Assembly: GCA_030651575.1 (NCBI GenBank)
Contig: JAUSFB010000044.1
Span: 186,001-250,000 of the forward strand
DNA from: Phaeospirillum sp.
GTDB taxonomy: Bacteria; Pseudomonadota; Alphaproteobacteria; Rhodospirillales; Magnetospirillaceae
DNA length: 64,000 nt
Reading direction: 5' to 3'
Under the pieces are notes generated by a model. The model searched no databases. It saw only the letters and a program-made list of their open reading frames with translations, and was not told where the DNA came from. A program made the position numbers and the translations under genes. Positions 1-64,000 of this stretch are shown piece after piece; position 1 is the stretch's first letter, and every line of letters starts with the position of its first letter.

Positions 1-413
1 CCAGCTACCGAATAAGCCGCCGCAACCAGTTCGGAGCAAAAATGCTTTCTGCCGGCTTTGGCGAGCCACGGCGCCTTTGTTGCAATTGCGCCACGCATGT
101 CGTACCCGGAGAAAGCCCAGCGCCTTGGCGCTTCGGTAATAACATCAATTTGCGTTCGGCTGAGTAAGTCTGATGGAAGACGCCAGACCTCGAAATCGCG
201 AGGATACTTGGTGACGATGCGGGCCGTTGGGAAAATTATTACACCGCCACTCACAGCTTCCGCTAACTGTCCGTTGCCAATGTACAAGATTGCATGGGAA
301 AATTTGCCATCAAACGCCTTAACAACGGCACTCGCCTTCTCCCGGCCGTTTTCAAGAATGACGTCTCCAGGAAAAAGCTCGCGCTCGTCAAGCTGATACC
401 ACTGTTCAACCAT
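1..413 (-). CDS. Partial YiiX/YaeF-like permuted papain-fold hydrolase (5' part only)
   Basis: An open frame runs from an ATG at 413 off the left edge, giving 137 residues. It is preceded by a purine-rich GGGGGGAG ribosome site. The protein has the layout of the permuted NlpC/P60 (YaeF/YiiX) cysteine hydrolases: GDVIL near residue 16, FSHAILYIG with the candidate catalytic His40, a following Glu52, and FCSELVAAAY with the candidate nucleophile Cys126. The His-before-Cys order is typical of the permuted fold. No signal peptide is visible. The stretch is less GC-rich than the genes to its right, and it lies beyond tnsC. It could therefore be transposon cargo or an old chromosomal gene beside the element. 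The family is fairly sure; the substrate is unknown. Confidence 0.7.
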   Translation of the reverse strand, partial: MVEQWYQLDERELFPGDVILENGREKASAVVKAFDGKFSHAILYIGNGQLAEAVSGGVIIFPTARIVTKYPRDFEVWRLPSDLLSRTQIDVITEAPRRWAFSGYDMRGAIATKAPWLAKAGRKHFCSELVAAAYSVA

Positions 414-582
414 ACTCCCCCCTATCGTCTCACTTGGCATTCGACGAATTGATTCCCGACAATCCACAGCTAAGGCCGCTGCGTTCAACTTCGCTACCGC
501 AGCCCCTTTCGCTCCGGCGCGAGAAGAGCATAAAGCGGGGTTATCTGGTAGTATGAGAGCCAGAGAACTCGCGACATACCTC

Positions 583-1482
583 TTACCTTGCCGCCCGTCT
601 CCTCTCACTCGGCATCGTCCATGGCACCTGATCCAGCGTGCCCATGTCGATAATCTCTCGGCCGGAGTGAATTGACGTCTCAGCGGCGAGAGCCAACAGT
701 TTGCAGGTCTCCCCGGTCAGGCCTTCCGACATGGCGTGGATGCGTCCGATCAGTTCCTTGGAGCGGAAGTCACTCTCCTGCCTCAGCTCCAGACTCTGGG
801 CGTAGCGCGCCACGAACAGGGCGTACTCCCGGCTAACGCTCCAGCGCGGGATGCCGATCGGCTCGAAGCGGTTCCCCAGTTGCTGGTCGGTCTGGAAGAC
901 CCGGACCGCATCCTGAGTGCCCATGGCCACCACGGGAATCTTCAGCTCGTTGCTGAGGCTCTTCAGGCTGTTCAGCACCATGGAGCGCTGATCGACCTTG
1001 CCGATGAGGAAGTTGCTGACCTCGTCGAGGATCAGCACTCGGGTGCCGACGGCGGCCAATAGCTGGAGCAATTGATCCCATTTGGCCTGGGGCCGGGCCG
1101 TCGAACGATAGGGGGCGCCCAGCGATCGCAGGATCGCGTCGTAGAGGCCGCTGATATCGGCATAGGGTGGGGCATGGGCATAAACCACAGGGCGCTTGCC
1201 GAAGTCGGGGCTGTCCTCCGCCGGGCTGTGATCGCGGACGAACTTCTGCGCCAAAGCCGTCTTGCCGTTGTTAGTGTCGCTGTAGATCAGGCTGCATGGC
1301 GGTCGGACCACCTTGGGGTGGTCATAGAGCCAGGCGAGGCGGCCAAGGATCGCTTCGCCCGCCTCGTACGCGACGTAGCGGGGGCTGCGAATGCGGCGGA
1401 TGCGGCCCTCAAGTTCCTCCTGGGGGAAGTCTAGCGGCAACATGGGCGCCGGATTCAGCGCGAACAGATCGGGCGTCACCAT
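583..1482 (-). CDS. tnsC: TnsC/TniB-type AAA+ transposition regulator
   Basis: A 299-residue AAA+ ATPase of the TniB/TnsC family, which links target-site proteins to the transposase. The Walker A motif is SDTNNGKT at residues 68-75, the NNGKT form usual in TniB. Walker B is VLILDE at about 149-154. The length is close to TniB and much shorter than Tn7 TnsC, so C-terminal TnsA/TnsB-contact extensions may be absent. The ATG at 1482 follows GAGGGGGG and overlaps the end of tnsB by 7 bp, indicating translational coupling. It is the last gene of the tniQ-tnsA-tnsB-tnsC unit. Confidence 0.88.
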   Translation of the reverse strand: MVTPDLFALNPAPMLPLDFPQEELEGRIRRIRSPRYVAYEAGEAILGRLAWLYDHPKVVRPPCSLIYSDTNNGKTALAQKFVRDHSPAEDSPDFGKRPVVYAHAPPYADISGLYDAILRSLGAPYRSTARPQAKWDQLLQLLAAVGTRVLILDEVSNFLIGKVDQRSMVLNSLKSLSNELKIPVVAMGTQDAVRVFQTDQQLGNRFEPIGIPRWSVSREYALFVARYAQSLELRQESDFRSKELIGRIHAMSEGLTGETCKLLALAAETSIHSGREIIDMGTLDQVPWTMPSERRRAAR

Positions 1483-3422
1483 TCTTCTACCCCCCTCTTG
1501 ATCTCGGCATCGTCAAAATCGAAATCGTTGGATGTCGGCCTGGGCTTCGGCGGATCGGCTGCCTGGTTGTCGACCACCAGGGCTAGATGACCGTCGCGCC
1601 GCCGCGTGGCCTTGGGCTTCGCCGGCGTTTCCGGTGGTGGGCGCGGCGGATCCAGGGTCAATTCCGCGCGGTGCTTGCCGAGTTCCCGCTTCTTGGCCTG
1701 TTCGCGGCGAGCACGCTTGGTCTTGCGGGCCGCCTCGGTGGTGATGCGGTGCATGTCCTCATAGGCGTCGAAGATCGCCTGTTCGTTCTCCGCGGCCTTG
1801 CCCTGGCGGCGCAGCCAAGTCTCGACCGCCCGATATTCCCACAGCGAGATCGATGGCCGGCCGATGTCGCGGTAGGGAATCTCGACATAGTCGCTGAGCC
1901 TCGGATCGAGGAAGTAGAGCTTGGAGATGTCGGTCGGATCGCGGCGGACCTTGAACTTTCGCCTGCGCCGGCCTTCGTCGGCCCGAACCCACTGGGACAG
2001 CAGCGGATCGCGGTACCAAATCTTGTCCCAGACGATGCCTTCCGGTTGCACCGTGCGCTCGATGAAAGGCAGAAAGTCCAGGCGCAGCCGTCGAGGATTG
2101 GGGATGGGCTCGGGCAGGCCGATGCCCCGAAACCGGTCCGTGCCCATGATGCCGTCGTTCCACCGTGCCAGGGGAGGACAGCCGATCCCGCTGTGGACCT
2201 TGTTGTGGTAGACGCCGACGATGAGGTTCAGTAGCCAGGGGCGCAGGTCCCGCAGCGTCATCTGGGCCTTGGCCTCGGACTTGTATTCGCCGCGTTGCTT
2301 AGGGTTGGAGAAGGTGGCACCGGGAAGGGCATGGACCTTCCTCGCCAGGGTTCCGGCCAGGCGCTCGATATGGCCGCCGTAATGGGGCGTCTTCGGTGGG
2401 CGGAATTCGTAGCGGATATCGTGCTCGTCCAGCGTGTCCTGGATCAGGTAGCTGCGGAAATCCTTGCCGTTGTCGGAATGGATCATGCGGGGCTTCCCCC
2501 AGACCGGCCACTCGCCTTTGACGCCCAGCCGTTCCAGCTCGGCGGCCTTGTCTAGCATCCCGTGACACAGGCAGAGGCCGACGGCGAACGCGCCGGGATT
2601 GTCGAGCGAGATGTGGTAGCCCACCACCATGCGACTGAAGACGTCGATGGCCAGGGTCAGCCACGGACGTCCGATGGGCAGGCGCATCTCCTCGTCGAGC
2701 ACCATGATGTCGAGCAGGGTGTGATCGATCTGCACGACGGAAAGCGGCGCGTCCGCCCCAGGAAAATTGCCCTTCACCGCGCCGAACTTGTCGTGGGCGG
2801 CCTTCTTGCCCTCGCGCCGCAGCACCTTTTCCTTGGGGTCGATGGCCCGCAGCCTGGCACGAACCGTTTCGGCGCAAGGCTTCGACAGATTGACCGCCCG
2901 GCAACGGCGATGAACCTCCAGGATGACCTCCTCGCCGTTGGCCTTCTGCGTGGAGAGGTACTTTCCGTCGATGACGCTGGTGATGATCGCCTCAACCTCG
3001 GGCGACAGGCGTTTGGGCATCTTGCGGCCACGGCGTGAGGGGGCGAGGTCAGTCAGGCGCCGACGGCCTTCGTACCGCTTGATCCAGCGATACAGCGTCG
3101 CCCGTGGCACGCCATGTCGTTCGGCGGCTCGCTGGACATCCTCTTCGCTTCGACGCTCACAACGCACCAACGGCTTGATGATGGCGAAGCGCCGCCTGGC
3201 CTCGGCCAAGTCCTCGGGAGCCAATGCGTCCAAGCTGCGGTCGGCCTGCGCAGACTCGATATCCTTGAGCGATCGCAGCTTGGAGACGGGCACCACTTCC
3301 TTGTCCTGACCATCCCCGGCGTCGAGCAGGACCGAGGATGCCGTCACCGCCTCGACGATGGTGCAGCGCTTGCCGCGCCAGAGAACCGACGCACCGGGCT
3401 GAAAGCTGAATCCATTGCTCAT
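1476..3422 (-). CDS. tnsB: TnsB/TniA-type DDE transposase
   Basis: A 648-residue retroviral-integrase-fold transposase. An N-terminal helix-turn-helix region is visible around residues 70-120 (VPRATLYRWIKRYEGR). The catalytic triad is apparent as D233 (QIDHTLLD), D317 (HSDNGKDF) and E353 (GGHIERLAG), a DD35E spacing. A Mu-type beta-barrel region follows, then a basic tail. In Tn7 relatives TnsB binds the transposon ends and makes the 3' breaks and strand transfers. The ATG at 3422 overlaps the tnsA stop (ATGA) and follows GGAGA. All catalytic residues are present, so it appears intact. Confidence 0.92.
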   Translation of the reverse strand: MSNGFSFQPGASVLWRGKRCTIVEAVTASSVLLDAGDGQDKEVVPVSKLRSLKDIESAQADRSLDALAPEDLAEARRRFAIIKPLVRCERRSEEDVQRAAERHGVPRATLYRWIKRYEGRRRLTDLAPSRRGRKMPKRLSPEVEAIITSVIDGKYLSTQKANGEEVILEVHRRCRAVNLSKPCAETVRARLRAIDPKEKVLRREGKKAAHDKFGAVKGNFPGADAPLSVVQIDHTLLDIMVLDEEMRLPIGRPWLTLAIDVFSRMVVGYHISLDNPGAFAVGLCLCHGMLDKAAELERLGVKGEWPVWGKPRMIHSDNGKDFRSYLIQDTLDEHDIRYEFRPPKTPHYGGHIERLAGTLARKVHALPGATFSNPKQRGEYKSEAKAQMTLRDLRPWLLNLIVGVYHNKVHSGIGCPPLARWNDGIMGTDRFRGIGLPEPIPNPRRLRLDFLPFIERTVQPEGIVWDKIWYRDPLLSQWVRADEGRRRRKFKVRRDPTDISKLYFLDPRLSDYVEIPYRDIGRPSISLWEYRAVETWLRRQGKAAENEQAIFDAYEDMHRITTEAARKTKRARREQAKKRELGKHRAELTLDPPRPPPETPAKPKATRRRDGHLALVVDNQAADPPKPRPTSNDFDFDDAEIKRGVEEW

Positions 3423-4081
3423 GGCCGCTTCTCCTTTGCCAGTGCGACAAGGGTGGTGCTCATGGTCAGGGGACGATCCAGGTCCACGGCCACCTCGAAC
3501 TCCGCCACCATGGTCCAGATGCCGGGCAGAACCTCCGGACGGCTCAAGCCCAGTGCCGCTGCCACCTCATCGGCGAGCGACGCGACATTCTTCTGGCCGC
3601 CTTTTCGCAAGGCCGCGCGCAAGCCGTCCCTCAAACCGGCGGCATTGGAGCGACCTCGGAACGGCAGCAGGAAGGTGGCGTTCTCCAGCCGGGGAGCGCG
3701 GATCTCCAACTCGGTCACCACCTGGAAACGCCAGCCCTGACGTCGGGCATAGGCGCGGGCGGCGGCAAAGCGGCCTTCCAGTTGTCCGGACACCAGCATG
3801 GGGTCGGTGGAGTATTTGATCTCGACAAGGCGCGGTACCGGCCGACCGCCGCGATAGGTCACCAGGAAGTCGGGCACGTAGGAGCGGGCACGACCGTCAG
3901 CATCGTCGTATTCGATCCGCACCGGCTGCTCCTCGACGGTAGCCACGGAGCGATCGAAGCGGCAGAGCAGCGCGAAATCCCGCTCCAGGGTGGATTCCAC
4001 CTGGATGCCGGGCCGCCCCTTTCCCATGGGCACCCGTCCGCTGACACTGCGATAACAAAGACCGATCTTGCGTACAGGCAT
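3419..4081 (-). CDS. tnsA: TnsA-type endonuclease subunit of the heteromeric transposase
   Basis: A 220-residue restriction-endonuclease-fold protein with the TnsA signature: E33 in STLERDF, D71 in YVPDFLV and E87-I-K89 in LVEIKYS. These match the catalytic E-D-(E/Q)xK core that cuts the 5' strands at transposon ends. A longer frame exists upstream, but the ATG at 4081 is preceded by TGGGGGAC and starts 13 bp after the tniQ stop, so this start is preferred. The stop overlaps the tnsB start. The presence of TnsA separates this element from Tn5053-like replicative elements that lack it. Confidence 0.85.
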   Translation of the reverse strand: MPVRKIGLCYRSVSGRVPMGKGRPGIQVESTLERDFALLCRFDRSVATVEEQPVRIEYDDADGRARSYVPDFLVTYRGGRPVPRLVEIKYSTDPMLVSGQLEGRFAAARAYARRQGWRFQVVTELEIRAPRLENATFLLPFRGRSNAAGLRDGLRAALRKGGQKNVASLADEVAAALGLSRPEVLPGIWTMVAEFEVAVDLDRPLTMSTTLVALAKEKRP

Positions 4082-4094
4082 CGAGTGTCCCCCA

Positions 4095-5441
4095 TCACTC
4101 TTCACAACCAACGTTAGCGTCGGGCGTGATTGTGTCGGGATCATGACGATCAAAAGGTGTTTTGGCGGCGCTGAGCCCAAGCGTCCGGCGAAGCAGGGCA
4201 TCCAGCCATGGCCCCACGTCTTCGCCGGCACTATGTGCGGCCCGACGGGCGGCGGCCTTTACCTCGGGCGAGACGCCATCCAGCTTCCAGTACCGTCCCT
4301 TGCCCCAGGGCAGGCCAGAGGCCACGGGCTCGGCCACTCCGCCCATGGAGCCCAGCTTAGTTCCGCACAGGGCGACCAGGTTCCGATGGCTGGCCGACTG
4401 GCCATGACCGTGGAGTATCTGGGCCGCCGCCGATATCTCTTCCGTGGCGTCGCCCTTGTGCGGCTCCTTCAAGTGCCAGTCCACCGCGTGAGCATAGGCG
4501 AAGGGATACTCGCCCACAGGGCGCTTGCGCAGATCAGTGCTGGTCATGCCCACTGCCTTGGCGGCCTCGACGAAGCGATGCGGCCAGTCGGCCAGCAGCC
4601 AGTGCGCCATGGCGACCAGAACGCCTCGAGCGCGCGGGGTCAACAGGGCGCCATCCCGGGCACGGGGAACGGTTTCGGGCCTCACCGACAGGTCTGCCTG
4701 ATGCTCAGCGATCCAGGTTCTGAGTGCGTAGGCGTGCTTGCCGCCGGCGAGAAGGCGGGAGATCAGTGCCAGAATCTCGAGCACCGCGAAGGAATAGACC
4801 GGGCCATAATCGCCGAGGACTCGCCATCCCTCCCGGATCAGGTCCAGCAGATTGCGTTGCACCAAGATCGTGTCAAAAGCCGCTTCATCCCCGGTGAAGT
4901 CGCGGAGATCGGCACCACAGCCCAGACAGCAGATGGTGCCCCGCCCGTCCTGGCGCAGGATGCTGAACGGCTCGGCGCAGATCGGGCAACGGTCCAGCAG
5001 CAGGCGGCCATGGATCGGACAGGTAGTGAAGAAGGAAAGCCGCCAATTGAGGCGCAAGTACGGCTGCGTATCGGCCCGCAGGCACCAGGGGCAGACCTGT
5101 TGGCCGAAACAGCGCCGCCCGCCCTCGCGCCCGGCCGGTGGCAACCAGGCCAGTTTGTTGAGACCATCGTCATGCTCGAACAACCGTCCAGACCAACGGC
5201 GGAAGGTGGAGAGCTTCAGGTCTTCGACAGGGAGTCCCGTCTTGCCCGCCAGCAGGTTCAGCAGGCAGTCGTCGGCATGGCGGTCGAAATCGCGGGGATT
5301 ACGGTCCCCGCCGGGCTGGATGATGCGGTAAAGCTCACCCGGCCGCAGGCCATTGGCGGCGGCGGTTCGGGTAAACCACGAAGACACAGACTCATCGGGC
5401 AACAGCCTGGGATGCCCTGGCCAGCGATCATCGTTGCGCAT
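4095..5441 (-). CDS. tniQ: TniQ/TnsD-family target-selection protein
   Basis: A 448-residue TniQ-family protein. The N-terminal PDESVSSWFTRTA motif is typical, and zinc-binding clusters follow: C117-x2-C120 with C141-x2-H144, then C152-x2-C155 with C172-x2-C175. In Tn7, TnsD is the TniQ protein that recognises a fixed attachment site and recruits TnsC. Here tniQ is the first gene and lies closest to tRNA-Gln, so a tRNA-directed site choice is a reasonable inference. A TTG five codons upstream is possible, but the ATG at 5441 has GGAGG 8 bp ahead and is chosen. Confidence 0.87.
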   Translation of the reverse strand: MRNDDRWPGHPRLLPDESVSSWFTRTAAANGLRPGELYRIIQPGGDRNPRDFDRHADDCLLNLLAGKTGLPVEDLKLSTFRRWSGRLFEHDDGLNKLAWLPPAGREGGRRCFGQQVCPWCLRADTQPYLRLNWRLSFFTTCPIHGRLLLDRCPICAEPFSILRQDGRGTICCLGCGADLRDFTGDEAAFDTILVQRNLLDLIREGWRVLGDYGPVYSFAVLEILALISRLLAGGKHAYALRTWIAEHQADLSVRPETVPRARDGALLTPRARGVLVAMAHWLLADWPHRFVEAAKAVGMTSTDLRKRPVGEYPFAYAHAVDWHLKEPHKGDATEEISAAAQILHGHGQSASHRNLVALCGTKLGSMGGVAEPVASGLPWGKGRYWKLDGVSPEVKAAARRAAHSAGEDVGPWLDALLRRTLGLSAAKTPFDRHDPDTITPDANVGCEE

Positions 5442-5543
5442 CGGCCCAGCCTCCAACCGAAGTGGAGGCCGAAAATCATAGCGCGATTGGCGACCGAGAG
5501 GTGCAGGGCAGAGGACTCATCGGGCTGCGCAGAGGCTTGCGTT

Positions 5544-5613
5544 TCCCTTGATCGAAGGGAGCAGCCTATAGACGAGACGAATCCGAAAATTCCGCTTGGT
5601 TTCGGGATTCGTC
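5544..5613. repeat. Two dyad symmetries upstream of tniQ
   Basis: Two inverted repeats lie 100-170 bp ahead of the tniQ start. One pairs TCCCTT at 5544-5549 with AAGGGA at 5555-5560. The other pairs GACGAATCC-GAAA at 5576-5588 with TTTCGGGATTCGTC at 5600-5613, with one base unpaired. They could be operator sites for the transposition genes, extra TnsB sites or hairpins. The sequence alone does not decide. Confidence 0.5.
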
Positions 5614-5705
5614 ATCGCGTCACCAAATGGCTCCATTCAGGATGCCGCTGAGGCTGCAACCATCTGATTTTACGCAAGTTTCTGCCAAGGACAGAACCCG
5701 AATCC

Positions 5706-5768
5706 ATCCCGCATAAAGCTGGGGCTGTCTCAGATAAAGCCTATGGAATCCCGATTAAAGGCGGAACC
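5706..5768 (-). repeat. Three 21-bp-spaced TnsB-like sites at the transposon end
   Basis: The + strand has ATCCCGCATAAAG at 5706-5718, a weaker GTCTCAGATAAAG at 5727-5739 and ATCCCGATTAAAG at 5748-5760. The spacing is exactly 21 bp each time, in the same orientation. The first and third agree at 11 of 13 positions; the middle one shares mainly the TAAAG core. Regular sites of about 20-22 bp beside a terminus are what TnsB arrays look like in Tn7 relatives. The assignment is inferred. Confidence 0.55.
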
Positions 5769-5801
5769 GACAGTGAGCTTGCTACATAATGCCGAAAAAG
5801 T

Positions 5802-5875
5802 TGGTTGGGGGACTAGGATTCGAACCTAGACTGGCGGAGTCAGAGTCCGCTGTCCTACCGTTAGACGATCCCCCA
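5802..5875 (-). tRNA. tRNA-Gln (anticodon CUG)
   Basis: A complete cloverleaf reads on the - strand from 5875 to 5802. The acceptor arm TGGGGGA pairs with TCCCCCA, the anticodon arm is GCGGA-CTCTGAC-TCCGC with anticodon CTG, the T loop is GGTTCGAATCC, and CCA is encoded at the 3' end. The gene is intact although a Tn7-like module starts about 30 bp beyond its 3' end, so insertion there would not harm it. Confidence 0.96.
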
Positions 5876-6124
5876 CCAGTCTGGCTGGCGGCTTGGTTTT
5901 CCCAGCGGGGTTGCCGCGAGAGGCGCACCTTCTAACACAGCCGTTCGGTCGGATCAATGCCCAAAGCGGGCGATTCTTATTCAGGAGAGAATGGCGAAAA
6001 GGGGGCTGTTCGGCGAGGTGGTGGGAGACCGGGCTTCCCACTGCCCGGTAATCCGGAGTAACATCCGGTGCCTTGGATCACTGCGTGTTGTGCCGTGACC
6101 GGGTTTCGGTTGAGTTTGGTTTTT

Positions 6125-7111
6125 ATGCACACTGTTCCGCTGTACGCCGCGCTTGATCTCGGCACCAACAACTGCCGCATGCTGGTGGCGCGTCCGACCG
6201 CGCGCGGATTTCGGGTGATCGACGCTTTTTCCCGCGTCACCCGGCTGGGTGAGGGTCTGGGGGCCAGCGGTCGCCTGTCCGAGGTGGCGATGGAGCGCAC
6301 CCTGGACGCCCTGGAGGCGTGTGTCATCAAGTTGGAGCGCAATCAAGTCGGCCGCGCCCGTCTGGTTGCCACCGAGGCCTGCCGCCGCGCGGTCAACGGC
6401 CAGGAGTTCACCGCCCGTATTACCAAGCGGACCGGACTGGTTCCCGACATCATTTCTCCGGTCGAGGAGGCGGGGCTGGCCTTGGCCGGCTGTGCCTCGC
6501 TGCTGGATCCCAACATTCCCTGGGCGCTGGTTTTCGACATTGGCGGCGGCTCGACGGAATTGGTCTGGGTGCGCAACTCTGCCGCCGGTCAGACCGTGAT
6601 GGGGGTGCAGTCCATTCCCGCCGGCGTGGTGACTCTGGCCGAGCAATGGGCCGGGGAACTGGGGTGCGGTGTCGGCTACGCCAAAGTGGTCGAGCAGATC
6701 GGCAACGCTTTTCGCCCGTTTGAAAGCCTGCACACCATCTCTTCGCTGATGGGCGGCAGCATGGTGCAGATGCTGGGCACTTCGGGCACGGTAACGACGC
6801 TGGGGGCCTTACATCTGGGGCTGGAGCGTTACGAGCGGTCGCAGGTGGATGGGTTGGATCTGAGCTTTAGCGATATTGCCGCCGTCACCAGCCGTCTGGC
6901 CGCCATGAGCGCCGACGAACGTGCGGCTCATCCCTGCATCGGTTCCGAGCGGGCCGACCTGGTACTGGCGGGATGCGCCATTCTAGAGGCAGTGTGCCGG
7001 CTGTGGCCGCTGGGACGGCTGAGGGTCGCCGACCGCGGTGTGCGCGAGGGTGTGTTGCTGGGCATGATGCGCGACGATGCGCGGGCCGGTGAGGCGGAGC
7101 GGGCATCGTGA
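6125..7111 (+). CDS. Ppx/GppA-family exopolyphosphatase-like phosphatase
   Basis: A 328-residue actin/hexokinase-fold phosphatase. The phosphate-1 loop is YAALDLGTNNCRMLV near the N terminus, and phosphate-2 is VFDIGGGSTELVWV in the middle. It is the short form lacking the C-terminal HD-like domain of E. coli Ppx, common in alphaproteobacteria. The family hydrolyses polyphosphate or pppGpp; the substrate here is not known. The ATG at 6125 is chosen because the conserved region starts just after it; the upstream ATG adds an unconserved stretch. No strong ribosome site is seen. It is followed by rlmE, a common alphaproteobacterial pairing, with a repeat copy between. Confidence 0.85.
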   Translation: MHTVPLYAALDLGTNNCRMLVARPTARGFRVIDAFSRVTRLGEGLGASGRLSEVAMERTLDALEACVIKLERNQVGRARLVATEACRRAVNGQEFTARITKRTGLVPDIISPVEEAGLALAGCASLLDPNIPWALVFDIGGGSTELVWVRNSAAGQTVMGVQSIPAGVVTLAEQWAGELGCGVGYAKVVEQIGNAFRPFESLHTISSLMGGSMVQMLGTSGTVTTLGALHLGLERYERSQVDGLDLSFSDIAAVTSRLAAMSADERAAHPCIGSERADLVLAGCAILEAVCRLWPLGRLRVADRGVREGVLLGMMRDDARAGEAERAS

Positions 7112-7119
7112 GCGAAGCT

Positions 7120-7142
7120 TGCGCCCGCCCGGCGTTTGAGGG
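7120..7142 (+). repeat. Dispersed repeat, copy 1 (23-bp core)
   Basis: The core TGCGCCCGCCCGGCG followed by TTTGAGGG starts 8 bp after the ppx stop codon. It differs at one base from the core of two 30-bp copies after cobS at 40826-40848 and 40930-40952. It lies between two same-strand genes. Confidence 0.7.
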
Positions 7143-7151
7143 TTATGAATA

Positions 7152-7910
7152 ATGAGCGGTATCGGAAAGAAAAAAAGCGGCGGCGGCAACAGGACGACCG
7201 GATCGGTTCCGGGCACCTCGCGCGAGATGACCGTCAAGGTCAAGACCGCCAAACGGCGCAAGCTGTCCTCGACCCTGTGGCTACAGCGTCAGCTTAACGA
7301 TCCCTATGTGCATGAGGCCAAGCGTCAGGGTTTTCGCTCGCGCGCCGCCTTCAAGCTGATCCAGTTGGACGAACGCTTTAATATCCTCAGGCCCGGCCTG
7401 CGGGTGGTGGATCTGGGCGCCGCTCCTGGTGGTTGGACCCAGGTGGCGGTTCAAAAGGTCGGCGGCTTCGGCAAGAAAGGCAGCGCCGTGGTCGGCATGG
7501 ACATCCTGGAATGGGATCCGGTCGCCGGCGCGATCACCCTTCAGGGTGATTTTCTCGCCGACGACGCGCCCGACCGGCTCAAGGAGGCCCTGGGCGGCCC
7601 CGCCGATGTGGTGCTGTCGGATATGGCGGCGCCGACCACCGGCCATCCCTCTACCGACCACCTGCGTATCATCGGCCTGGTCGAGGTGGCGCTGCACTTC
7701 GCGCTGGAGATTTTGACCCCCGGCGGCACCTTCGTGGCCAAGGTATTTCAGGGCGGTACTGAAAAGACCCTTCTCGACCTGTTGAAGAAAAACTTCACCA
7801 GCGTGCGGCACGCCAAACCACCGGCCAGCCGCCAGGGTTCAGCCGAGACCTACGTCGTCGCCATGGGCTTTCGGGGCGAGCGTCCGGAAGACGCCCCGGA
7901 CGCCGAATAA
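7152..7910 (+). CDS. rlmE: 23S rRNA 2'-O-ribose methyltransferase RlmE (FtsJ)
   Basis: A 252-residue Rossmann-fold methyltransferase that modifies U2552 in the A loop of 23S rRNA. The SAM motif is VVDLGAAPGGWTQVA. The K-D-K-E catalytic tetrad is recognisable in SRAAFKL, VVLSDMAAP, FVAKVFQGG and AETYVVAMG. A lysine/arginine-rich N-terminal extension of about 40 residues precedes the conserved WLQRQLNDPYV start, as in other alphaproteobacteria. It follows the ppx-like gene by 40 bp, so co-transcription is likely. It converges on the next gene, with only 16 bp between the stops. Confidence 0.93.
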   Translation: MSGIGKKKSGGGNRTTGSVPGTSREMTVKVKTAKRRKLSSTLWLQRQLNDPYVHEAKRQGFRSRAAFKLIQLDERFNILRPGLRVVDLGAAPGGWTQVAVQKVGGFGKKGSAVVGMDILEWDPVAGAITLQGDFLADDAPDRLKEALGGPADVVLSDMAAPTTGHPSTDHLRIIGLVEVALHFALEILTPGGTFVAKVFQGGTEKTLLDLLKKNFTSVRHAKPPASRQGSAETYVVAMGFRGERPEDAPDAE

Positions 7911-7926
7911 GGCCCCGCCCCCAGGG

Positions 7927-8394
7927 CTAATGCACCAGCACCTCGGACAGGTGGCACTGCATCTCGCGCGGGGTCATGTGGGTGAGGTCCTTGGTCACCT
8001 CGCCCACCACCAGCCGGCGGGTGAGGTCTTGCATGTGTTTGCGAAGCTCGCCCATCACCATCGGCGGCGCCACCAGCACCAACCGCTCGAACAGGTGGTC
8101 ATCGGCGGCGCGGTCGAGCCGTTCGGCCACCCGGCTGGCGAATCGCCGTTTTTCTTCGTCATGCCAGTCGCCTTCGTCATAGGCGTGCCGCCCCCAGCCA
8201 GCGGTCTCGCCCCACCCCGCCGACGGGAAGGCGCGGCCCGGCCGGTCGGTGGTCATGGCGGCGTTATGGGCTCGCGACGGGGCGGCCAGCATGTAGTCGA
8301 GGGTTGGCACGATTTCGTGGCCGTTCCCGTCGCAGCGATAAAATTGGGCGCGAGTTCCGTCGGCGACGCAGATCCAAGTCTCTGAGGACCGCAT
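7927..8394 (-). CDS. Host-attachment-protein-like (baeRF-type) protein
   Basis: A 155-residue soluble protein beginning TWICVADGTRAQFY, the pattern of the family annotated as required for attachment to host cells and related to the baeRF/eRF1 domain 1 fold. The C-terminal half (RLVLVAPPMVMGELRKHM, then EVTKDLTHM) fits the same family. The name comes from a plant-associated context and says little about the role here. The ATG at 8394 has GGAGG ahead. The longer frame upstream has no ribosome site. Confidence 0.7.
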   Translation of the reverse strand: MRSSETWICVADGTRAQFYRCDGNGHEIVPTLDYMLAAPSRAHNAAMTTDRPGRAFPSAGWGETAGWGRHAYDEGDWHDEEKRRFASRVAERLDRAADDHLFERLVLVAPPMVMGELRKHMQDLTRRLVVGEVTKDLTHMTPREMQCHLSEVLVH

Positions 8395-8551
8395 GATACC
8401 CTCCTCCCATTCAGGGGGGCGTCGGGCGTTGGCGCAGGGCCGGCATCCTCGGCGCACCCTGGAGGATTATAGCACGAAACGTATTGTTCTCCCGGCTTTG
8501 TCATGGCTCCCATGCCGCCGAGATGGCGAGGGTTCGCGAGGGGATGCTTGA

Positions 8552-10069
<1,518 letters not shown>

Positions 10070-10294
10070 TTTCGCAGGAATATCAATCAGTTTCGGCCTC
10101 TCCTCCTGTGGAGAACATCGCCCTGCCCCGACTGGTCTTGAGAGCAATTCAGGCCGGTTGGGCGCACCGAGGTCGCATCGACGGCATAACTGGCGATGTG
10201 TCCTTCAGCAAGCTTCCTTGGAGGATCTGCGCAAGGACGGCGGCGCAGTCACTGCGGCAATGCCGATCGTTGTGTTTCTCCCCTTGTCCGCCAT

Positions 10295-11662
10295 TTATTC
10301 AAAGATGCGGCGGAAGAACTGGTCCATGCCCGAGGCCCGCTGCGACTCGAAGGGCTGACCGTTTTGCTCCATCTTGGCCTTGATCACCGCTCGGTCCCAG
10401 CCTGTCAGGTCGGCGAGGGTATCGGCCTCGCGGTTGTAGCGGTCGGGCAGGCCGTCGAAATAGCTGTCGCCCGCCTTGCACTTGGCTTCGCCCCGCCAGG
10501 GATTGATCAGGGCGTATCGGCCCTGGAAGTTCTCCCGATTGGCGGTTTCCTGCATCATCAGGTCTTCCGGGAAATGCTCTGAGTCGTAGCGGATATGCAG
10601 GCGCGTGACATAGACGCCGGGGAAATCGCCACGGCTGCCCCGAAAGGCCTTGGGCTCGTCGCTGTCGATCCAGCGAACGCCCAGTTCGACCAGTTCGCTG
10701 TTCTTCAGGGGGTTGGCGGCGCAAGGATCGCACCAAGCCATGTCCCAGCCATATTCCATGAAGACTGCCCGCATGTCCTTTTGAGCCACGGCGCGCTCGA
10801 ACATCGCCTTGTAGAAGGCGCCGAAATCCTGCTTCACATAGAGCGGAAGGCTCATTCCGGTGGGCAGCGCCACGGTCTGATAATTGGTGGTCTCGACCCG
10901 GCCGCGCGGGCTCAGTACGAAGGCGATCAGATCCTGGGGGCCGTTGGCGTTCAAGGTGCCCAGCCGGATTGGGATCATGAACTTGGTGGAATGGTAGCGC
11001 ACCTGCAACGGCCGCAGGAAGCTCTGTCCCTGCGCCTGCATGCGGTCAAGATTCACCTTGGCGATGAAGAACCGCATGTTTTGCTTGATATAGCTGCCCA
11101 GCACCGCCGGAGCGCCCTCGGGCAGGCGATAGCGGTTGTCGGTCAGCCAGTTGACCAGGCCGTCGCTTTCCTTGGCCGCCAGAATGGACACGTCGTATTC
11201 ACCCACCTCATAGGTCGCCTCGACGGTGACGCCGCGATAGCGCTCGGGCATGGCCATGGCCTTGGGACTGCTCGTCGTCGCCATTCCCTTGGCGTACGCC
11301 CTGTCCTCCGGGACATAGCAGGGGTCGCCGTCGTGGTACTCCACCAGCCGGGGCGCGGTATAGGCGTCCAGGTGGTTGATGGTGGCGATCTCGACCACGC
11401 CGATCTGCTTGCGCTCGATGAAGGTGGGCACCGGCACCACCACCGCGAATTCCCTGGGGTCGCCCTCGTAGTCGCTGGCCATGGTGATGGCGATGTCGTG
11501 GTCGCCCAGACTTTTGGATTGATGGGCGATCACCACCTTCGACGCCTTGTTGAATAGTTTGGAATCCGCCTGTGCCACGTAAAAGCCGCAAAACGCCTGG
11601 GCCGCGCTGGCCGGTAAGAGGAGCAGAAACACGGCGATGGCGACACGATTTGGGGTCAGCAT
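10295..11662 (-). CDS. DUF2330 domain protein, probably exported
   Basis: A 455-residue protein with a signal peptide (hydrophobic residues 6-20, ending in SAAQA before FCGFYVAQ). The mature part fits DUF2330. Cysteines are few but placed in motifs: FCGFY at the N terminus, DGDPCYVPED, WCDPCAANP and AKCKAG. A metal or disulfide role is possible but not shown. The ATG at 11662 has AAGGA ahead and overlaps the stop of the RnfD-like gene by 7 bp, so the two are co-transcribed and probably co-translated. The pairing suggests a membrane-linked redox function, which is inference. Confidence 0.75.
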   Translation of the reverse strand: MLTPNRVAIAVFLLLLPASAAQAFCGFYVAQADSKLFNKASKVVIAHQSKSLGDHDIAITMASDYEGDPREFAVVVPVPTFIERKQIGVVEIATINHLDAYTAPRLVEYHDGDPCYVPEDRAYAKGMATTSSPKAMAMPERYRGVTVEATYEVGEYDVSILAAKESDGLVNWLTDNRYRLPEGAPAVLGSYIKQNMRFFIAKVNLDRMQAQGQSFLRPLQVRYHSTKFMIPIRLGTLNANGPQDLIAFVLSPRGRVETTNYQTVALPTGMSLPLYVKQDFGAFYKAMFERAVAQKDMRAVFMEYGWDMAWCDPCAANPLKNSELVELGVRWIDSDEPKAFRGSRGDFPGVYVTRLHIRYDSEHFPEDLMMQETANRENFQGRYALINPWRGEAKCKAGDSYFDGLPDRYNREADTLADLTGWDRAVIKAKMEQNGQPFESQRASGMDQFFRRIFE

Positions 11663-12477
11663 GGTTGGGTTCCTTCTTGTTCGGCAGGGTGGCGCCATTC
11701 AAACCGGGCAGCAGGAAACATGCGGTCGATGAGGGGAATCAGGGGGGACAAGCCGATCAAAGCGGCGTAGAGCGCCGGCCTGAATTGCCAGTGGAAGGCG
11801 ATCCAGTGGGCTGCGACGGCCACCAGGATTGCGAAAACCAGCCGGCCAAGCCGGGCGTCGGGAATGGTGCGCGGGTCGGAGATCATGAAGAAGGCGAACA
11901 GCAGCAGCGAGCCGTTCTGTAGTTGATTGAGGGGAATAGAGATGGGATCTCCCAACCACCACGCGCGGCCCAGCAACAATCCGCAATGGGCGACCAGATA
12001 GAACAAGGTGATATCGGTCCGCCTGGAGGCGTAGAGCACCCAGGAGGCCAACAGCGCCAACAGCGTGGCGAACCACAGGCTGTTCCCCCACTGCCCCGGC
12101 GATACCCAGGCATGGTCGGTGGCGAAGATCAGAACCGCGATGCCGAACGCCGAGGGATTGAAGATGTGCTTTCCACGAATTCGCACCAGGAATTTGGCGG
12201 ATATGGCCACCATGGCCGCCAATGCGTGAACCCACAGGGCGTCGCCGCGCAGCAGCAAGGTGAGCGATAGCGCGGCGATCAGGGCCGAGCGCCATTCGAT
12301 TCGAGGCAGCCCGACCAGCTGGGAACAGGCCGCTTGGGTTAAGAGCGCCGCCGCCGAGGCCACTGCTGCTGCCGCCAGATTGGCGCCGAAATCCACGGCG
12401 ACTAAATTGACCGCCAGAAGCAGCGTAAGCACCAGCAATTGGACATGGCGCGCGTCGCGAGCCCAGCGTAAAGCCAT
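11656..12477 (-). CDS. RnfD/NqrB-like polytopic membrane protein
   Basis: A 273-residue protein with about eight hydrophobic segments. It carries GKHIFNPSAFGIAV and a later FAFFMISDPRTIP loop, both characteristic of the NQR2/RnfD/RnfE membrane family, which forms the flavin-bearing core of sodium- or proton-pumping redox complexes. The other Rnf or Nqr subunits are absent nearby, and I do not see the usual SGAT flavin-attachment motif. It may therefore be a stand-alone relative working with the DUF2330 protein downstream. The ATG at 12477 has a G-rich ribosome site. Confidence 0.72.
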   Translation of the reverse strand: MALRWARDARHVQLLVLTLLLAVNLVAVDFGANLAAAAVASAAALLTQAACSQLVGLPRIEWRSALIAALSLTLLLRGDALWVHALAAMVAISAKFLVRIRGKHIFNPSAFGIAVLIFATDHAWVSPGQWGNSLWFATLLALLASWVLYASRRTDITLFYLVAHCGLLLGRAWWLGDPISIPLNQLQNGSLLLFAFFMISDPRTIPDARLGRLVFAILVAVAAHWIAFHWQFRPALYAALIGLSPLIPLIDRMFPAARFEWRHPAEQEGTQPC

Positions 12478-12703
12478 CTTGGCGCTCCCCCCTCCCCCTT
12501 AAGGATTTACAGTGACGGAGAATTTTGTGGCTGACAAGGTGCCCCATACGGTCCGGCCCAGGGTACTGTCGGCGGCAATCAAATCGCCGCGGCTGTTATA
12601 AGCAAAGCCGGATCAGTTCAGAGAGCCGCCCGATCGGCGCGCGCTTGAAGCTCGATGTCTTTTGGAATCCTGAGGATCATCCTTCGGGAGGATGCTGGAG
12701 CTT

Positions 12704-13642
12704 TCAGGCTTTGTTTCCGGAATCCGGCCGCGCTTCCAGGCCGTCTTTTACCGGATTGGAAGACGCTGCGATTCGGGCCAGGGAGACCGCCCCTTCCCGA
12801 GAGCGCGCCCCACAAACAAAGAGTGCGGAATGACAAAAGGTGGCGTCGCCGATGCCGGTCAGGGTGGAGAACGCCTCATCCCGGAGGCCGCCCCAGGCCT
12901 CGGGCAGGGGATGGCGTTGGGCGAATGATCCGCGCTCGGGCGGAACGGCGCTGCATGTCCAGGCATCGCCCGCAGGTCGGATCACATAGAGCGCCCCGTC
13001 CAGACGCAGATCAAAAATCGCATCCTCCCAGGGAACCCTGCTGTCCAAGACGATGATGCCGGGGTGCTCGGCGCATCGAGCGGCTTCCGCCACGGTGGCC
13101 TCCGCCTGAACGGATGCCCAGGCCCCCGCACAAATCCGCTTCAAAACCGTCGCGGCAATGTCGGCAGTCTGCATAAAAGCGGCGTTCTCGTCGCGTCCGT
13201 CCTCGACGAAGGTTGAATTGAAAGCTTCGATGACGGTGGAAAAGTGCCCCGGGGTCGGCGTCATGGCCCCATTATCCATCAAGTCCACGTCGCGGATGAA
13301 CCCGGCATCGACCATTTCGACCACCCGGACGATTGCTTCCGCCGAGGCTTCGGAGAGCATGTGACCAACGGCGGCTTCGCCAAAATCCCGCCAGACCAAG
13401 CCCGCCGAGCTGTAGGGCTCACCGTTCGGGCGCAGCGGTTTATCGCGCATGTGATGATCGTAGCGATGAGAGTCGCGGTCGTAGGAGCCTCCGACATCGA
13501 ACACCACCGCCGCCGCATCCAAGGCCTGCTGGTCCCGCGACCGGATGAGTTCGATCTGGCCGCCTGACGCCGCTCGAAGAATCGCAAACGCGAAAACGTC
13601 GTCGGCGTGAAAAGTTCCGTTATGGGTGGCAACCTTCAGCAT
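12704..13642 (-). CDS. MYG1-family (UPF0160) metal-dependent hydrolase
   Basis: A 312-residue protein of the MYG1/GAMM1 family, related to DHH phosphoesterases. Diagnostic stretches are ATHNGTFHADDVFAFAILR at the N terminus, VVFDVGGSYD with HRYDHHM, and FSTVIEAFNSTF in the middle. Eukaryotic MYG1 is an RNA exonuclease; the bacterial role is not established. The ATG at 13642 begins the conserved motif. It lies 39 bp downstream of the gyrB stop, so it may be read from the gyrB transcript. Confidence 0.88.
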   Translation of the reverse strand: MLKVATHNGTFHADDVFAFAILRAASGGQIELIRSRDQQALDAAAVVFDVGGSYDRDSHRYDHHMRDKPLRPNGEPYSSAGLVWRDFGEAAVGHMLSEASAEAIVRVVEMVDAGFIRDVDLMDNGAMTPTPGHFSTVIEAFNSTFVEDGRDENAAFMQTADIAATVLKRICAGAWASVQAEATVAEAARCAEHPGIIVLDSRVPWEDAIFDLRLDGALYVIRPAGDAWTCSAVPPERGSFAQRHPLPEAWGGLRDEAFSTLTGIGDATFCHSALFVCGARSREGAVSLARIAASSNPVKDGLEARPDSGNKA

Positions 13643-13681
13643 GTGGGGTCTCGATCCATGGGGGCGGCGCCTGTGCCTATA

Positions 13682-16150
<2,469 letters not shown>

Positions 16151-17308
16151 TTAATCTCTGTTGCCCGGATGGACACATGCGTTGGCCACCCGGAAGAACT
16201 GGGCCCTGGGGCCGAACCCGTCGAACAGCAGCTCGTCGGTCCCGGTCATCCAGCTCTGCACCGTCAGGGCGCAGAGTTCGTCAAACAAGGCGGCGCGCCG
16301 GATATGATCCAGATGCGCCACCACTTCATCCAGCAGCAACAGCGGGGCGCGGCCGGTCGTTACCGACTGGACCCGCGCCTGCGCCAGCACCATGGCCACC
16401 AGCACCGCCTTCTGCTCGCCGGTGGAGCATTGCCCCACCGCCAGATCCTTGGCGGCGTGCCGCACCACCAGATCGCTGCGATGCGGTCCCAATGTGGCGC
16501 CGCCCGCCGCTTCATCTCTTGGCCGGGCACCCCTGAGGGCGCCGCGCAGCCGGTCTTCCGCTTCGGCAGGGTCCGCCCCTTCGGCCAGCCAGCCCTCGAC
16601 CTCGCCCACCACCGTCAGCCGCGCAGCCGGAAACGGTCCGATCCCCTGCCGGCATGCCGCGTCCAGCCGGGTCGCCGTGTTCAGCCGGGCGACCGCGACC
16701 GCGACGCCGTGCCGCGCCATGCCGTCTTCCAGCGCCGCCAGCCAGGAGGGGTCCGGCCGTCCCGAACCGTCCCTGGCGGCCTTGAGAAGGCGCGTCCGCT
16801 CACGCATGGCGTGCTCATAGGCGCTGGCCTGGGCGGCGTGCCCCGGCGCGACCCCAAGCACCATGCGGTCGAGGAACCGCCGACGTCCCCCGGCCCCCTC
16901 GGTAAACAGGCGATCCATGGCCGGGGTCAGCCACAGCGCTGAAATCCTTTGCCCCAGATCGCCCGGTTTGGCCGGTTGGCCATCCAGCCTGACCGAGCGG
17001 CGCTCCTGCCCGGTCTCGCGACCGGTTCCGATCTCGGTCCCGCCGTCCAGCACCGCCGCCACCGCCCAGGGCGCGCCAGGCTCCGATCCATGGCGGGCGA
17101 CATCGCCCAGACTGGCGCGGCGCATCCCCCGACCGGGAACCAGGAAGGAAAGCGCCTCCAGCAGGTTGGTCTTGCCGGCGCCGTTGGGGCCGGTCAGCAC
17201 CACCGGCCGGGGATCGGCCTCCAGGCGGAGACGCTCGTAGCAGCGGAAGTCGCTGAGGCTGAGGCGGCGCACCGCCAGCCGGGCAAGGCCGCCGCCGCCG
17301 GTGGTCAC
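16151..17308 (-). CDS. recF: DNA replication and repair protein RecF
   Basis: A 385-residue SMC-like ATPase for RecFOR loading of RecA at gaps. Walker A is GPNGAGKTNLLEAL near residue 40. The ABC-like signature STGEQKAVLVAM and Walker B LLLLDEVVAHLD are near the C terminus. The start is a GTG at 17308 overlapping the dnaN stop (GTGA), indicating translational coupling. The family and position agree. Confidence 0.96.
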   Translation of the reverse strand: MTTGGGGLARLAVRRLSLSDFRCYERLRLEADPRPVVLTGPNGAGKTNLLEALSFLVPGRGMRRASLGDVARHGSEPGAPWAVAAVLDGGTEIGTGRETGQERRSVRLDGQPAKPGDLGQRISALWLTPAMDRLFTEGAGGRRRFLDRMVLGVAPGHAAQASAYEHAMRERTRLLKAARDGSGRPDPSWLAALEDGMARHGVAVAVARLNTATRLDAACRQGIGPFPAARLTVVGEVEGWLAEGADPAEAEDRLRGALRGARPRDEAAGGATLGPHRSDLVVRHAAKDLAVGQCSTGEQKAVLVAMVLAQARVQSVTTGRAPLLLLDEVVAHLDHIRRAALFDELCALTVQSWMTGTDELLFDGFGPRAQFFRVANACVHPGNRD

Positions 17309-18423
17309 ACCCGCATCGGCATCAGGACATAGATGGCGCCGCCATCGGCAACCTCGCGCACCACGGTTGGCGACGCGGCGTCGGCCATGGCGAACAGGGC
17401 GGTGTCGCCCTCCACCTGGGCCAGGATATCCATCAGGTAGCGCGAGTTGAAGCCGATCTCCAGCGGCGTGGAGTCGTAATCGGCCTCGATCTCTTCCGTG
17501 GCGCTGCCGTTCTCCGGGCTGGAGGCCGACAGGGTGGCTGCGCCCTTTTCCAGGCTCAGTTTGATGGCGCGCGACTTCTCGGTCGAGATGGCCGAAACGC
17601 GGTCCACCGCCTGGGCGAAGCTTTTGCAGTTCACTTCCAGGATCTTGTCGTTGTCGGACGGAATCACCCGCTCGTAATCGGGGAAGGTGCCGTCGATCAG
17701 CTTGGAGGTCAGGACCGCGTCGCCGAAAGCGAATTTCAGCTTGGTCTCGGACAGCGAGACGGTGATGTCGCCATCGGTCTCGTCGATCAGCTTGCGCACC
17801 TCGGCCACGGTCTTGCGCGGGATGATGATTCCGGGCATCCCGGCAGCGCCGGACGGCAAGGTGACGTCCACCCGCGCCAGCCGATGACCATCGGTCGCCA
17901 CCGCGCGCAAGACGTCGCAGGCGGGGCTGGTGGCGGCATGGAGATAGATGCCGTTGAGGTAGTAGCGCGTCTCCTCGGTGGAGATGGCGAAGCGGGTCCG
18001 GTCGATCAGGGTCTTCAACTCGGCGGCGGCCAGGGTGAAGGTGAACGGCAGTTCGCCACCCGACAGCACAGGAAAATCCTCGACCGGCAGGCAGGCCAGC
18101 GAGAACTTCGAGCGGCCCGAGCGCAGGGTCAGCTGGCCGTCATCGGCATGGTGCTCGATCTCGACCTGACTGCCCTCGGGCAGCTTGCGGACGATTTCGT
18201 AGAAGGTGTGGGCGGGAGCGGTGGTGGCGCCGGGGCGCACCACATCGGCCGGTACCGACTCGATGATGTCGAGATCCATGTCGGTGGCGTTGAGCGAAAG
18301 GGAGCCGGAGCGGCCCTCCAGCTTTACATTCGACAGGATCGGAATAGTGGTCCGGCGCTCGACGACGCTTTGAACGTGGGCCAGCGATTTCAACAGCGCA
18401 GCGCGCTCGATTGTCAGTTTCAT
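17305..18423 (-). CDS. dnaN: DNA polymerase III beta sliding clamp
   Basis: A 372-residue beta clamp with three repeated clamp domains. Recognisable stretches are the N terminus MKLTIERAALLKSLAHVQSV, FEIVRKLPEGSQVEI-like sequence and the C-terminal YVLMPMRV. It encircles DNA and tethers polymerase III. It overlaps recF by 4 bp and lies 128 bp after dnaA. That gap holds a GC-rich stretch but no clear terminator, so read-through from dnaA is likely. Confidence 0.98.
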   Translation of the reverse strand: MKLTIERAALLKSLAHVQSVVERRTTIPILSNVKLEGRSGSLSLNATDMDLDIIESVPADVVRPGATTAPAHTFYEIVRKLPEGSQVEIEHHADDGQLTLRSGRSKFSLACLPVEDFPVLSGGELPFTFTLAAAELKTLIDRTRFAISTEETRYYLNGIYLHAATSPACDVLRAVATDGHRLARVDVTLPSGAAGMPGIIIPRKTVAEVRKLIDETDGDITVSLSETKLKFAFGDAVLTSKLIDGTFPDYERVIPSDNDKILEVNCKSFAQAVDRVSAISTEKSRAIKLSLEKGAATLSASSPENGSATEEIEADYDSTPLEIGFNSRYLMDILAQVEGDTALFAMADAASPTVVREVADGGAIYVLMPMRV

Positions 18424-18551
18424 GGCGTTTTGCTGACTACCCGATGTGATTCAAGACTGCCCCCTAAGGGTAGGGTGGGGAGTATATCACAGGCGCGGGA
18501 GTCCAAAAGCGTTTTCGGGGCGAGTCCGGCTCTGTCCGTCGCCGGATATCG

Positions 18552-19973
18552 TCACCCCTGCAACATGCGGCGCAGCAGTTCCACATCCTCGGCGAAGTTC
18601 TGGTCGCTTTCCTTCAACTCCTCGACCTTCTTGACCGCATGCATGACGGTGGTGTGGTCGCGGCCGCCGAATTTGCGGCCAATCTCGGGCAGCGAGCGCG
18701 AGGTCAGCTGCTTGGCCAGATACATGGCGATCTGGCGCGGCCGGGCCACCTGGCGCGAGCGCCGGGCCGACGACATTTCCGCCAGCTTGATGGTGAAGTG
18801 TTCGGCCACCTTCTTTTGGATTTCCTCGATGGTGATCCGGCGGTCCGAGGCGCGCAGCAGGTCTTGCAACACTTCCTGGGTGGTTTCCAGGGTGATGGCG
18901 CGGCCGACCAGCTGGGAATGGGCGACAACCCGGTTCAGGGCGCCCTCCAACTCGCGGACATTGGAGGTGATCTTGTGGGCGAGGAATTCCATCACCTTCT
19001 GCGGCACGATCGCGGCCATCTGCTCGGCCTTGGAGTGCAAGATCCCCAGGCGCAGTTCGTAGGTGGTGGCGTGGATGTCGGCGACCAGACCGCAGGCCAT
19101 GCGAGAGCGCAGCCGCTCCTCGATGCCCTCCAGGTCGGACGGCGACTTGTCGGCCGAGATCACGATCTGGCGGCCCTGGTCCACCAGGGCGTTGAAGGTG
19201 TGGAAGAACTCTTCCTGGGTAGCGTCCTTGCCGGCGATGAACTGGACGTCGTCGATCATCAGCACGTCGACCGAGCGGAACTGCTCCTTGAACGACATGG
19301 TGTCCTGGTGGCGCAGCGCCCGGATGAAGCGGTACATGAACTTCTCGGCAGAGAGGTACAGCACCGACCGCTCGGGCTTGCGCTCGCGGATGTGGTGGGC
19401 GATGGCGTGCATCAGATGGGTTTTGCCGAGGCCGACGCCGCCATAAAGAAACAGCGGGTTGAACGAGACCGTATCGGCATCGGCCACCCGGTTGGCGGCG
19501 GCATAGGCGAATTCGTTGGGCTTGCCGACCACGAAGTTCTGGAAGGTGAAGCGCGGGTCGAGCTGGGCGCCCAATTCGTCGATGTCGCCGTTGTTCATGG
19601 CCGGCGCGGGGGCGGGCGGGCTCGGGGCGGCCACGACCCGCGATGCGCGGACGGGGGGGAGCGGCATCGGGCCGGGGGCGATGGAGGCGACGGGAGCGGG
19701 GGCGGTCGGAGCGGAAGCGGCGGTGGCGCGAACGGCGCCGACTACGATTTCCACATTGCGGATGTCGGGATTCTCGACTCCCCACAGGGTGCGGATGCGT
19801 TCGGCGTAGTGGGTGGCGACCCAATCGCGCATGAACCGGGTGGGCAGCGCCAGCTTGACGTCGCCGTCATTGATTCCGTGCAGGGTGATCGGACGCAGCC
19901 AGGACCGATAGGCGGCGTCTCCGACCTCGTCGCGCAACCTGACCTTTACCCGGTCCCATTCAGACTTGACCAT
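18552..19973 (-). CDS. dnaA: Chromosomal replication initiator DnaA
   Basis: A 473-residue initiator: N-terminal DnaB-interacting domain (WDRVKVRLRDEVGDAAYRSW), a proline/alanine-rich linker at about 90-130, an AAA+ domain with Walker A GGVGLGKTHLMHAI and Walker B VLMIDDVQFI, and the C-terminal DNA-binding domain with GRDHTTVMHAV. The ATG at 19973 is chosen; an upstream in-frame ATG adds eight unconserved residues. The long upstream region carries two palindromes but no clear DnaA-box cluster. Confidence 0.98.
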   Translation of the reverse strand: MVKSEWDRVKVRLRDEVGDAAYRSWLRPITLHGINDGDVKLALPTRFMRDWVATHYAERIRTLWGVENPDIRNVEIVVGAVRATAASAPTAPAPVASIAPGPMPLPPVRASRVVAAPSPPAPAPAMNNGDIDELGAQLDPRFTFQNFVVGKPNEFAYAAANRVADADTVSFNPLFLYGGVGLGKTHLMHAIAHHIRERKPERSVLYLSAEKFMYRFIRALRHQDTMSFKEQFRSVDVLMIDDVQFIAGKDATQEEFFHTFNALVDQGRQIVISADKSPSDLEGIEERLRSRMACGLVADIHATTYELRLGILHSKAEQMAAIVPQKVMEFLAHKITSNVRELEGALNRVVAHSQLVGRAITLETTQEVLQDLLRASDRRITIEEIQKKVAEHFTIKLAEMSSARRSRQVARPRQIAMYLAKQLTSRSLPEIGRKFGGRDHTTVMHAVKKVEELKESDQNFAEDVELLRRMLQG

Positions 19974-20199
19974 CGTCCATCCCCGAATCCATGCCATCCA
20001 CCAGCGCCGCGACGTCGATGCGTGGCGCTCGCCTTTGGCCCATTTTCCGAGCCTTACTTGCGCGAATGCGAATCCGTGTTCCCGCCCCGAGAAACGGTCT
20101 CCGACAAAACCGAACCCACCCCGGTCATCCGTGGGGTGTGCGCGCCCTGTCTGTCATCCGCGAGTCATACTCCTAAGCGGTAGAAGCTGTAAATGCTTC

Positions 20200-20215
20200 C
20201 GTGATGCGTATCACA
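20200..20215. promoter_or_regulatory. CRP/FNR-superfamily-like dyad upstream of dnaA
   Basis: CGTGATGCGTATCACA matches the TGTGA-N6-TCACA pattern at nine of ten conserved positions. It lies about 227 bp upstream of the dnaA start. The binding protein is unknown. Confidence 0.4.
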
Positions 20216-20238
20216 ATATGTTGCAAACACTCTGTGGT

Positions 20239-20263
20239 CTGTTTCACAGAGACTGTGAAACAG
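20239..20263. repeat. Perfect 11-bp inverted repeat upstream of dnaA
   Basis: CTGTTTCACAG, then AGA, then CTGTGAAACAG: 22 of 22 arm bases match. A second overlapping pairing (CTCTGTG with CACAGAG) is also possible. It has no T-run and sits in the dnaA upstream region, so it is more likely a protein-binding site or 5' leader hairpin than a terminator. Confidence 0.6.
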
Positions 20264-20437
20264 TGGCGAATACAAATCATGTAAAACTATGCTGAATTCA
20301 CGCGCCGTCTTTGGCGGCTGGCGTGGGGCGACTCTACCGACCTGCTTTGACGCTTGCAACGGGATCGGAACGCGAACGAAAAATTTTTTCAGCTTGCATT
20401 CCGCCCGAGTTGCGCGCCAAGCCGTTTCCCCAATGAC

Positions 20438-20465
20438 AAAGGCCGCGCCCGAGGGCGCGGCCTTT
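20438..20465 (-). terminator. Terminator downstream of rpsT
   Basis: Twelve-base arms AAAGGCCGCGCC and GGCGCGGCCTTT with a 4-base loop begin 30 bp after the rpsT stop. The stem is very stable and ends in a short T-run on the - strand. Confidence 0.85.
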
Positions 20466-20494
20466 GAAGATCACGATGAAGCCGGTATCCGGGA

Positions 20495-20767
20495 CTAGGC
20501 CAGCGGCTTCATGTCCTTGACGCGGGCGGAGAGGCGAGAAACCTTCCGCGACGCGGTATTCTTGTGCAGCACACCGGCCTGAACACCGCGCATCATCTGC
20601 GGCTCGGCCTCGTGCAGAGCGGCCTTGGCGGCTGCGGAATCGCCAGAGACGATGGCGAGTTCCACCTTCTTGACGAAGGTGCGGATGCGGCTGACGCGGG
20701 CGCGATTGACTTCGGTGCGCCGCTCGGTCTGACGAATGCGCTTCTTAGCCGACTTATGATGAGCCAT
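20495..20767 (-). CDS. rpsT: 30S ribosomal protein S20
   Basis: A 90-residue basic protein with the S20 start [13 protein letters not shown] and the C-terminal stretch [19 protein letters not shown]. It binds 16S rRNA in the small subunit. The length is normal for S20. It is monocistronic, with a strong hairpin terminator 30 bp downstream. Its place beside dnaA is common in alphaproteobacteria. Confidence 0.98.
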
Positions 20768-20884
20768 GGATTAGAGCCTTGGAACACGGTTGAAATTCGA
20801 AGGCGCGGTTATATGTCCCCGCGCCGGTCTCGTCAAGGGGGGAATCGGAGCCCGGCGGTCGCGCCGGACTCCGACCTTGAAAAC

Positions 20885-21661
20885 TCAGCAGTTTTTGAAG
20901 GCGGGCTTGCGCTTCTCGACGAAGGCGGCCATGCCTTCTTTCTGGTCGGCGGTGGAGAAGGTGGAGTGGAACAGCCGGCGCTCGAAGGTGATGCCCTGGC
21001 CCAGCATGGTCTCGAAGGCGGCGTTGACCGACTCCTTGCACAACATGACGATGGGGCGGCTCAGATTGGCGATCTTGCCGGCGACCTTGACCGCCTCGTC
21101 CACCAGTTCGGCCACCGGAATAATCCGGCTGACCAGGCCGGCGCGCTCGGCTTCGGCGGCATCCATCATGCGGCCGGTCAGGCACATTTCCATGGCCTTG
21201 GACTTGCCGATGGCCCGCGTCAGGCGCTGGGTGCCGCCGGCGCCGGGAATGGTGCCGATGGTGATCTCGGGCTGGCCGAATTTGGCGTTGTCGCCGGCCA
21301 GGATGAAGTCACACATCATGGCGACCTCGCAGCCGCCACCCAGGGCAAAGCCGGCCACCGCCGCGACGATCGGCTTGCGGCACCGGGTGACCTGCTCCCA
21401 GCCCTTGGTGATGAAGTTGGACAGATAGACGTCCATGTAGTCGCGGCTGGCCATCTCCTTGATATCGGCGCCGGCGGCGAACGCCTTGTCCGACCCGGTC
21501 AGCACGATGGCGCCGATGGCGTCATCGGCTTCGAACGCGTCGAGCGCCTGGCCCAACTCGGCGATCAGGGCGGCGCACAGGGCGTTCATGGCCTGGGGCC
21601 GGTTCAGCGCGATCAGACCGACATTGCCGCGGATCTCGACGGTGATGTTCTCGAAAGCCAT
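20885..21661 (-). CDS. Enoyl-CoA hydratase (crotonase family)
   Basis: A 258-residue crotonase-fold protein. [11 protein letters not shown] supplies the first oxyanion-hole region, [14 protein letters not shown] has the first catalytic Glu, and [20 protein letters not shown] has the second Glu and the second oxyanion glycine. With both glutamates present it should hydrate trans-2-enoyl-CoA, probably short chains, in beta-oxidation or polyhydroxyalkanoate metabolism. The exact substrate is not visible. It is leftward and follows the small secreted-protein gene. Confidence 0.92.
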
Positions 21662-21685
21662 GTGTTTTCTTCCTTCCCTCGATGA

Positions 21686-22042
21686 TTATTCCGGTGAAAC
21701 GGCGAAACGGATGGTGACGCCCTTGCCCTGGGGGGCGGGGTCGAGCCGCAGCACCTCGGCCTCGCGGCGGTACAGCGTATCGGACTCCCGCGTCCAGCCG
21801 AGTTGGGGCAGGGTGGCGGCATAGAAACGGAGCGCCTCGGCGGACTTGATCGGACCGGAGGCGAAGGCCTCGACGATGCGCCCGCCGGGGGAATCGAACA
21901 CGATGCCAGAGCCGGCCACCTCGGTCAGTCCGGGGGGCAGCGGCAGATCCTCGTAGGCGCCGAGGAACCCCCCGGCCCGCGCCGAGGCGGCGGCAAGGAG
22001 GATCAGCGCGAAAGCGGTAGCGGAGTGCCGAATACGAGCCAT
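21686..22042 (-). CDS. Small secreted protein of unknown function
   Basis: A 118-residue protein with a signal peptide (hydrophobic residues 9-22, likely cleavage after ARA). The mature part contains a segment like AEALRFYAATLPQLGWTRESD, a pattern seen in small periplasmic proteins of unknown role. It starts 15 bp after the mutM stop, so it is probably co-transcribed with mutM. No catalytic motif is recognised. Confidence 0.6.
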   Translation of the reverse strand: MARIRHSATAFALILLAAASARAGGFLGAYEDLPLPPGLTEVAGSGIVFDSPGGRIVEAFASGPIKSAEALRFYAATLPQLGWTRESDTLYRREAEVLRLDPAPQGKGVTIRFAVSPE

Positions 22043-22057
22043 GACAACGCTATACCA

Positions 22058-22897
22058 TCACCTTTGCCGCTCCGCACAATAGAAAGTGGAGCGCCCGGCC
22101 TGGACGATCCGCCGGATGCCGTCGCATTCTCCGGCACCGGGACAGCCGTCGCAGCGCAGGCCGGCGCGGCCATAGACCTTGAAGCTGTGCTGAAAATATC
22201 CCAACTCGCCATCGGGGCGGACATGGTCCTTCAGTGACGAGCCGCCGGCGGCGATGGCCTCGCGCAGCACCGTCTTGATGGCCTCCACCAGCCGGGTGAT
22301 TTCGTCCCGGTCCAGCGAGCCGGCCTCGCGCAGCGGCGACACTTTGCAGCGGAACAGGCTTTCACAGACATAGATATTGCCCAGCCCCGCCACCAGCCGC
22401 TGATCCAGCAGCGCCGATTTGATGGGGGTCGCCTTGCCCGCCAGCGCGGCGGCCAGGACCGGGGCGTCGAAGGCGGGGGACAGTGGCTCCGGCCCCAGAC
22501 CGGCCAGCAGTCGGTGGGCGCCCAGTTCGGCGGCGTCGCACAGGGTCAGCAGGCCAAAGCGCCGGGGATCGGTCAGGGTGACCAGGACGGAATCGTCGGT
22601 GACGAATTCCACATGGTCGTGGAGGCCGGGCGGGCTGTTGCGCAAGGCCGAGATCACCATCCGCCCCGACATGCCGAGATGGCCCAGCATGATCAGGCCG
22701 CCATCCAGCCGCACCACCAGATACTTGGCCCGCCGCTCGACCCGCTCGACCCGCCTTCCGGTCAGGCGGCTGGCGAAATCGGGGGGAAACGGCTGGCGCA
22801 GTCCGGCACGATGGCAGGCGACGGACGCGAACTTCCGCCCCTCCCACACTTGGGCCAGGCCACGGGCGACGGTTTCGACTTCGGGAAGTTCGGGCAT
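22058..22897 (-). CDS. mutM: Formamidopyrimidine-DNA glycosylase with unusual zinc finger
   Basis: A 279-residue Fpg/MutM. It starts MPELPEVETVARGL with the catalytic Pro2 and Glu3, and carries the conserved beta-sheet Lys region and AGLGNIYVCESLFR helix-two-turn-helix. It excises 8-oxoguanine. The C-terminal zinc finger is odd: C-D-G-C is followed by a longer insertion with an extra Cys (GECDG), and the last pair reads FYCAERQR, with Arg where the fourth Cys is expected. Zinc binding may be altered or use the extra Cys. It is divergent from ubiE. Confidence 0.92.
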   Translation of the reverse strand: MPELPEVETVARGLAQVWEGRKFASVACHRAGLRQPFPPDFASRLTGRRVERVERRAKYLVVRLDGGLIMLGHLGMSGRMVISALRNSPPGLHDHVEFVTDDSVLVTLTDPRRFGLLTLCDAAELGAHRLLAGLGPEPLSPAFDAPVLAAALAGKATPIKSALLDQRLVAGLGNIYVCESLFRCKVSPLREAGSLDRDEITRLVEAIKTVLREAIAAGGSSLKDHVRPDGELGYFQHSFKVYGRAGLRCDGCPGAGECDGIRRIVQAGRSTFYCAERQR

Positions 22898-22975
22898 GAG
22901 GGCAGTATAAAGGAGAGGCGATCAGACGCATATCCCCCTCGCGCCCTTCGCGCAGTTCCGCTATCTTGCCGCCCC

Positions 22976-23734
22976 ATGAGCAGCCATACGCAACACACCC
23001 CCGGCTCCACCCATTTCGGCTTCCGCACCGTGGCGGAGGACGAGAAGGTCTCGTTGGTGCGCGACGTCTTCGATTCGGTCGCCGGCAAGTACGACCTGAT
23101 GAACGATCTGATGAGCGTCGGCGTCCACCGCCTGTGGAAGGCCGCCTTCCTCGACGCCTTGCGCCCCCAGCCCAACCAGACCCTGCTGGATGTGGGGGGA
23201 GGCACCGGCGACATCGCCTTTGGCTGGAGGAAGCGGGGCGGCGGGCCGGTGACGGTCTGCGACATCAACCGCGAGATGCTGGCGGTGGGCCGCGACCGCG
23301 CCATCGACCGCAACATTGTCGGCGGGGTCACCTGGGTCTGCGGCAACGCCGAGTCCCTGCCGATCCCCGATCGCAGCGTCGACCGCTACACCATCGCCTT
23401 TTGCCTGCGCAACGTCACCCATTGGGACCGCGCCATCGCCGAGGCGTTCCGGGTGCTGAAGCCGGGCGGGCGGTTCATGTGCCTGGAATTCAGCCACGTC
23501 ATCCTGCCGGGGCTGAAACAGGCCTATGACGCCTATTCCTTCAATATCCTGCCCAAGGTGGGCGGAATGGTCACCGGCAACAGCGACGCCTATCAGTATC
23601 TGGTGGAAAGCATCCGCAAATTCCCCCTCCAGGAGGAAATGGCGGCCATGATCCGCGACGCCGGATTCGAGCAGGTGACCGTGCGCAATCTGTCGGCCGG
23701 CATCGCCGCCATTCATTCCGGCTGGCGTCTGTGA
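22976..23734 (+). CDS. ubiE: Ubiquinone/menaquinone C-methyltransferase UbiE
   Basis: A 252-residue SAM methyltransferase of the UbiE/COQ5 family for the C-methylation step in quinone synthesis. The SAM site is LLDVGGGTGDIAF. The family stretches YDLMNDLMSVGVHRLWK and PKVGGMVTGNSDAYQYLVESIRKFP are clear. The ATG at 22976 begins the conserved protein; a much longer frame upstream is not conserved. It overlaps ubiB by one base (TGATG). Confidence 0.96.
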   Translation: MSSHTQHTPGSTHFGFRTVAEDEKVSLVRDVFDSVAGKYDLMNDLMSVGVHRLWKAAFLDALRPQPNQTLLDVGGGTGDIAFGWRKRGGGPVTVCDINREMLAVGRDRAIDRNIVGGVTWVCGNAESLPIPDRSVDRYTIAFCLRNVTHWDRAIAEAFRVLKPGGRFMCLEFSHVILPGLKQAYDAYSFNILPKVGGMVTGNSDAYQYLVESIRKFPLQEEMAAMIRDAGFEQVTVRNLSAGIAAIHSGWRL

Positions 23735-25272
23735 TGATCCGTTCCGTTCGTAATCTCCACCGCCTGTTCACCATCGGCCGGGTTCTGGCGCGTCACGACG
23801 CCTTGTTCCTGCTGGAAGAGTATCTGCCGCTGGCGCGGCACCTGTCCGCGGTCCTGCGCGCCGGCAAGCCGCCGGTGGGAACCGGGCGGCCGGGCGAGCG
23901 GCTGGCCGACGCCCTGACCGAGCTTGGCCCCTCCTTCATCAAGCTGGGTCAGGCCCTGTCCACCCGCGCCGACCTGCTGGGCGAGGAGATGGCGGCCGAC
24001 CTGTCGGGGCTTCAGGACAAGCTGCCGCCGTTCCCCGCCGCCGAGGCCCGCGCCATCATCGAGGAAGAGCTGGGCGGCCCCCTTGACCGGCACTATTCCA
24101 GCTTTGACGATACGCCGGTGGCGGCCGCCTCCATCGCCCAGGTCCATTTCGCCATCGCTTCCGACGGTCGCGAGGTCGCGGTCAAGGTGTTGCGCCCCGG
24201 CGTCGAGGCCAAGTTTCACCGCGATATCGACCTGCTGTACTGGCTGGCCGAATGGGCGGAGCTGACCATGCCCCGTCTTCGCCGCCTGAAGCCGGTGGAG
24301 ACGGTCAAGACCTTCGAGGATTCCGTCACCCTGGAGATGGATCTGCGGTTCGAGGCGGCGGCGGCGGCCGAGCTGGCCGAGAACTGTCAGGGCGACCTGA
24401 CCTTCAAGGTTCCCCAGGTCGATTGGCTGCGCACCGGCCGCCGGCTGCTGACCCTGGAGCGGGTGACCGGCATCCCGGTGGACGAGGTCGATCGGCTGAG
24501 AGAGGCGGGGCACGACCCCATCGACATCCTGGCCAAGGCCGCCGAGGCCATGTTCAATCAGGTGTTCCGCGACGGCTTCTTTCACGCCGACATGCATCCG
24601 GGCAATCTGTTCATCGATGCCCAGGGCAACCTGGTGGCGGTGGATTTCGGCATCATGGGCCGGGTCGATCAACGGACGCGGCGCTTTCTGGGCGAGATGC
24701 TGCTGGGCTTCCTGACCGGCGATTATCGCAAAGTGGCCGAGGTGCACTTCGCCGCTGGCTATGTTCCGGCCGATCAGTCCATCGATTCCTTCACCCAGGC
24801 CTGCCGCTCCATCGCCGAGCCGATCCTGGGCCGGCCGCTGCACGAAATTTCCCTGGCCAAGCTGCTGGGCCAGCTGTTCCAGGTGACCGAGACCTTCGCC
24901 ATGGAGACCCAGCCGCAGTTGCTGCTGCTGCAAAAGAGCATGTTGGTGGCCGAGGGAGTCGGCCGCATTCTCGATCCCCAGATCAATATGTGGCAGCTGG
25001 CACAGCCGCTGATCGAAGGCTGGATGCGGGCCAATCTCGGCCCCGAGGCCAAGGTGCGCGAGGCGGTGACCGGCGTGATCGGCTCGCTGGAGCGGCTGCC
25101 GCGCCTGCTGTCCGAGACCGAGAAGACCTATTCCATGCTGCTCAATCAGGGGCTCAAACTGCACCCCGAAACGGTGAAGAACATCTTCGCCGATCAGCGT
25201 AGCCGCCCATCCTCGGCCAAGCTGGCCTGGATTCTCTCCGCCATCCTGGCGGTGCTGCTGGTGCTGAAATAG
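23734..25272 (+). CDS. ubiB: Ubiquinone biosynthesis kinase-like protein UbiB
   Basis: A 512-residue ABC1/ADCK atypical kinase. The KxGQ helix region is FIKLGQALSTRADLL, the Ala-rich loop is PVAAASIAQVHFA, the catalytic-like motif is FFHADMHPGNLF and the DFG-like motif is VDFGIMGR. A hydrophobic C terminus (AWILSAILAVLLVL) fits a membrane anchor. UbiB ATPase activity supports ubiquinone synthesis at the membrane. The start is the ATG at 23734; a GTG three bases earlier is an alternative. It pairs with ubiE. Confidence 0.95.
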   Translation: MIRSVRNLHRLFTIGRVLARHDALFLLEEYLPLARHLSAVLRAGKPPVGTGRPGERLADALTELGPSFIKLGQALSTRADLLGEEMAADLSGLQDKLPPFPAAEARAIIEEELGGPLDRHYSSFDDTPVAAASIAQVHFAIASDGREVAVKVLRPGVEAKFHRDIDLLYWLAEWAELTMPRLRRLKPVETVKTFEDSVTLEMDLRFEAAAAAELAENCQGDLTFKVPQVDWLRTGRRLLTLERVTGIPVDEVDRLREAGHDPIDILAKAAEAMFNQVFRDGFFHADMHPGNLFIDAQGNLVAVDFGIMGRVDQRTRRFLGEMLLGFLTGDYRKVAEVHFAAGYVPADQSIDSFTQACRSIAEPILGRPLHEISLAKLLGQLFQVTETFAMETQPQLLLLQKSMLVAEGVGRILDPQINMWQLAQPLIEGWMRANLGPEAKVREAVTGVIGSLERLPRLLSETEKTYSMLLNQGLKLHPETVKNIFADQRSRPSSAKLAWILSAILAVLLVLK

Positions 25273-25321
25273 CCCTGAACGGGGACGGTCGCAGGGCACG
25301 CGACCCGTCATTTTCCGATGT

Positions 25322-25353
25322 CATCCGCATCAGGCGATAGCCCGATGCGGATG
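25322..25353. terminator. Hairpin between convergent ubiB and chemoreceptor genes
   Basis: CATCCGCATC at 25322-25331 pairs perfectly with GATGCGGATG at 25344-25353 across a 12-base loop. There is no clear T-run. Its place between two convergent stops suggests a two-way terminator. Confidence 0.5.
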
Positions 25354-25374
25354 GTCGATCTTCATGGTCGTTGC

Positions 25375-27081
25375 TTACTCCGCCGCCACCAGGGTCAGGT
25401 GGGGGCGCCGGTCGTCGGTATGGATGGCGGCCAGGAAGCTTTCCACTTCACGCCGCAGATCTTCGGCCTGACGGCTGAGTTCCGACGCCGCCGCCAGGAC
25501 CTCTCCGGCGGTGAGGCCGGCCATGTGGGCGGCTTCGCTGACTTCGGAGATGTTGCTGGAAACCTCGGTCGTGCTGGAGGAGGCCTGCTCGATGCTGCGG
25601 GCGATTTCGGTGGTCGCCGCCGCCTGCTGTTCCACCGCATCGGCCACCGTCGAGGAAATCTGGTCCATGTCGCTGATGGTCCGCACGATGGCGGCGATGG
25701 CGGTAGCGGCATTGTTGGCGGCGGACTGAACCTCTAGAATCTGGTTCGAAATCTCCTCGGTGGCCCGCGACGTCTGGTTGGCCAGGGTCTTGACCTCGTT
25801 GGCGACCACGGCGAAGCCCTTGCCGGCATCGCCGGCCCGCGCCGCCTCGATGGTGGCGTTGAGCGCCAGCAGGTTGGTCTGGGCCGCGATGTCGTTGATC
25901 AACTGGACCACATCGCCGATGCGGCCGGCGGCGGCGGTCAGGCCGCCGACGATTTCACTGCTGCGGCCGGCTTCCGTGACGGCGGTTCGGGCGCAGGCGG
26001 TGGAGACCTCCACCTGTCGGGCGATCTCGGCCTCCGAGGCGTGCAGTTCCTCGGTCGCCGCCGCTACCGTCTGGACGTTCATGGCTGCGTCATTGGCGGC
26101 GGCCGCCACCGTGGAGGATTGCCGGCTGGTCTGTTCGGCGATGGCCGACATGGACTGGCTGGTGGACTGCATCTGGGTTGCGGCGGCGCTGACCGACTTG
26201 ATCACGCCGGAGATTTTGGCATCGAACTCGGCGGCCAACCGTTGCAGGCGGTGCTGCCGGGCCAGATCGGCCTCTTGCCTCTGGGCCTTTTCGGCGGCGG
26301 CCTCGGCGGCGTGCTCGATATGGGAGCGGAACACCAACAGGCCCCGCGCCAGCGCCCCGATTTCGTCGCTGCGCTCGATATGGGTGACTTCGACCCCCTT
26401 CTCGTCGTTGGACAGGCGGTCGAGGGTGGTGGTGACGTCACTCAGCGGCCGGGTGATGCCGCGCCCGACCCAGGCGGCGATCAGCCAGACCAGGGCCAGG
26501 ATGACCAGGGCGCCGGCGGAGAAGGTGATGGCGCGGTCGCGGAAGGCGGCGCCCACGTCGTCGATATAGATGCCGGTTCCAATCACCCAGCCCCAAGGAG
26601 CAAAGCCCTGAACATAGGACAATTTACGCACCGGCTCGGTGCCGCCCGGCTTTGGCCAGAGGTAGTAGACGAAGCCGCCGTTCTTTTCACGGACGGTTCT
26701 GTTGAATTCCTGGAACAGCGCCAACCCGTTGGGGTCCTTCATGTCGGCGACGGAGGTTCCGATCAGCTTGCGGCTGGGATGGGCCAGCATGACGGTATCG
26801 GCCAGCCGGTGGATCCACAGATATTCGCTGTTTTCGTAGCGCAGGCGGTCGATGGCGGTGAGGGCGGCGGCCTGGGCCTCGTCACGGGTCATGCGGCCGG
26901 CCTTTTCCTGGTCCTCGAACCAGGACAGCAGCGAGGTTCCGACCTCGACGATATGGCGGGTTTTGATTTCGCGATCGTCGAGCAGGTCGTGCCGGGTCTG
27001 GAACAGGCTGGCGGCCACCACTGCGATAACGCCACACAATGCCGTGGCCACGATCAGCCGTAGCCGAATTGAAATACGCAT
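25375..27081 (-). CDS. Methyl-accepting chemotaxis protein with Cache sensor
   Basis: A 568-residue chemoreceptor: TM1 at about 8-28, a periplasmic single-Cache region to about 180 ([18 protein letters not shown] and [17 protein letters not shown] are sCache hallmarks), TM2 at about 188-210, HAMP, and a cytoplasmic signalling domain with the hairpin tip [20 protein letters not shown]. It would sense a small periplasmic ligand and control CheA. The ATG at 27081 follows a G-run. No che operon is adjacent, but CheR/CheB-like genes lie upstream on the same strand. Confidence 0.93.
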
Positions 27082-27239
27082 CTTGCCCCCCCCTACCGTT
27101 CCGGGAGACAACGCCCTTCCCCCCGAAGAGCAAGCCCCCTCTAATTTGGAGGGACGCTAGTCTTAAATAAACCGGCAGTCAATTACCGAATTACGGTATT
27201 TACGTCCGTGGTATAGGAACCCTAGACCTAATGTATAAG

Positions 27240-28778
27240 TCAGGGCTGTGGCGAGTCGGGAATGGAAAAGCAAAAGCAGCTGCCCTCGCCAAGGGTGGAA
27301 TCAACCCATATACGCCCGCGATAGCGGCCGACGACACGTTTGCAGACCGCGAGGCCGATGCCGGTTCCTTCCATTTCGCCGCGGGTATGCAGCCGCTGGA
27401 AAATCTGGAAGATCCGGTTGAAATACTGCGGCTCGATGCCTTGGCCATTGTCTTGAACACGGAACTCCCATTCGTCGTCGTGGCGCAGGGCGGTGATGAC
27501 GACGCGCGGCGTCCGGTCAGGATGACGATACTTGATGGCGTTGCTGACCAGGTTCTGGAACAGCCGGGTGAATTCGATTTCATCCACGTACAGGCTGGGC
27601 ATCTCGTCGGGGGCGGTGATTTCCGTCCCGCTTTCCTCGATGGTCAGGCTCAGATTGGCCAGGGCGGAGTCCAGGGGGCGGCGCAGGGGAGTCGGCTGGT
27701 TGGGCAGGGCATTGCGGCCGATGCGCGCGTATTCCAGCAGGTCGAGGATGAGGTGATCCATACGCATGGCGCCTTCCTTGGCGAAGGCGATGAATTCGCG
27801 GCTTTCGGCGTCGAGCTTGTCGGCAATGCGGCGTTCCAGCAGGCCGAGGAAGCTGTTGACCATGCGCAGCGGCTCGCGCAGGTCATGGCTGGCCACATAG
27901 GCGAACTGTTCGAGATCGGCGTTGGAGCGTTCCAGCTCGGTGGTCTTGCGCACCAGCTCCGCCTGGATCGTCTTGCGCACCGTGATGTCGCGGGTGATGC
28001 CGCGATGGCCGACGATCGCGCCCAGCCCGTCGAGGATTGGCACCACGCTGATTTCGGTATGGACCCGGCGGCCATCCGCCGCCTGTAGGGACAGTTCCAG
28101 CCGGTGGACGCCGTCGGCTAGGGCCGCCCTGACCCGCCCGCCATCCTCGGGGCGGCAGAGGTCGACCAGCAAGGTTCCGATCAGCATCTCGGGCGGGGTA
28201 CCCAGCAGATCGCGACAACGCGGGCTGACATAGGTGAAACGGCCGGCGGCATCCGCCTCCCAGATCAGGTCGGAGATATTTTCGACCAAATTTCGGAATT
28301 TCTGCTCGTTGACGCGCTGGAGCGCCTCGCTGTCGCGCAGCGAGGCGGCCATGGCTTCCGAGCGGGCCAGTTCCATTTCCAGCCCCTTGCGGGTGAGGTA
28401 GAGTTCGAGGAACACGTTGACCTTGGAGCGCAAGATGAATTCATCGAGCGGCTTTTGAATATATTCGACCGCGCCGACGCCATAGCCCCGCCGGCGATGA
28501 ACCTCGTCGGAATAGGAGGCGGTGACGAAGATCAGCGGCACCTGGGCGGTCTTGGGCTCGCCGCGCAGCAGTTCCGCCAGCTCGTAGCCGTCCATGCCCG
28601 GCATGTCGACATCCAGCAGGATCAGGGCGAATTCGTGATCCAGACAAAGGGCCAGTGCGTCGTTGCCGTTGCCGGCCTCGATCATCTGAGCGCCCACCTT
28701 GGACAACACCGTACGCATGGCCAGCAGATTGGAGGGGCGATCATCGACGATCAGGATCTTGGGCTTGTGGCCGGTCAT
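27240..28778 (-). CDS. Response-regulator/PAS/histidine-kinase fusion
   Basis: A 512-residue soluble protein with three modules. The N-terminal receiver has phospho-acceptor D56 in LILLDVDMPGMDG and the conserved KP at about 109-110. A PAS domain lies at about 160-270 (LIWEADAAGRFTYVSPRCRDLLG). The kinase has H298 in VASHDLREPLRM, N413 in LVSNAIKY and a GTGIGLAVCKRV G-box. The H-box resembles phytochrome-type kinases. Its ATG overlaps the CheB-like stop (ATGA), making it the last gene of a four-gene cluster. An upstream receiver feeding a PAS-kinase suggests a multistep phosphorelay; partners are not visible. Confidence 0.9.
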   Translation of the reverse strand: MTGHKPKILIVDDRPSNLLAMRTVLSKVGAQMIEAGNGNDALALCLDHEFALILLDVDMPGMDGYELAELLRGEPKTAQVPLIFVTASYSDEVHRRRGYGVGAVEYIQKPLDEFILRSKVNVFLELYLTRKGLEMELARSEAMAASLRDSEALQRVNEQKFRNLVENISDLIWEADAAGRFTYVSPRCRDLLGTPPEMLIGTLLVDLCRPEDGGRVRAALADGVHRLELSLQAADGRRVHTEISVVPILDGLGAIVGHRGITRDITVRKTIQAELVRKTTELERSNADLEQFAYVASHDLREPLRMVNSFLGLLERRIADKLDAESREFIAFAKEGAMRMDHLILDLLEYARIGRNALPNQPTPLRRPLDSALANLSLTIEESGTEITAPDEMPSLYVDEIEFTRLFQNLVSNAIKYRHPDRTPRVVITALRHDDEWEFRVQDNGQGIEPQYFNRIFQIFQRLHTRGEMEGTGIGLAVCKRVVGRYRGRIWVDSTLGEGSCFCFSIPDSPQP

Positions 28779-29383
28779 GCGACAGCGCCTTTGTGGGATG
28801 AGGAGTGAAACGAGACGATCAGGGCGGCGATGCCCTCGGGCGTCAGGACCCGGTCGGCGATTCCGGCGTCGATGGCGCTTTGAGGCATGATCGGAGCATA
28901 GGCGGTAGCGGGGTCTTGAACGATGCAAAAGCCATCGGCCGCCTTCACTGCAGCCATGCCTCCGACCCCGTCGCAATTGGCTCCGGTCAGCAGCACGGCC
29001 GCCAGACCGCTGCCCCAGGCATCGGCGGCCGAGGCCAGGAACACGTCGATGGAGGGGCGCGAGTTATTGACCTTGGAATCGACGGACAGGGAAAAGGTGT
29101 GATCCGCCTCGACCAGCAGGTGATAATCGGGGGGGGCGACATGGATGGTTCCCGGCGTGACCGTCATCCGCTCCTCGGCCTCCACCACCGGCAGCAGGCA
29201 ATCGCGCCGCAGCGCGCCGACGATCAGGTTTTCCGCCGAGGGGCCGATATGGGCGACCACCACCACCGGCAGGGCGAAATCGGCCGGGAGGAGGGGGAGG
29301 ATCACATGCAGCACGTCGAGGCCGCCGGCGGAGCAACCGATGGCGATCGCCTTGATCGCCGGGTGCCGCCATCGATCGCTCAT
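28775..29383 (-). CDS. CheB-type methylesterase domain without receiver
   Basis: A 202-residue protein holding only the CheB catalytic domain. The catalytic triad is visible: Ser in IAIGCSAGGLDVL, His in VVVAHIGPSAEN and Asp in LLTGANCDGVGGM. The usual N-terminal receiver is missing, so its activity is not controlled by phosphorylation of its own chain. Its start overlaps the CheR-like stop, and its stop overlaps the next start, both ATGA. It may act on kinase-associated glutamates or on the nearby chemoreceptor. Confidence 0.88.
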   Translation of the reverse strand: MSDRWRHPAIKAIAIGCSAGGLDVLHVILPLLPADFALPVVVVAHIGPSAENLIVGALRRDCLLPVVEAEERMTVTPGTIHVAPPDYHLLVEADHTFSLSVDSKVNNSRPSIDVFLASAADAWGSGLAAVLLTGANCDGVGGMAAVKAADGFCIVQDPATAYAPIMPQSAIDAGIADRVLTPEGIAALIVSFHSSSHKGAVA

Positions 29384-30219
29384 GAAGTCCCTCCGGACTT
29401 CTTATAAAGGCGCAGGGCCGCGTTCACCGGGGTGAAGTGGGGGGCGGCGGCGGAAAAGGCGATATTCTCCTTGCTGCCCAGGCACAGAAAGCCGCCACGC
29501 GACAGGCTGGTTTCAAACAGCCCCAGCACCCGGTCCTGGAGGTGGCGGTCGAAATAGATCAGCACATTGCGGCAGACCACCAGATTGACTTCGCAGAACA
29601 CTCCGTCCGACACCAGATTGTGGTGGGCGAAGGAGATGTGGTCCTTGATGGCCCCGGAGACTTTGGCAAAGCCGTAGCCCAGGCTGAAATGGGAGGCCAG
29701 CGTTCGTGTCCCGCCAGCATGCAGGTAGTTATCGGCGTGTTCCTCGACCATCTTGGCGGGAAAGATGCCTTCCTCGGCCTTGGCCAGGGCCGCATCATTG
29801 ATGTCGGTGGCGTAGATCTGGGCTTTGTGCAGCAGGCCCGCTTCCTCCAACAGGATGGCCAGGGAATAGACCTCCTCGCCGGTGGCGCAGCCCGCCTGCC
29901 AGATGTTGAGGCGGGGATAGGTGGCCAGCATGGGCAGCAGGGTTTCGACCATGGCCTTGAACACCATCGGATCGCGAAACATCTTGGTTACCGGCACCGA
30001 CAGCCCCGCCAGGATCTCCGGCAGCAGATCGCCGTCATACAGCAGGCGCGGCAGCAGTTCGGCGACGCTGGCAAAGCCCAGCTTTTGCGCCAGGCCGGCA
30101 ACCCGGCGCTTGAGCGAGGCGCGGGCGTAATTGCTGAAGTCATAGCCATGCCGGCGGGTCATGGCCTCGATGAACAGGTCCAGTTCGATGCTGTGGATAC
30201 TGGCGGATTTAGCGGGCAT
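29380..30219 (-). CDS. CheR-type glutamate methyltransferase
   Basis: A 279-residue CheR: an N-terminal all-alpha domain (HGYDFSNYARASLKRRV), then the SAM domain with IWQAGCATGEEVYSLAI, IYATDINDAAL and VVCRNVLIYFD. It transfers methyl groups from SAM to glutamates of receptors or receptor-like helices. Its start lies inside the end of the hybrid-kinase gene (11-bp overlap), and its stop overlaps the CheB-like start. No TPR or pentapeptide-binding extension is seen. Confidence 0.92.
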   Translation of the reverse strand: MPAKSASIHSIELDLFIEAMTRRHGYDFSNYARASLKRRVAGLAQKLGFASVAELLPRLLYDGDLLPEILAGLSVPVTKMFRDPMVFKAMVETLLPMLATYPRLNIWQAGCATGEEVYSLAILLEEAGLLHKAQIYATDINDAALAKAEEGIFPAKMVEEHADNYLHAGGTRTLASHFSLGYGFAKVSGAIKDHISFAHHNLVSDGVFCEVNLVVCRNVLIYFDRHLQDRVLGLFETSLSRGGFLCLGSKENIAFSAAAPHFTPVNAALRLYKKSGGTS

Positions 30220-33200
30220 TGGCGACCTCGGACAGATAGGGCGCCATCATCGCCAGCAGGCCGTCCACATCGACCGGCTTGGCCATGTAGTCGTCGGCTC
30301 CGGCCTCGATGCATTTGTCGCGGTCGCCGGACATGGCCTTGGCGGTCAGCGCGATGATCGGCAGCTTGGCGAAGCGGGGAAGCTTGCGGATTTCCGCCAT
30401 GGTCTGATAGCCGTCTATGCCCGGCATCATCATATCCATCAAGACCAGATCGATATGATCCTGGCCGTCCAGTTGCCGGAGCGCCTTGGCGCCGTCCTGG
30501 GCGATCAGCACCTTGAGGCCCTTGCCGCGCAGCACCTTGGACAGGGCGAAGGCGTTGCGCATGTCGTCATCGACCACCAGAATCGTCCGGCCGGCGAGGT
30601 GAAGGGGCTTGGATTCGCTTGCCGCCGAAACCGGCGCGGCCTTCTTGCCGAGGCGGGTTTCGACGCTGTGCAGGAACAAGGTGACCTCGTCCAGCAGCCG
30701 CTCGGCCGACCGGGGGCCGCGGATGATGATGCTGTCGGCGAATTCGCCGAGGCGCAGAGTCTGGTCCTGGGACAGCTCCTTGGCGGAATACACGATCAGC
30801 GCCGGCAGGTTCGGATGCTGATCCGCCGCCTGTTCCAGCAGGTCCACTCCGCCCATGTCTGACAGCTGGGGGTCGAGGATGACGCAGTCGAACGGCTGGC
30901 TCCGTAACAGGTCAAGGGCGACTTGCCCGCTGGAGCAGTGGACGAGGTCAAGGTCGAGGTCGCCCAGGGTCGACGTCACGGTCTGCGCGTCGAGACGGTC
31001 GCCATCCACCAACAGCAGCCGGTGGCGGTCGGAAATGGGTGGGGTGGCGGGTGCCGGCGGTGGCGGCACGGCGGTGGGTGCGGTCTGGTCTTGCGGCGCG
31101 GCTCCGGCCTGGACAAGCGGCACCAGTAGGGTAAAGGTGCTGCCCTTGCCGGGGGTGCTGGTCATCAGGACGTCGCCGCCCATCAGGCGGGCCAACTGGC
31201 GCGAGATGGTCAGGCCAAGCCCGGTGCCGCCGAACTGGCGGTTGCTGGCTCCGTCCACCTGCTCGAAGGCGCGAAAGATGCGCTGGCGGTCCGTATCGGC
31301 GATGCCGATGCCGGTATCGGTGACCGACAATGACAGGAATGAGCGGGGATCGTCTTTCAGCTCCGCCGTCGCCATGTCGTTGGCGGTGGGATGGGCCAGC
31401 CGCACCGTCACGCCGCCGCCAAGGGTGAATTTGAGGGCGTTGCCGACCAGATTGTTGATGATCTGGTCCAGCTTGCCGCGATCGCCGCATATCTCGGCGG
31501 GCAGATCGCCGGCGAGTTCGATGGTCAGGGACAACCCCTTATCCGCGGCGATCGGGAGGAAGCGGCGGCGGAGGGCGGCCGTTACGCTGTCCATGAGGAT
31601 CGCGGCGGCAGCGACCCGCATCTTGCCCGCCTCGACCTTGGACAGGTCGAGGATGTCGTTGATCAGGGCCAGCAGGTGAGCGCCGCTTTCGTGGACAACC
31701 GTGGCGGACTCGACCTGATCCGGGGTGAGATTGCCCGGTTCGTTGTCGGCCAGATTCCGGGACAGGATCAGCAGGCTGTTGAGCGGCGTACGCAACTCGT
31801 GGCTCATATTGGCGAGGAATTCCGACTTGTAGCGGCCGGCCTGATCCAGTTCGACGGCGCGGCGGTCGGCCTCGGCGCGGGCGGCCTCCAGCGCGTTGCC
31901 GTTCAGGCGCAATTCCTCGTTGGCGGCCTGCAAGGCCTCCTGCTGCATACGCAACTCTTCCTCGGAGGCGCGCAGTTCCTCGTTCGCCCCTTGCAGCGCC
32001 TCGCTCTGGGACCGGAGTTCCTCTTCCGAGACGTGCAGTTCCTCCGCCTGGGCCTGGGTCTGGGCCAGCAGATCCTGGGTGCGCAGGTTGCGTTCGAGAA
32101 TCTCCAGGTTCAGCGCGAGGACCGGCAGCGCTTCTTCGATCAGCACCAAATGGGCGTCGGAGAAGGTGGTGAACGAGGCCAGCTCGATTACCGCCACCAC
32201 CCGGCCACGAACCGCCATCGGCGCCGCCAGCGCCACCCGAGGGGCGGCATGACCCAGGCCGGAGCCGATATGGATATAGTCGTCGGGCAGATGGTCCAGC
32301 ACGATCATCGTGTCGGAGGCGGCGCATTGTCCCGCCACGCCCTCGCCGGGCAGGAACGGGCGGACCGCGTCGGACCCTCCCCAGTTGCCCATCGCCTCAA
32401 ACCGATCAAAGCCCTCGCGGCGGGCGTGAAGCAGCCCTACTCCCGCTCCCACCAGCGGCGCCAGGGTCGCCAGCGCCGCCGTGGCGAAGGCGGGCACGGT
32501 CTGGCAGGCCTGGACCGCCACTGACAATTGGGCGATGCCGTCCTTGATCCAGCGCTGGTTTTCCAGATTCTGGGCCGCGACCTTGAAGACTTCGACGGCT
32601 CGGGCCATTTCGGCCATTTCGCTGCGGCCGTCACGATTGGGCACCGTGATCGACAACTCGCCGGCCGACAGGCGGCCCATGCAGGCGCGCAGCTGGTCCA
32701 GCGGCCCCACGATGGAGCGGGTGATCAGATAGGACAGCGTCAAGCCAAGGATCGTCATTCCCGCCAGCGTCAGGGTGATGTGGCGGATGGCGGAGCCGCG
32801 TTGCGCCTCCACATGGCCGCTGAATTCCGCTGCCTTGCGGATCGCGAAGCCATAGATCTCCTCCAGGTCGAGTCGCAACGCGGCGTATTGCTCCGCACCC
32901 GATTGACGGCTGATGGCGATGGCTTCATCATGCCGACCGGCGCGGATCAGGAAGACATTGTGCTCGCGGGTGGATTTCCACTGGCTCAGGGAGCGGGACA
33001 AGCGCTCGACAGCGTTCGGGTCACCCAGATATTGCGCCCGGATGATATCCATGTTGCGATGCACCTCGGCATCGGCGGCGGCAACCTGGGCCACCATGCG
33101 TCCGGCCTCGGCCAGAGACGGGGTATGGATCATCGTCAGCATGTCGGCGCGCATGGCGTTGACGTTGCTGCGGACCTGCATCAACGCATTGGTCACCGCG

Positions 33201-33388
33201 AAGGGGTGGGTATAGAGGTCCATGGCCAGATCGGACATGGTCCCGGTGGCGCGGATGGCCATCGCCCCCATCAGAATCGTCAACAGAAGCACGGCGGAAA
33301 AGCTTGCGGTCAGGCGGGTCAGGATGCGGGTGCGGGACGGCTGCAAGGGGCGGGTTCTCCCAGGGGCGAATATAGGCCGGGCGGTCAT
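30209..33388 (-). CDS. Hybrid sensor histidine kinase (4HB-HAMP-GAF-kinase-REC-REC)
   Basis: A 1059-residue membrane kinase. TM1 is at about 28-46, a chemoreceptor-like helical sensor at about 50-195, TM2 at about 203-222, HAMP to about 280 and GAF at about 290-430. A heptad-rich coiled coil at about 440-510 has repeated EELR/EALQ units. HisKA has H530 in NMSHELRTP, HATPase has the LVGNALKF, DTGIGI and GTGLGL boxes, and two receivers have D839 and D985 (VLMDMMMPGIDG). The first receiver departs from consensus (LVDGD, no clear KP). It heads the cluster with CheR, CheB and a REC-PAS-kinase, suggesting methylation-tuned phosphorelay. Confidence 0.92.
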   Translation of the reverse strand: MTARPIFAPGRTRPLQPSRTRILTRLTASFSAVLLLTILMGAMAIRATGTMSDLAMDLYTHPFAVTNALMQVRSNVNAMRADMLTMIHTPSLAEAGRMVAQVAAADAEVHRNMDIIRAQYLGDPNAVERLSRSLSQWKSTREHNVFLIRAGRHDEAIAISRQSGAEQYAALRLDLEEIYGFAIRKAAEFSGHVEAQRGSAIRHITLTLAGMTILGLTLSYLITRSIVGPLDQLRACMGRLSAGELSITVPNRDGRSEMAEMARAVEVFKVAAQNLENQRWIKDGIAQLSVAVQACQTVPAFATAALATLAPLVGAGVGLLHARREGFDRFEAMGNWGGSDAVRPFLPGEGVAGQCAASDTMIVLDHLPDDYIHIGSGLGHAAPRVALAAPMAVRGRVVAVIELASFTTFSDAHLVLIEEALPVLALNLEILERNLRTQDLLAQTQAQAEELHVSEEELRSQSEALQGANEELRASEEELRMQQEALQAANEELRLNGNALEAARAEADRRAVELDQAGRYKSEFLANMSHELRTPLNSLLILSRNLADNEPGNLTPDQVESATVVHESGAHLLALINDILDLSKVEAGKMRVAAAAILMDSVTAALRRRFLPIAADKGLSLTIELAGDLPAEICGDRGKLDQIINNLVGNALKFTLGGGVTVRLAHPTANDMATAELKDDPRSFLSLSVTDTGIGIADTDRQRIFRAFEQVDGASNRQFGGTGLGLTISRQLARLMGGDVLMTSTPGKGSTFTLLVPLVQAGAAPQDQTAPTAVPPPPAPATPPISDRHRLLLVDGDRLDAQTVTSTLGDLDLDLVHCSSGQVALDLLRSQPFDCVILDPQLSDMGGVDLLEQAADQHPNLPALIVYSAKELSQDQTLRLGEFADSIIIRGPRSAERLLDEVTLFLHSVETRLGKKAAPVSAASESKPLHLAGRTILVVDDDMRNAFALSKVLRGKGLKVLIAQDGAKALRQLDGQDHIDLVLMDMMMPGIDGYQTMAEIRKLPRFAKLPIIALTAKAMSGDRDKCIEAGADDYMAKPVDVDGLLAMMAPYLSEVANAR

Positions 33389-33515
33389 GACGCGGCGCTC
33401 CGAGGCGGCATCGTGACATTAATACGGCCCGGTCGCCAGTGTTCGCCCGGGTCTTGGCTTAATCGTCCCTTAACCCCGGACTGATAGAGTCCACATTTCC
33501 ACAGGAACAGAGCCC

Positions 33516-33869
33516 ATGTCTCCGATGTCGCTGTATTTTTCCGAGGGCCTGTCCGATTCTCGTCGACGCCGGCGGATCGGCGACATCCTGGTGACCGTGG
33601 TCTGCCTGATCTGGCTGGGGATTTCGGGGTGGATGTTCTTTGGCGACATGCCGGAAGAAATCTTCGACAACCACACCTCCAAGGCCATGCAAGAGAGAAT
33701 GCGCGCCTGCGAGGGCAGCTTTCAGAAACGCTACGCCTGCAAGCAGCAGCTGTTGCTGAGTGGCGAACGTTGGGGCTTCGCGGTGGCGCTTGACCGTATC
33801 TTGCTGATGTGCGGCCCGCCGATCACCCTTTGGATCGTGTGGTCGGCCATGAAGCGCCGCGAACGATAA
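33516..33869 (+). CDS. Small two-TM membrane protein, unknown function
   Basis: A 117-residue protein with hydrophobic segments at about 24-43 and 88-108 and a charged middle loop containing two cysteines (MRACEGSFQKRYACKQQ). Those cysteines could form a disulfide if the loop is periplasmic. The ATG at 33516 has AGGAAC ahead. It is divergent from the hybrid kinase. I do not recognise the family. Confidence 0.6.
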   Translation: MSPMSLYFSEGLSDSRRRRRIGDILVTVVCLIWLGISGWMFFGDMPEEIFDNHTSKAMQERMRACEGSFQKRYACKQQLLLSGERWGFAVALDRILLMCGPPITLWIVWSAMKRRER

Positions 33870-33949
33870 GTTTTATACCGGTGGTTGCCTGATGGGGCGG
33901 GTTGAGGCAGAGTCTGACCTCTCGCAAACTTGAACCAGAGGTCGGATTC

Positions 33950-34450
33950 ATGGCCACCATCACCCTCAAGGGCAATCCCATCAACACCAATGGCAGCCTG
34001 CCCGCCATTGGCGCCGCCGCGCCCGCCTTTACCCTGACCGGAGTGGATCTGGCCGATGTCGGCCTCGACGCCTTCGCCGGCAAGACCGTCGTGCTGAACA
34101 TTTTCCCCAGCATCGACACCCCCGTCTGCGCCGCCTCGGTCCGCCGTTTCAACGCTGAACTGGACAAGCTGGGCACCGTGGCCGTGTTGTGCGCCTCGGC
34201 CGACCTGCCGTTCGCGCATTCGCGCTTTTGCGGCGCCGAGGGTCTGGAGCGCGTCAAGTCGGTCTCCGACCTGCGCGACAAGGGCTTTGGCGAGCGTTAT
34301 GGCGTCAAGATCGTCAACGGCCCGCTGGCCGGCCTGCTGGCCCGCGCCGTGGTGGTGATCCGGGATGGCAAGGTTGCCTATACCCAACTGGTGCCAGAGA
34401 TCGCCCAGGAGCCCGATTACGAGGCTGCCATCGCCGCCGCCAAGGGCTGA
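33950..34450 (+). CDS. tpx: Thiol peroxidase Tpx
   Basis: A 166-residue atypical 2-Cys peroxiredoxin. The peroxidatic cysteine is C60 in PSIDTPVCAASVRRFN, the resolving cysteine is C94 in FAHSRFCGAEG, and the N terminus ITLKGNPI is typical. The spacing matches E. coli Tpx (61/95). It reduces hydrogen and alkyl peroxides, usually with thioredoxin. The ATG at 33950 is preceded by GAGGT. A strong terminator follows, so it is monocistronic. Confidence 0.96.
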   Translation: MATITLKGNPINTNGSLPAIGAAAPAFTLTGVDLADVGLDAFAGKTVVLNIFPSIDTPVCAASVRRFNAELDKLGTVAVLCASADLPFAHSRFCGAEGLERVKSVSDLRDKGFGERYGVKIVNGPLAGLLARAVVVIRDGKVAYTQLVPEIAQEPDYEAAIAAAKG

Positions 34451-34469
34451 TTCATTGGGGTTATCGGAC

Positions 34470-34504
34470 AGGCCGCGCTTCGCCATGCGAAGCGCGGCCT
34501 TTTT
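34470..34504 (+). terminator. Rho-independent terminator after tpx
   Basis: Perfect 12-base arms GGCCGCGCTTCG and CGAAGCGCGGCC enclose a 5-base loop and are followed by TTTTT. It starts 20 bp after the tpx stop. Confidence 0.93.
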
Positions 34505-34581
34505 CATGCCCATTATTTTGATATCCATCAAAGTATGGCAATGGGATCGCAAGTAATAGAGGCTGTGTCCGGGATGTTGTA

Positions 34582-36412
<1,831 letters not shown>

Positions 36413-36419
36413 GTTCAAG

Positions 36420-36448
36420 GCCTCGCCGGTCGTTCCGATCGGCGAGGC
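36420..36448 (+). terminator. Hairpin after nirS
   Basis: GCCTCGCCG at 36420-36428 pairs with CGGCGAGGC at 36440-36448 with an 11-base loop, just after the nirS stop. The T-run is weak, but the following hairpin can back it up. Confidence 0.7.
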
Positions 36449-36466
36449 CCGTCACGCGCCAAAATA

Positions 36467-36498
36467 AAACGGCCGCCCCGTTGCCAGGGCGGCCGTTT
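36467..36498. terminator. Two-way terminator between nirS and the phasin gene
   Basis: Perfect 12-base arms AAACGGCCGCCC and GGGCGGCCGTTT with an 8-base loop. An A-rich flank on the left gives a U-run for the leftward phasin transcript, and TTT on the right serves the rightward one. Confidence 0.85.
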
Positions 36499-36523
36499 CG
36501 TTGTTCGTCGGCGAAGAAGTGGA

Positions 36524-36961
36524 TTACTTCTTGCCGGCCTTCTGGAACACGTCACGGGCCTCGTCGAGGCTCTGGGTGAAGCGCTTGTTCAGCAGGTCGA
36601 ACGCCTCGGAATTGGCCTTGGTGATCATCTCGGCCAGCTCGCGGGCATTGCCCAGGGCGCGCTCGAAAGCGTCCTTGGCGAACTCGGCCTGCTTGGCGGC
36701 CTTGTCCTGGGGGGAGCCGGGCTCGGCGAAGTCCTTGGCGACCTGGGCGGCCTCGTCCATGGTCTGGCGCAGGATTTCGGCCTGACGCTTCACGACATTC
36801 TGCAAGCCTTCGAAGGCCATCTTGTTGGCCTGGGTCAGGGCCTCGATGTTCTTGCGCTGGCTGGCGACGATGATCTCGACATCCACGCCCGGAACCTTGA
36901 AGTCACCGAGATACTTGCTGACGTCGAAATCGAAAACCTGCTCAGACTGCTTGGCGGCCAT
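36524..36961 (-). CDS. Phasin-family protein
   Basis: A 145-residue, almost wholly helical, alanine- and glutamine-rich protein matching the phasin domain (VEIIVASQRKNIEALTQANKMAFEGLQ, then RQAEILRQTMDEA). Phasins coat polyhydroxyalkanoate granules and are also found on other inclusions. There is no signal peptide or membrane segment. It is monocistronic with a strong terminator downstream. Exact granule association is inferred. Confidence 0.9.
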   Translation of the reverse strand: MAAKQSEQVFDFDVSKYLGDFKVPGVDVEIIVASQRKNIEALTQANKMAFEGLQNVVKRQAEILRQTMDEAAQVAKDFAEPGSPQDKAAKQAEFAKDAFERALGNARELAEMITKANSEAFDLLNKRFTQSLDEARDVFQKAGKK

Positions 36962-37068
36962 GGGGGATTCTCCAACCTAGGGGGGTATATTGCGGTGCGG
37001 CAAAGATAGTCTCGCACATGCGAAGGAGTCAACCCGACTCATTCACCTCTTACGGTATATGCCTTGGA

Positions 37069-37857
37069 TTATCCGGCCAGTTCCTTGCCCCTGCGGGTCG
37101 CGGCGGCGACCGCTTCCGCCAGCAGGCGGCCAAAACCGTCCGTTTCGGCCATCAGGACCGCCAGGGCGGCGGCGGTGGTCCCGCCCGGGCTGGTTACGTT
37201 TTTGCGCAACTGTTCGGCAGCGTCGGCGGACTGGCGCAGCAGCTCTCCGGCCCCCGATACGGTGGCGCGGGCAAGGCGCGCGGCCAGTTCGGGGGGAAGG
37301 CCCTGGGCGACGCCCGCCGCCGCCATGACCTCGGCCAGCAGGAAGACATAGGCCGGGCCGGAGCCGGAGACGGCGGTGACCGCATCCATCAGCGCCTCGT
37401 CCTCGACCCAGCCGACTTCGCCCACCGCTTCCAGCAGCGATTGGCAAAGCGCGCGCCGCGCCGCATCCACCCCGGGGCCGGGGCAGCAGACGGTGATGCC
37501 GCGCCGCACCGCCGCCGGGGTATTGGGCATGGCCCGGATGATGGCGGCGTCCTGGCCGAGATGGGTGCGGAAAAAGTCGATGGGCTTGCCGGCTGCGATG
37601 GATAAAAAGACGGCGCGCTTGAACCGGCCATAGGGCGGCAGCACTTCGGCCATCACCTGCGGCTTGACCGCCAGCACCACCACGTCGGGATCGAAACCGG
37701 CGGGAATGGCGGCCTCGTCCGTCACCACGGTGGCGGGCAGCATCGGGGCCGAGGGCTCGACCACCACCATGTCGGCCGGGGCGATTCCCTGGTCGAGCCA
37801 GCCCGCCAGCATGGCCGAGCCCATCTTGCCGCAGCCGACAAGTAACACCTTGGTCAT
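37069..37857 (-). CDS. proC: Pyrroline-5-carboxylate reductase
   Basis: A 262-residue ProC, the last step of proline synthesis (NAD(P)H-dependent). The N-terminal Rossmann motif VLLVGCGKMGSAML, the VLAVKPQVM strand, AMPNTPAAVRRG and the C-terminal VTSPGGTTAAAL motif are all present. The ATG at 37857 has GGGGAG ahead; the longer frame upstream overlaps the YbjN gene and is not used. It follows the YbjN-like gene by 31 bp and is probably in one operon with it. Confidence 0.95.
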   Translation of the reverse strand: MTKVLLVGCGKMGSAMLAGWLDQGIAPADMVVVEPSAPMLPATVVTDEAAIPAGFDPDVVVLAVKPQVMAEVLPPYGRFKRAVFLSIAAGKPIDFFRTHLGQDAAIIRAMPNTPAAVRRGITVCCPGPGVDAARRALCQSLLEAVGEVGWVEDEALMDAVTAVSGSGPAYVFLLAEVMAAAGVAQGLPPELAARLARATVSGAGELLRQSADAAEQLRKNVTSPGGTTAAALAVLMAETDGFGRLLAEAVAAATRRGKELAG

Positions 37858-37888
37858 GTTGATCTCCCCGTCCCGGCAAAGTGGAGGG

Positions 37889-38395
37889 TCAAGCCTCGCC
37901 GACCGTGTCCAGCAGCGACGCGGCAACCGCGTCGGTGGCGCTCTTGCCGCCCCAGATCACGAACTGGAACGCGGGGTAAAAGCGTTCGCACTCGGTGATG
38001 GCCAGATCGACCAGATCCTCGATCTGTTCGGGGGACAGGCTGACGCCGCCGCGCAGCAGCGACGTGTGGCGGAACATGGGCACCCCTTCCTCGTCCCACA
38101 GGCCGAAATGGCCCAGCCACAGCTTCTCGTTGACGATGGCCAGCAGTTCCCAGATGGGACCGCGCTTGGCGACCGGAACCTTCATGTCGAAGGCGCAGGT
38201 GAAATGCATCGCTCCCATGTCTTCGCGCCAGGCGAAGTACAGCGAGTAATTGCACCATTTGCCAGGAATCTCGGCGGCCAGTTCTTCGTCGTTGCGACGG
38301 TCGAACGCCCAGTCATTGGCGGAGACGATCTGCTCGACCAGATCCACGGGATTGGTAAAGGACTCGTCATCCTGATAAGCGGCGGTCAACGTCAT
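37889..38395 (-). CDS. YbjN-domain protein
   Basis: A 168-residue soluble protein fitting the YbjN (sensory transduction regulator) family, with a two-layer alpha/beta pattern and the stretches YSLYFAWREDMGAMHFTCAFDMKVP and RHTSLLRGGVSLSPEQIEDL. The molecular function of the family is poorly defined; it has a fold shared with type III secretion chaperones. The ATG at 38395 follows a G-rich ribosome site. It precedes proC on the same strand, a pairing common in alphaproteobacteria. Confidence 0.82.
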   Translation of the reverse strand: MTLTAAYQDDESFTNPVDLVEQIVSANDWAFDRRNDEELAAEIPGKWCNYSLYFAWREDMGAMHFTCAFDMKVPVAKRGPIWELLAIVNEKLWLGHFGLWDEEGVPMFRHTSLLRGGVSLSPEQIEDLVDLAITECERFYPAFQFVIWGGKSATDAVAASLLDTVGEA

Positions 38396-38557
38396 GCCTT
38401 GCCCCCTTCTTGGCATGGGAACCGTCTGTCGGCGGGCATACTAAACCTAGGGCCTGCCCGCCAGCATCCGTACAATGGGTAGCCAACCACACGCCACCCC
38501 GGCGGCGCAAGGCAATCTTGGCTTCCGATTCATGGATTCTTGTGGATAACCCGGGGA

Positions 38558-38848
38558 TCAGCCCTTGGGTTTAGCGACGGGTTTGGGTTTGGCCGTCGTC
38601 AGGGCCGCCAGCTGGGCCTCTAGCGCCGCGATCCTGGCTTCCTGCGCCTCCTGCTCCATCCGCGCCTTGGCGGCCATGGCGCGGACGACCTCGAACTCCT
38701 CGCGCGGGACAAGGTCGAGGCTGGAGGTGAAGCGTTCCATCTGCTGACGGATCATGGCCTCCATTTCGGCGCGCAGGCCGGACAAGGCCCCCATGGCGCC
38801 GCTGGCGACACGGGCGAGGTCATCGAAGAACGGGTTCTGGCTCTGCAT
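38558..38848 (-). CDS. ubiK: Ubiquinone accessory factor UbiK (BMFP family)
   Basis: A 96-residue protein: an N-terminal amphipathic helix (NPFFDDLARVASGAMGALSG), then a coiled coil with PREEFEVVRAMAAKAR and repeated ALEAQL, then a Lys/Pro tail. This is the YqiC/UbiK pattern; UbiK supports aerobic ubiquinone synthesis and has membrane-fusing activity. The ATG at 38848 with AAAGAGA ahead is chosen. Upstream in-frame ATGs add ten residues. Confidence 0.85.
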   Translation of the reverse strand: MQSQNPFFDDLARVASGAMGALSGLRAEMEAMIRQQMERFTSSLDLVPREEFEVVRAMAAKARMEQEAQEARIAALEAQLAALTTAKPKPVAKPKG

Positions 38849-38886
38849 GGCAGTCTCTTTCGCGTGGGACGACATCAATATGGCGC

Positions 38887-38914
38887 GCCAAGGGCTGGCG
38901 CGCCAGCCCTTGGC
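38887..38914. repeat. Perfect 28-bp palindrome between cobT and ubiK
   Basis: GCCAAGGGCTGGCG is followed directly by its exact reverse complement, 14 of 14 pairs. It sits 39 bp after the cobT stop and 39 bp before the ubiK start, so it may terminate cobT transcription. There is no T-run, and a protein-binding role is also possible. Confidence 0.75.
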
Positions 38915-38952
38915 TATATTAATTAGTCCTCAAGCGCCGGGTGGGCGCGGGG

Positions 38953-39966
38953 TCAGCCCTTGTCGGTCACGCCTGCCGTGGCGAAGGTGGCCATGCCGGT
39001 ATGGCAGGCGACCGCCGCCCGGAGCAGCCCCACCGCCACCGCCGCTCCCGAACCCTCGCCCAGGCGCATACCCAGGTCCAGCAGCGCCGACTTGCCCAGT
39101 TTATCGATCAGGCGGCGATGGCCCGGCTCCACCGAGACATGCCCGACCATGCAGTGATCAAGCGCGCCGGGCATTTCCAGGGCCAAGGCTGCCACCGCCG
39201 CGGTGGTGACGTAGCCGTCGAGCAACACCGGAACCCGGCGTTGCCGCGCCGCCAGCACCGCTCCGGCCATGGCGGCCAGTTCGCGCCCACCCAGACGGCG
39301 CAGAATCTCCAGCGGCGGCTGGTCGCGATGCAGCGCCACGCCGGCCGCCACCACCTCGATCTTGCGCGCCAGGGCGCCGCCCTCGACGCCGGTGCCGCGT
39401 CCGGTCCAATCCGTCGCCTCGCCGCCGAACAGGCCGCAGGCGACCGCCGCCGCCGAAGTGGTGTTGCCGATGCCCATCTCGCCCACCACCAGCACATCGG
39501 TCTCGGCCGGTACGGAATCCATGCCGGCCACGAAGGCGGCGACGAATTCGGACTCGGACAGGGCCGGACCCTGGGTGAAGTCGGCGGTGGGGTGGTCGAG
39601 ATCAAGCGCGACCACGTCCAGTTCCATGTCGAAGGCGCGGCACAGTTGGTTGATGGCGGCGCCGCCGGCCTGGAAGTTTCCCACCATCTGAACGGTCACC
39701 TCGGCGGGGAAGGCCGAGACTCCCAGCGCCGCAACTCCGTGATTGCCGGCGAAGATGCGGGCGCGGGGGTGTTGCAGGCGGGGCGGGTGGCGGCCCTGCC
39801 AGGTCGACAGCCAAGCCGCGATGTCCTCCAGCCGCCCCAGCGAGCCGGCCGGCTTGGTCAGTTGCGGTTCACGCGCGGCCCAGGCCGCCGCCGCGGTCTG
39901 ATCGCCAGCGGGCAACCGGGCCAAGGCGTCACGGATATGGGATGATCTAGAAATAGTCGAATTCAA
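38953..39966 (-). CDS. cobT: Nicotinate-nucleotide-dimethylbenzimidazole phosphoribosyltransferase CobT
   Basis: A 337-residue CobT, which makes alpha-ribazole phosphate for the lower ligand of cobalamin. Family stretches are LTKPAGSLGRLEDIA, ARIFAGNHGVAALGVSAFP, VGEMGIGNTTSAAA and the C-terminal GMRLGEGSGAAVA with its catalytic Glu. The start is uncertain: the TTG at 39966 has GGGGGA 8 bp ahead and gives the normal length. A GTG at 40035 would extend the frame over the divergent cobS start and has no good ribosome site. Confidence 0.93.
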   Translation of the reverse strand: MNSTISRSSHIRDALARLPAGDQTAAAAWAAREPQLTKPAGSLGRLEDIAAWLSTWQGRHPPRLQHPRARIFAGNHGVAALGVSAFPAEVTVQMVGNFQAGGAAINQLCRAFDMELDVVALDLDHPTADFTQGPALSESEFVAAFVAGMDSVPAETDVLVVGEMGIGNTTSAAAVACGLFGGEATDWTGRGTGVEGGALARKIEVVAAGVALHRDQPPLEILRRLGGRELAAMAGAVLAARQRRVPVLLDGYVTTAAVAALALEMPGALDHCMVGHVSVEPGHRRLIDKLGKSALLDLGMRLGEGSGAAVAVGLLRAAVACHTGMATFATAGVTDKG

Positions 39967-40022
39967 GGAAGGAGTCCCCCAGATGTTGCGGGCCGCGCCG
40001 GCTCGTCCTATAACCGACGATA

Positions 40023-40820
40023 ATGAATGAGTCACCTGCCATGAGACAATCCCCGCTGTCGCCCGCCCCCGGTTGGTGGAGCGACCTTCATCTGTCCACG
40101 TCCTTTCTGACCCGGTTGCCGCTTCCCGATCCGGGGGTGGTGGAGGCGGGCGGATTGGCCTTGGCCATGCGCTGTTTCCCGCTGGTGGGGCTGGGGCTGG
40201 GCCTTATCGCCGGACTGGTCGCCGCTTTGGGGCTGGGGCTGGGGCTGCCGCCGCTGCCGTCGGCGTTGCTGGCGGTTCTGGCCATGGTCCTGCTGACCGG
40301 GGCCTTGCACGAGGATGGCTTGGCCGACTTGGCCGACGGCATGGGGGCGCGCGGCGATCGCGACAAGCGGCTGGAGGTGATGCGCGATTCGCGCACCGGC
40401 GCTTTTGGCGTGCTGGCCTTGCTGTTTTCGGTGGGATTGCGGGCCTCGGCCCTGGCGGCGCTGCCCGGCGGCTGGCGCATGGCGGGGGCATTGATCGCGG
40501 CGGCCGCGTTGTCGCGGGCGATGATCCCGGCGGCGATGCAGGTGATGGCCGCCGTCCGGCCGCAGGGCCTGGGCGCTTCGGCCGGCACCCCCGACGCCTC
40601 CACCGCCGCCACCGCCGCCGGACTCGGCCTTGGCGTGGCGATGCTCGGCCTGGGGTTGGGGGGAGCCCTGGCGGCGGCTGTCGCCGCCCTGCTGGGAAGC
40701 CTCGCCATCGTCGTCCTGGCCCGGAGAACCTTGGGCGGGTATACCGGCGATGTGCTGGGGGCCGTGCAACAGGCGGCCGAAATTGCCATCCTGCTGGCCG
40801 CCGCCATGGTGTGGTCATGA
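40023..40820 (+). CDS. cobS: Adenosylcobinamide-GDP ribazoletransferase CobS
   Basis: A 265-residue membrane protein with about six hydrophobic segments. Signature motifs are TGALHEDGLADLADG with GARGDRDKRLEVM and MRDSRTGAFGVLAL. It joins adenosylcobinamide-GDP and alpha-ribazole in the last step of cobalamin assembly. The ATGs at 40023 and 40041 are both possible and neither has a clear ribosome site. It is divergent from cobT. The DNA is very GC-rich, with runs such as repeated GGGGCTG. A repeat copy begins directly after its stop. Confidence 0.94.
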   Translation: MNESPAMRQSPLSPAPGWWSDLHLSTSFLTRLPLPDPGVVEAGGLALAMRCFPLVGLGLGLIAGLVAALGLGLGLPPLPSALLAVLAMVLLTGALHEDGLADLADGMGARGDRDKRLEVMRDSRTGAFGVLALLFSVGLRASALAALPGGWRMAGALIAAAALSRAMIPAAMQVMAAVRPQGLGASAGTPDASTAATAAGLGLGVAMLGLGLGGALAAAVAALLGSLAIVVLARRTLGGYTGDVLGAVQQAAEIAILLAAAMVWS

Positions 40821-40850
40821 GCGGATGCGCCCGCCCGGCGATTGAGGGAC
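40821..40850 (+). repeat. 30-bp direct repeat, copy 2
   Basis: Begins GCGGATGCGCCCGCCCGGCG immediately after the cobS stop and ends ATTGAGGGAC. It is identical over 30 bp to the copy at 40925-40954 and shares a 23-bp core with 7120-7142. Confidence 0.85.
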
Positions 40851-40924
40851 CACCACACCGCCGCGCCACCCGGTGCGAAGTTGCGGCCAAGGGCCGGCGC
40901 GGCCCATGCCGCGTAGCCAAGGGC

Positions 40925-40954
40925 GCGGATGCGCCCGCCCGGCGATTGAGGGAC
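40925..40954 (+). repeat. 30-bp direct repeat, copy 3
   Basis: Identical to 40821-40850 at all 30 bases, same strand, 104 bp downstream. It ends 7 bp before the ATG of the phosphatase gene, so it may overlap its ribosome-binding region. Confidence 0.85.
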
Positions 40955-40961
40955 ACAAAAC

Positions 40962-41576
40962 ATGACTTCTATCGGTTCCACCCGGTGGTGGCTGCTGCGC
41001 CATGCTCCGGTTCCTTGTCCACATGGCCGGATCACCGGACGTCTTGATGTTTCCTGCGATATATCTGAGGTCGAGGCGTTTCAGGGGCTGGCCAGGGTTC
41101 TGCCGGTCAATCCCGTTCTGGTGGAAAGCGGCTTGATCCGCTGCCGTCAGACTGCCGGAGCCTTGGAGTCGGTCGGGATGCTGCTGCCGCCACCCATCGT
41201 CGAGCCCGATCTGGCCGAGCAGGATTTCGGCCGCTGGCAGGGCCGCAGCTGGCTGGATCTGGAAACCGCCAAGGACCCGGATCTGGCCGCTTTTTGGGGC
41301 GATCCCGCCGGAACCACGCCGCCGGGCGGGGAAAGCTTCGCCAGCATGATCGAGCGGGTCGCGGCGGCTATGGAGAATTTAACCGCCGCCCAGGCCGGCC
41401 GCGACATTCTGGCGATCGTTCATGCCGGCACGGTGCGGGCGGCGCTGGCCACGGCGCTGGATATAACTCCAGCGCAGGCATTGCGCTTTGCTGTTCAACC
41501 CTTGTCATTGACCCGGATCGACGCTACATCCGAGGGGTGGCGGATCGAGATGGTCAACGCCCTTCCTTATTCATAG
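40962..41576 (+). CDS. Histidine phosphatase, CobC-like
   Basis: A 204-residue phosphoglycerate-mutase-fold phosphatase. The nucleophilic His is in WWLLRHAPVP (RHA rather than the usual RHG), with SGLIRCRQTA, the DLAEQDFGRWQGRSW motif and a second His in AIVHAGTVRAAL. Its position after cobS suggests it is the alpha-ribazole-5'-phosphate phosphatase CobC acting on the product of CobT. The family alone does not prove the substrate. Confidence 0.8.
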   Translation: MTSIGSTRWWLLRHAPVPCPHGRITGRLDVSCDISEVEAFQGLARVLPVNPVLVESGLIRCRQTAGALESVGMLLPPPIVEPDLAEQDFGRWQGRSWLDLETAKDPDLAAFWGDPAGTTPPGGESFASMIERVAAAMENLTAAQAGRDILAIVHAGTVRAALATALDITPAQALRFAVQPLSLTRIDATSEGWRIEMVNALPYS

Positions 41577-41660
41577 GGGTAGGGTCACTATCTTTTCGAG
41601 GCGGTTCCCCGGAAAGAATGGATTTTCGAAGCATGTAATGCTGGCTCTTCGCCCGGCCAC

Positions 41661-41691
41661 GACGTAAGTTTGTGATCACATGATGACGTAA
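41661..41691. promoter_or_regulatory. Palindrome with flanking repeats upstream of the NIT chemoreceptor
   Basis: TGTGATCACA at 41671-41680 is a perfect 10-bp palindrome, flanked by direct repeats GACGTAA at 41661-41667 and 41685-41691. It is about 55 bp ahead of the chemoreceptor start, where a regulator site would be expected. The factor is unknown. Confidence 0.35.
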
Positions 41692-41732
41692 ATTCCTTCT
41701 CGGTTAAACCCGATCGGCCCTCGGAGTTCCTG

Positions 41733-43790
41733 ATGCTTGCACTTTTGCGAAACCTCCGTCTCAGCTCGCGGATCGGCATCGCGATTCTCATTCCGGTGTT
41801 GGGCATGCTTATCTTCTCCGGGATCGGACTGGTGGAGAAGTTCGGCTTCTCGACCAAGATGGAGCAGCTGGAAGATCTCGCCGGACTGGGGCCGACCATC
41901 GGTGCCGTGGTCCATGAACTGCAAAAGGAGCGCGGCATGTCCGCCGGCTTCATCGGCAGCAAGGGCGCTAAGTTCAGCGACCGCCTGCCCGAGCAGCGCA
42001 AGGCGTCGGATGCCCGGCTGGTCGCGTTGACCGAAGCCTTGCGGAAGTTCGATGCCGCCGAGGCTGGAAACGGCCTGAAGGCGGCGATCACCGCCGCGCG
42101 GGCCGGGCTGGAGCCCTTGGCCGGCAAGCGGGCGGCGGTGGACAGCCTGTCGCTGACCGTCGGCGAGGCGGCGGGCTATTACACCGTCACCATCGGCAAG
42201 CTGTTGGCGCTGGTCGAACAGATGGCCGTCATCGGCACCGATGTGAACGTGTCCAAGGCCATCATCGCCTATACCCAGCTTCTGCACGGCAAGGAGCGCG
42301 CGGGTCAGGAGCGCGCCATGGCCTCCGGCGGCTTTGGCGCCAAGAAGTTCGAGGCCCCGATCCACCGGAAGTTCACCCAGCTGATCGCCCAGCAAGACAC
42401 GTTCTTCGCCACCTACGCCATCTATGCCAGCGACGATCAGAAGAAGATGCTGGAGACCTCCCTGGCCGATCCGGTGGCCAAGGATGTGGACCGTATGCGG
42501 CTGATCGCCCTGGACAGCCCCTTCACCGGCACTACCGGCGATGTCGAGGCGCCGGTCTGGTTCGATACCATCACCAAGAAGATCGATCTGCTGAAGCTGG
42601 TGGAGGACAGGGTCGCCAACGACCTGCTCGCCCTCGCCAACACGGTGCATGTCCAGACCCGGCGTTCGCTGTACAGCTACCTGACCGCCACCCTGGTCCT
42701 GCTGGCAGCCGGAATCGGGATCGCCTGGGTGATCGCCGCCGACATCTCGGGGCCGCTGGGCAAGGTCATTCACGCCATGGACGTCCTGTCCAACGGCGAC
42801 AAGGCCCACGAGGTCGAGGGCCGCGAGCGCAACGACGAAATCGGCGCCATGGCCCGCGCGGTCGAGGTCTTTCGCCTTGGCCTGATCCGAGCCGATGAAC
42901 TGGCCCAGCAGCAGGAACGCGATCAGATCATCAAGGATCGCCGCGCCCGCGTCATCGACGGGGTTCTTGCCGAATTCAACATGGAAGTGGCCGAGGTGCT
43001 GGAGACCATGGCGGCCTCCGCCACCGAGCTGGAGGCCACCTCGCAGACCATGTCCGCCACCGCCGAGGAGACTTCCAATCAGGCGACCGTGGTCGCCGCC
43101 GCCGTCGAGGAGATGGCGGTCAACATGCGGACCGTTTCCAGCTCGGCCGAGCATCTCTCCGATTCGGTGGAGGCGATTAATCACCGGGTGGCGGATTCGG
43201 TTCAGATCGCCCAGACCGCCAAGGACAAGGCCCAGGAAACCAATCAGATGGTGCAGGGCCTGTCGCAGGCGGTGCTGAAGATCGGCGCGGTGGTCAGCCT
43301 GATCAACGACATCGCGGCCCAGACCAATCTGCTGGCGCTGAACGCCACCATCGAGGCCGCCCGCGCCGGCGATGCCGGCAAGGGCTTCGCCGTGGTCGCC
43401 AACGAGGTCAAGACCCTGGCCAACCAGACCGCGCGCGCCACCGACGAGATTTCCTCCCAGATCAATTCCGTGCAGCAGGAAACCCGGGTCGCCGTCAACG
43501 CCATCACGGAAATCACCACCATCATCGAGCAGATGAGCGAGCTGTCGTCCGCCATCGCGGCTTCGGTGTCGGAGCAGGATTCCGCGACGTCCGAGATCGC
43601 CAACAATGTTCAGCAGGTGTCATCAGCCACCGACGAGGTCAGTTCCAACGTGGTCGGCGTCAATCAGGCCGCCGTCGAGACCGGTCATGCCGCGTCGGAT
43701 GTGTTCGCGGCGGCCCAGACCGTTGCCGAACGGGCAATCACCTTGCGGCAGCAGGTCGACACCTTCCTGACCAACATCCGAGCCGCCTAG
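41733..43790 (+). CDS. Methyl-accepting chemotaxis protein with NIT (nitrate/nitrite-sensing) domain
   Basis: A 685-residue chemoreceptor: TM1 at about 13-33, a large NIT-type all-helical sensor to about 310 ([19 protein letters not shown] and [14 protein letters not shown] are family marks), TM2 at about 320-340, HAMP, and a signalling domain with [23 protein letters not shown] domains are proposed to sense nitrate or nitrite. The ATG at 41733 follows CGGAG. It is followed 18 bp later by a STAS gene and then an anti-sigma-type ATPase, an unusual set of partners for a chemoreceptor. Confidence 0.92.
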
Positions 43791-43808
43791 AGAGTGGGGA
43801 GTTTCTAG

Positions 43809-44108
43809 ATGCAGTACACCACCAGACGCGACGGCAGTCGTGTCGAGACGGCGCTTTCGGGACGCCTGACCTTTGCCGATGCCGGACAGTTTCCTCAGTT
43901 CCTCGATCAGGCGGTCAAGGGTGGGACGGTTTGCGACCTCGATCTGAGCGCCCTGACCTTCATCGATTCGACCGGGATGAGCCTGTTCGTTCACGTCTAC
44001 GACGCGGCCCAGGCCTCTGGTCAGAAGGTCATCATGCGCAACGCCAAAGGCTCCGTTGCGGATACTCTGCGCCGCGCCAGTTTTGATACTCTGTTCGAGT
44101 TCAAGTGA
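43809..44108 (+). CDS. STAS-domain protein (anti-sigma-factor-antagonist type)
   Basis: A 99-residue single STAS domain. The phosphorylatable serine motif is LTFIDSTGMSLFVHV, as in SpoIIAA/RsbV. Such proteins bind and are phosphorylated by an RsbW-type kinase. The next gene is exactly such a kinase and overlaps it by 4 bp (GTGA). Co-transcription with the NIT chemoreceptor suggests that partner switching is tied to that receptor. Confidence 0.88.
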   Translation: MQYTTRRDGSRVETALSGRLTFADAGQFPQFLDQAVKGGTVCDLDLSALTFIDSTGMSLFVHVYDAAQASGQKVIMRNAKGSVADTLRRASFDTLFEFK

Positions 44109-44752
44109 CCCAGGCCGTCCATATCGCCATCACCAGCCGGGGGGTAGAGGGAACGATCATCGAGCGGGTCCGCGGTGATTTCGCGCGCCGGCTGGCGGGG
44201 ATGACGGGGCGGGTCGATGTCACCATCTTCGATGGCCCCCTCGAAACCGATCTGGCCGCCGCCCTGGCGCAGCCCGCTTTGATCTGTATCGATGCCCAAT
44301 GCCTCGACCGAGCCGACCCGGTCCCGCCGCGATCCGCGATCCTGTCGCTGATGGTCTCGACCGCGACCGCCACCCGACTCGATGTGGCCGCCGAAATCCG
44401 TTATGCGGTGCAAGAAGCGATCGGCAATGCCGTGATTCACGGAAATCTTGGCCTGGACGGCGCCATGCGCGCCTCCATGGAGGAACTGCGCCTGTTCGCC
44501 GCCGCCATGGAACAGCGCCTGGCCGATCCTGTTCATGCCTGTTTGCCCATCACCGTCGCCGCCACCCACCACGAGGATGGCGTCGCCATCTCGGTCGAGG
44601 ATCGCGGCGCCGGATTTCATCCGTCATCGGTCCGGGCGCCGGTTTCGGCGGCGGCGGGTGGTTTGGGCCTGACCATTATCAAGAAGTGCTGCCGCGAGAT
44701 CGTGTTCAGCCTGGACGGCCGGCGCATCACCATGATCTTCGGGGCCGCCTGA
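44105..44752 (+). CDS. RsbW-like GHKL ATPase / anti-sigma-type serine kinase
   Basis: A 215-residue protein starting at a GTG that overlaps the STAS stop. The C-terminal part is a HATPase_c_2 domain: N-box EIRYAVQEAIGNAVIHGNL, G1 box SVEDRGAGF, and G2 box GGLGLTIIKKCC. An N-terminal stretch of about 85 residues is not assigned. RsbW-like kinases phosphorylate STAS partners and often hold a sigma factor or other target. No sigma factor gene is adjacent, so the target may be something else. Confidence 0.85.
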   Translation: MTQAVHIAITSRGVEGTIIERVRGDFARRLAGMTGRVDVTIFDGPLETDLAAALAQPALICIDAQCLDRADPVPPRSAILSLMVSTATATRLDVAAEIRYAVQEAIGNAVIHGNLGLDGAMRASMEELRLFAAAMEQRLADPVHACLPITVAATHHEDGVAISVEDRGAGFHPSSVRAPVSAAAGGLGLTIIKKCCREIVFSLDGRRITMIFGAA

Positions 44753-44767
44753 CCGGCCGCAGCTCCC

Positions 44768-45328
44768 CTAGAACGGCTCCAGCTCGCTGTCCCAGTACAG
44801 GAAGTCGCGCCAGGACTGGTGCAGGTAGTTGGGCGGAAAGGCGCGGCCATGTTCCTGCAACAGGTGGGTCGAGGGTTGATCCGGCCGACTGAGCAGGACC
44901 AGCCCCACTTCGCGGGGGAGCCGGTTGCCCTTTTTCAGATTGCACGGCGAGCAGGCGGTGACCACATTCTCCCAGGTGGTGTTTCCGCCGCGCGAGCGGG
45001 GAATCACATGATCGAAGGTCAGGTCATGGGTGGGAAAGGGCTCGCCGCAATACTGGCAGGAAAAGCGGTCGCGCAGAAAGACGTTGAAGCGGGTGAAGGG
45101 CGGGCGGCGGGCCGCCGGCACGTATTCCTTGAGCGAAATTACGCTGGGCAGCCGGATGGTGCGGCGTGGCGAGTGGATCAGCCGATCGTATTCCGACACC
45201 ACGGTGACGCGTTCGGACACCACCGCCTTGATCGTTTCCTGCCACGACCACAGCGACAACGGAAAGTAGCTGAGCGGCCGGAAATCGGCGTTCAGCACCA
45301 AGGCGGGATGACTGTCGAAAGCGACCAC
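44768..45328 (-). CDS. HNH endonuclease-family protein
   Basis: A 186-residue HNH protein of a type widespread in proteobacteria. The N terminus ALVLNADFRPLSYFPLS precedes an HNH core: CQYCGEPF, then LTFDHVIPRSRGG, then NVVTACSPCNLKKGN, giving two CxxC zinc pairs and the His/Asn metal-binding residues. The start is a GTG at 45328 with AGGGAGAGG ahead. The biological substrate is unknown; it is usually found in core chromosome contexts rather than in mobile elements. Confidence 0.9.
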   Translation of the reverse strand: MVAFDSHPALVLNADFRPLSYFPLSLWSWQETIKAVVSERVTVVSEYDRLIHSPRRTIRLPSVISLKEYVPAARRPPFTRFNVFLRDRFSCQYCGEPFPTHDLTFDHVIPRSRGGNTTWENVVTACSPCNLKKGNRLPREVGLVLLSRPDQPSTHLLQEHGRAFPPNYLHQSWRDFLYWDSELEPF

Positions 45329-45491
45329 TCACCTCTCCCTCCATAAGGGGGTACTGCAAAATATAGGATTCGGGGGCCGTAATCCATGCCCATCGTGTCG
45401 ATGACGCGGCAATCGAGGGGCAGAGAGTATCGGGCTTGTCCTCGCCATGCCTTTTGTCCGAGTATTGAGCTAGGCATGAAGAGGGGCCGCC

Positions 45492-48335
45492 GTGCTTTTG
45501 GGGAAGCAGATTTTCGGGGTCGAGATTCGTCGCCGCCATCTGATGGCGGCGTTGGCGCTGCTGGCGACCCTGGCGCTGGTTCTGGCCTGGACGCTGCTAC
45601 CCAGCGCCGGCTTGCGCTGGGGGCTGGTCAAGGCCCTGCGCGGCTTCGGCATGGTCGAGGTCAGCGTCTCCGACGCGGACCTGTCGCTGTTTCGCGGCAA
45701 TCTGGTGGTGCGCAAGATGGTGGCGCGCCCGCCGCTGGGCTCCGCCCTGGGGATCAAGGATTTCACCCTGCGCTTCCGCTGGGCTCCCCTGCTGGACAAG
45801 CGGGTGGTGCTGGACCGGGTGGCGCTGGAGGGGATGGAGATCGACATTCACCGCGAGGGCGGTGGTTTTGTCGTCAACGGCTTGCCGCTGGCCGTTGCCG
45901 CCGCTCCGCCCGGCCAGCCCGCCGGGAGCGGGACCGAGTGGGGTATCGACGTGGCCTCGCTGGAGTTGACCGACAGCCGTCTGGTGCTGACCGATGGCGA
46001 TGCGCGGGCCGAGATCGCGGTTACCCGGCTGACGGTGGAGAATCTGCACAGCCGCGATCCGGGCAGCGCGCCGGCCTTTACTCTGCTTGCCACCCTCAAC
46101 GGCGCGACCATCGAGATGAAGGGGCGGGTCTCGCCCTTCGCCGACGAGCCGTCCTTCAGTCTGGAGGCGGTGTTGCGCCGGCTGGATCTGGCCCAACTGC
46201 GCGCCATTGCGGCCAAGGCCGGCGCATCGGGCCTGGGGGGGCGCGTCGACGTATCGCTGACCGCGGCCGGCGCCTTGCGCGACGCCGGGCTGACGCTGCG
46301 GGCCAGCGGTAGGCTGGAAGGGGAGGGCTTAAGTCTCGGCGGTCCGCTGGCGGTATCGGCCGAGCGGTTGGCGGTCGATCTGCGGCGCCTGGAATGGGAT
46401 GCGGGTCGCCTCGACCTTGCCGGCCGGCTGGATGCCGCCGCCCTGGCGGTCAAGGCGGCGGGCGGGGAGGGCTCGGCCGCCAGCTTGGCGCTCGATCTGG
46501 AGACATTGGCCCTGCGGGCCGGTCGGCTCGATCTGGTCGGCAGCCTGGATGCCGCCGTCGTCGCCGGTAAGGCGGAGGACGGCTCGGGCTCGGCCGCCAC
46601 CCTCAAGCTTGGCGCGACCAAATTTGCGATGGGCGACAGGCTGGACTGGCAGGGCAGCCTGGGTTTGACCGGCCTCAGGATTGCCGCCGCCGGATTCGAG
46701 GCCCAGCCCGATTCGCTGGCCTGGGCCGGTGGCCTCGACCTTGCCCTCGGCTCCGCCCCTCTGGCCGGTCGCGCCGAGGGTCGGCTGGAACTGGGGCCGC
46801 TGCGCCTTGCTCTGTCCGAGGTCCATCTTGGGCATAAACATGCCGTGGCCGAGGGCTGGGTCGAGTTCGGTCATGCCGGCAAGGTCCCCGTCACCGCCGG
46901 GTTGAAGCTGACCGCCGAGGGACTGACCGCCGGCGAACCGTCCAAAAGGGAGAGCTGGCTGGCGCTGGAGCGGCTGGACCTGGCGGGAATCGCCATGACC
47001 CCCAATGGCGTCGCCTCCGCCGAGCGGCTGTCCGCTGCCGGGCTGGCGGCGCTGAAGCGTGACGGCAAGGCTGGTTATCCCTGGCGGGTCGAGGCCCGCT
47101 CGCTGCGGCTGGATCATCTGTCGCGCAATGCCGATGGCGACCTCGCTCTGGCCGACGCCCGCCTCGACGGCCTGATCGCCCGTCTGACCCGGACCAAGGA
47201 TGGGCTGCTGGGGATGCCGGCGTCGCAGGCCAAGCCGCAAGACGAGGATGAGCCGCCCGGCATCGCCCTGGGGCGTCTGACGGTGGGCGGCAACAGCCGG
47301 CTGGTGTTTGAGGATCGCAGCGCGGACGAGGCGGTCCGGCTGGAGGCCCAGGCGGTGGAACTGGTGCTGTCCGACCTGGACAGCGACCACCCCGACCGCG
47401 ACAGCGGCTTTGACCTCAAGGCCAGAATCGGTGAGGGCCGCATCGTGGCCAGCGGCGTGGCGCGGCCTTTCGCCGAACCGATGTCCGGACGGCTCGACGG
47501 CCGCATCACGGCGCTGGAATTGCCGCCGCTATCGCCTTATCTGGCCGAGGCACTGGGGGTTCATCTCCATACCGGCCATTTTGACGGCAGCTTCAAGGGG
47601 GGGGCCGTCAAGGGCGTCCTGGACGGCAAGCTGGATGTGGATCTGTCCAATCTGTTCATCGCCCCGCCCGATCCCAACGCGCCGATCATCAAGAAGATGG
47701 AGATGCCCATCGAGACGGTGCTGAATCTGCTGCGCGACGGCGACGACCGTATCCGTCTGTCGCTTCCGGTCAGAGGCAATCTCGACAACCCCGACCTGGA
47801 CGTCAGCGACGCGGTGGCCCAGGCGGTCGCCGGCGCCTTGAAGTCCACGGTGCTGACCACCTTGAAGCTGGCTTTTCCGGTGGCGACGCTGATTTCCATG
47901 GTGGTCGATGCCGAGGATCAGTCCCGGCTGGCGTTGGCGCCGCTGGCCTTCGCCACCGGCAGCGACATCATGTCCGACGACCACCGCAAGACCCTGGCCG
48001 GAATCGCCGAGCTGATGCGAGAGCGTCCCAGCCTGAAGCTGACCCTGTGCGGCAAGGCCGAACCCGCCGACTGGCCGGCGCTGGTGGAGCGGCAGCGGGC
48101 CGAGGCCAAGCCGCTGCTGACCCGGCTGGAGCGGATGATCGGGGCACAGCGCCGGCCAGAGGATGCCGGCCCCATCAATCGGGATGCCCTGGGGGGGCTG
48201 GCCGAAAATCGGGCGGAGACCGCCAAGGAATTTCTGGTCGACAGCGCCGGCATCGATGCCGGACGCCTGTTCGCCTGCCGGGCCGAGGTCGAGGTCAAGA
48301 ACGGCAAAGGCCCGAGGGTGGAACTTCTCCTCTGA
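45492..48335 (+). CDS. Large DUF748 (AsmA-like) envelope protein
   Basis: A 947-residue protein with one N-terminal membrane anchor at about 17-36 and a long beta-rich body built from repeated modules of the [10 protein letters not shown] and [10 protein letters not shown] type. The C-terminal third fits DUF748, with [28 protein letters not shown], and ends in an OmpA-like region. Related AsmA-like proteins are bridge-like lipid carriers between the membranes; a role in envelope lipid transport is inferred. The start is a GTG at 45492 with GAGGGG ahead. Confidence 0.82.
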
Positions 48336-48447
48336 GCAACTCTCCTATTGCAAGAAGCGCGATTTCAGTACACTTCTCGCTTGTGCGCCGCAGCATGACG
48401 CAGCATTATTTCGGCCCACATTGATTCGCCGCAAGAGGATTGCGTCC

Positions 48448-49497
48448 ATGAGCACCAAGCCGCCCCGGAAGTTCTTCGAGCCGCTCGCCATCGGCGCGCC
48501 GGCCCCCTATCGCGAGTTGCCGGTGCGGCTGGAGCGCATGATCCACTTCTTTCCGCCGCATGTGGAAAAGATGCGAGCCAAGGCAGCCGAGATCGGCCGT
48601 ACCGTCGATGTGCTGCTGGGTAATCTGGAAGACGCCATCCCCGCCGACGCCAAGGAAGCGGCTCGCGCCGGCTTCATCGAGGTCGCCAAGGCCTGGGATA
48701 ATCCCGAGACCGGTCTGTGGACCCGCGTCAACTGTCTGAACTCGCCATGGTTCCTGGACGACGTCACCACCGTCGTCGCCGAGGCCGGCAACAAGGTCGA
48801 CGTGATCATGCTGCCCAAGGTCGAAGGTCCGTGGGACATCCATTATCTCGACCAGTTGCTGGCTCAGTTGGAGGCCCGGCACGCCGTCAAGCGGCCGATC
48901 CTGATCCACGCCATTCTGGAAACCGCGCTGGGAGTCGAAAACATCGCCGCCATCGCTCAGGCCAGCCCCCGCATGCATGGCATGAGCCTGGGACCGGCCG
49001 ATCTGGCCGCCTCGCGCGGGATGAAGACCACCCGCGTCGGCGGTGGCCATCCGTTCTACGGCGTGCTGGAAGATGCGGCCGAGGGCAAGTCCGGCCGGAC
49101 CTTGTTCCAGCAGGATCTGTGGCACTACACCGTCGCCAAGATGGTGGATGCCTGTCAGTCGGCCGGGATCAAGGCGTTCTACGGCCCGTTCGGCGATTTC
49201 TCCGATGACGCCGCCTGCGAGGCCCAATTCCGCAACGCCTTCCTGCTGGGCTGCGCCGGCGGGTGGAGCCTGCACCCCAAGCAGATCGAGATCGCCAAGG
49301 CGGTGTTCAGCCCCGAGGCTAGTGAAGTCCTGTTCGCCAGAAAGATCCTCGACGCCATGCCCGACGGCACCGGCGCGGTGATGATCGACGGCAAGATGCA
49401 AGACGACGCCACCTGGAAACAGGCCAAGGTCATGGTCGATCTGGCCAAGGCGGTGGCGGCCAAGGACCCGGTCATGGCCAAGGCCTACGGCTGGTAA
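48448..49497 (+). CDS. HpcH/HpaI-family CoA-ester lyase, malyl-CoA-lyase-like
   Basis: A 349-residue TIM-barrel lyase of the CitE/Mcl group. Motifs are [19 protein letters not shown] with metal-binding Glu, [25 protein letters not shown] with a second acidic ligand, and [13 protein letters not shown]. By resemblance to L-malyl-CoA/beta-methylmalyl-CoA lyases it may split malyl-CoA or a related CoA ester into acetyl- or propionyl-CoA and glyoxylate. Citramalyl-CoA lyase is an alternative. The ATG at 48448 has AGAGGA ahead. A strong terminator follows. Confidence 0.8.
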
Positions 49498-49530
49498 GCG
49501 TTCAACGGCATCCATCGCGATGGATGCGCG

Positions 49531-49573
49531 AAGCCCCCTTTTCCCACCGTCCGGCGGGGAAAGGGGGCTTTTT
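49531..49573. terminator. Strong hairpin between convergent aldolase and Spy-like genes
   Basis: AAGCCCCCTTTTCCC at 49531-49545 pairs with GGGGAAAGGGGGCTT at 49556-49570 with one mismatch, followed by TTT. It lies 33 bp after the aldolase stop and just before the Spy-like stop, so it can serve both. Confidence 0.9.
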
Positions 49574-49575
49574 CG

Positions 49576-50049
49576 TTAATGTCCCATCATGTGGTGGCCA
49601 TGCCGGTCGCCACCCATCCCACCGGGCATCATGGTGTCGGCGGCCTTCTGCTGTTCCGGTGTCAGGCTCTGGTAGAACTTGGTCATGGCGGGCAGCATCT
49701 TGCCCATGGCCTCGGTCCGCACCGCCATCATCTTTTGCATGCTCTCCATACGCGACGGCATGGTGGCCGCCGCCGGCTGGGCGGCCTGCTCGACGCAGGC
49801 CTTGCGCATGGGCTCGCTGGCGGATTTCATGGTCTCGGTCAGGGCCTTGAACTCGGCCTTCTGACTGGCGGAGAGCCCCAGCTTGGTCTCGGCGAACGCC
49901 ATATGGCCGGCCATCCGCGCATCCATGTCGCCGCACATGGAAGACATCTGACCGCCGCCCATCATGGGATTGGCCCTGGCGACGCCAAAGGCTCCGGCAA
50001 CGGCCAGGGCGACAAGGACGGCGGCGGTGTAACGGGGAAACGACTTCAT
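49576..50049 (-). CDS. Spy/CpxP-like periplasmic protein
   Basis: A 157-residue exported protein (signal peptide ending VARA-NP). It is rich in methionine and histidine: MMGGGQMSSMCGDMDARMAG near the N terminus and GGDRHGHHMMGH at the end. It carries a LTPEQQKAADTMM motif of the LTxxQ (Spy/CpxP) family. Such proteins act as periplasmic chaperones or metal-responsive stress factors; the Met/His content suggests copper or other metal binding, an inference. The ATG at 50049 has GAGGTG ahead. A GTAAC direct repeat lies in its upstream region. Confidence 0.8.
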   Translation of the reverse strand: MKSFPRYTAAVLVALAVAGAFGVARANPMMGGGQMSSMCGDMDARMAGHMAFAETKLGLSASQKAEFKALTETMKSASEPMRKACVEQAAQPAAATMPSRMESMQKMMAVRTEAMGKMLPAMTKFYQSLTPEQQKAADTMMPGGMGGDRHGHHMMGH

Positions 50050-50122
50050 GGTGTCACCTCGAAGGGGGAGAAGAGATGACATCGTTATAGGGGGCGGGTG
50101 TATCCGCTCTGTTGGCGCGTTG

Positions 50123-50137
50123 GTAACAGTGGGTAAC
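50123..50137 (-). promoter_or_regulatory. GTAAC-N5-GTAAC direct repeat upstream of the Spy-like gene
   Basis: GTAAC at 50123-50127 is repeated at 50133-50137 with a 5-bp gap, resembling the CpxR-type GTAAA-N5-GTAAA pattern bound by OmpR-family regulators. It is 74-88 bp upstream of the start, in a plausible promoter region. Confidence 0.4.
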
Positions 50138-50145
50138 AGGAAACG

Positions 50146-50595
50146 CTAGACAAACAGCATGGCGCCGGTCCTGGATGCGTCGGCTAGGAAGGTGACGACG
50201 CCGCCCTTGGCCACCGGCACGTCGGGGCGCAGATTGTTCGGGTCCATGCCCAGCGCCCTCAGGCCCATCTCGCACACCATGACGGTGACGCCAAGCGCGA
50301 CGCAGGCTTCCAGCAACTCCTCGAAGGTGCCGACTCCCTTGGCCTTGAAGCCGGCATCCATCTCGGCGGCGGTGGTCGAGCCGTCGGAGACCCGCAGCCG
50401 ACTCCAGGCGGGAGAGCCGTCGGCCAGGGGCTTTTCCAGGGCGCGGCCGGCCCACATGGTGAAGAACAAGGTGACCGGCGTATTGGAGGCCACCGCCGCC
50501 GCCGCCATCACCAGGGCGTAGTGGACCCGGTCGAAATCGTTGGAAAACACCACGATGGACAGCTTGTCGGGACTGGTCTTGTCACCCACAGACAT
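50146..50595 (-). CDS. DsrE-family protein
   Basis: A 149-residue DsrE/DrsE-like protein. The N terminus KLSIVVFSNDFDRVHYALVMAAAA and VTLFFTMWAGRAL are typical. A single conserved Cys is in VTVMVCEMGLRALGM, where sulfur-transfer members carry the acceptor cysteine. Family members move sulfur or act as small CoA/thiol-binding proteins. The ATG at 50595 has GGAG 8 bp ahead and overlaps the 3' end of the ThiF-like gene, so the two are co-transcribed. Confidence 0.82.
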   Translation of the reverse strand: MSVGDKTSPDKLSIVVFSNDFDRVHYALVMAAAAVASNTPVTLFFTMWAGRALEKPLADGSPAWSRLRVSDGSTTAAEMDAGFKAKGVGTFEELLEACVALGVTVMVCEMGLRALGMDPNNLRPDVPVAKGGVVTFLADASRTGAMLFV

Positions 50596-51382
50596 TGGCG
50601 GTGCTCCCATGGCCGGACAGGTCGGTGATGGTGGGGTGGTCGCCGCAGAGCGGGCAACCAGGATCGCGCGGCACCCGCACCGTCCGGAACGCCACGGCGA
50701 GGGCGTCGTAGATCACCAGTTTGCCGGCCAGCGACTCGCCGATTCCCAGCAGTTCCTTCAGGACTTCGGTGGCCTGCATGGCGCCCATGGTGCCGGCGAT
50801 GGCACCCAGCACTCCGGCGCTGGAACAGGTGGGGACGTGGCCTTCCGGCGGCGCTTCGCGGAAGATGCAGCGATAGCACGGCCCGCCGGGTTTGTAGGTG
50901 GCCAGCTGGCCGTCAAAGCGCAAGATGGCGGCCGAGACCAGGGTCTTGCCCTCCAGCCGGCAGGCGTCGTTGACCAGGAACCGGGTGGGGAAGTTGTCGG
51001 AACCGTCGGCCACCACCTGGAAGTCGCGGAAGATGGCCCGGGCGTTGTCCTTGTCGAGACGCTGGCGGATCGGCACCAGCCGCACATCGGGATTGATGTC
51101 GGCGACGGCGCGGGCGGCGCTGTCGACCTTGGGCAGGCCGATGCGCGAGGTGGTGTGGATGATCTGGCGCTGAAGGTTGGACAACTCCACGTCGTCGTCG
51201 TCGATCACGCCGATGGTGCCCACACCGGCGGCGGCGAGATAGAGAATCACCGGCGAGCCCAGCCCGCCGGCTCCGATCACCAGGGCGGAGGAGCCGAGGA
51301 GCTTTTCCTGACCGACGCCGCCCACCTCCGGCAAGATGATGTGGCGGGCGTAGCGGTGGATCTGCTCCTCGGTGAAGTCCAT
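50582..51382 (-). CDS. moeB: MoeB/ThiF-type E1-like adenylyltransferase
   Basis: A 266-residue E1-like enzyme. The adenylation site is VIGAGGLGSPVILYLAAAGVG, with DDDDVELSNLQRQ. Zinc ligands are CYRC and CPLCG, and TCSSAGVLG holds the candidate catalytic Cys. It activates the C-terminal glycine of a ubiquitin-like sulfur carrier such as MoaD or ThiS. MoeB is favoured over ThiF, but the sequence alone does not prove it. No rhodanese domain is fused. It is followed by a DsrE gene with a 14-bp overlap, suggesting a shared role in sulfur transfer. Confidence 0.85.
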   Translation of the reverse strand: MDFTEEQIHRYARHIILPEVGGVGQEKLLGSSALVIGAGGLGSPVILYLAAAGVGTIGVIDDDDVELSNLQRQIIHTTSRIGLPKVDSAARAVADINPDVRLVPIRQRLDKDNARAIFRDFQVVADGSDNFPTRFLVNDACRLEGKTLVSAAILRFDGQLATYKPGGPCYRCIFREAPPEGHVPTCSSAGVLGAIAGTMGAMQATEVLKELLGIGESLAGKLVIYDALAVAFRTVRVPRDPGCPLCGDHPTITDLSGHGSTANVCG

Positions 51383-51418
51383 TGCGGTCCTATATGCCAG
51401 CGCGCCGATGAGACACGA

Positions 51419-52387
<969 letters not shown>

Positions 52388-52409
52388 CCTGGATTCTCCA
52401 TTGGAAAAT

Positions 52410-52431
52410 TGTAGTTCAGTTGTTAACTACA
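52410..52431. promoter_or_regulatory. Candidate Rrf2 operator ahead of cysK
   Basis: TGTAGTT at 52410-52416 and AACTACA at 52425-52431 are exact inverted repeats with an 8-bp centre, between the Rrf2 gene and cysK. Position and symmetry fit an operator, probably for the Rrf2 protein encoded next to it. Confidence 0.55.
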
Positions 52432-52459
52432 CTACAGCACGGAAGCGGTGGGGGCAAGG

Positions 52460-52915
52460 TCAGATGCTGAAATCCAGTTTCTGGTGGGCCTCGCTGGGAA
52501 TCCCGCCCTTGTAGGCGCGCATGCACAGATCATCGACGGTGATGCCGTCCAGTTGGGCCATGATTTCCTCGGACAGGTCGCCCCACATGGGGCGGATGAC
52601 CTGTTTGCCCAGTTCCGAGGCGGGCATGTCCTCGTAGGGGTCTTCGGCGGTTTCCAGGGCGCGGACCACCCGGACGATCTCGCCCACCGAGATGCGGCGG
52701 CGCTCGCGCGCCAGCCGATAGCCGCCGCGTGGGCCGCGTACGCCGACCAGGATGTCGGCCCGCACCAGCTGTTGGAGAGTCTGTTCCAGATAGCGGCGCG
52801 GAATGCCCTGGCGGCGGGTGATCTCGCGGCTTTGCACCGGCTCTCCCCCGGCGTGATAGGCGATGTCGAGCACGGCTTCGATGGCGAACAGCATCTTCTT
52901 GGACGGACGTAGCAT
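52460..52915 (-). CDS. Rrf2-family transcriptional regulator
   Basis: A 151-residue winged-helix regulator. The N terminus AIEAVLDIAYHAGGEPVQSREI, the RRYLEQTLQQLVRADILVGVRGPRGGY wing and the SVGEIVRVV stretch are classic Rrf2. Only one Cys (DDLCMRA) is present, so the three-Cys iron-sulfur cluster of IscR/NsrR is unlikely; it is closer to CymR-like cluster-free members. CymR controls cysteine synthesis with CysK, and here cysK is the next gene, so a similar role is a good guess. Confidence 0.88.
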   Translation of the reverse strand: MLRPSKKMLFAIEAVLDIAYHAGGEPVQSREITRRQGIPRRYLEQTLQQLVRADILVGVRGPRGGYRLARERRRISVGEIVRVVRALETAEDPYEDMPASELGKQVIRPMWGDLSEEIMAQLDGITVDDLCMRAYKGGIPSEAHQKLDFSI

Positions 52916-52918
52916 CGT

Positions 52919-53380
52919 TTATTCCTTCCTGCCGGTTCCGGTGGAGCCAAAGCCCCCGGACCCGCGTTCCGTCCCGGTCAGCGCCTCGGTCTCGCGCCAC
53001 TGCGCCCGCGCCACCGGAGCGATCACCATCTGGGCGATGCGCATGCCGCGCGTGATCAGGAACGACGCCTCGCCGTGATTGATCAAAATCACCCCGATCT
53101 CGCCGCGATAATCGGCGTCGATGGTTCCGGGCGCGTTGAGTACGGTGATTCCGTGCTTGATGGCGAGGCCCGAGCGGGGGCGGATCTGGGCTTCGAACCC
53201 TTCCGGCAGGGCGATGGCGAAGCCGGTGGGAACCAGGACGCGCTTGCCCGCCGCCAGCTCCATATCAACCGGAATGCAGGCCATCAGGTCCATGCCGGCG
53301 GCGTGCCCGGTCTCGTAGGCCGGAACCGGCAGGTCGGCGGCATGTTCCAGCCGGCGTAGTGGAATCTCGATCATGGTCAT
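52919..53380 (-). CDS. dut: dUTP diphosphatase
   Basis: A 153-residue trimeric dUTPase that converts dUTP to dUMP. Five motifs are seen: [42 protein letters not shown] and the C-terminal [10 protein letters not shown]. The ATG at 53380 overlaps the coaBC stop (ATGA); a second in-frame ATG two codons later has better ribosome-site spacing. The order coaBC-dut is common in proteobacteria. Confidence 0.96.
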
Positions 53381-54579
53381 GCCTTTCCCAGCTTGGCGGC
53401 GATCCGTTCGGCCAGACGGGCGGCGACTTCGGCCTTGCCCATGCGGGGCCAGCTGTCGACCCCATCGGCGGTCAGCAGATGGACGGTATTGGCGTCGCCG
53501 CCAAAGGTGCCGCTGTCCTCGGACACGTCATTGGCGACGATCCAGTCGCAGCCCTTGCGCGTCAGCTTGGCGCGGGCATTGTCCAGCAGCGCCTCGGTCT
53601 CGGCCGCAAAGCCCACCACCAGACGCGGTCGCTGTTCGCCCGCCTGGGACACCGTCATCAAGATATCGGGATTGGGGGTCAGTTCGATCGCTGGCGGCGG
53701 CGCGCCGGCTGTTTTCTTGCGTTTTTCAGTGGCGCGGTTGGCCACCGTCCAATCGGCCACGGCGGCGGCGCAGACCACCACCTCGGCCGGCAGGGCGGCC
53801 CGGACCGCGTCCAGCATGGCCACAGCGCTTTCCACCCGGACGACGCGCAGGCCGGCCGGGTCGGGCAGGGCGACGGGGCCGCTGATCAGGGTGACCTCGG
53901 CCCCCAGGGCGGCCAGGGCGGCGGCGATGGCGTGGCCCTGCTTGCCCGAGGAGCGGTTGGCGATATAGCGCACCGGGTCGATGGCCTCATGGGTCGGGCC
54001 GCTGGTGACGACGGCCCTGACGCCCTTCAGCGGTCCGTCGGACAGCATCACCTCGATGGCGGCGAGAATCTCGGCCGGCTCGGCCATGCGGCCGGCCCCG
54101 ACCTCACCGCAGGCCAGTTCGCCCGCGCCGGGGCCGATCCGTCGGATGCCGCGGGCCTCCAGGGTCGCCAGATTGGCGCGGGTGGCGGGATGTTCCCACA
54201 TCATGGTGTTCATGGCCGGGGCGATCAGCACCGGCTTGTCGGTGGCCAGCAGGGCGGTGGAGGCCAAGTCATCGGCGAGTCCGGCCGCCATCTTGGCCAG
54301 CAGATGGGCGGTGGCCGGGGCCGCCACCACCAGATCGGCCTCACGCGACAGGCGGATATGGCCCATCTCGGCCTCGTCGGTCAGGGAAAAGGTCTCCTGA
54401 TAGACCTTGTCGCCCGACAGCGCCGCCACCGCCAGCGGCGTGACGAAATTCGCCCCGCCCTTGGTGAGGATGCAGCGCACGGCGCAGCCCCGATCCTTCA
54501 GCCGGCGGATGAGTTCCAGGGATTTGTACGCGGCGATGCCGCCGGAAATGATAAGCAGGACGCGCCGGCCATCAAGCAC
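53377..54579 (-). CDS. coaBC: Bifunctional phosphopantothenoylcysteine decarboxylase/synthetase
   Basis: A 400-residue CoaBC. The N-terminal flavoprotein half has [34 protein letters not shown] and [13 protein letters not shown]. The C-terminal synthetase half has [25 protein letters not shown]. It makes 4'-phosphopantetheine from 4'-phosphopantothenate and cysteine for coenzyme A. The start chosen is a GTG at 54579 with GGGAG 7 bp ahead, giving the usual N terminus. Upstream in-frame ATGs add an unconserved stretch. Confidence 0.95.
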
Positions 54580-54701
54580 TGTATTGCTCCCGCATAAATA
54601 CGAAGCGTTAGTGTGGTTCACACTAGCGGCCATGGATCGGGCGCGCAAGGTCAGATTGGGGCCGAGTTGACAGAAGGGCGGGGGCGGGCGACCATGGCGT
54701 C

Positions 54702-55238
54702 ATGATGATGAAACGCCTCCTCTCCCTCGGTGCTGCCGCCTTGGCTTCCCTGGTCGGTGGCTGTGGCGACGGCCCTTCCACCGTGCCGGGCGGCTATCGC
54801 AACGCCGCCACCTGGAGCTCGTTCATTTACGCCACCAGTTCCGGCCCCTTGCTGCTGGATGTCCGGGGCGATCCCTTTGGGGCCGGTTCGGCCGATCTGG
54901 GCCAGGCCGTCGCCACGGGCATGGCCGCCGGGATTCCCGCCCGCCCCTTTACCCTGACCCTTGATGCGGCTGCGGCGGCCCGGCCCAATTTCCGGGTCAT
55001 GGTGGTGCTGGGCGGCGCGAAGGAGCTGGACGAACGCGCCATCTGCGCTGGCCGTGCCCAGGGAGCCGCGACCCGGATCGAAGGCGGGCGCCTCGACCTG
55101 ATCGCCACATTTTGTGATGGTGAGGCGCTGCTATCGTCGGTGCGGGGCTGGGTTGCCAGAATCGACGGCGTCGACGACCGCCGCTTTCAAAGGCTGCTGG
55201 GCCAGGTGGCGCGGGAGCTGATGGGCGAAGCGCCGTGA
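54702..55238 (+). CDS. Putative lipoprotein of unknown function
   Basis: A 178-residue protein with a lipoprotein signal: a hydrophobic stretch, then LVGGC with the lipidated Cys at about 21. The mature part has alternating polar/hydrophobic strands and the segment FRVMVVLGGAKELDERAICAG. No known domain is recognised. It is divergent from coaBC. Three consecutive ATGs begin the frame, so the exact start is uncertain by two codons. Confidence 0.65.
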   Translation: MMMKRLLSLGAAALASLVGGCGDGPSTVPGGYRNAATWSSFIYATSSGPLLLDVRGDPFGAGSADLGQAVATGMAAGIPARPFTLTLDAAAAARPNFRVMVVLGGAKELDERAICAGRAQGAATRIEGGRLDLIATFCDGEALLSSVRGWVARIDGVDDRRFQRLLGQVARELMGEAP

Positions 55239-55329
55239 CGCTGTCCGTGGGAGCTTGGATTGATTCAGTGACAAGCGGTAAAATTTAAGTTAACCTGAGA
55301 CACTTATGTTCAGCCAGAAAGGCAGGACC

Positions 55330-55551
55330 ATGGACGTATCATCCATCGGCGTCGCGAACTCGGCGCAGTACTTGCAACGTGCTCAGACCGGCCTTCAGGC
55401 TCCTCTTTCCGTAACGAAACAGGAGGAGCAGGTCGTTCAGGCTCTCCCGCAGGTCATCGCACAGGGCGCGCAGCCTAAACCACCGCAGACTCCGTCACCC
55501 GCAGACATCGGCAAGTCCGCTGTCGGTCAGATGGTGGACGTATCGGCCTGA
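55330..55551 (+). CDS. YjfB-like putative motility protein
   Basis: A 73-residue protein. The N terminus MDVSSIGVANSAQYLQRAQTG and the short, Gln-rich helical form fit the YjfB family of putative motility proteins. The ATG at 55330 has AGGCAGGACC ahead and is preferred to the ATG eight codons earlier. The function is unknown. Confidence 0.62.
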   Translation: MDVSSIGVANSAQYLQRAQTGLQAPLSVTKQEEQVVQALPQVIAQGAQPKPPQTPSPADIGKSAVGQMVDVSA

Positions 55552-55600
55552 GTCCTGCGGGCGCTTGATGCGTCCGACGGGTGGGGGCATGTGGTCGGCG

Positions 55601-55620
55601 CGCCAGCGGATCGGCTGGCG
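55601..55620. terminator. Hairpin between convergent genes
   Basis: CGCCAGC and GCTGGCG pair around GGATCG between the YjfB-like and the leftward gene at 55661. It is short and lacks a T-run, so a terminator role is uncertain. Confidence 0.35.
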
Positions 55621-55660
55621 GCCGCGCGAGGTTTTGCCGTTCCCGCGAGGGTGGCGCTGG

Positions 55661-56002
55661 CTAGATGATCTTACCCTCGCCGTCCTCGAACACCCCCGAC
55701 ACGTCCGACAGGTAGGATCGTAACGAACGCCGGTCCAGCAGCTTGTCCTGAGCGGCGGGCGGCAGGTCGGTGAAGGCGATCACCCGTTTTTCGATCAGCA
55801 CCGCCACCAGATCCTCGACCACGCGGATGAAGGCCAGATCCGAGGCCAGGAAGCGCGAGGAAACCCGCTCGCCCCCGGTATCGCGAAACAGAAAGTCCAG
55901 CAGGTCGGGATGACTGGCCGGCAGGCTTTCGCCGATGCCGTCCGAGGCGTTTTCCGACAGGGCGATCACTTTTCCGGCCGCGTCGCGGCTGACATAGAGC
56001 AT
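55661..56002 (-). CDS. Conserved-looking hypothetical protein
   Basis: A 113-residue soluble protein starting MLYVSRDAAGKVIALSE, with a strongly acidic, helical C-terminal half containing LVAVLIEKRVIAFTDLPPAAQDKL. No signal peptide or membrane segment. The ATG at 56002 has GGAAGGA ahead. I do not recognise a domain with known function; similar short proteins occur in Rhodospirillales. Confidence 0.65.
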   Translation of the reverse strand: MLYVSRDAAGKVIALSENASDGIGESLPASHPDLLDFLFRDTGGERVSSRFLASDLAFIRVVEDLVAVLIEKRVIAFTDLPPAAQDKLLDRRSLRSYLSDVSGVFEDGEGKII

Positions 56003-56343
56003 GGAGGGTATCCTTCCGTGGCTTGTCGTACTGTCGCGTCCCGATGGTTTTCGCTGATCATGGCCGCGACCCACCCGGCCACGATCGGCGGGTTTCGACA
56101 GACCGTAGCAGATGATCTCCGTTTGATTAAGAAATCCGTGGCAGCAAAGCCATCGAGGCAGCCGCAGGCGAAGGGGGCAGAACCCGACGCGACTTGACCA
56201 TCGTCACAATTCGTCTCTAAGCGTGGGCAGACTCTCCGGCGGTATTCGTGGTTGAATGACGGAACTGGACATATGGCCGTTTCGCCTCCAAAGAACGATT
56301 CTGAGGCCATGCAGGCGACGCCCCGCTCCCCGAGAGGAGGCCC
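56003..56343. other. Intergenic region upstream of haemerythrin
   Basis: About 340 bp between divergent genes. It should hold promoters for both. A TTGACC element occurs at about 56194, but no convincing partner or operator was found, and no gene is supported here. Confidence 0.4.
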
Positions 56344-56829
56344 ATGATGCAAACCATGGTCTGGTCGGATCTGCTGGAACTTGGGCACGACCGCATCGAT
56401 GCCGAACATCGCCAACTTCTGGACCTTGCCTGCGAGATCGTGGCGATTGGCGATCAGGGCGGCGAGGTCGGGACGTTGCGGCCCTATTATCAGGAGTTCC
56501 ATCGTCTTTTGCTCGTGCATTGCGCCTATGAGGAGGGGCTGCTGCGAAGCCTGCCCCGCTCGGCCTTCGGGGCGCAGGTCGATGCCCATTGCCAAGGCCA
56601 CTCCCGCCTGATCGCTCTGGCTAAAAGCGTCGCGGCGGGTGCCTTGCCCGATGGTTACGACAGTCCCCAGGGCTTTATCACCGCCTATGTTCACCTGATG
56701 CACGATCTGCTGGTCGACGATGCCGAGTTGATCGGCGCCCTGATTCGCGAAGGCCGGTTCACTCCGACGCACCCGGCCCATCGGGCGCACCCGGTGCCCC
56801 CGGCCGCGGGAAGGCTTCCGCCGATTTGA
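56344..56829 (+). CDS. Bacteriohaemerythrin
   Basis: A 161-residue four-helix di-iron protein. Iron-ligand motifs are visible in order: HDRIDAEH, FHRLLLVHCAYEE, HCQGHSRL and HLMHDLLVDDAEL, matching the H...HxxxE...HxxxH...HxxxxD pattern. It binds oxygen reversibly, and in microaerophiles may serve oxygen storage or sensing. The ATG at 56344 follows GAGGAGG. A proline-rich tail after residue 140 lies outside the domain. Confidence 0.92.
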   Translation: MMQTMVWSDLLELGHDRIDAEHRQLLDLACEIVAIGDQGGEVGTLRPYYQEFHRLLLVHCAYEEGLLRSLPRSAFGAQVDAHCQGHSRLIALAKSVAAGALPDGYDSPQGFITAYVHLMHDLLVDDAELIGALIREGRFTPTHPAHRAHPVPPAAGRLPPI

Positions 56830-56860
56830 CTCTGGGGCCTGGGAGGTGTAGCCATCGGCC

Positions 56861-58675
56861 ATGGCTCCTCCTCCTCTCCTCGCGCTGCGCGACGTTCGAC
56901 TCACCTTTGGCGGAAACCCGCTGTTCGAAGGCGTCACCACCTGGATCGCCAAGGGCGACAAGACCTGTCTGGTCGGTCGCAACGGCTCGGGCAAATCGAC
57001 CCTGCTCAAGGTGATGGCCGGCGAGATCGCTCCCGACTCGGGCGAGCGTTTCGTCCAGCCTGGCGCCCGCATCGCGGTGTTGCCCCAGGACCCGATCATC
57101 ATCGCCCCCAGCGTCGCCGATTATGTGGCCGAGGGGCTGTTGCCGGCCGAGCGCGACCAGATGTTCCGGGTCGATACCGTGCTGGACGCGGTGGGCATCG
57201 ACGGCGGCCGCGATCCGGTGGCGCTGTCGGGCGGCGAAGGCCGCCGCGCCGCCCTGGCCCGCGCCCTGGTGGGGCAGCCCGACGTGCTGCTGCTGGACGA
57301 GCCGACCAACCACCTCGACCTGCCTACCATTCTCTGGCTGGAGGAGTGGCTGAACGCCTATGGCGGCGCCCTGGTGACCATCAGCCACGACCGGCGTTTC
57401 CTGGAAACCGTCTCGAAACAGACCCTGTGGCTGGAGCGCGGCGTGGTGCGTCGGGCCGAGTGGGGCTTTTCCCGCTTTCCGGCATGGCAGGAGGAAGTCT
57501 ACGCCGCCGAGGAAGCCGAGCTGTCGCGCCTGAACACCCATATGCGCCAGGAACTGCACTGGTTGTCGCGCGGCGTCACCGGCCGGCGCAAGCGCAACAT
57601 GGGGCGGCTGCGCTCGCTTCACGCCCTGCGTAAGGAACGGTCGGAGGCCAAATCCGCCATCCTGGCCTCGGGCCGCCAAGTGGCCCTGGCCGCCGATGCC
57701 GGCGAGGTCTCGGGCCGGCTGGTGATCGAGGCCGCCAATATCGGCAAGATGTTCGGCGACAAGATCATCGCCGAGGGCTTTTCCACCCGGATCGTTCGTG
57801 GCGACCGGGTCGGGCTGATTGGTCCCAACGGCGCCGGCAAGACCACCTTGCTGCGGATCCTGACCGGCGAGCTGCCGCCCGACAGCGGCGTCGTGCGCCT
57901 CGGCACCAATCTGGAGACCGCCTATTTCGATCAGCGCCGCGCCGCCCTCGATCCCGATAAAAGCGTCTGGGACACCCTGACCGACGGGCGCGGCGACAAT
58001 GTCTGGGTGCGGGGCCAGCCGCGCCATGTGGTCGGCTATATGAAGGACTTCCTGTTCTCCGAGGCTCAGGCCCGGACCCCCGTCCGGGCATTGTCGGGCG
58101 GCGAGCGCAATCGGCTGCTCTTGGCCAAGCTGCTGGCCCATCCGTCCAACCTGCTGATTCTGGACGAGCCCACCAACGATCTCGACATGGACACCTTGGA
58201 CCTGCTGGAAGAGGTGCTGGCCGATTACGACGGCACCTTGCTGGTGGTCAGCCACGACCGAGACTTCCTCGACCGGCTGGTGACCAGCATCATCGCGGTC
58301 GAGGGCGACGGCGACGTCAGGGAATATACCGGCGGTTATACCGACTACCTCAATCAGCGTCCGGCCCGCGACGACGGAACCGCGCCCAAGCCCGCCGCGC
58401 CCAAGGCCCCCCAGGCCAAGGCCCCGAGTCCCCGCACCCGGCTGTCCTACAACGAAGCCCGCGAACTGGATCAACTGCCGGCCAAGATGGACGCGCTGGC
58501 GACCGAACTGGCCAGGCTGGAGGCCGATCTGGCCGATCCCGGCCTCTATACCCGCGACCCCGCCCGGTTCCAGAAATTCGCCGCCCGCGCCGATGCCGCC
58601 CGCGCCGAGCTGGAGGCGGCGGAGGAACGCTGGCTGGAATTGGAAGCCAAGCGCGAGGAAGCGGCGAGCAAATGA
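56861..58675 (+). CDS. ABC-F family ATPase (Uup-like)
   Basis: A 604-residue soluble protein with two ABC domains: Walker A GRNGSGKSTLLKVMAG near 40 and GPNGAGKTTLLRILTG near 330, signatures LSGGEGRRAALARAL and LSGGERNRLLLAKLL, and Walker B VLLLDEPTNHLD and LILDEPTNDLD. A C-terminal coiled coil after about 500 resembles the Uup C-terminal domain. ABC-F proteins act on ribosomes or, for Uup, on DNA/ribosome stability. The ribosome site GGGAGGTG is 14 bp upstream, rather far. Confidence 0.92.
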   Translation: MAPPPLLALRDVRLTFGGNPLFEGVTTWIAKGDKTCLVGRNGSGKSTLLKVMAGEIAPDSGERFVQPGARIAVLPQDPIIIAPSVADYVAEGLLPAERDQMFRVDTVLDAVGIDGGRDPVALSGGEGRRAALARALVGQPDVLLLDEPTNHLDLPTILWLEEWLNAYGGALVTISHDRRFLETVSKQTLWLERGVVRRAEWGFSRFPAWQEEVYAAEEAELSRLNTHMRQELHWLSRGVTGRRKRNMGRLRSLHALRKERSEAKSAILASGRQVALAADAGEVSGRLVIEAANIGKMFGDKIIAEGFSTRIVRGDRVGLIGPNGAGKTTLLRILTGELPPDSGVVRLGTNLETAYFDQRRAALDPDKSVWDTLTDGRGDNVWVRGQPRHVVGYMKDFLFSEAQARTPVRALSGGERNRLLLAKLLAHPSNLLILDEPTNDLDMDTLDLLEEVLADYDGTLLVVSHDRDFLDRLVTSIIAVEGDGDVREYTGGYTDYLNQRPARDDGTAPKPAAPKAPQAKAPSPRTRLSYNEARELDQLPAKMDALATELARLEADLADPGLYTRDPARFQKFAARADAARAELEAAEERWLELEAKREEAASK

Positions 58676-58784
58676 TCCGCCTTGCCCCGGCCGACCGGGG
58701 CGCCGCCCTGACGGTATCCGCTGCTGTGGGGAGGCAATTGGGCGAGGCTGTAATCCAACGTCTGCACAAGCGGAACCCAAGACC

Positions 58785-59462
58785 ATGACTCCGATTCAGC
58801 ACCCTTCACCCAATTTCGAGCCGCGTCACGGGGCGGTCATCGACATGCTGGTGCTGCACTATACCGGCATGCCGGACGGTCCTTCCGCCCTGGCGCGGTT
58901 GTGCGACGCCGAGGCCAGGGTCAGCGCCCATTACCTGATCGAGGAGGATGGGCGGGTCTTCGCCCTGGTGCCGGAGGACATGCGGGCCTGGCATGCGGGG
59001 GTGGCGTCCTGGCGGGGCGAGACGGATGTCAATTCGCGCTCCATCGGGATCGAGTTGGTCAATCCCGGTCATGAATTCGGCTATCGCGCCTTCTCCGAAC
59101 CCCAGGTCGCGGCGCTGGTCGAGCTGGCCACCGCCATCATCGGCCGTCACCCGATCCCGGCCCGCAACGTGGTGGGCCATTCCGACATCGCGCCGGCCCG
59201 CAAGCAGGACCCCGGCGAATTGTTTCCGTGGAAGGAACTGGCGGAGGGGCACGGCATCGGCCTGTGGCCGTGCGGCGAGCCGGCCGGGCTGCCGCCCGAG
59301 CATGTGCTACTGGCCGGGCTGTCCCATATCGGCTACGACATCTACGACCCAAAGGCGGCCCTGATCGCCTTTCAGCGCCACTTCAGGCCCTGGAAGGTCG
59401 ATGGGCATCTCGACGCCGAGACGGTGGGCCGCTTGAAGGCCCTGATGCGGGTGCTGCGGTAG
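58785..59462 (+). CDS. AmpD-like N-acetylmuramoyl-L-alanine amidase
   Basis: A 225-residue zinc amidase. LVLHYTGMP supplies the first zinc His, with RVSAHYLIEEDG, WHAGVASWRG, IGIELVNPGHE, VVGHSDIAPARKQDPG (second His and Asp region) and FPW. A C-terminal peptidoglycan-binding-like helix region follows (YDIYDPKAALIAFQRHFRP). It cleaves the lactyl-peptide bond of muropeptides in cell-wall recycling. No signal peptide is seen, which fits a cytoplasmic AmpD. Confidence 0.92.
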   Translation: MTPIQHPSPNFEPRHGAVIDMLVLHYTGMPDGPSALARLCDAEARVSAHYLIEEDGRVFALVPEDMRAWHAGVASWRGETDVNSRSIGIELVNPGHEFGYRAFSEPQVAALVELATAIIGRHPIPARNVVGHSDIAPARKQDPGELFPWKELAEGHGIGLWPCGEPAGLPPEHVLLAGLSHIGYDIYDPKAALIAFQRHFRPWKVDGHLDAETVGRLKALMRVLR

Positions 59463-59470
59463 CGTCCCTG

Positions 59471-59494
59471 CCCTCTCCCGCAAGCGGGAGAGGG
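59471..59494. terminator. Perfect hairpin between convergent amidase and tusA-like genes
   Basis: CCCTCTCCCGC and GCGGGAGAGGG are exact inverted repeats with only two bases between them. It lies between two stop codons and can act on both transcripts. The same word is a common intergenic repeat in GC-rich bacteria. Confidence 0.65.
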
Positions 59495-59506
59495 GGAATC
59501 AACGGC

Positions 59507-59734
59507 TTAAGCCCCTTTTTTGATCTCGAAGGTGTAGACGCCGCCGTCTTCCTTCTGGCTGACCAGCTCGTTGCCGGTCTGGCGGCAGAAGGCGTCGAAA
59601 TCCTTCACCGAACCGGGATCGGTGGCGATGACTTCCAGCACGCCGCCGGCCGCCAGGTCCTTGATCGCCTTCTTGGCGCGCAGGATCGGCAGCGGGCAAT
59701 TAAGGCCCTTCACATCCAGAACGGTATTCGACAT
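59507..59734 (-). CDS. TusA-family sulfur carrier
   Basis: A 75-residue SirA/TusA-fold protein. The persulfide-carrying cysteine is in LDVKGLNCPLPILRAKKAI, and the VTDPGS-like loop ATDPGSVKDF is present. TusA proteins pass sulfane sulfur in tRNA thiolation or sulfur oxidation. It is next to a DsrE2-like gene on the same strand, 12 bp apart, and divergent from soxYZ, which points to sulfur oxidation trafficking. Confidence 0.92.
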   Translation of the reverse strand: MSNTVLDVKGLNCPLPILRAKKAIKDLAAGGVLEVIATDPGSVKDFDAFCRQTGNELVSQKEDGGVYTFEIKKGA

Positions 59735-59746
59735 TGACGTCCTCCC

Positions 59747-60235
59747 TCAGATGAACAGATTGATATCGCACTTGGTCGCGGTCTCGATATAGGTGGCGGC
59801 GCCCGCCAGCTCGATTCCGTCGATCAGATCGGTGGTCTTGTACTCGAACAGGTCCAGCGTCATCTGACAGCCGATCATCCTGACTTCGGCCTCGACCGCC
59901 AGATCACGCAATTCCTCGATGGAGGCGATGCCCTTTTTCTTGATGAGATCCTTCATCATCATGGTGGTGGCGCCGTCCATTCCCGGCAGGGCTCCCATCA
60001 GATTGGGCATGACCATGTGCATGCCCATCATGGGCATCTCCATGGCGGCGTTGCCGAGGGTGGTGACCTTGAGGTCCAGCTTCTTCTTCAGGAGGGTCAG
60101 GCCGTAGAAGGTGAAGAACATGGTCACGTTCAACCCCATGCTGGCGGCGGTGGTCGCCAGGATGAAGGGCGGATAGGCCCAATCCAGCGTTCCCTTGGTG
60201 ACGATCAGCGACATGGATTTGGTGGTGGCGGTCAT
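59747..60235 (-). CDS. DsrE2-like membrane-associated sulfur-transfer protein
   Basis: A 162-residue DsrE/DsrF/DrsH-like protein. The N terminus MSLIVTKGTLDWAYPPFILA and FFTFYGLTLLKKK fit the DsrE2 subgroup, with Met-rich hydrophobic stretches and the candidate active Cys in VRMIGCQMTLDLF. In sulfur oxidisers DsrE2 works with TusA in cytoplasmic sulfur transfer. The ATG at 60235 has AGGAGG at correct spacing; the ATG two codons earlier lies too close to that site. Confidence 0.88.
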   Translation of the reverse strand: MTATTKSMSLIVTKGTLDWAYPPFILATTAASMGLNVTMFFTFYGLTLLKKKLDLKVTTLGNAAMEMPMMGMHMVMPNLMGALPGMDGATTMMMKDLIKKKGIASIEELRDLAVEAEVRMIGCQMTLDLFEYKTTDLIDGIELAGAATYIETATKCDINLFI

Positions 60236-60298
60236 GTGCATCCTCCTGGAGTTAATCAGAATACACTAATGTTGCGCGCCGTCCCAGCCCCCTCGCAC

Positions 60299-60315
60299 GG
60301 GAATATGATATTCCC
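60299..60315. promoter_or_regulatory. Perfect palindrome between tusA-dsrE2 and soxYZ
   Basis: GGGAATAT-G-ATATTCCC is an exact inverted repeat with a single central base. A second GATATT follows 11 bp after the first. It is placed between divergent promoters and is therefore a candidate operator for both sulfur gene pairs. Confidence 0.6.
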
Positions 60316-60391
60316 ATGATATTGCTGTTGCGCCGTCTCGGCGGCCTCCTCTAGCATGAGGGATACGTGAAATTCTGGCGGGGGAGAGACC

Positions 60392-60847
60392 GTGGTTATC
60401 CCTGAGTTCAGCCGCCGCCGGGTTCTGGCGACCGGCGCCTTGGGCGCCGTCGCCGCCCTGCTGCCGCCGACGGTTCCCGCCATGGCCGACGAGGCCGACG
60501 ACTTGGCCCACCGCCTGATGGGGCCGTTTGTCGCCAAGGAGGGCAAGGTCCACCTCAAGATCAAGGAGGTCGCGGAAAGCGGCGCCAACGAGCCGGTCGG
60601 CGTGGTGGTGGATAGCCCCATGACGCCAGCCGACCATGTCCGGGCGATTCATATCCTGGCCGAGGGCAATCCCTCTCCGGTGGTGGCGTCTTGGTATCTG
60701 ACGCCGCGCTCGGGCCGGGCCGAGGTGAATTTCCGCATGCGTCTGGCCAAGAGCCAGGTGGTTCGCGCCTATGCCGTCACCAGCGACGGGTCGGTCTGGG
60801 TCGCCCGCCAGGACGTCAAGGTCGCCATCGGCGGCTGTGGAGGCTGA
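60392..60847 (+). CDS. soxY: SoxY sulfur-oxidation carrier protein
   Basis: A 151-residue protein with a twin-arginine signal (FSRRRVLATGALGAVAALLPP) and the C-terminal swinging-arm motif VAIGGCGG whose Cys carries the sulfur intermediate. It forms a complex with SoxZ in the periplasm. The start is a GTG at 60392 with GGGGGAGAG ahead. No soxAX, soxB or soxCD lies in this window. Confidence 0.93.
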   Translation: MVIPEFSRRRVLATGALGAVAALLPPTVPAMADEADDLAHRLMGPFVAKEGKVHLKIKEVAESGANEPVGVVVDSPMTPADHVRAIHILAEGNPSPVVASWYLTPRSGRAEVNFRMRLAKSQVVRAYAVTSDGSVWVARQDVKVAIGGCGG

Positions 60848-60850
60848 ACC

Positions 60851-61180
60851 ATGGCTAATTCAGAGCGGGTCAAGGTCCGCATTCCCGCCAAGGCGAAAAA
60901 GGGCGAGATCATCGAGATCAAGACCCAGTTGAGCCACGATATGGAATCCGGCCAGCGCAAGGACGCCGACGGCAAGCCCATCGCGCGCCGGATCATCACC
61001 CGCTTCACATGCAGCTGGAATGGTGAGCCGGTCATCAGCGCCGATTGGCATCAGGCGGTCTCGGCCAATCCCTTCAGCAGCTTCTTCGCCGTGGCCTCGG
61101 CCAGCGGCAAGATCAAGCTGACTTGGTGGGGAGAGGCCGGCGAGGTCCACGAATACACCCATGACATCGTGGTGGAGTAA
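60851..61180 (+). CDS. soxZ: SoxZ partner of SoxY
   Basis: A 109-residue protein, soluble without its own signal, matching SoxZ: VKVRIPAKAKKGEIIEIKTQLSH, RFTCSWNG and the C-terminal IKLTWWGEAGEVHEY. It is probably exported with SoxY by hitch-hiking through the Tat system. It starts 3 bp after the soxY stop and is followed by a hairpin. Confidence 0.95.
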   Translation: MANSERVKVRIPAKAKKGEIIEIKTQLSHDMESGQRKDADGKPIARRIITRFTCSWNGEPVISADWHQAVSANPFSSFFAVASASGKIKLTWWGEAGEVHEYTHDIVVE

Positions 61181-61189
61181 TGCCGATCT

Positions 61190-61219
61190 TTCGAGGCGGC
61201 CCCTGCGGGCCGTCTCGAA
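61190..61219. terminator. Two-way hairpin after soxZ
   Basis: TTCGAGGCGGCCC at 61190-61202 pairs with GGGCCGTCTCGAA at 61207-61219 with one G-U type mismatch and a four-base loop. It separates soxZ from the leftward CBS gene. No strong T-run. Confidence 0.65.
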
Positions 61220-61225
61220 GCGGCC

Positions 61226-61663
61226 TTACCGCGCCATGACGTAATTGCGCAGGGAATCCGCCTCCATCTTGGTTTCGTCGAGGCGCGACTTGACCACGTC
61301 GCCGATGGTGACGATGCCGACCACCTCGCCGGATCCATTCACCACCGGCAGGTGGCGGATGCGTTTGGCGGTCATGGTGGACATCAGTTGCTCGACGGTG
61401 TCGTCTTCGTGACAGACGAAGACTTCGGCGGTCATCAGGTCGCGGACCCTGGCGGTCAGGCAGACATCGATGGCCTGGGCTAGGCCGCGCACGATATCGC
61501 GCTCGGACAAGATGCCGCAGACCTTGCCGCCATCCATCACCATCACGGCGCCGATGCGATGCTGGGCCAGCAGCCGGGCCGCGTCGCCGACCGACGCGTC
61601 GGGAGCGATCGCCACGATACCCGCGCCGCGGGCCTTTTCCTTCAGGATGGACTTAACGATCAT
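61226..61663 (-). CDS. Protein with two CBS domains
   Basis: A 145-residue pair of CBS motifs and little else. The halves are recognised by VGDAARLLAQHRIGAVMVMD with GILSERDIVRGL, and VEQLMSTMTAKRIRHLPVV with GIVTIGDVVKSRL. Such proteins bind adenosyl ligands and act as small regulators; the partner is unknown. The ATG at 61663 has GGGGAGG ahead. Confidence 0.9.
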   Translation of the reverse strand: MIVKSILKEKARGAGIVAIAPDASVGDAARLLAQHRIGAVMVMDGGKVCGILSERDIVRGLAQAIDVCLTARVRDLMTAEVFVCHEDDTVEQLMSTMTAKRIRHLPVVNGSGEVVGIVTIGDVVKSRLDETKMEADSLRNYVMAR

Positions 61664-61743
61664 TCATGCCTCCCCTTGTCGGTTGCCACGGGTCATAACC
61701 TTACATAAGGGGGGGATTCGCGCGGGTTCAAGTGGCGAGGCCT

Positions 61744-62706
61744 TCAATAAAGCAGCTTGATCGCCTTGGCCCGGTCGCCCCCGGTGATGGCGGCATTGCC
61801 CAGCAGGTAGTGCAGGGCGGTGCGGCCGCGCGCATCGGCCCGCTGGGGATCGGCCCCGGCGTCCAGCGCCTTGGCGATGTCGGTCAAGGCGCCTTTGGAA
61901 GCGGCGGTCATCAAGGTGGTGCGGAGGTCGCGCGGGGCGACGGCGGCGCCCTCGGCCTGGGCCATCAGGGCGTTGGCGGGATCGCGGGCGATGCGTTCCA
62001 GCAGGGCGAAGTCGGTATCGCGGCCCTTGGGTGCGGGGCAGTCGGTCAGTGCCGTCCCCAGCCGGTTCATGGTCCTGGCGGCATCCTCCAGCAGGGGGCG
62101 GTGGCTGGCCATCAGGCGGCAGGGGAAGCGCAGCGTCATGCCGTCGAACACCGACGGTTCCGGTTCGGATTTGCGCGCCACCAGGTCATAACCCTTGAGA
62201 GTCGGCAAAATCTCGGCCAGCAGCAAGGAGTCCACCTTGCGCATCACCACGGCGAAGCGGTTGAAGACATAGCTATCGGCCTTGATCCCCTTGCCGGACG
62301 GCGGTTCGGGCAGCAGCTCAAAATAGCTGACCAGCCACTCTTCCTTGTCGGCCAGCAGCGGGTCGGCGGCGACCTGTTCATCGGTGGGTACCCGGTTCTC
62401 GATCTCGGCCTCGACCGCGTCGAGCAGATGGGCCGCCTTGACCGTGTTGCCGGCCAGGAATTCCCGCAGCGCGCCGCCGAACGCCTCCAGCGGATCGGCG
62501 GCGGCATCGGTCGGCAGCGCGGGCTTGCCGGCGGCGGCGCGGTTCATCTCGGTCTGGATACGGGCGAAGGTCACCAGCCCGTCGCCGGGCAGCGGCGCCA
62601 GATCGTCGCCGGCCGGAGACGGCAGATGGCCCGTCAGCCACCACATGCCGGTTGCCGCCGCCAGCAGCAGCGCCGTCGCGCCGGCCATGACCGTTTGCCT
62701 CGACAT
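61744..62706 (-). CDS. Ankyrin-repeat protein with an N-terminal membrane anchor
   Basis: A 320-residue protein with a hydrophobic N-terminal segment at about 8-25 (signal or anchor) and a mainly helical middle with no recognised domain. The C terminus holds one to two ankyrin repeats: LRTTLMTAASKGALTDIAKALDAG, then DARGRTALHYLLGN. The ATG at 62706 begins a normal signal sequence. It may be periplasmic; the function is unknown. Confidence 0.72.
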   Translation of the reverse strand: MSRQTVMAGATALLLAAATGMWWLTGHLPSPAGDDLAPLPGDGLVTFARIQTEMNRAAAGKPALPTDAAADPLEAFGGALREFLAGNTVKAAHLLDAVEAEIENRVPTDEQVAADPLLADKEEWLVSYFELLPEPPSGKGIKADSYVFNRFAVVMRKVDSLLLAEILPTLKGYDLVARKSEPEPSVFDGMTLRFPCRLMASHRPLLEDAARTMNRLGTALTDCPAPKGRDTDFALLERIARDPANALMAQAEGAAVAPRDLRTTLMTAASKGALTDIAKALDAGADPQRADARGRTALHYLLGNAAITGGDRAKAIKLLY

Positions 62707-62872
62707 TGGTGATTGCCCTCGTTGCTGACCGGCGCGGAGGATAGCGGAGCGGGGCGGGAGTGTCAGCATCCGGTTTGAGGAACCCTATCTCTCGCTCTTC
62801 CCTTCCGCGCCGGGATCGCTACATTGGGTAAAATGGTTCGTTTCCATCCGTACTGCCCCCGCGAGGATTTCC

Positions 62873-64000
62873 ATGAAGATCGCTTTTGCCAAGCCGTCGC
62901 TCCCCATCGAGGGCGCTATCGCCGTCGCCGTGCTTGAGGGCAAGGTCATGTCCGTTTCGGCGCGCAAGCTGGATGACGAGACCAAGGGCGCGCTGGGTCG
63001 CGCCATCTCCACCAGCCGGTTCGAGGGCAAGAAGGGGCAGACCTTGATGATTCTGGCTCCCGCCGGGTTGTCGGTCTCGCGGGTGCTCCTGATCGGCCTG
63101 GGCAAGGCCAAGGACATCGACGCCCTGGGGGCGCAGGCTTTTGGCGGCGCGGCCGTCGCCCAGTTGCTGACCAGCGGCGAGACCGAGGCCGTGCTGGCGG
63201 TCGATCCGGTGGATGGCTCGGCGCTGTCCACGGCCGAGTTTGCCGCCCAGGCGGGGTTCGGGGCGCGGATGCGCTCGTACCGCTTCGACAAATACATGAC
63301 CAAGCAGAAGAAGGAGGACAAGCCCTCCTTGAAGAAGGTCGTCATTCAGGCCGATGCCGCCGCCGACGCCAAGGCCGCCTTCGTCAGGCTGGACAAGGTG
63401 GCCGATGGGGTGTTCCTGACCCGCGACGTGGTCAGCGAGCCGGCCAACGTCATCCACCCCGAAAGTCTGGCGGCCATGGCCGAGACCTTGAAGGACCTGG
63501 ATGTCGAGGTCGAGGTCCTGGGCGAAAAACAGATGAAGAAGCTGGGCATGGGCTCGCTGCTGGGCGTCGGCCAGGGCTCGGAGCGCGAGTCCAAGCTGGT
63601 GATCATGCGCTGGTTCGGCTCGGCCGAGAAGGATTCCGCCCCGGTCGCCTTCGTCGGCAAGGGCGTCACCTTTGACTCCGGCGGCATCTCCATCAAGCCG
63701 TCGGGCGGCATGGAAGAGATGAAATGGGACATGGCCGGCGCCGGCGCGGTGATCGGCGCCATGAAGGCGCTGGCCGGGCGCAAGGCCAAGGTCAACGCCA
63801 TCGGCGTGATCGGGCTGGTGGAGAACATGCCGTCCGGTGCCGCCCAGCGTCCCGGCGACGTGGTCACCTCCATGTCGGGCCAGACCATCGAGGTCATCAA
63901 CACCGACGCCGAAGGCCGTCTCGTCCTTGCCGACGCCCTGTGGTACACCCAGGATCGCTTCAAGCCCAAATTCATGATCGACCTCGCCACCCTGACCGGC
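62873..64000 (+). CDS. pepA: Leucyl aminopeptidase PepA (5' part)
   Basis: The frame from the ATG at 62873 stays open for 376 codons to the window edge, so the 3' end is missing. Family stretches are FVGKGVTFDSGGISIKPSGGM with metal-binding residues, WDMAGAGAVIGAM and the diagnostic NTDAEGRLVLADAL. It removes N-terminal residues from peptides and also binds DNA in some bacteria. The ribosome site is GAGGA. It is divergent from the ankyrin gene. Confidence 0.95.
   Translation, partial: MKIAFAKPSLPIEGAIAVAVLEGKVMSVSARKLDDETKGALGRAISTSRFEGKKGQTLMILAPAGLSVSRVLLIGLGKAKDIDALGAQAFGGAAVAQLLTSGETEAVLAVDPVDGSALSTAEFAAQAGFGARMRSYRFDKYMTKQKKEDKPSLKKVVIQADAAADAKAAFVRLDKVADGVFLTRDVVSEPANVIHPESLAAMAETLKDLDVEVEVLGEKQMKKLGMGSLLGVGQGSERESKLVIMRWFGSAEKDSAPVAFVGKGVTFDSGGISIKPSGGMEEMKWDMAGAGAVIGAMKALAGRKAKVNAIGVIGLVENMPSGAAQRPGDVVTSMSGQTIEVINTDAEGRLVLADALWYTQDRFKPKFMIDLATLTG

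Follow-up and report, generated by a model that had tools for sequence, protein, structure and literature searches.

A Tn7-like element behind a tRNA-Gln gene and its TniQ family, which probably targets tRNA genes

The window (the whole stretch of 64,000 nucleotides of Phaeospirillum sp. DNA that was analysed) carries a module of four genes in the order tniQ, tnsA, tnsB and tnsC on the minus strand (5456-583), which trails an intact tRNA-Gln(CTG) gene (5802-5875). The module is the right part of a Tn7-like element of 26,779 bp (contig C20:164994-191772), the left end and most of the cargo of which lie beyond the window (C20:164994-186000). The features are as follows.

5802-5875, minus: tRNA-Gln(CTG), intact, with encoded CCA, the proposed attachment gene (ARAGORN)
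5773-5801, minus: spacer of 29 bp from the tRNA 3' end to the element
1-5772, minus: portion of the element inside the window (its right 5,772 bp), from mapping of ends and duplication
5457-5772, minus: right end of the element, which has TGTCGGTT as its terminus at 5772 and, next to it, repeats of about 20 bp that are candidate TnsB sites
4095-5456, minus: tniQ, 453 aa (Pfam PF06527, E 3e-31; alignments; matches to TniQ/TnsD in the PDB)
3419-4081, minus: tnsA, PD-ExK endonuclease (PF08722 and PF08721, alignment with PseTnsAB, motifs)
1476-3422, minus: tnsB, 648 aa, DDE transposase (Pfam, alignment, motifs)
583-1482, minus: tnsC, 299 aa, TniB-type AAA+ ATPase (PF05621, E 2e-68)

The Pfam TnsA N and C domains fall in the frame 3419-4231 (minus), the start of which is probably the ATG at 4081; the GTG at 4231 is less likely because it lies inside tniQ. 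TnsA aligns with PseTnsAB and carries the E...PD...ExK residue set at 79, 120 and 136, as predicted for the endonuclease that is a hallmark of cut-and-paste transposition. TnsB has a Mu_C domain, with rve just below the cut-off, and DDE-type motifs (QIDHT 231, SDNGKD 316, HIERLAG 351), and matches TnsB of both Tn6677 and Tn7. The tnsA and tnsB genes are separate and overlap, i.e. they are not fused, and TnsC has a Walker A-like stretch. ARAGORN and Pfam thus confirm the complete tniQ-tnsABC set beside an intact tRNA-Gln that the original prediction had described, and it was also right on the catalytic motifs, present in both TnsA and TnsB, and on a gene order with tniQ first, unlike that of Tn7.

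The TniQ domain spans residues 13-153, and the protein has eight conserved Cys/His (Zn-type) residues. At 453 aa the protein is intermediate in size between short TniQ and long TnsD, and its profile matches entries of both kinds in the PDB. A C-terminal extension common to 15 aligned long TniQs, and mostly absent from the short TniQs of a non-tRNA element, carries a motif resembling RHH (388-426). We do not accept an RHH identity for this motif and treat it as a weak lead: Pfam gave no RHH in the C-terminal segments of the window TniQ, an NCBIfam YlcI/YnfO match was below cut-off in one of two relatives tried, and the best RHH match in the PDB was VapB30 (E 0.27).

The right end begins with TGTCGG at 5772, 29 bp behind the tRNA CCA, and the element is flanked by a perfect 5-bp target duplication, CTCAC, which forms the final 5 bp of the spacer (5773-5777). 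The far end, missing from the original prediction, was located outside the window with the same exact duplication. The ends (TGT...ACA), the putative repeated TnsB-type sites, the 5-bp duplication and the protein set (TnsB DDE transposase, TnsC ATPase, TniQ-family selector) mark this as a Tn7-like transposon, one that probably moves by cut-and-paste. Its right-end subtype also occurs in G039B and G046. From 5794 down, the spacer consists of the terminus of a second mobile element (with an apparent 23-bp terminal inverted repeat).

Among the cargo are Gabija, a dGTPase and a Wadjet-like set, alongside genes that match no family in Pfam or PADLOC, and the gene adjoining tnsC resembles a permuted papain-like amidase (below the Pfam cut-off). 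These defence genes are parked at a safe site that integrase islands also use. A WYL regulator in the cargo matched a CRISPR-associated model. No cas effector was found among 10 cargo ORFs scanned with Pfam/PADLOC, and no CRISPR-like array in L004, which covers 20.0 of the 26.8 kb.

An end-sequence search independent of the tRNA was made in 17 genomes of the genus, the element's own genome included. All nine ends lie at tRNA-Gln, seven directly (27-29 bp behind tRNA-Gln sequence) and two in tandem behind another element copy. In the near clade, ten of twelve right ends adjoin tRNA sequence (window, G043, G037, G039A, G032, G009, G024, G049, G041 and G046), all at 27-29 bp, and the remaining two (G037B and G039B) are in tandem; L010, L011 and L012 resemble G037, G028 and G032 and are counted once. 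Five of the ten are directly behind an intact CTG gene and one behind an intact TTG gene. For four of the twelve, the two ends were recovered together with an exact duplication of 5 bp (window CTCAC, G043 CTCAC, G037 TTAGC, G039A CTTCT); an exactly matching left end was not found for the other eight, nor for eight more distant ends tested, often with little sequence to search. Neither outcome that would have refuted the original prediction was seen in the genus: no end lies at an unrelated site, and the right end of the window element is 29 bp behind the tRNA. The insertion point occurs in uninterrupted form in G045, in a copy that is not beside the tRNA there.

Across the wider family, the element end of 13 of 18 long-TniQ loci follows a tRNA gene, or the 3' part of one, at 27-36 bp, the targets being tRNA-Gln (CTG or TTG) or, in three, tRNA-Ser(GGA). 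Of the other five, one is a tandem insertion and one is cut off by the end of its contig. The remaining three are G158 (35-37% identity, with the same motif in its C-terminal region), which lies at no tRNA gene; G263, with its end 65 bp from tRNA-Ser; and G006, set aside as ambiguous in orientation, which has a single end 33 bp behind tRNA-Gln(TTG) with the operon at the far end and no second end in 33 kb. More distant relatives end 28-36 bp behind tRNA-Gln or tRNA-Ser(GGA). The proposal that relatives also sit beside tRNA-Gln therefore stands for all nine ends of the genus and most long-TniQ loci, and fails for the three at tRNA-Ser(GGA) and for G158: the long-TniQ family is not strictly associated with tRNA-Gln. 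These counts omit the distant TniQ matches in G317, G630, G669, G710, G751, G785 and G787 (no tRNA in 13-16 kb each), G022 (about 31%, tRNA-Gln(TTG) about 1 kb away, opposite gene order), the broken G026 on a small contig, three short C79-type TniQs, and the fragment G039:C1:3104360 with other short weak matches. Among plasmids, 289 records have a TniQ match, of which two with at least 80% coverage were taken up; a phage collection gave two weak matches.

We propose, with a probability of about 0.88, that TniQ binds the tRNA-Gln gene, as DNA, in its 3' part and directs TnsC and TnsAB to insert the element 27-29 bp behind it, with the tniQ end toward the tRNA, 5 bp duplicated and the gene left intact. 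The fixed spacing and the recurrence support the original prediction that TniQ reads this gene as an attachment site, and reading by TniQ, proposed by analogy with TnsD, fits best. Over their final 45 nt the CTG target genes, the window copy included, differ at a single position, while the spacers vary, and the TniQ footprint may correspond to the last 36-45 nt or so, perhaps contacted by the C-terminal extension. In sister lineages the gene read by TniQ is apparently that of the TTG isoacceptor or of tRNA-Ser(GGA). The ends, the duplications of four elements, the spacing, orientation, variable spacer and recurrence are read from the DNA itself. The element may still be active.

It is unlikely, in our estimate, that TniQ is an adaptor and the tRNA is read by another element protein or a host protein, as TnsF reads comM in Tn6022. 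The middling size of TniQ would allow a partner selector, such proteins being hard to class as direct binders according to excerpts of Faure et al. (PMC10293859), and the element has cargo genes without a family; against this, the neighbour of tnsC looks like an amidase, and most of the C-terminal extension shared by the aligned long TniQs is absent from the short ones of a non-tRNA element. Recognition of downstream DNA (the spacer or a local structure) in place of the tRNA gene is very improbable: one spacer element is common to four of the ten near-clade sites (window, G043, G041, G024), but seven non-redundant spacers have no constant position counting from either side, the modal base being shared by 2-6 of the seven at each position.

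Still more remote is RNA guiding, with a delocalised spacer that matches the tRNA gene, the way in which V-K CASTs use tRNA attachment sites (PMC11406308, in the portion available), given the cargo and array searches above and a longest match between tRNA and element of 12 nt (10-13 in 20 shuffles), or 14 nt with flanks (11-14); neither match lengths nor arrays lend it support. Insertion by a tyrosine integrase, with the tns genes as passengers of an island that occupies a hot spot at the tRNA, seems hardly credible, even though such islands use the same tRNA-Gln (3' copies of 44-48 bp in 8 of 17 genomes) and PF00589 genes lie behind the tRNA in G039 and G037. TGT-type ends and 5-bp duplications lie outside the tRNA and in four elements exactly bound the tns-bearing unit, and the ends behind intact CTG and TTG genes point the same way; for the window element the ends contradict it.

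Tn5053/Tn402-type tniABQ elements combine a TniB-type ATPase with TniQ and are not known to carry tnsA. Their targets are plasmid resolution sites (PMC11406308, in part), whereas the window element has tnsA and a tRNA gene as its site. Tn7 inserts in one orientation about 20 bp past the glmS stop codon with a 5-bp duplication, irrespective of the spacer (PMC2918618, in part); the window element resembles it in TnsABC plus selector, duplication, oriented insertion and spacer irrelevance, and differs in its target (behind tRNA-Gln, not glmS, hence not Tn7 sensu stricto), in tniQ ahead of tnsA and in the TniB-type TnsC. Homing of TniQ/TnsD to tRNA genes is known, notably from the I-B2 and I-D CASTs PmcCAST (pTarget with tRNA-Val), CyCAST (TnsD-dependent, 30-33 nt behind tRNA-Leu) and McCAST (excerpts of PMC10293859 and PMC11406308), with which the window element would share a TniQ-family protein that homes to a tRNA gene and, in the case of CyCAST, a similar spacing. 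In those systems, as described in the excerpts, TnsA and TnsB are fused and both Cascade and a second, small TniQ are present, while the window element, alphaproteobacterial, has separate TnsA and TnsB, one TniQ placed first and, in the cargo, array and guide-match searches, neither the Cas effector nor the guide RNA of a CAST. The Tn7-like elements described by Benler et al. 2021 as carrying defence islands likewise have defence cargo, and "downstream of tRNAs" is named there among safe sites; the passages at hand give neither a tRNA-Gln family nor a tRNA spacing (PMC8649781).

As far as we searched, tRNA-Gln as a site, the CRISPR-free alphaproteobacterial family itself (tniQ first, separate TnsA and TnsB, TniB-type TnsC) and the occurrence of Gln and Ser sites inside one TniQ family are new. 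Protein-directed tRNA homing would extend beyond CASTs, from which the partly consulted worked examples come, to a simple CRISPR-free system of four genes whose TniQ is of middling size. A family with sites at two glutamine isoacceptor genes and at one serine tRNA gene offers natural pairs for matching parts of TniQ to the bases they read, which could be of use for targeted insertion.

A wider scenario, which we advance tentatively and rate at somewhat under even odds, is that tRNA genes are the standard sites of this CRISPR-free family, which would switch among tRNA-Gln(CTG), tRNA-Gln(TTG) and tRNA-Ser(GGA) through the C-terminal extension and its RHH-like motif. In magnetospirilla the gene would be shared with tyrosine-integrase islands, each island insertion restoring a clean tRNA and spacer, displacing the old element by 16-21 kb and reopening the site. 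If so, natural TniQ variants could show how the protein reads DNA; the backbone of the TniQ tree is without resolution, so that the direction of switching cannot be read from it. We reject the argument that 45-bp partial tRNA copies prove 45 bp to suffice, because an integrase island arriving later would produce an identical arrangement. The tRNA copy of 17 bp in Azospirillum L136 is likewise best read as the trace of a later integrase island.

The right part of a Tn7-like transposon lies directly behind the single tRNA gene of the window (G000:C20:186001-250000, G000 being the genome that was the source of the stretch), and the following features were identified:

5802-5875, minus strand, tRNA-Gln(CTG), predicted with ARAGORN
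5456-4095, minus strand, tniQ, behind tRNA-Gln on its strand (Pfam and PDB sequence match)
between tniQ and tnsB, minus strand, tnsA (Pfam and PDB sequence match)
3422-1476, minus strand, tnsB (Pfam and PDB sequence match)
1482-583, minus strand, tnsC (Pfam)

The open frame of tnsA begins within tniQ, and the ATG at 4081 is the more likely start. The catalytic residues that the original prediction attributed to TnsA and TnsB are borne out by catalytic motifs found in the sequence. The nearest named relative of the TniQ is from Paramagnetospirillum kuznetsovii.

The right end starts at window position 5772, 29 bp from the CCA of the tRNA, with a terminal TGTCGGTT followed by repeats of about 20 bp. 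The left end is at C20:164994, beyond the window, and both ends are bordered by a 5-bp duplication (CTCAC/GTGAG). Between them the element measures 26,779 bp and has a G+C content of 58.8%, versus 65.4% in window 5802-64000. Exactly matching left ends were found for four of the twelve right ends tested from the near clade, i.e. that of the window and three others:

G043, 3,953 bp, duplication CTCAC, with a truncated tnsB and nothing matching tnsC
G037, 11,392 bp, duplication TTAGC
G039A, 9,410 bp, duplication CTTCT

For G039B, G037B, G032, G024, G009, G049, G041 and G046, no exact left end was found in the available, often short, sequence. G037B and G039B are second right ends that directly follow the left end of the first element, showing tandem insertion at one site (G037:C68:62166 and G039:C1:4134726-4134731), with two elements per attachment site. 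Both right ends in G037 are of the same subtype, which would be odd if target immunity acts.

Ten of these twelve ends adjoin tRNA-Gln sequence, whose 3' end is 27-29 bp away in every case. The end is preceded by an intact tRNA gene in the window, G043, G032, G024 and G046, and also in G009, where it is the TTG isoacceptor; in G037, G039A, G041 and G049 it is preceded by a 45-bp 3' part of the tRNA. In G024, G041, G046 and G049 the end is present but an intact tniQ is not. As some of the ten ends were located via the tRNA, an independent search by end sequence was carried out in 17 genomes of the genus (G000 included), using two end subtypes as queries. This gave nine matches (6 + 3), seven of them directly at 27-29 bp and two (G037B and G039B) in tandem. 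By rough arithmetic, random placement of nine ends would put an expected 4e-5 or so of them at most 40 bp behind a given tRNA gene and in the correct orientation. The spacers (seven non-redundant sequences) have no constant columns, and the CTG genes vary at one position over their final 45 nt. By analogy with TnsD and glmS, as covered by an excerpt of PMC2918618, TniQ would bind the tRNA gene at its 3' part, and TnsC would bridge the gap from there to the insertion point. RNA guiding of the window element found no support, either in an array scan covering 20.0 of its 26.8 kb or in a comparison of the tRNA with the element.

The long-TniQ family was sampled as 18 loci with identity of 34% or more. 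At 13 of them (first three lines) the end follows a tRNA gene, or the 3' part of one, at 27-36 bp:

Gln(CTG): window, G043, G037, G039A, G032, G180
Gln(TTG): G009, Azospirillum L135 and L136 (17-bp part), G818
Ser(GGA): G347, G802, G803
G039B: tandem
G263: tRNA-Ser, 65 bp
G006: end at 33 bp, operon at far end
G158: no tRNA at the element
G028: contig stops before the end

With three of the 13 at Ser(GGA), the family is not strictly tied to tRNA-Gln, and G158 is not at a tRNA. The distant right ends are defined by a TGTC terminus and repeats, since G180, L135, L136, G818, G347, G802, G803 and G263 gave no exact left end flanked by a duplication. Family matches at E 1e-20 in 6 of 385 genomes of a class sample and 7 of 398 of a phylum sample (both including G000) suggest that the family is rare. 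The backbone of the TniQ tree is without resolution. A distant Tn5053-like tnsB-tnsC-tniQ set in G022 (L087:6531-9217; TniQ about 31%) ends about 1 kb from a tRNA-Gln(TTG), in the opposite orientation, and a TniQ fragment (L041, G039:C1:3104360-3104611; 44% over 84 aa) is found elsewhere on the G039 chromosome.

Among 15 aligned long TniQs, eight Cys/His residues are invariant, as are residues in a C-terminal stretch around RYWKLDG...GENVGPWV; the TniQ of G158 carries this stretch as well, although its element is not at a tRNA. A second Tn7-like family of the same genus (G000:C79:149293-158406, L006; kin L085 and L086) has a TniQ of 335 aa that lacks most of the C-terminal region. Its attachment site is a different one: in three of three cases a conserved intergenic motif of 25 nt, AATTCGGTAAGTCTTTGCATATTTG, precedes the end by 27-30 bp. 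The G000 copy adjoins an MBL-fold gene and has the duplication CGGAC. Reading of the tRNA gene by the C-terminal extension of the long TniQ would fit these sequence comparisons, though they do not amount to proof.

The same tRNA-Gln is also the integration site of tyrosine-integrase islands. Copies (44-48 bp) of its 3' part occur in 8 of 17 genomes (G034, G037, G038, G039, G041, G042, G044 and G049), and integrase genes adjoin the tRNA in both genomes checked (L078:13935-15407 and L081:9488-10915). In four of the eight (G037, G039, G041 and G049) the Tn7-like end is behind the partial copy, and no such end follows the intact tRNA gene, which G037, G039 and G049 carry at a distance of about 21, 16 and 16 kb, respectively, and G041 on another contig.

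Window 5660-7920, comprising the tRNA and its chromosomal neighbours, was matched in all 17 genomes, the match in some consisting of protein genes only, with the tRNA on another contig. Several congeners (e.g. G048, G034 and G044) carry the full tRNA-Gln gene with no transposon end behind it. The window element is inserted within the end of another mobile element, which starts 7-8 bp behind tRNA-Gln in G000, G043, G041, G045 and G024. An empty site is partly provided by G045, where the mobile-element sequence is unbroken (93% over 1.18 kb) and the 5 bp are present once, but this copy is not beside the tRNA; a second copy (C208) does adjoin it. The mobile element appears to end in a terminal inverted repeat of 23 bp, GGTGAGCTTGCTACATAATGCCG (window 5773-5794; also in L128 and L099), and two such ends lie head to head in G045.

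Homing to tRNA genes by TniQ/TnsD is known in CRISPR-associated transposons, and tRNAs have been named as safe sites (excerpts of PMC10293859, PMC11406308, PMC8649781 and PMC2918618). The novelty here is limited, because PMC11406308 reports that various tRNA genes repeatedly became attachment sites of Tn7-like elements, also via TnsD/TniQ. Literature searches combining Tn7-like with tRNA-Gln, and Magnetospirillum with TniQ, returned no paper, and tRNA-Gln as an attachment site is new at most as far as these searches reach; in the wider literature, none among the matches listed describes the long-TniQ family in its title or the start of its abstract.

Cargo open reading frames match Gabija (gajA and gajB), dGTPase, a WYL regulator and JetD, the last above the cut-off of Pfam JetD_C and with a PADLOC E-value of 1e-14. 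The JetD-like protein (396 aa) belongs to a Wadjet-like set at L004:5900-14119 with genes of 1582, 265 and 507 aa, for which neither Pfam nor PADLOC gave a model within the limits applied; the set is possibly a divergent Wadjet type.
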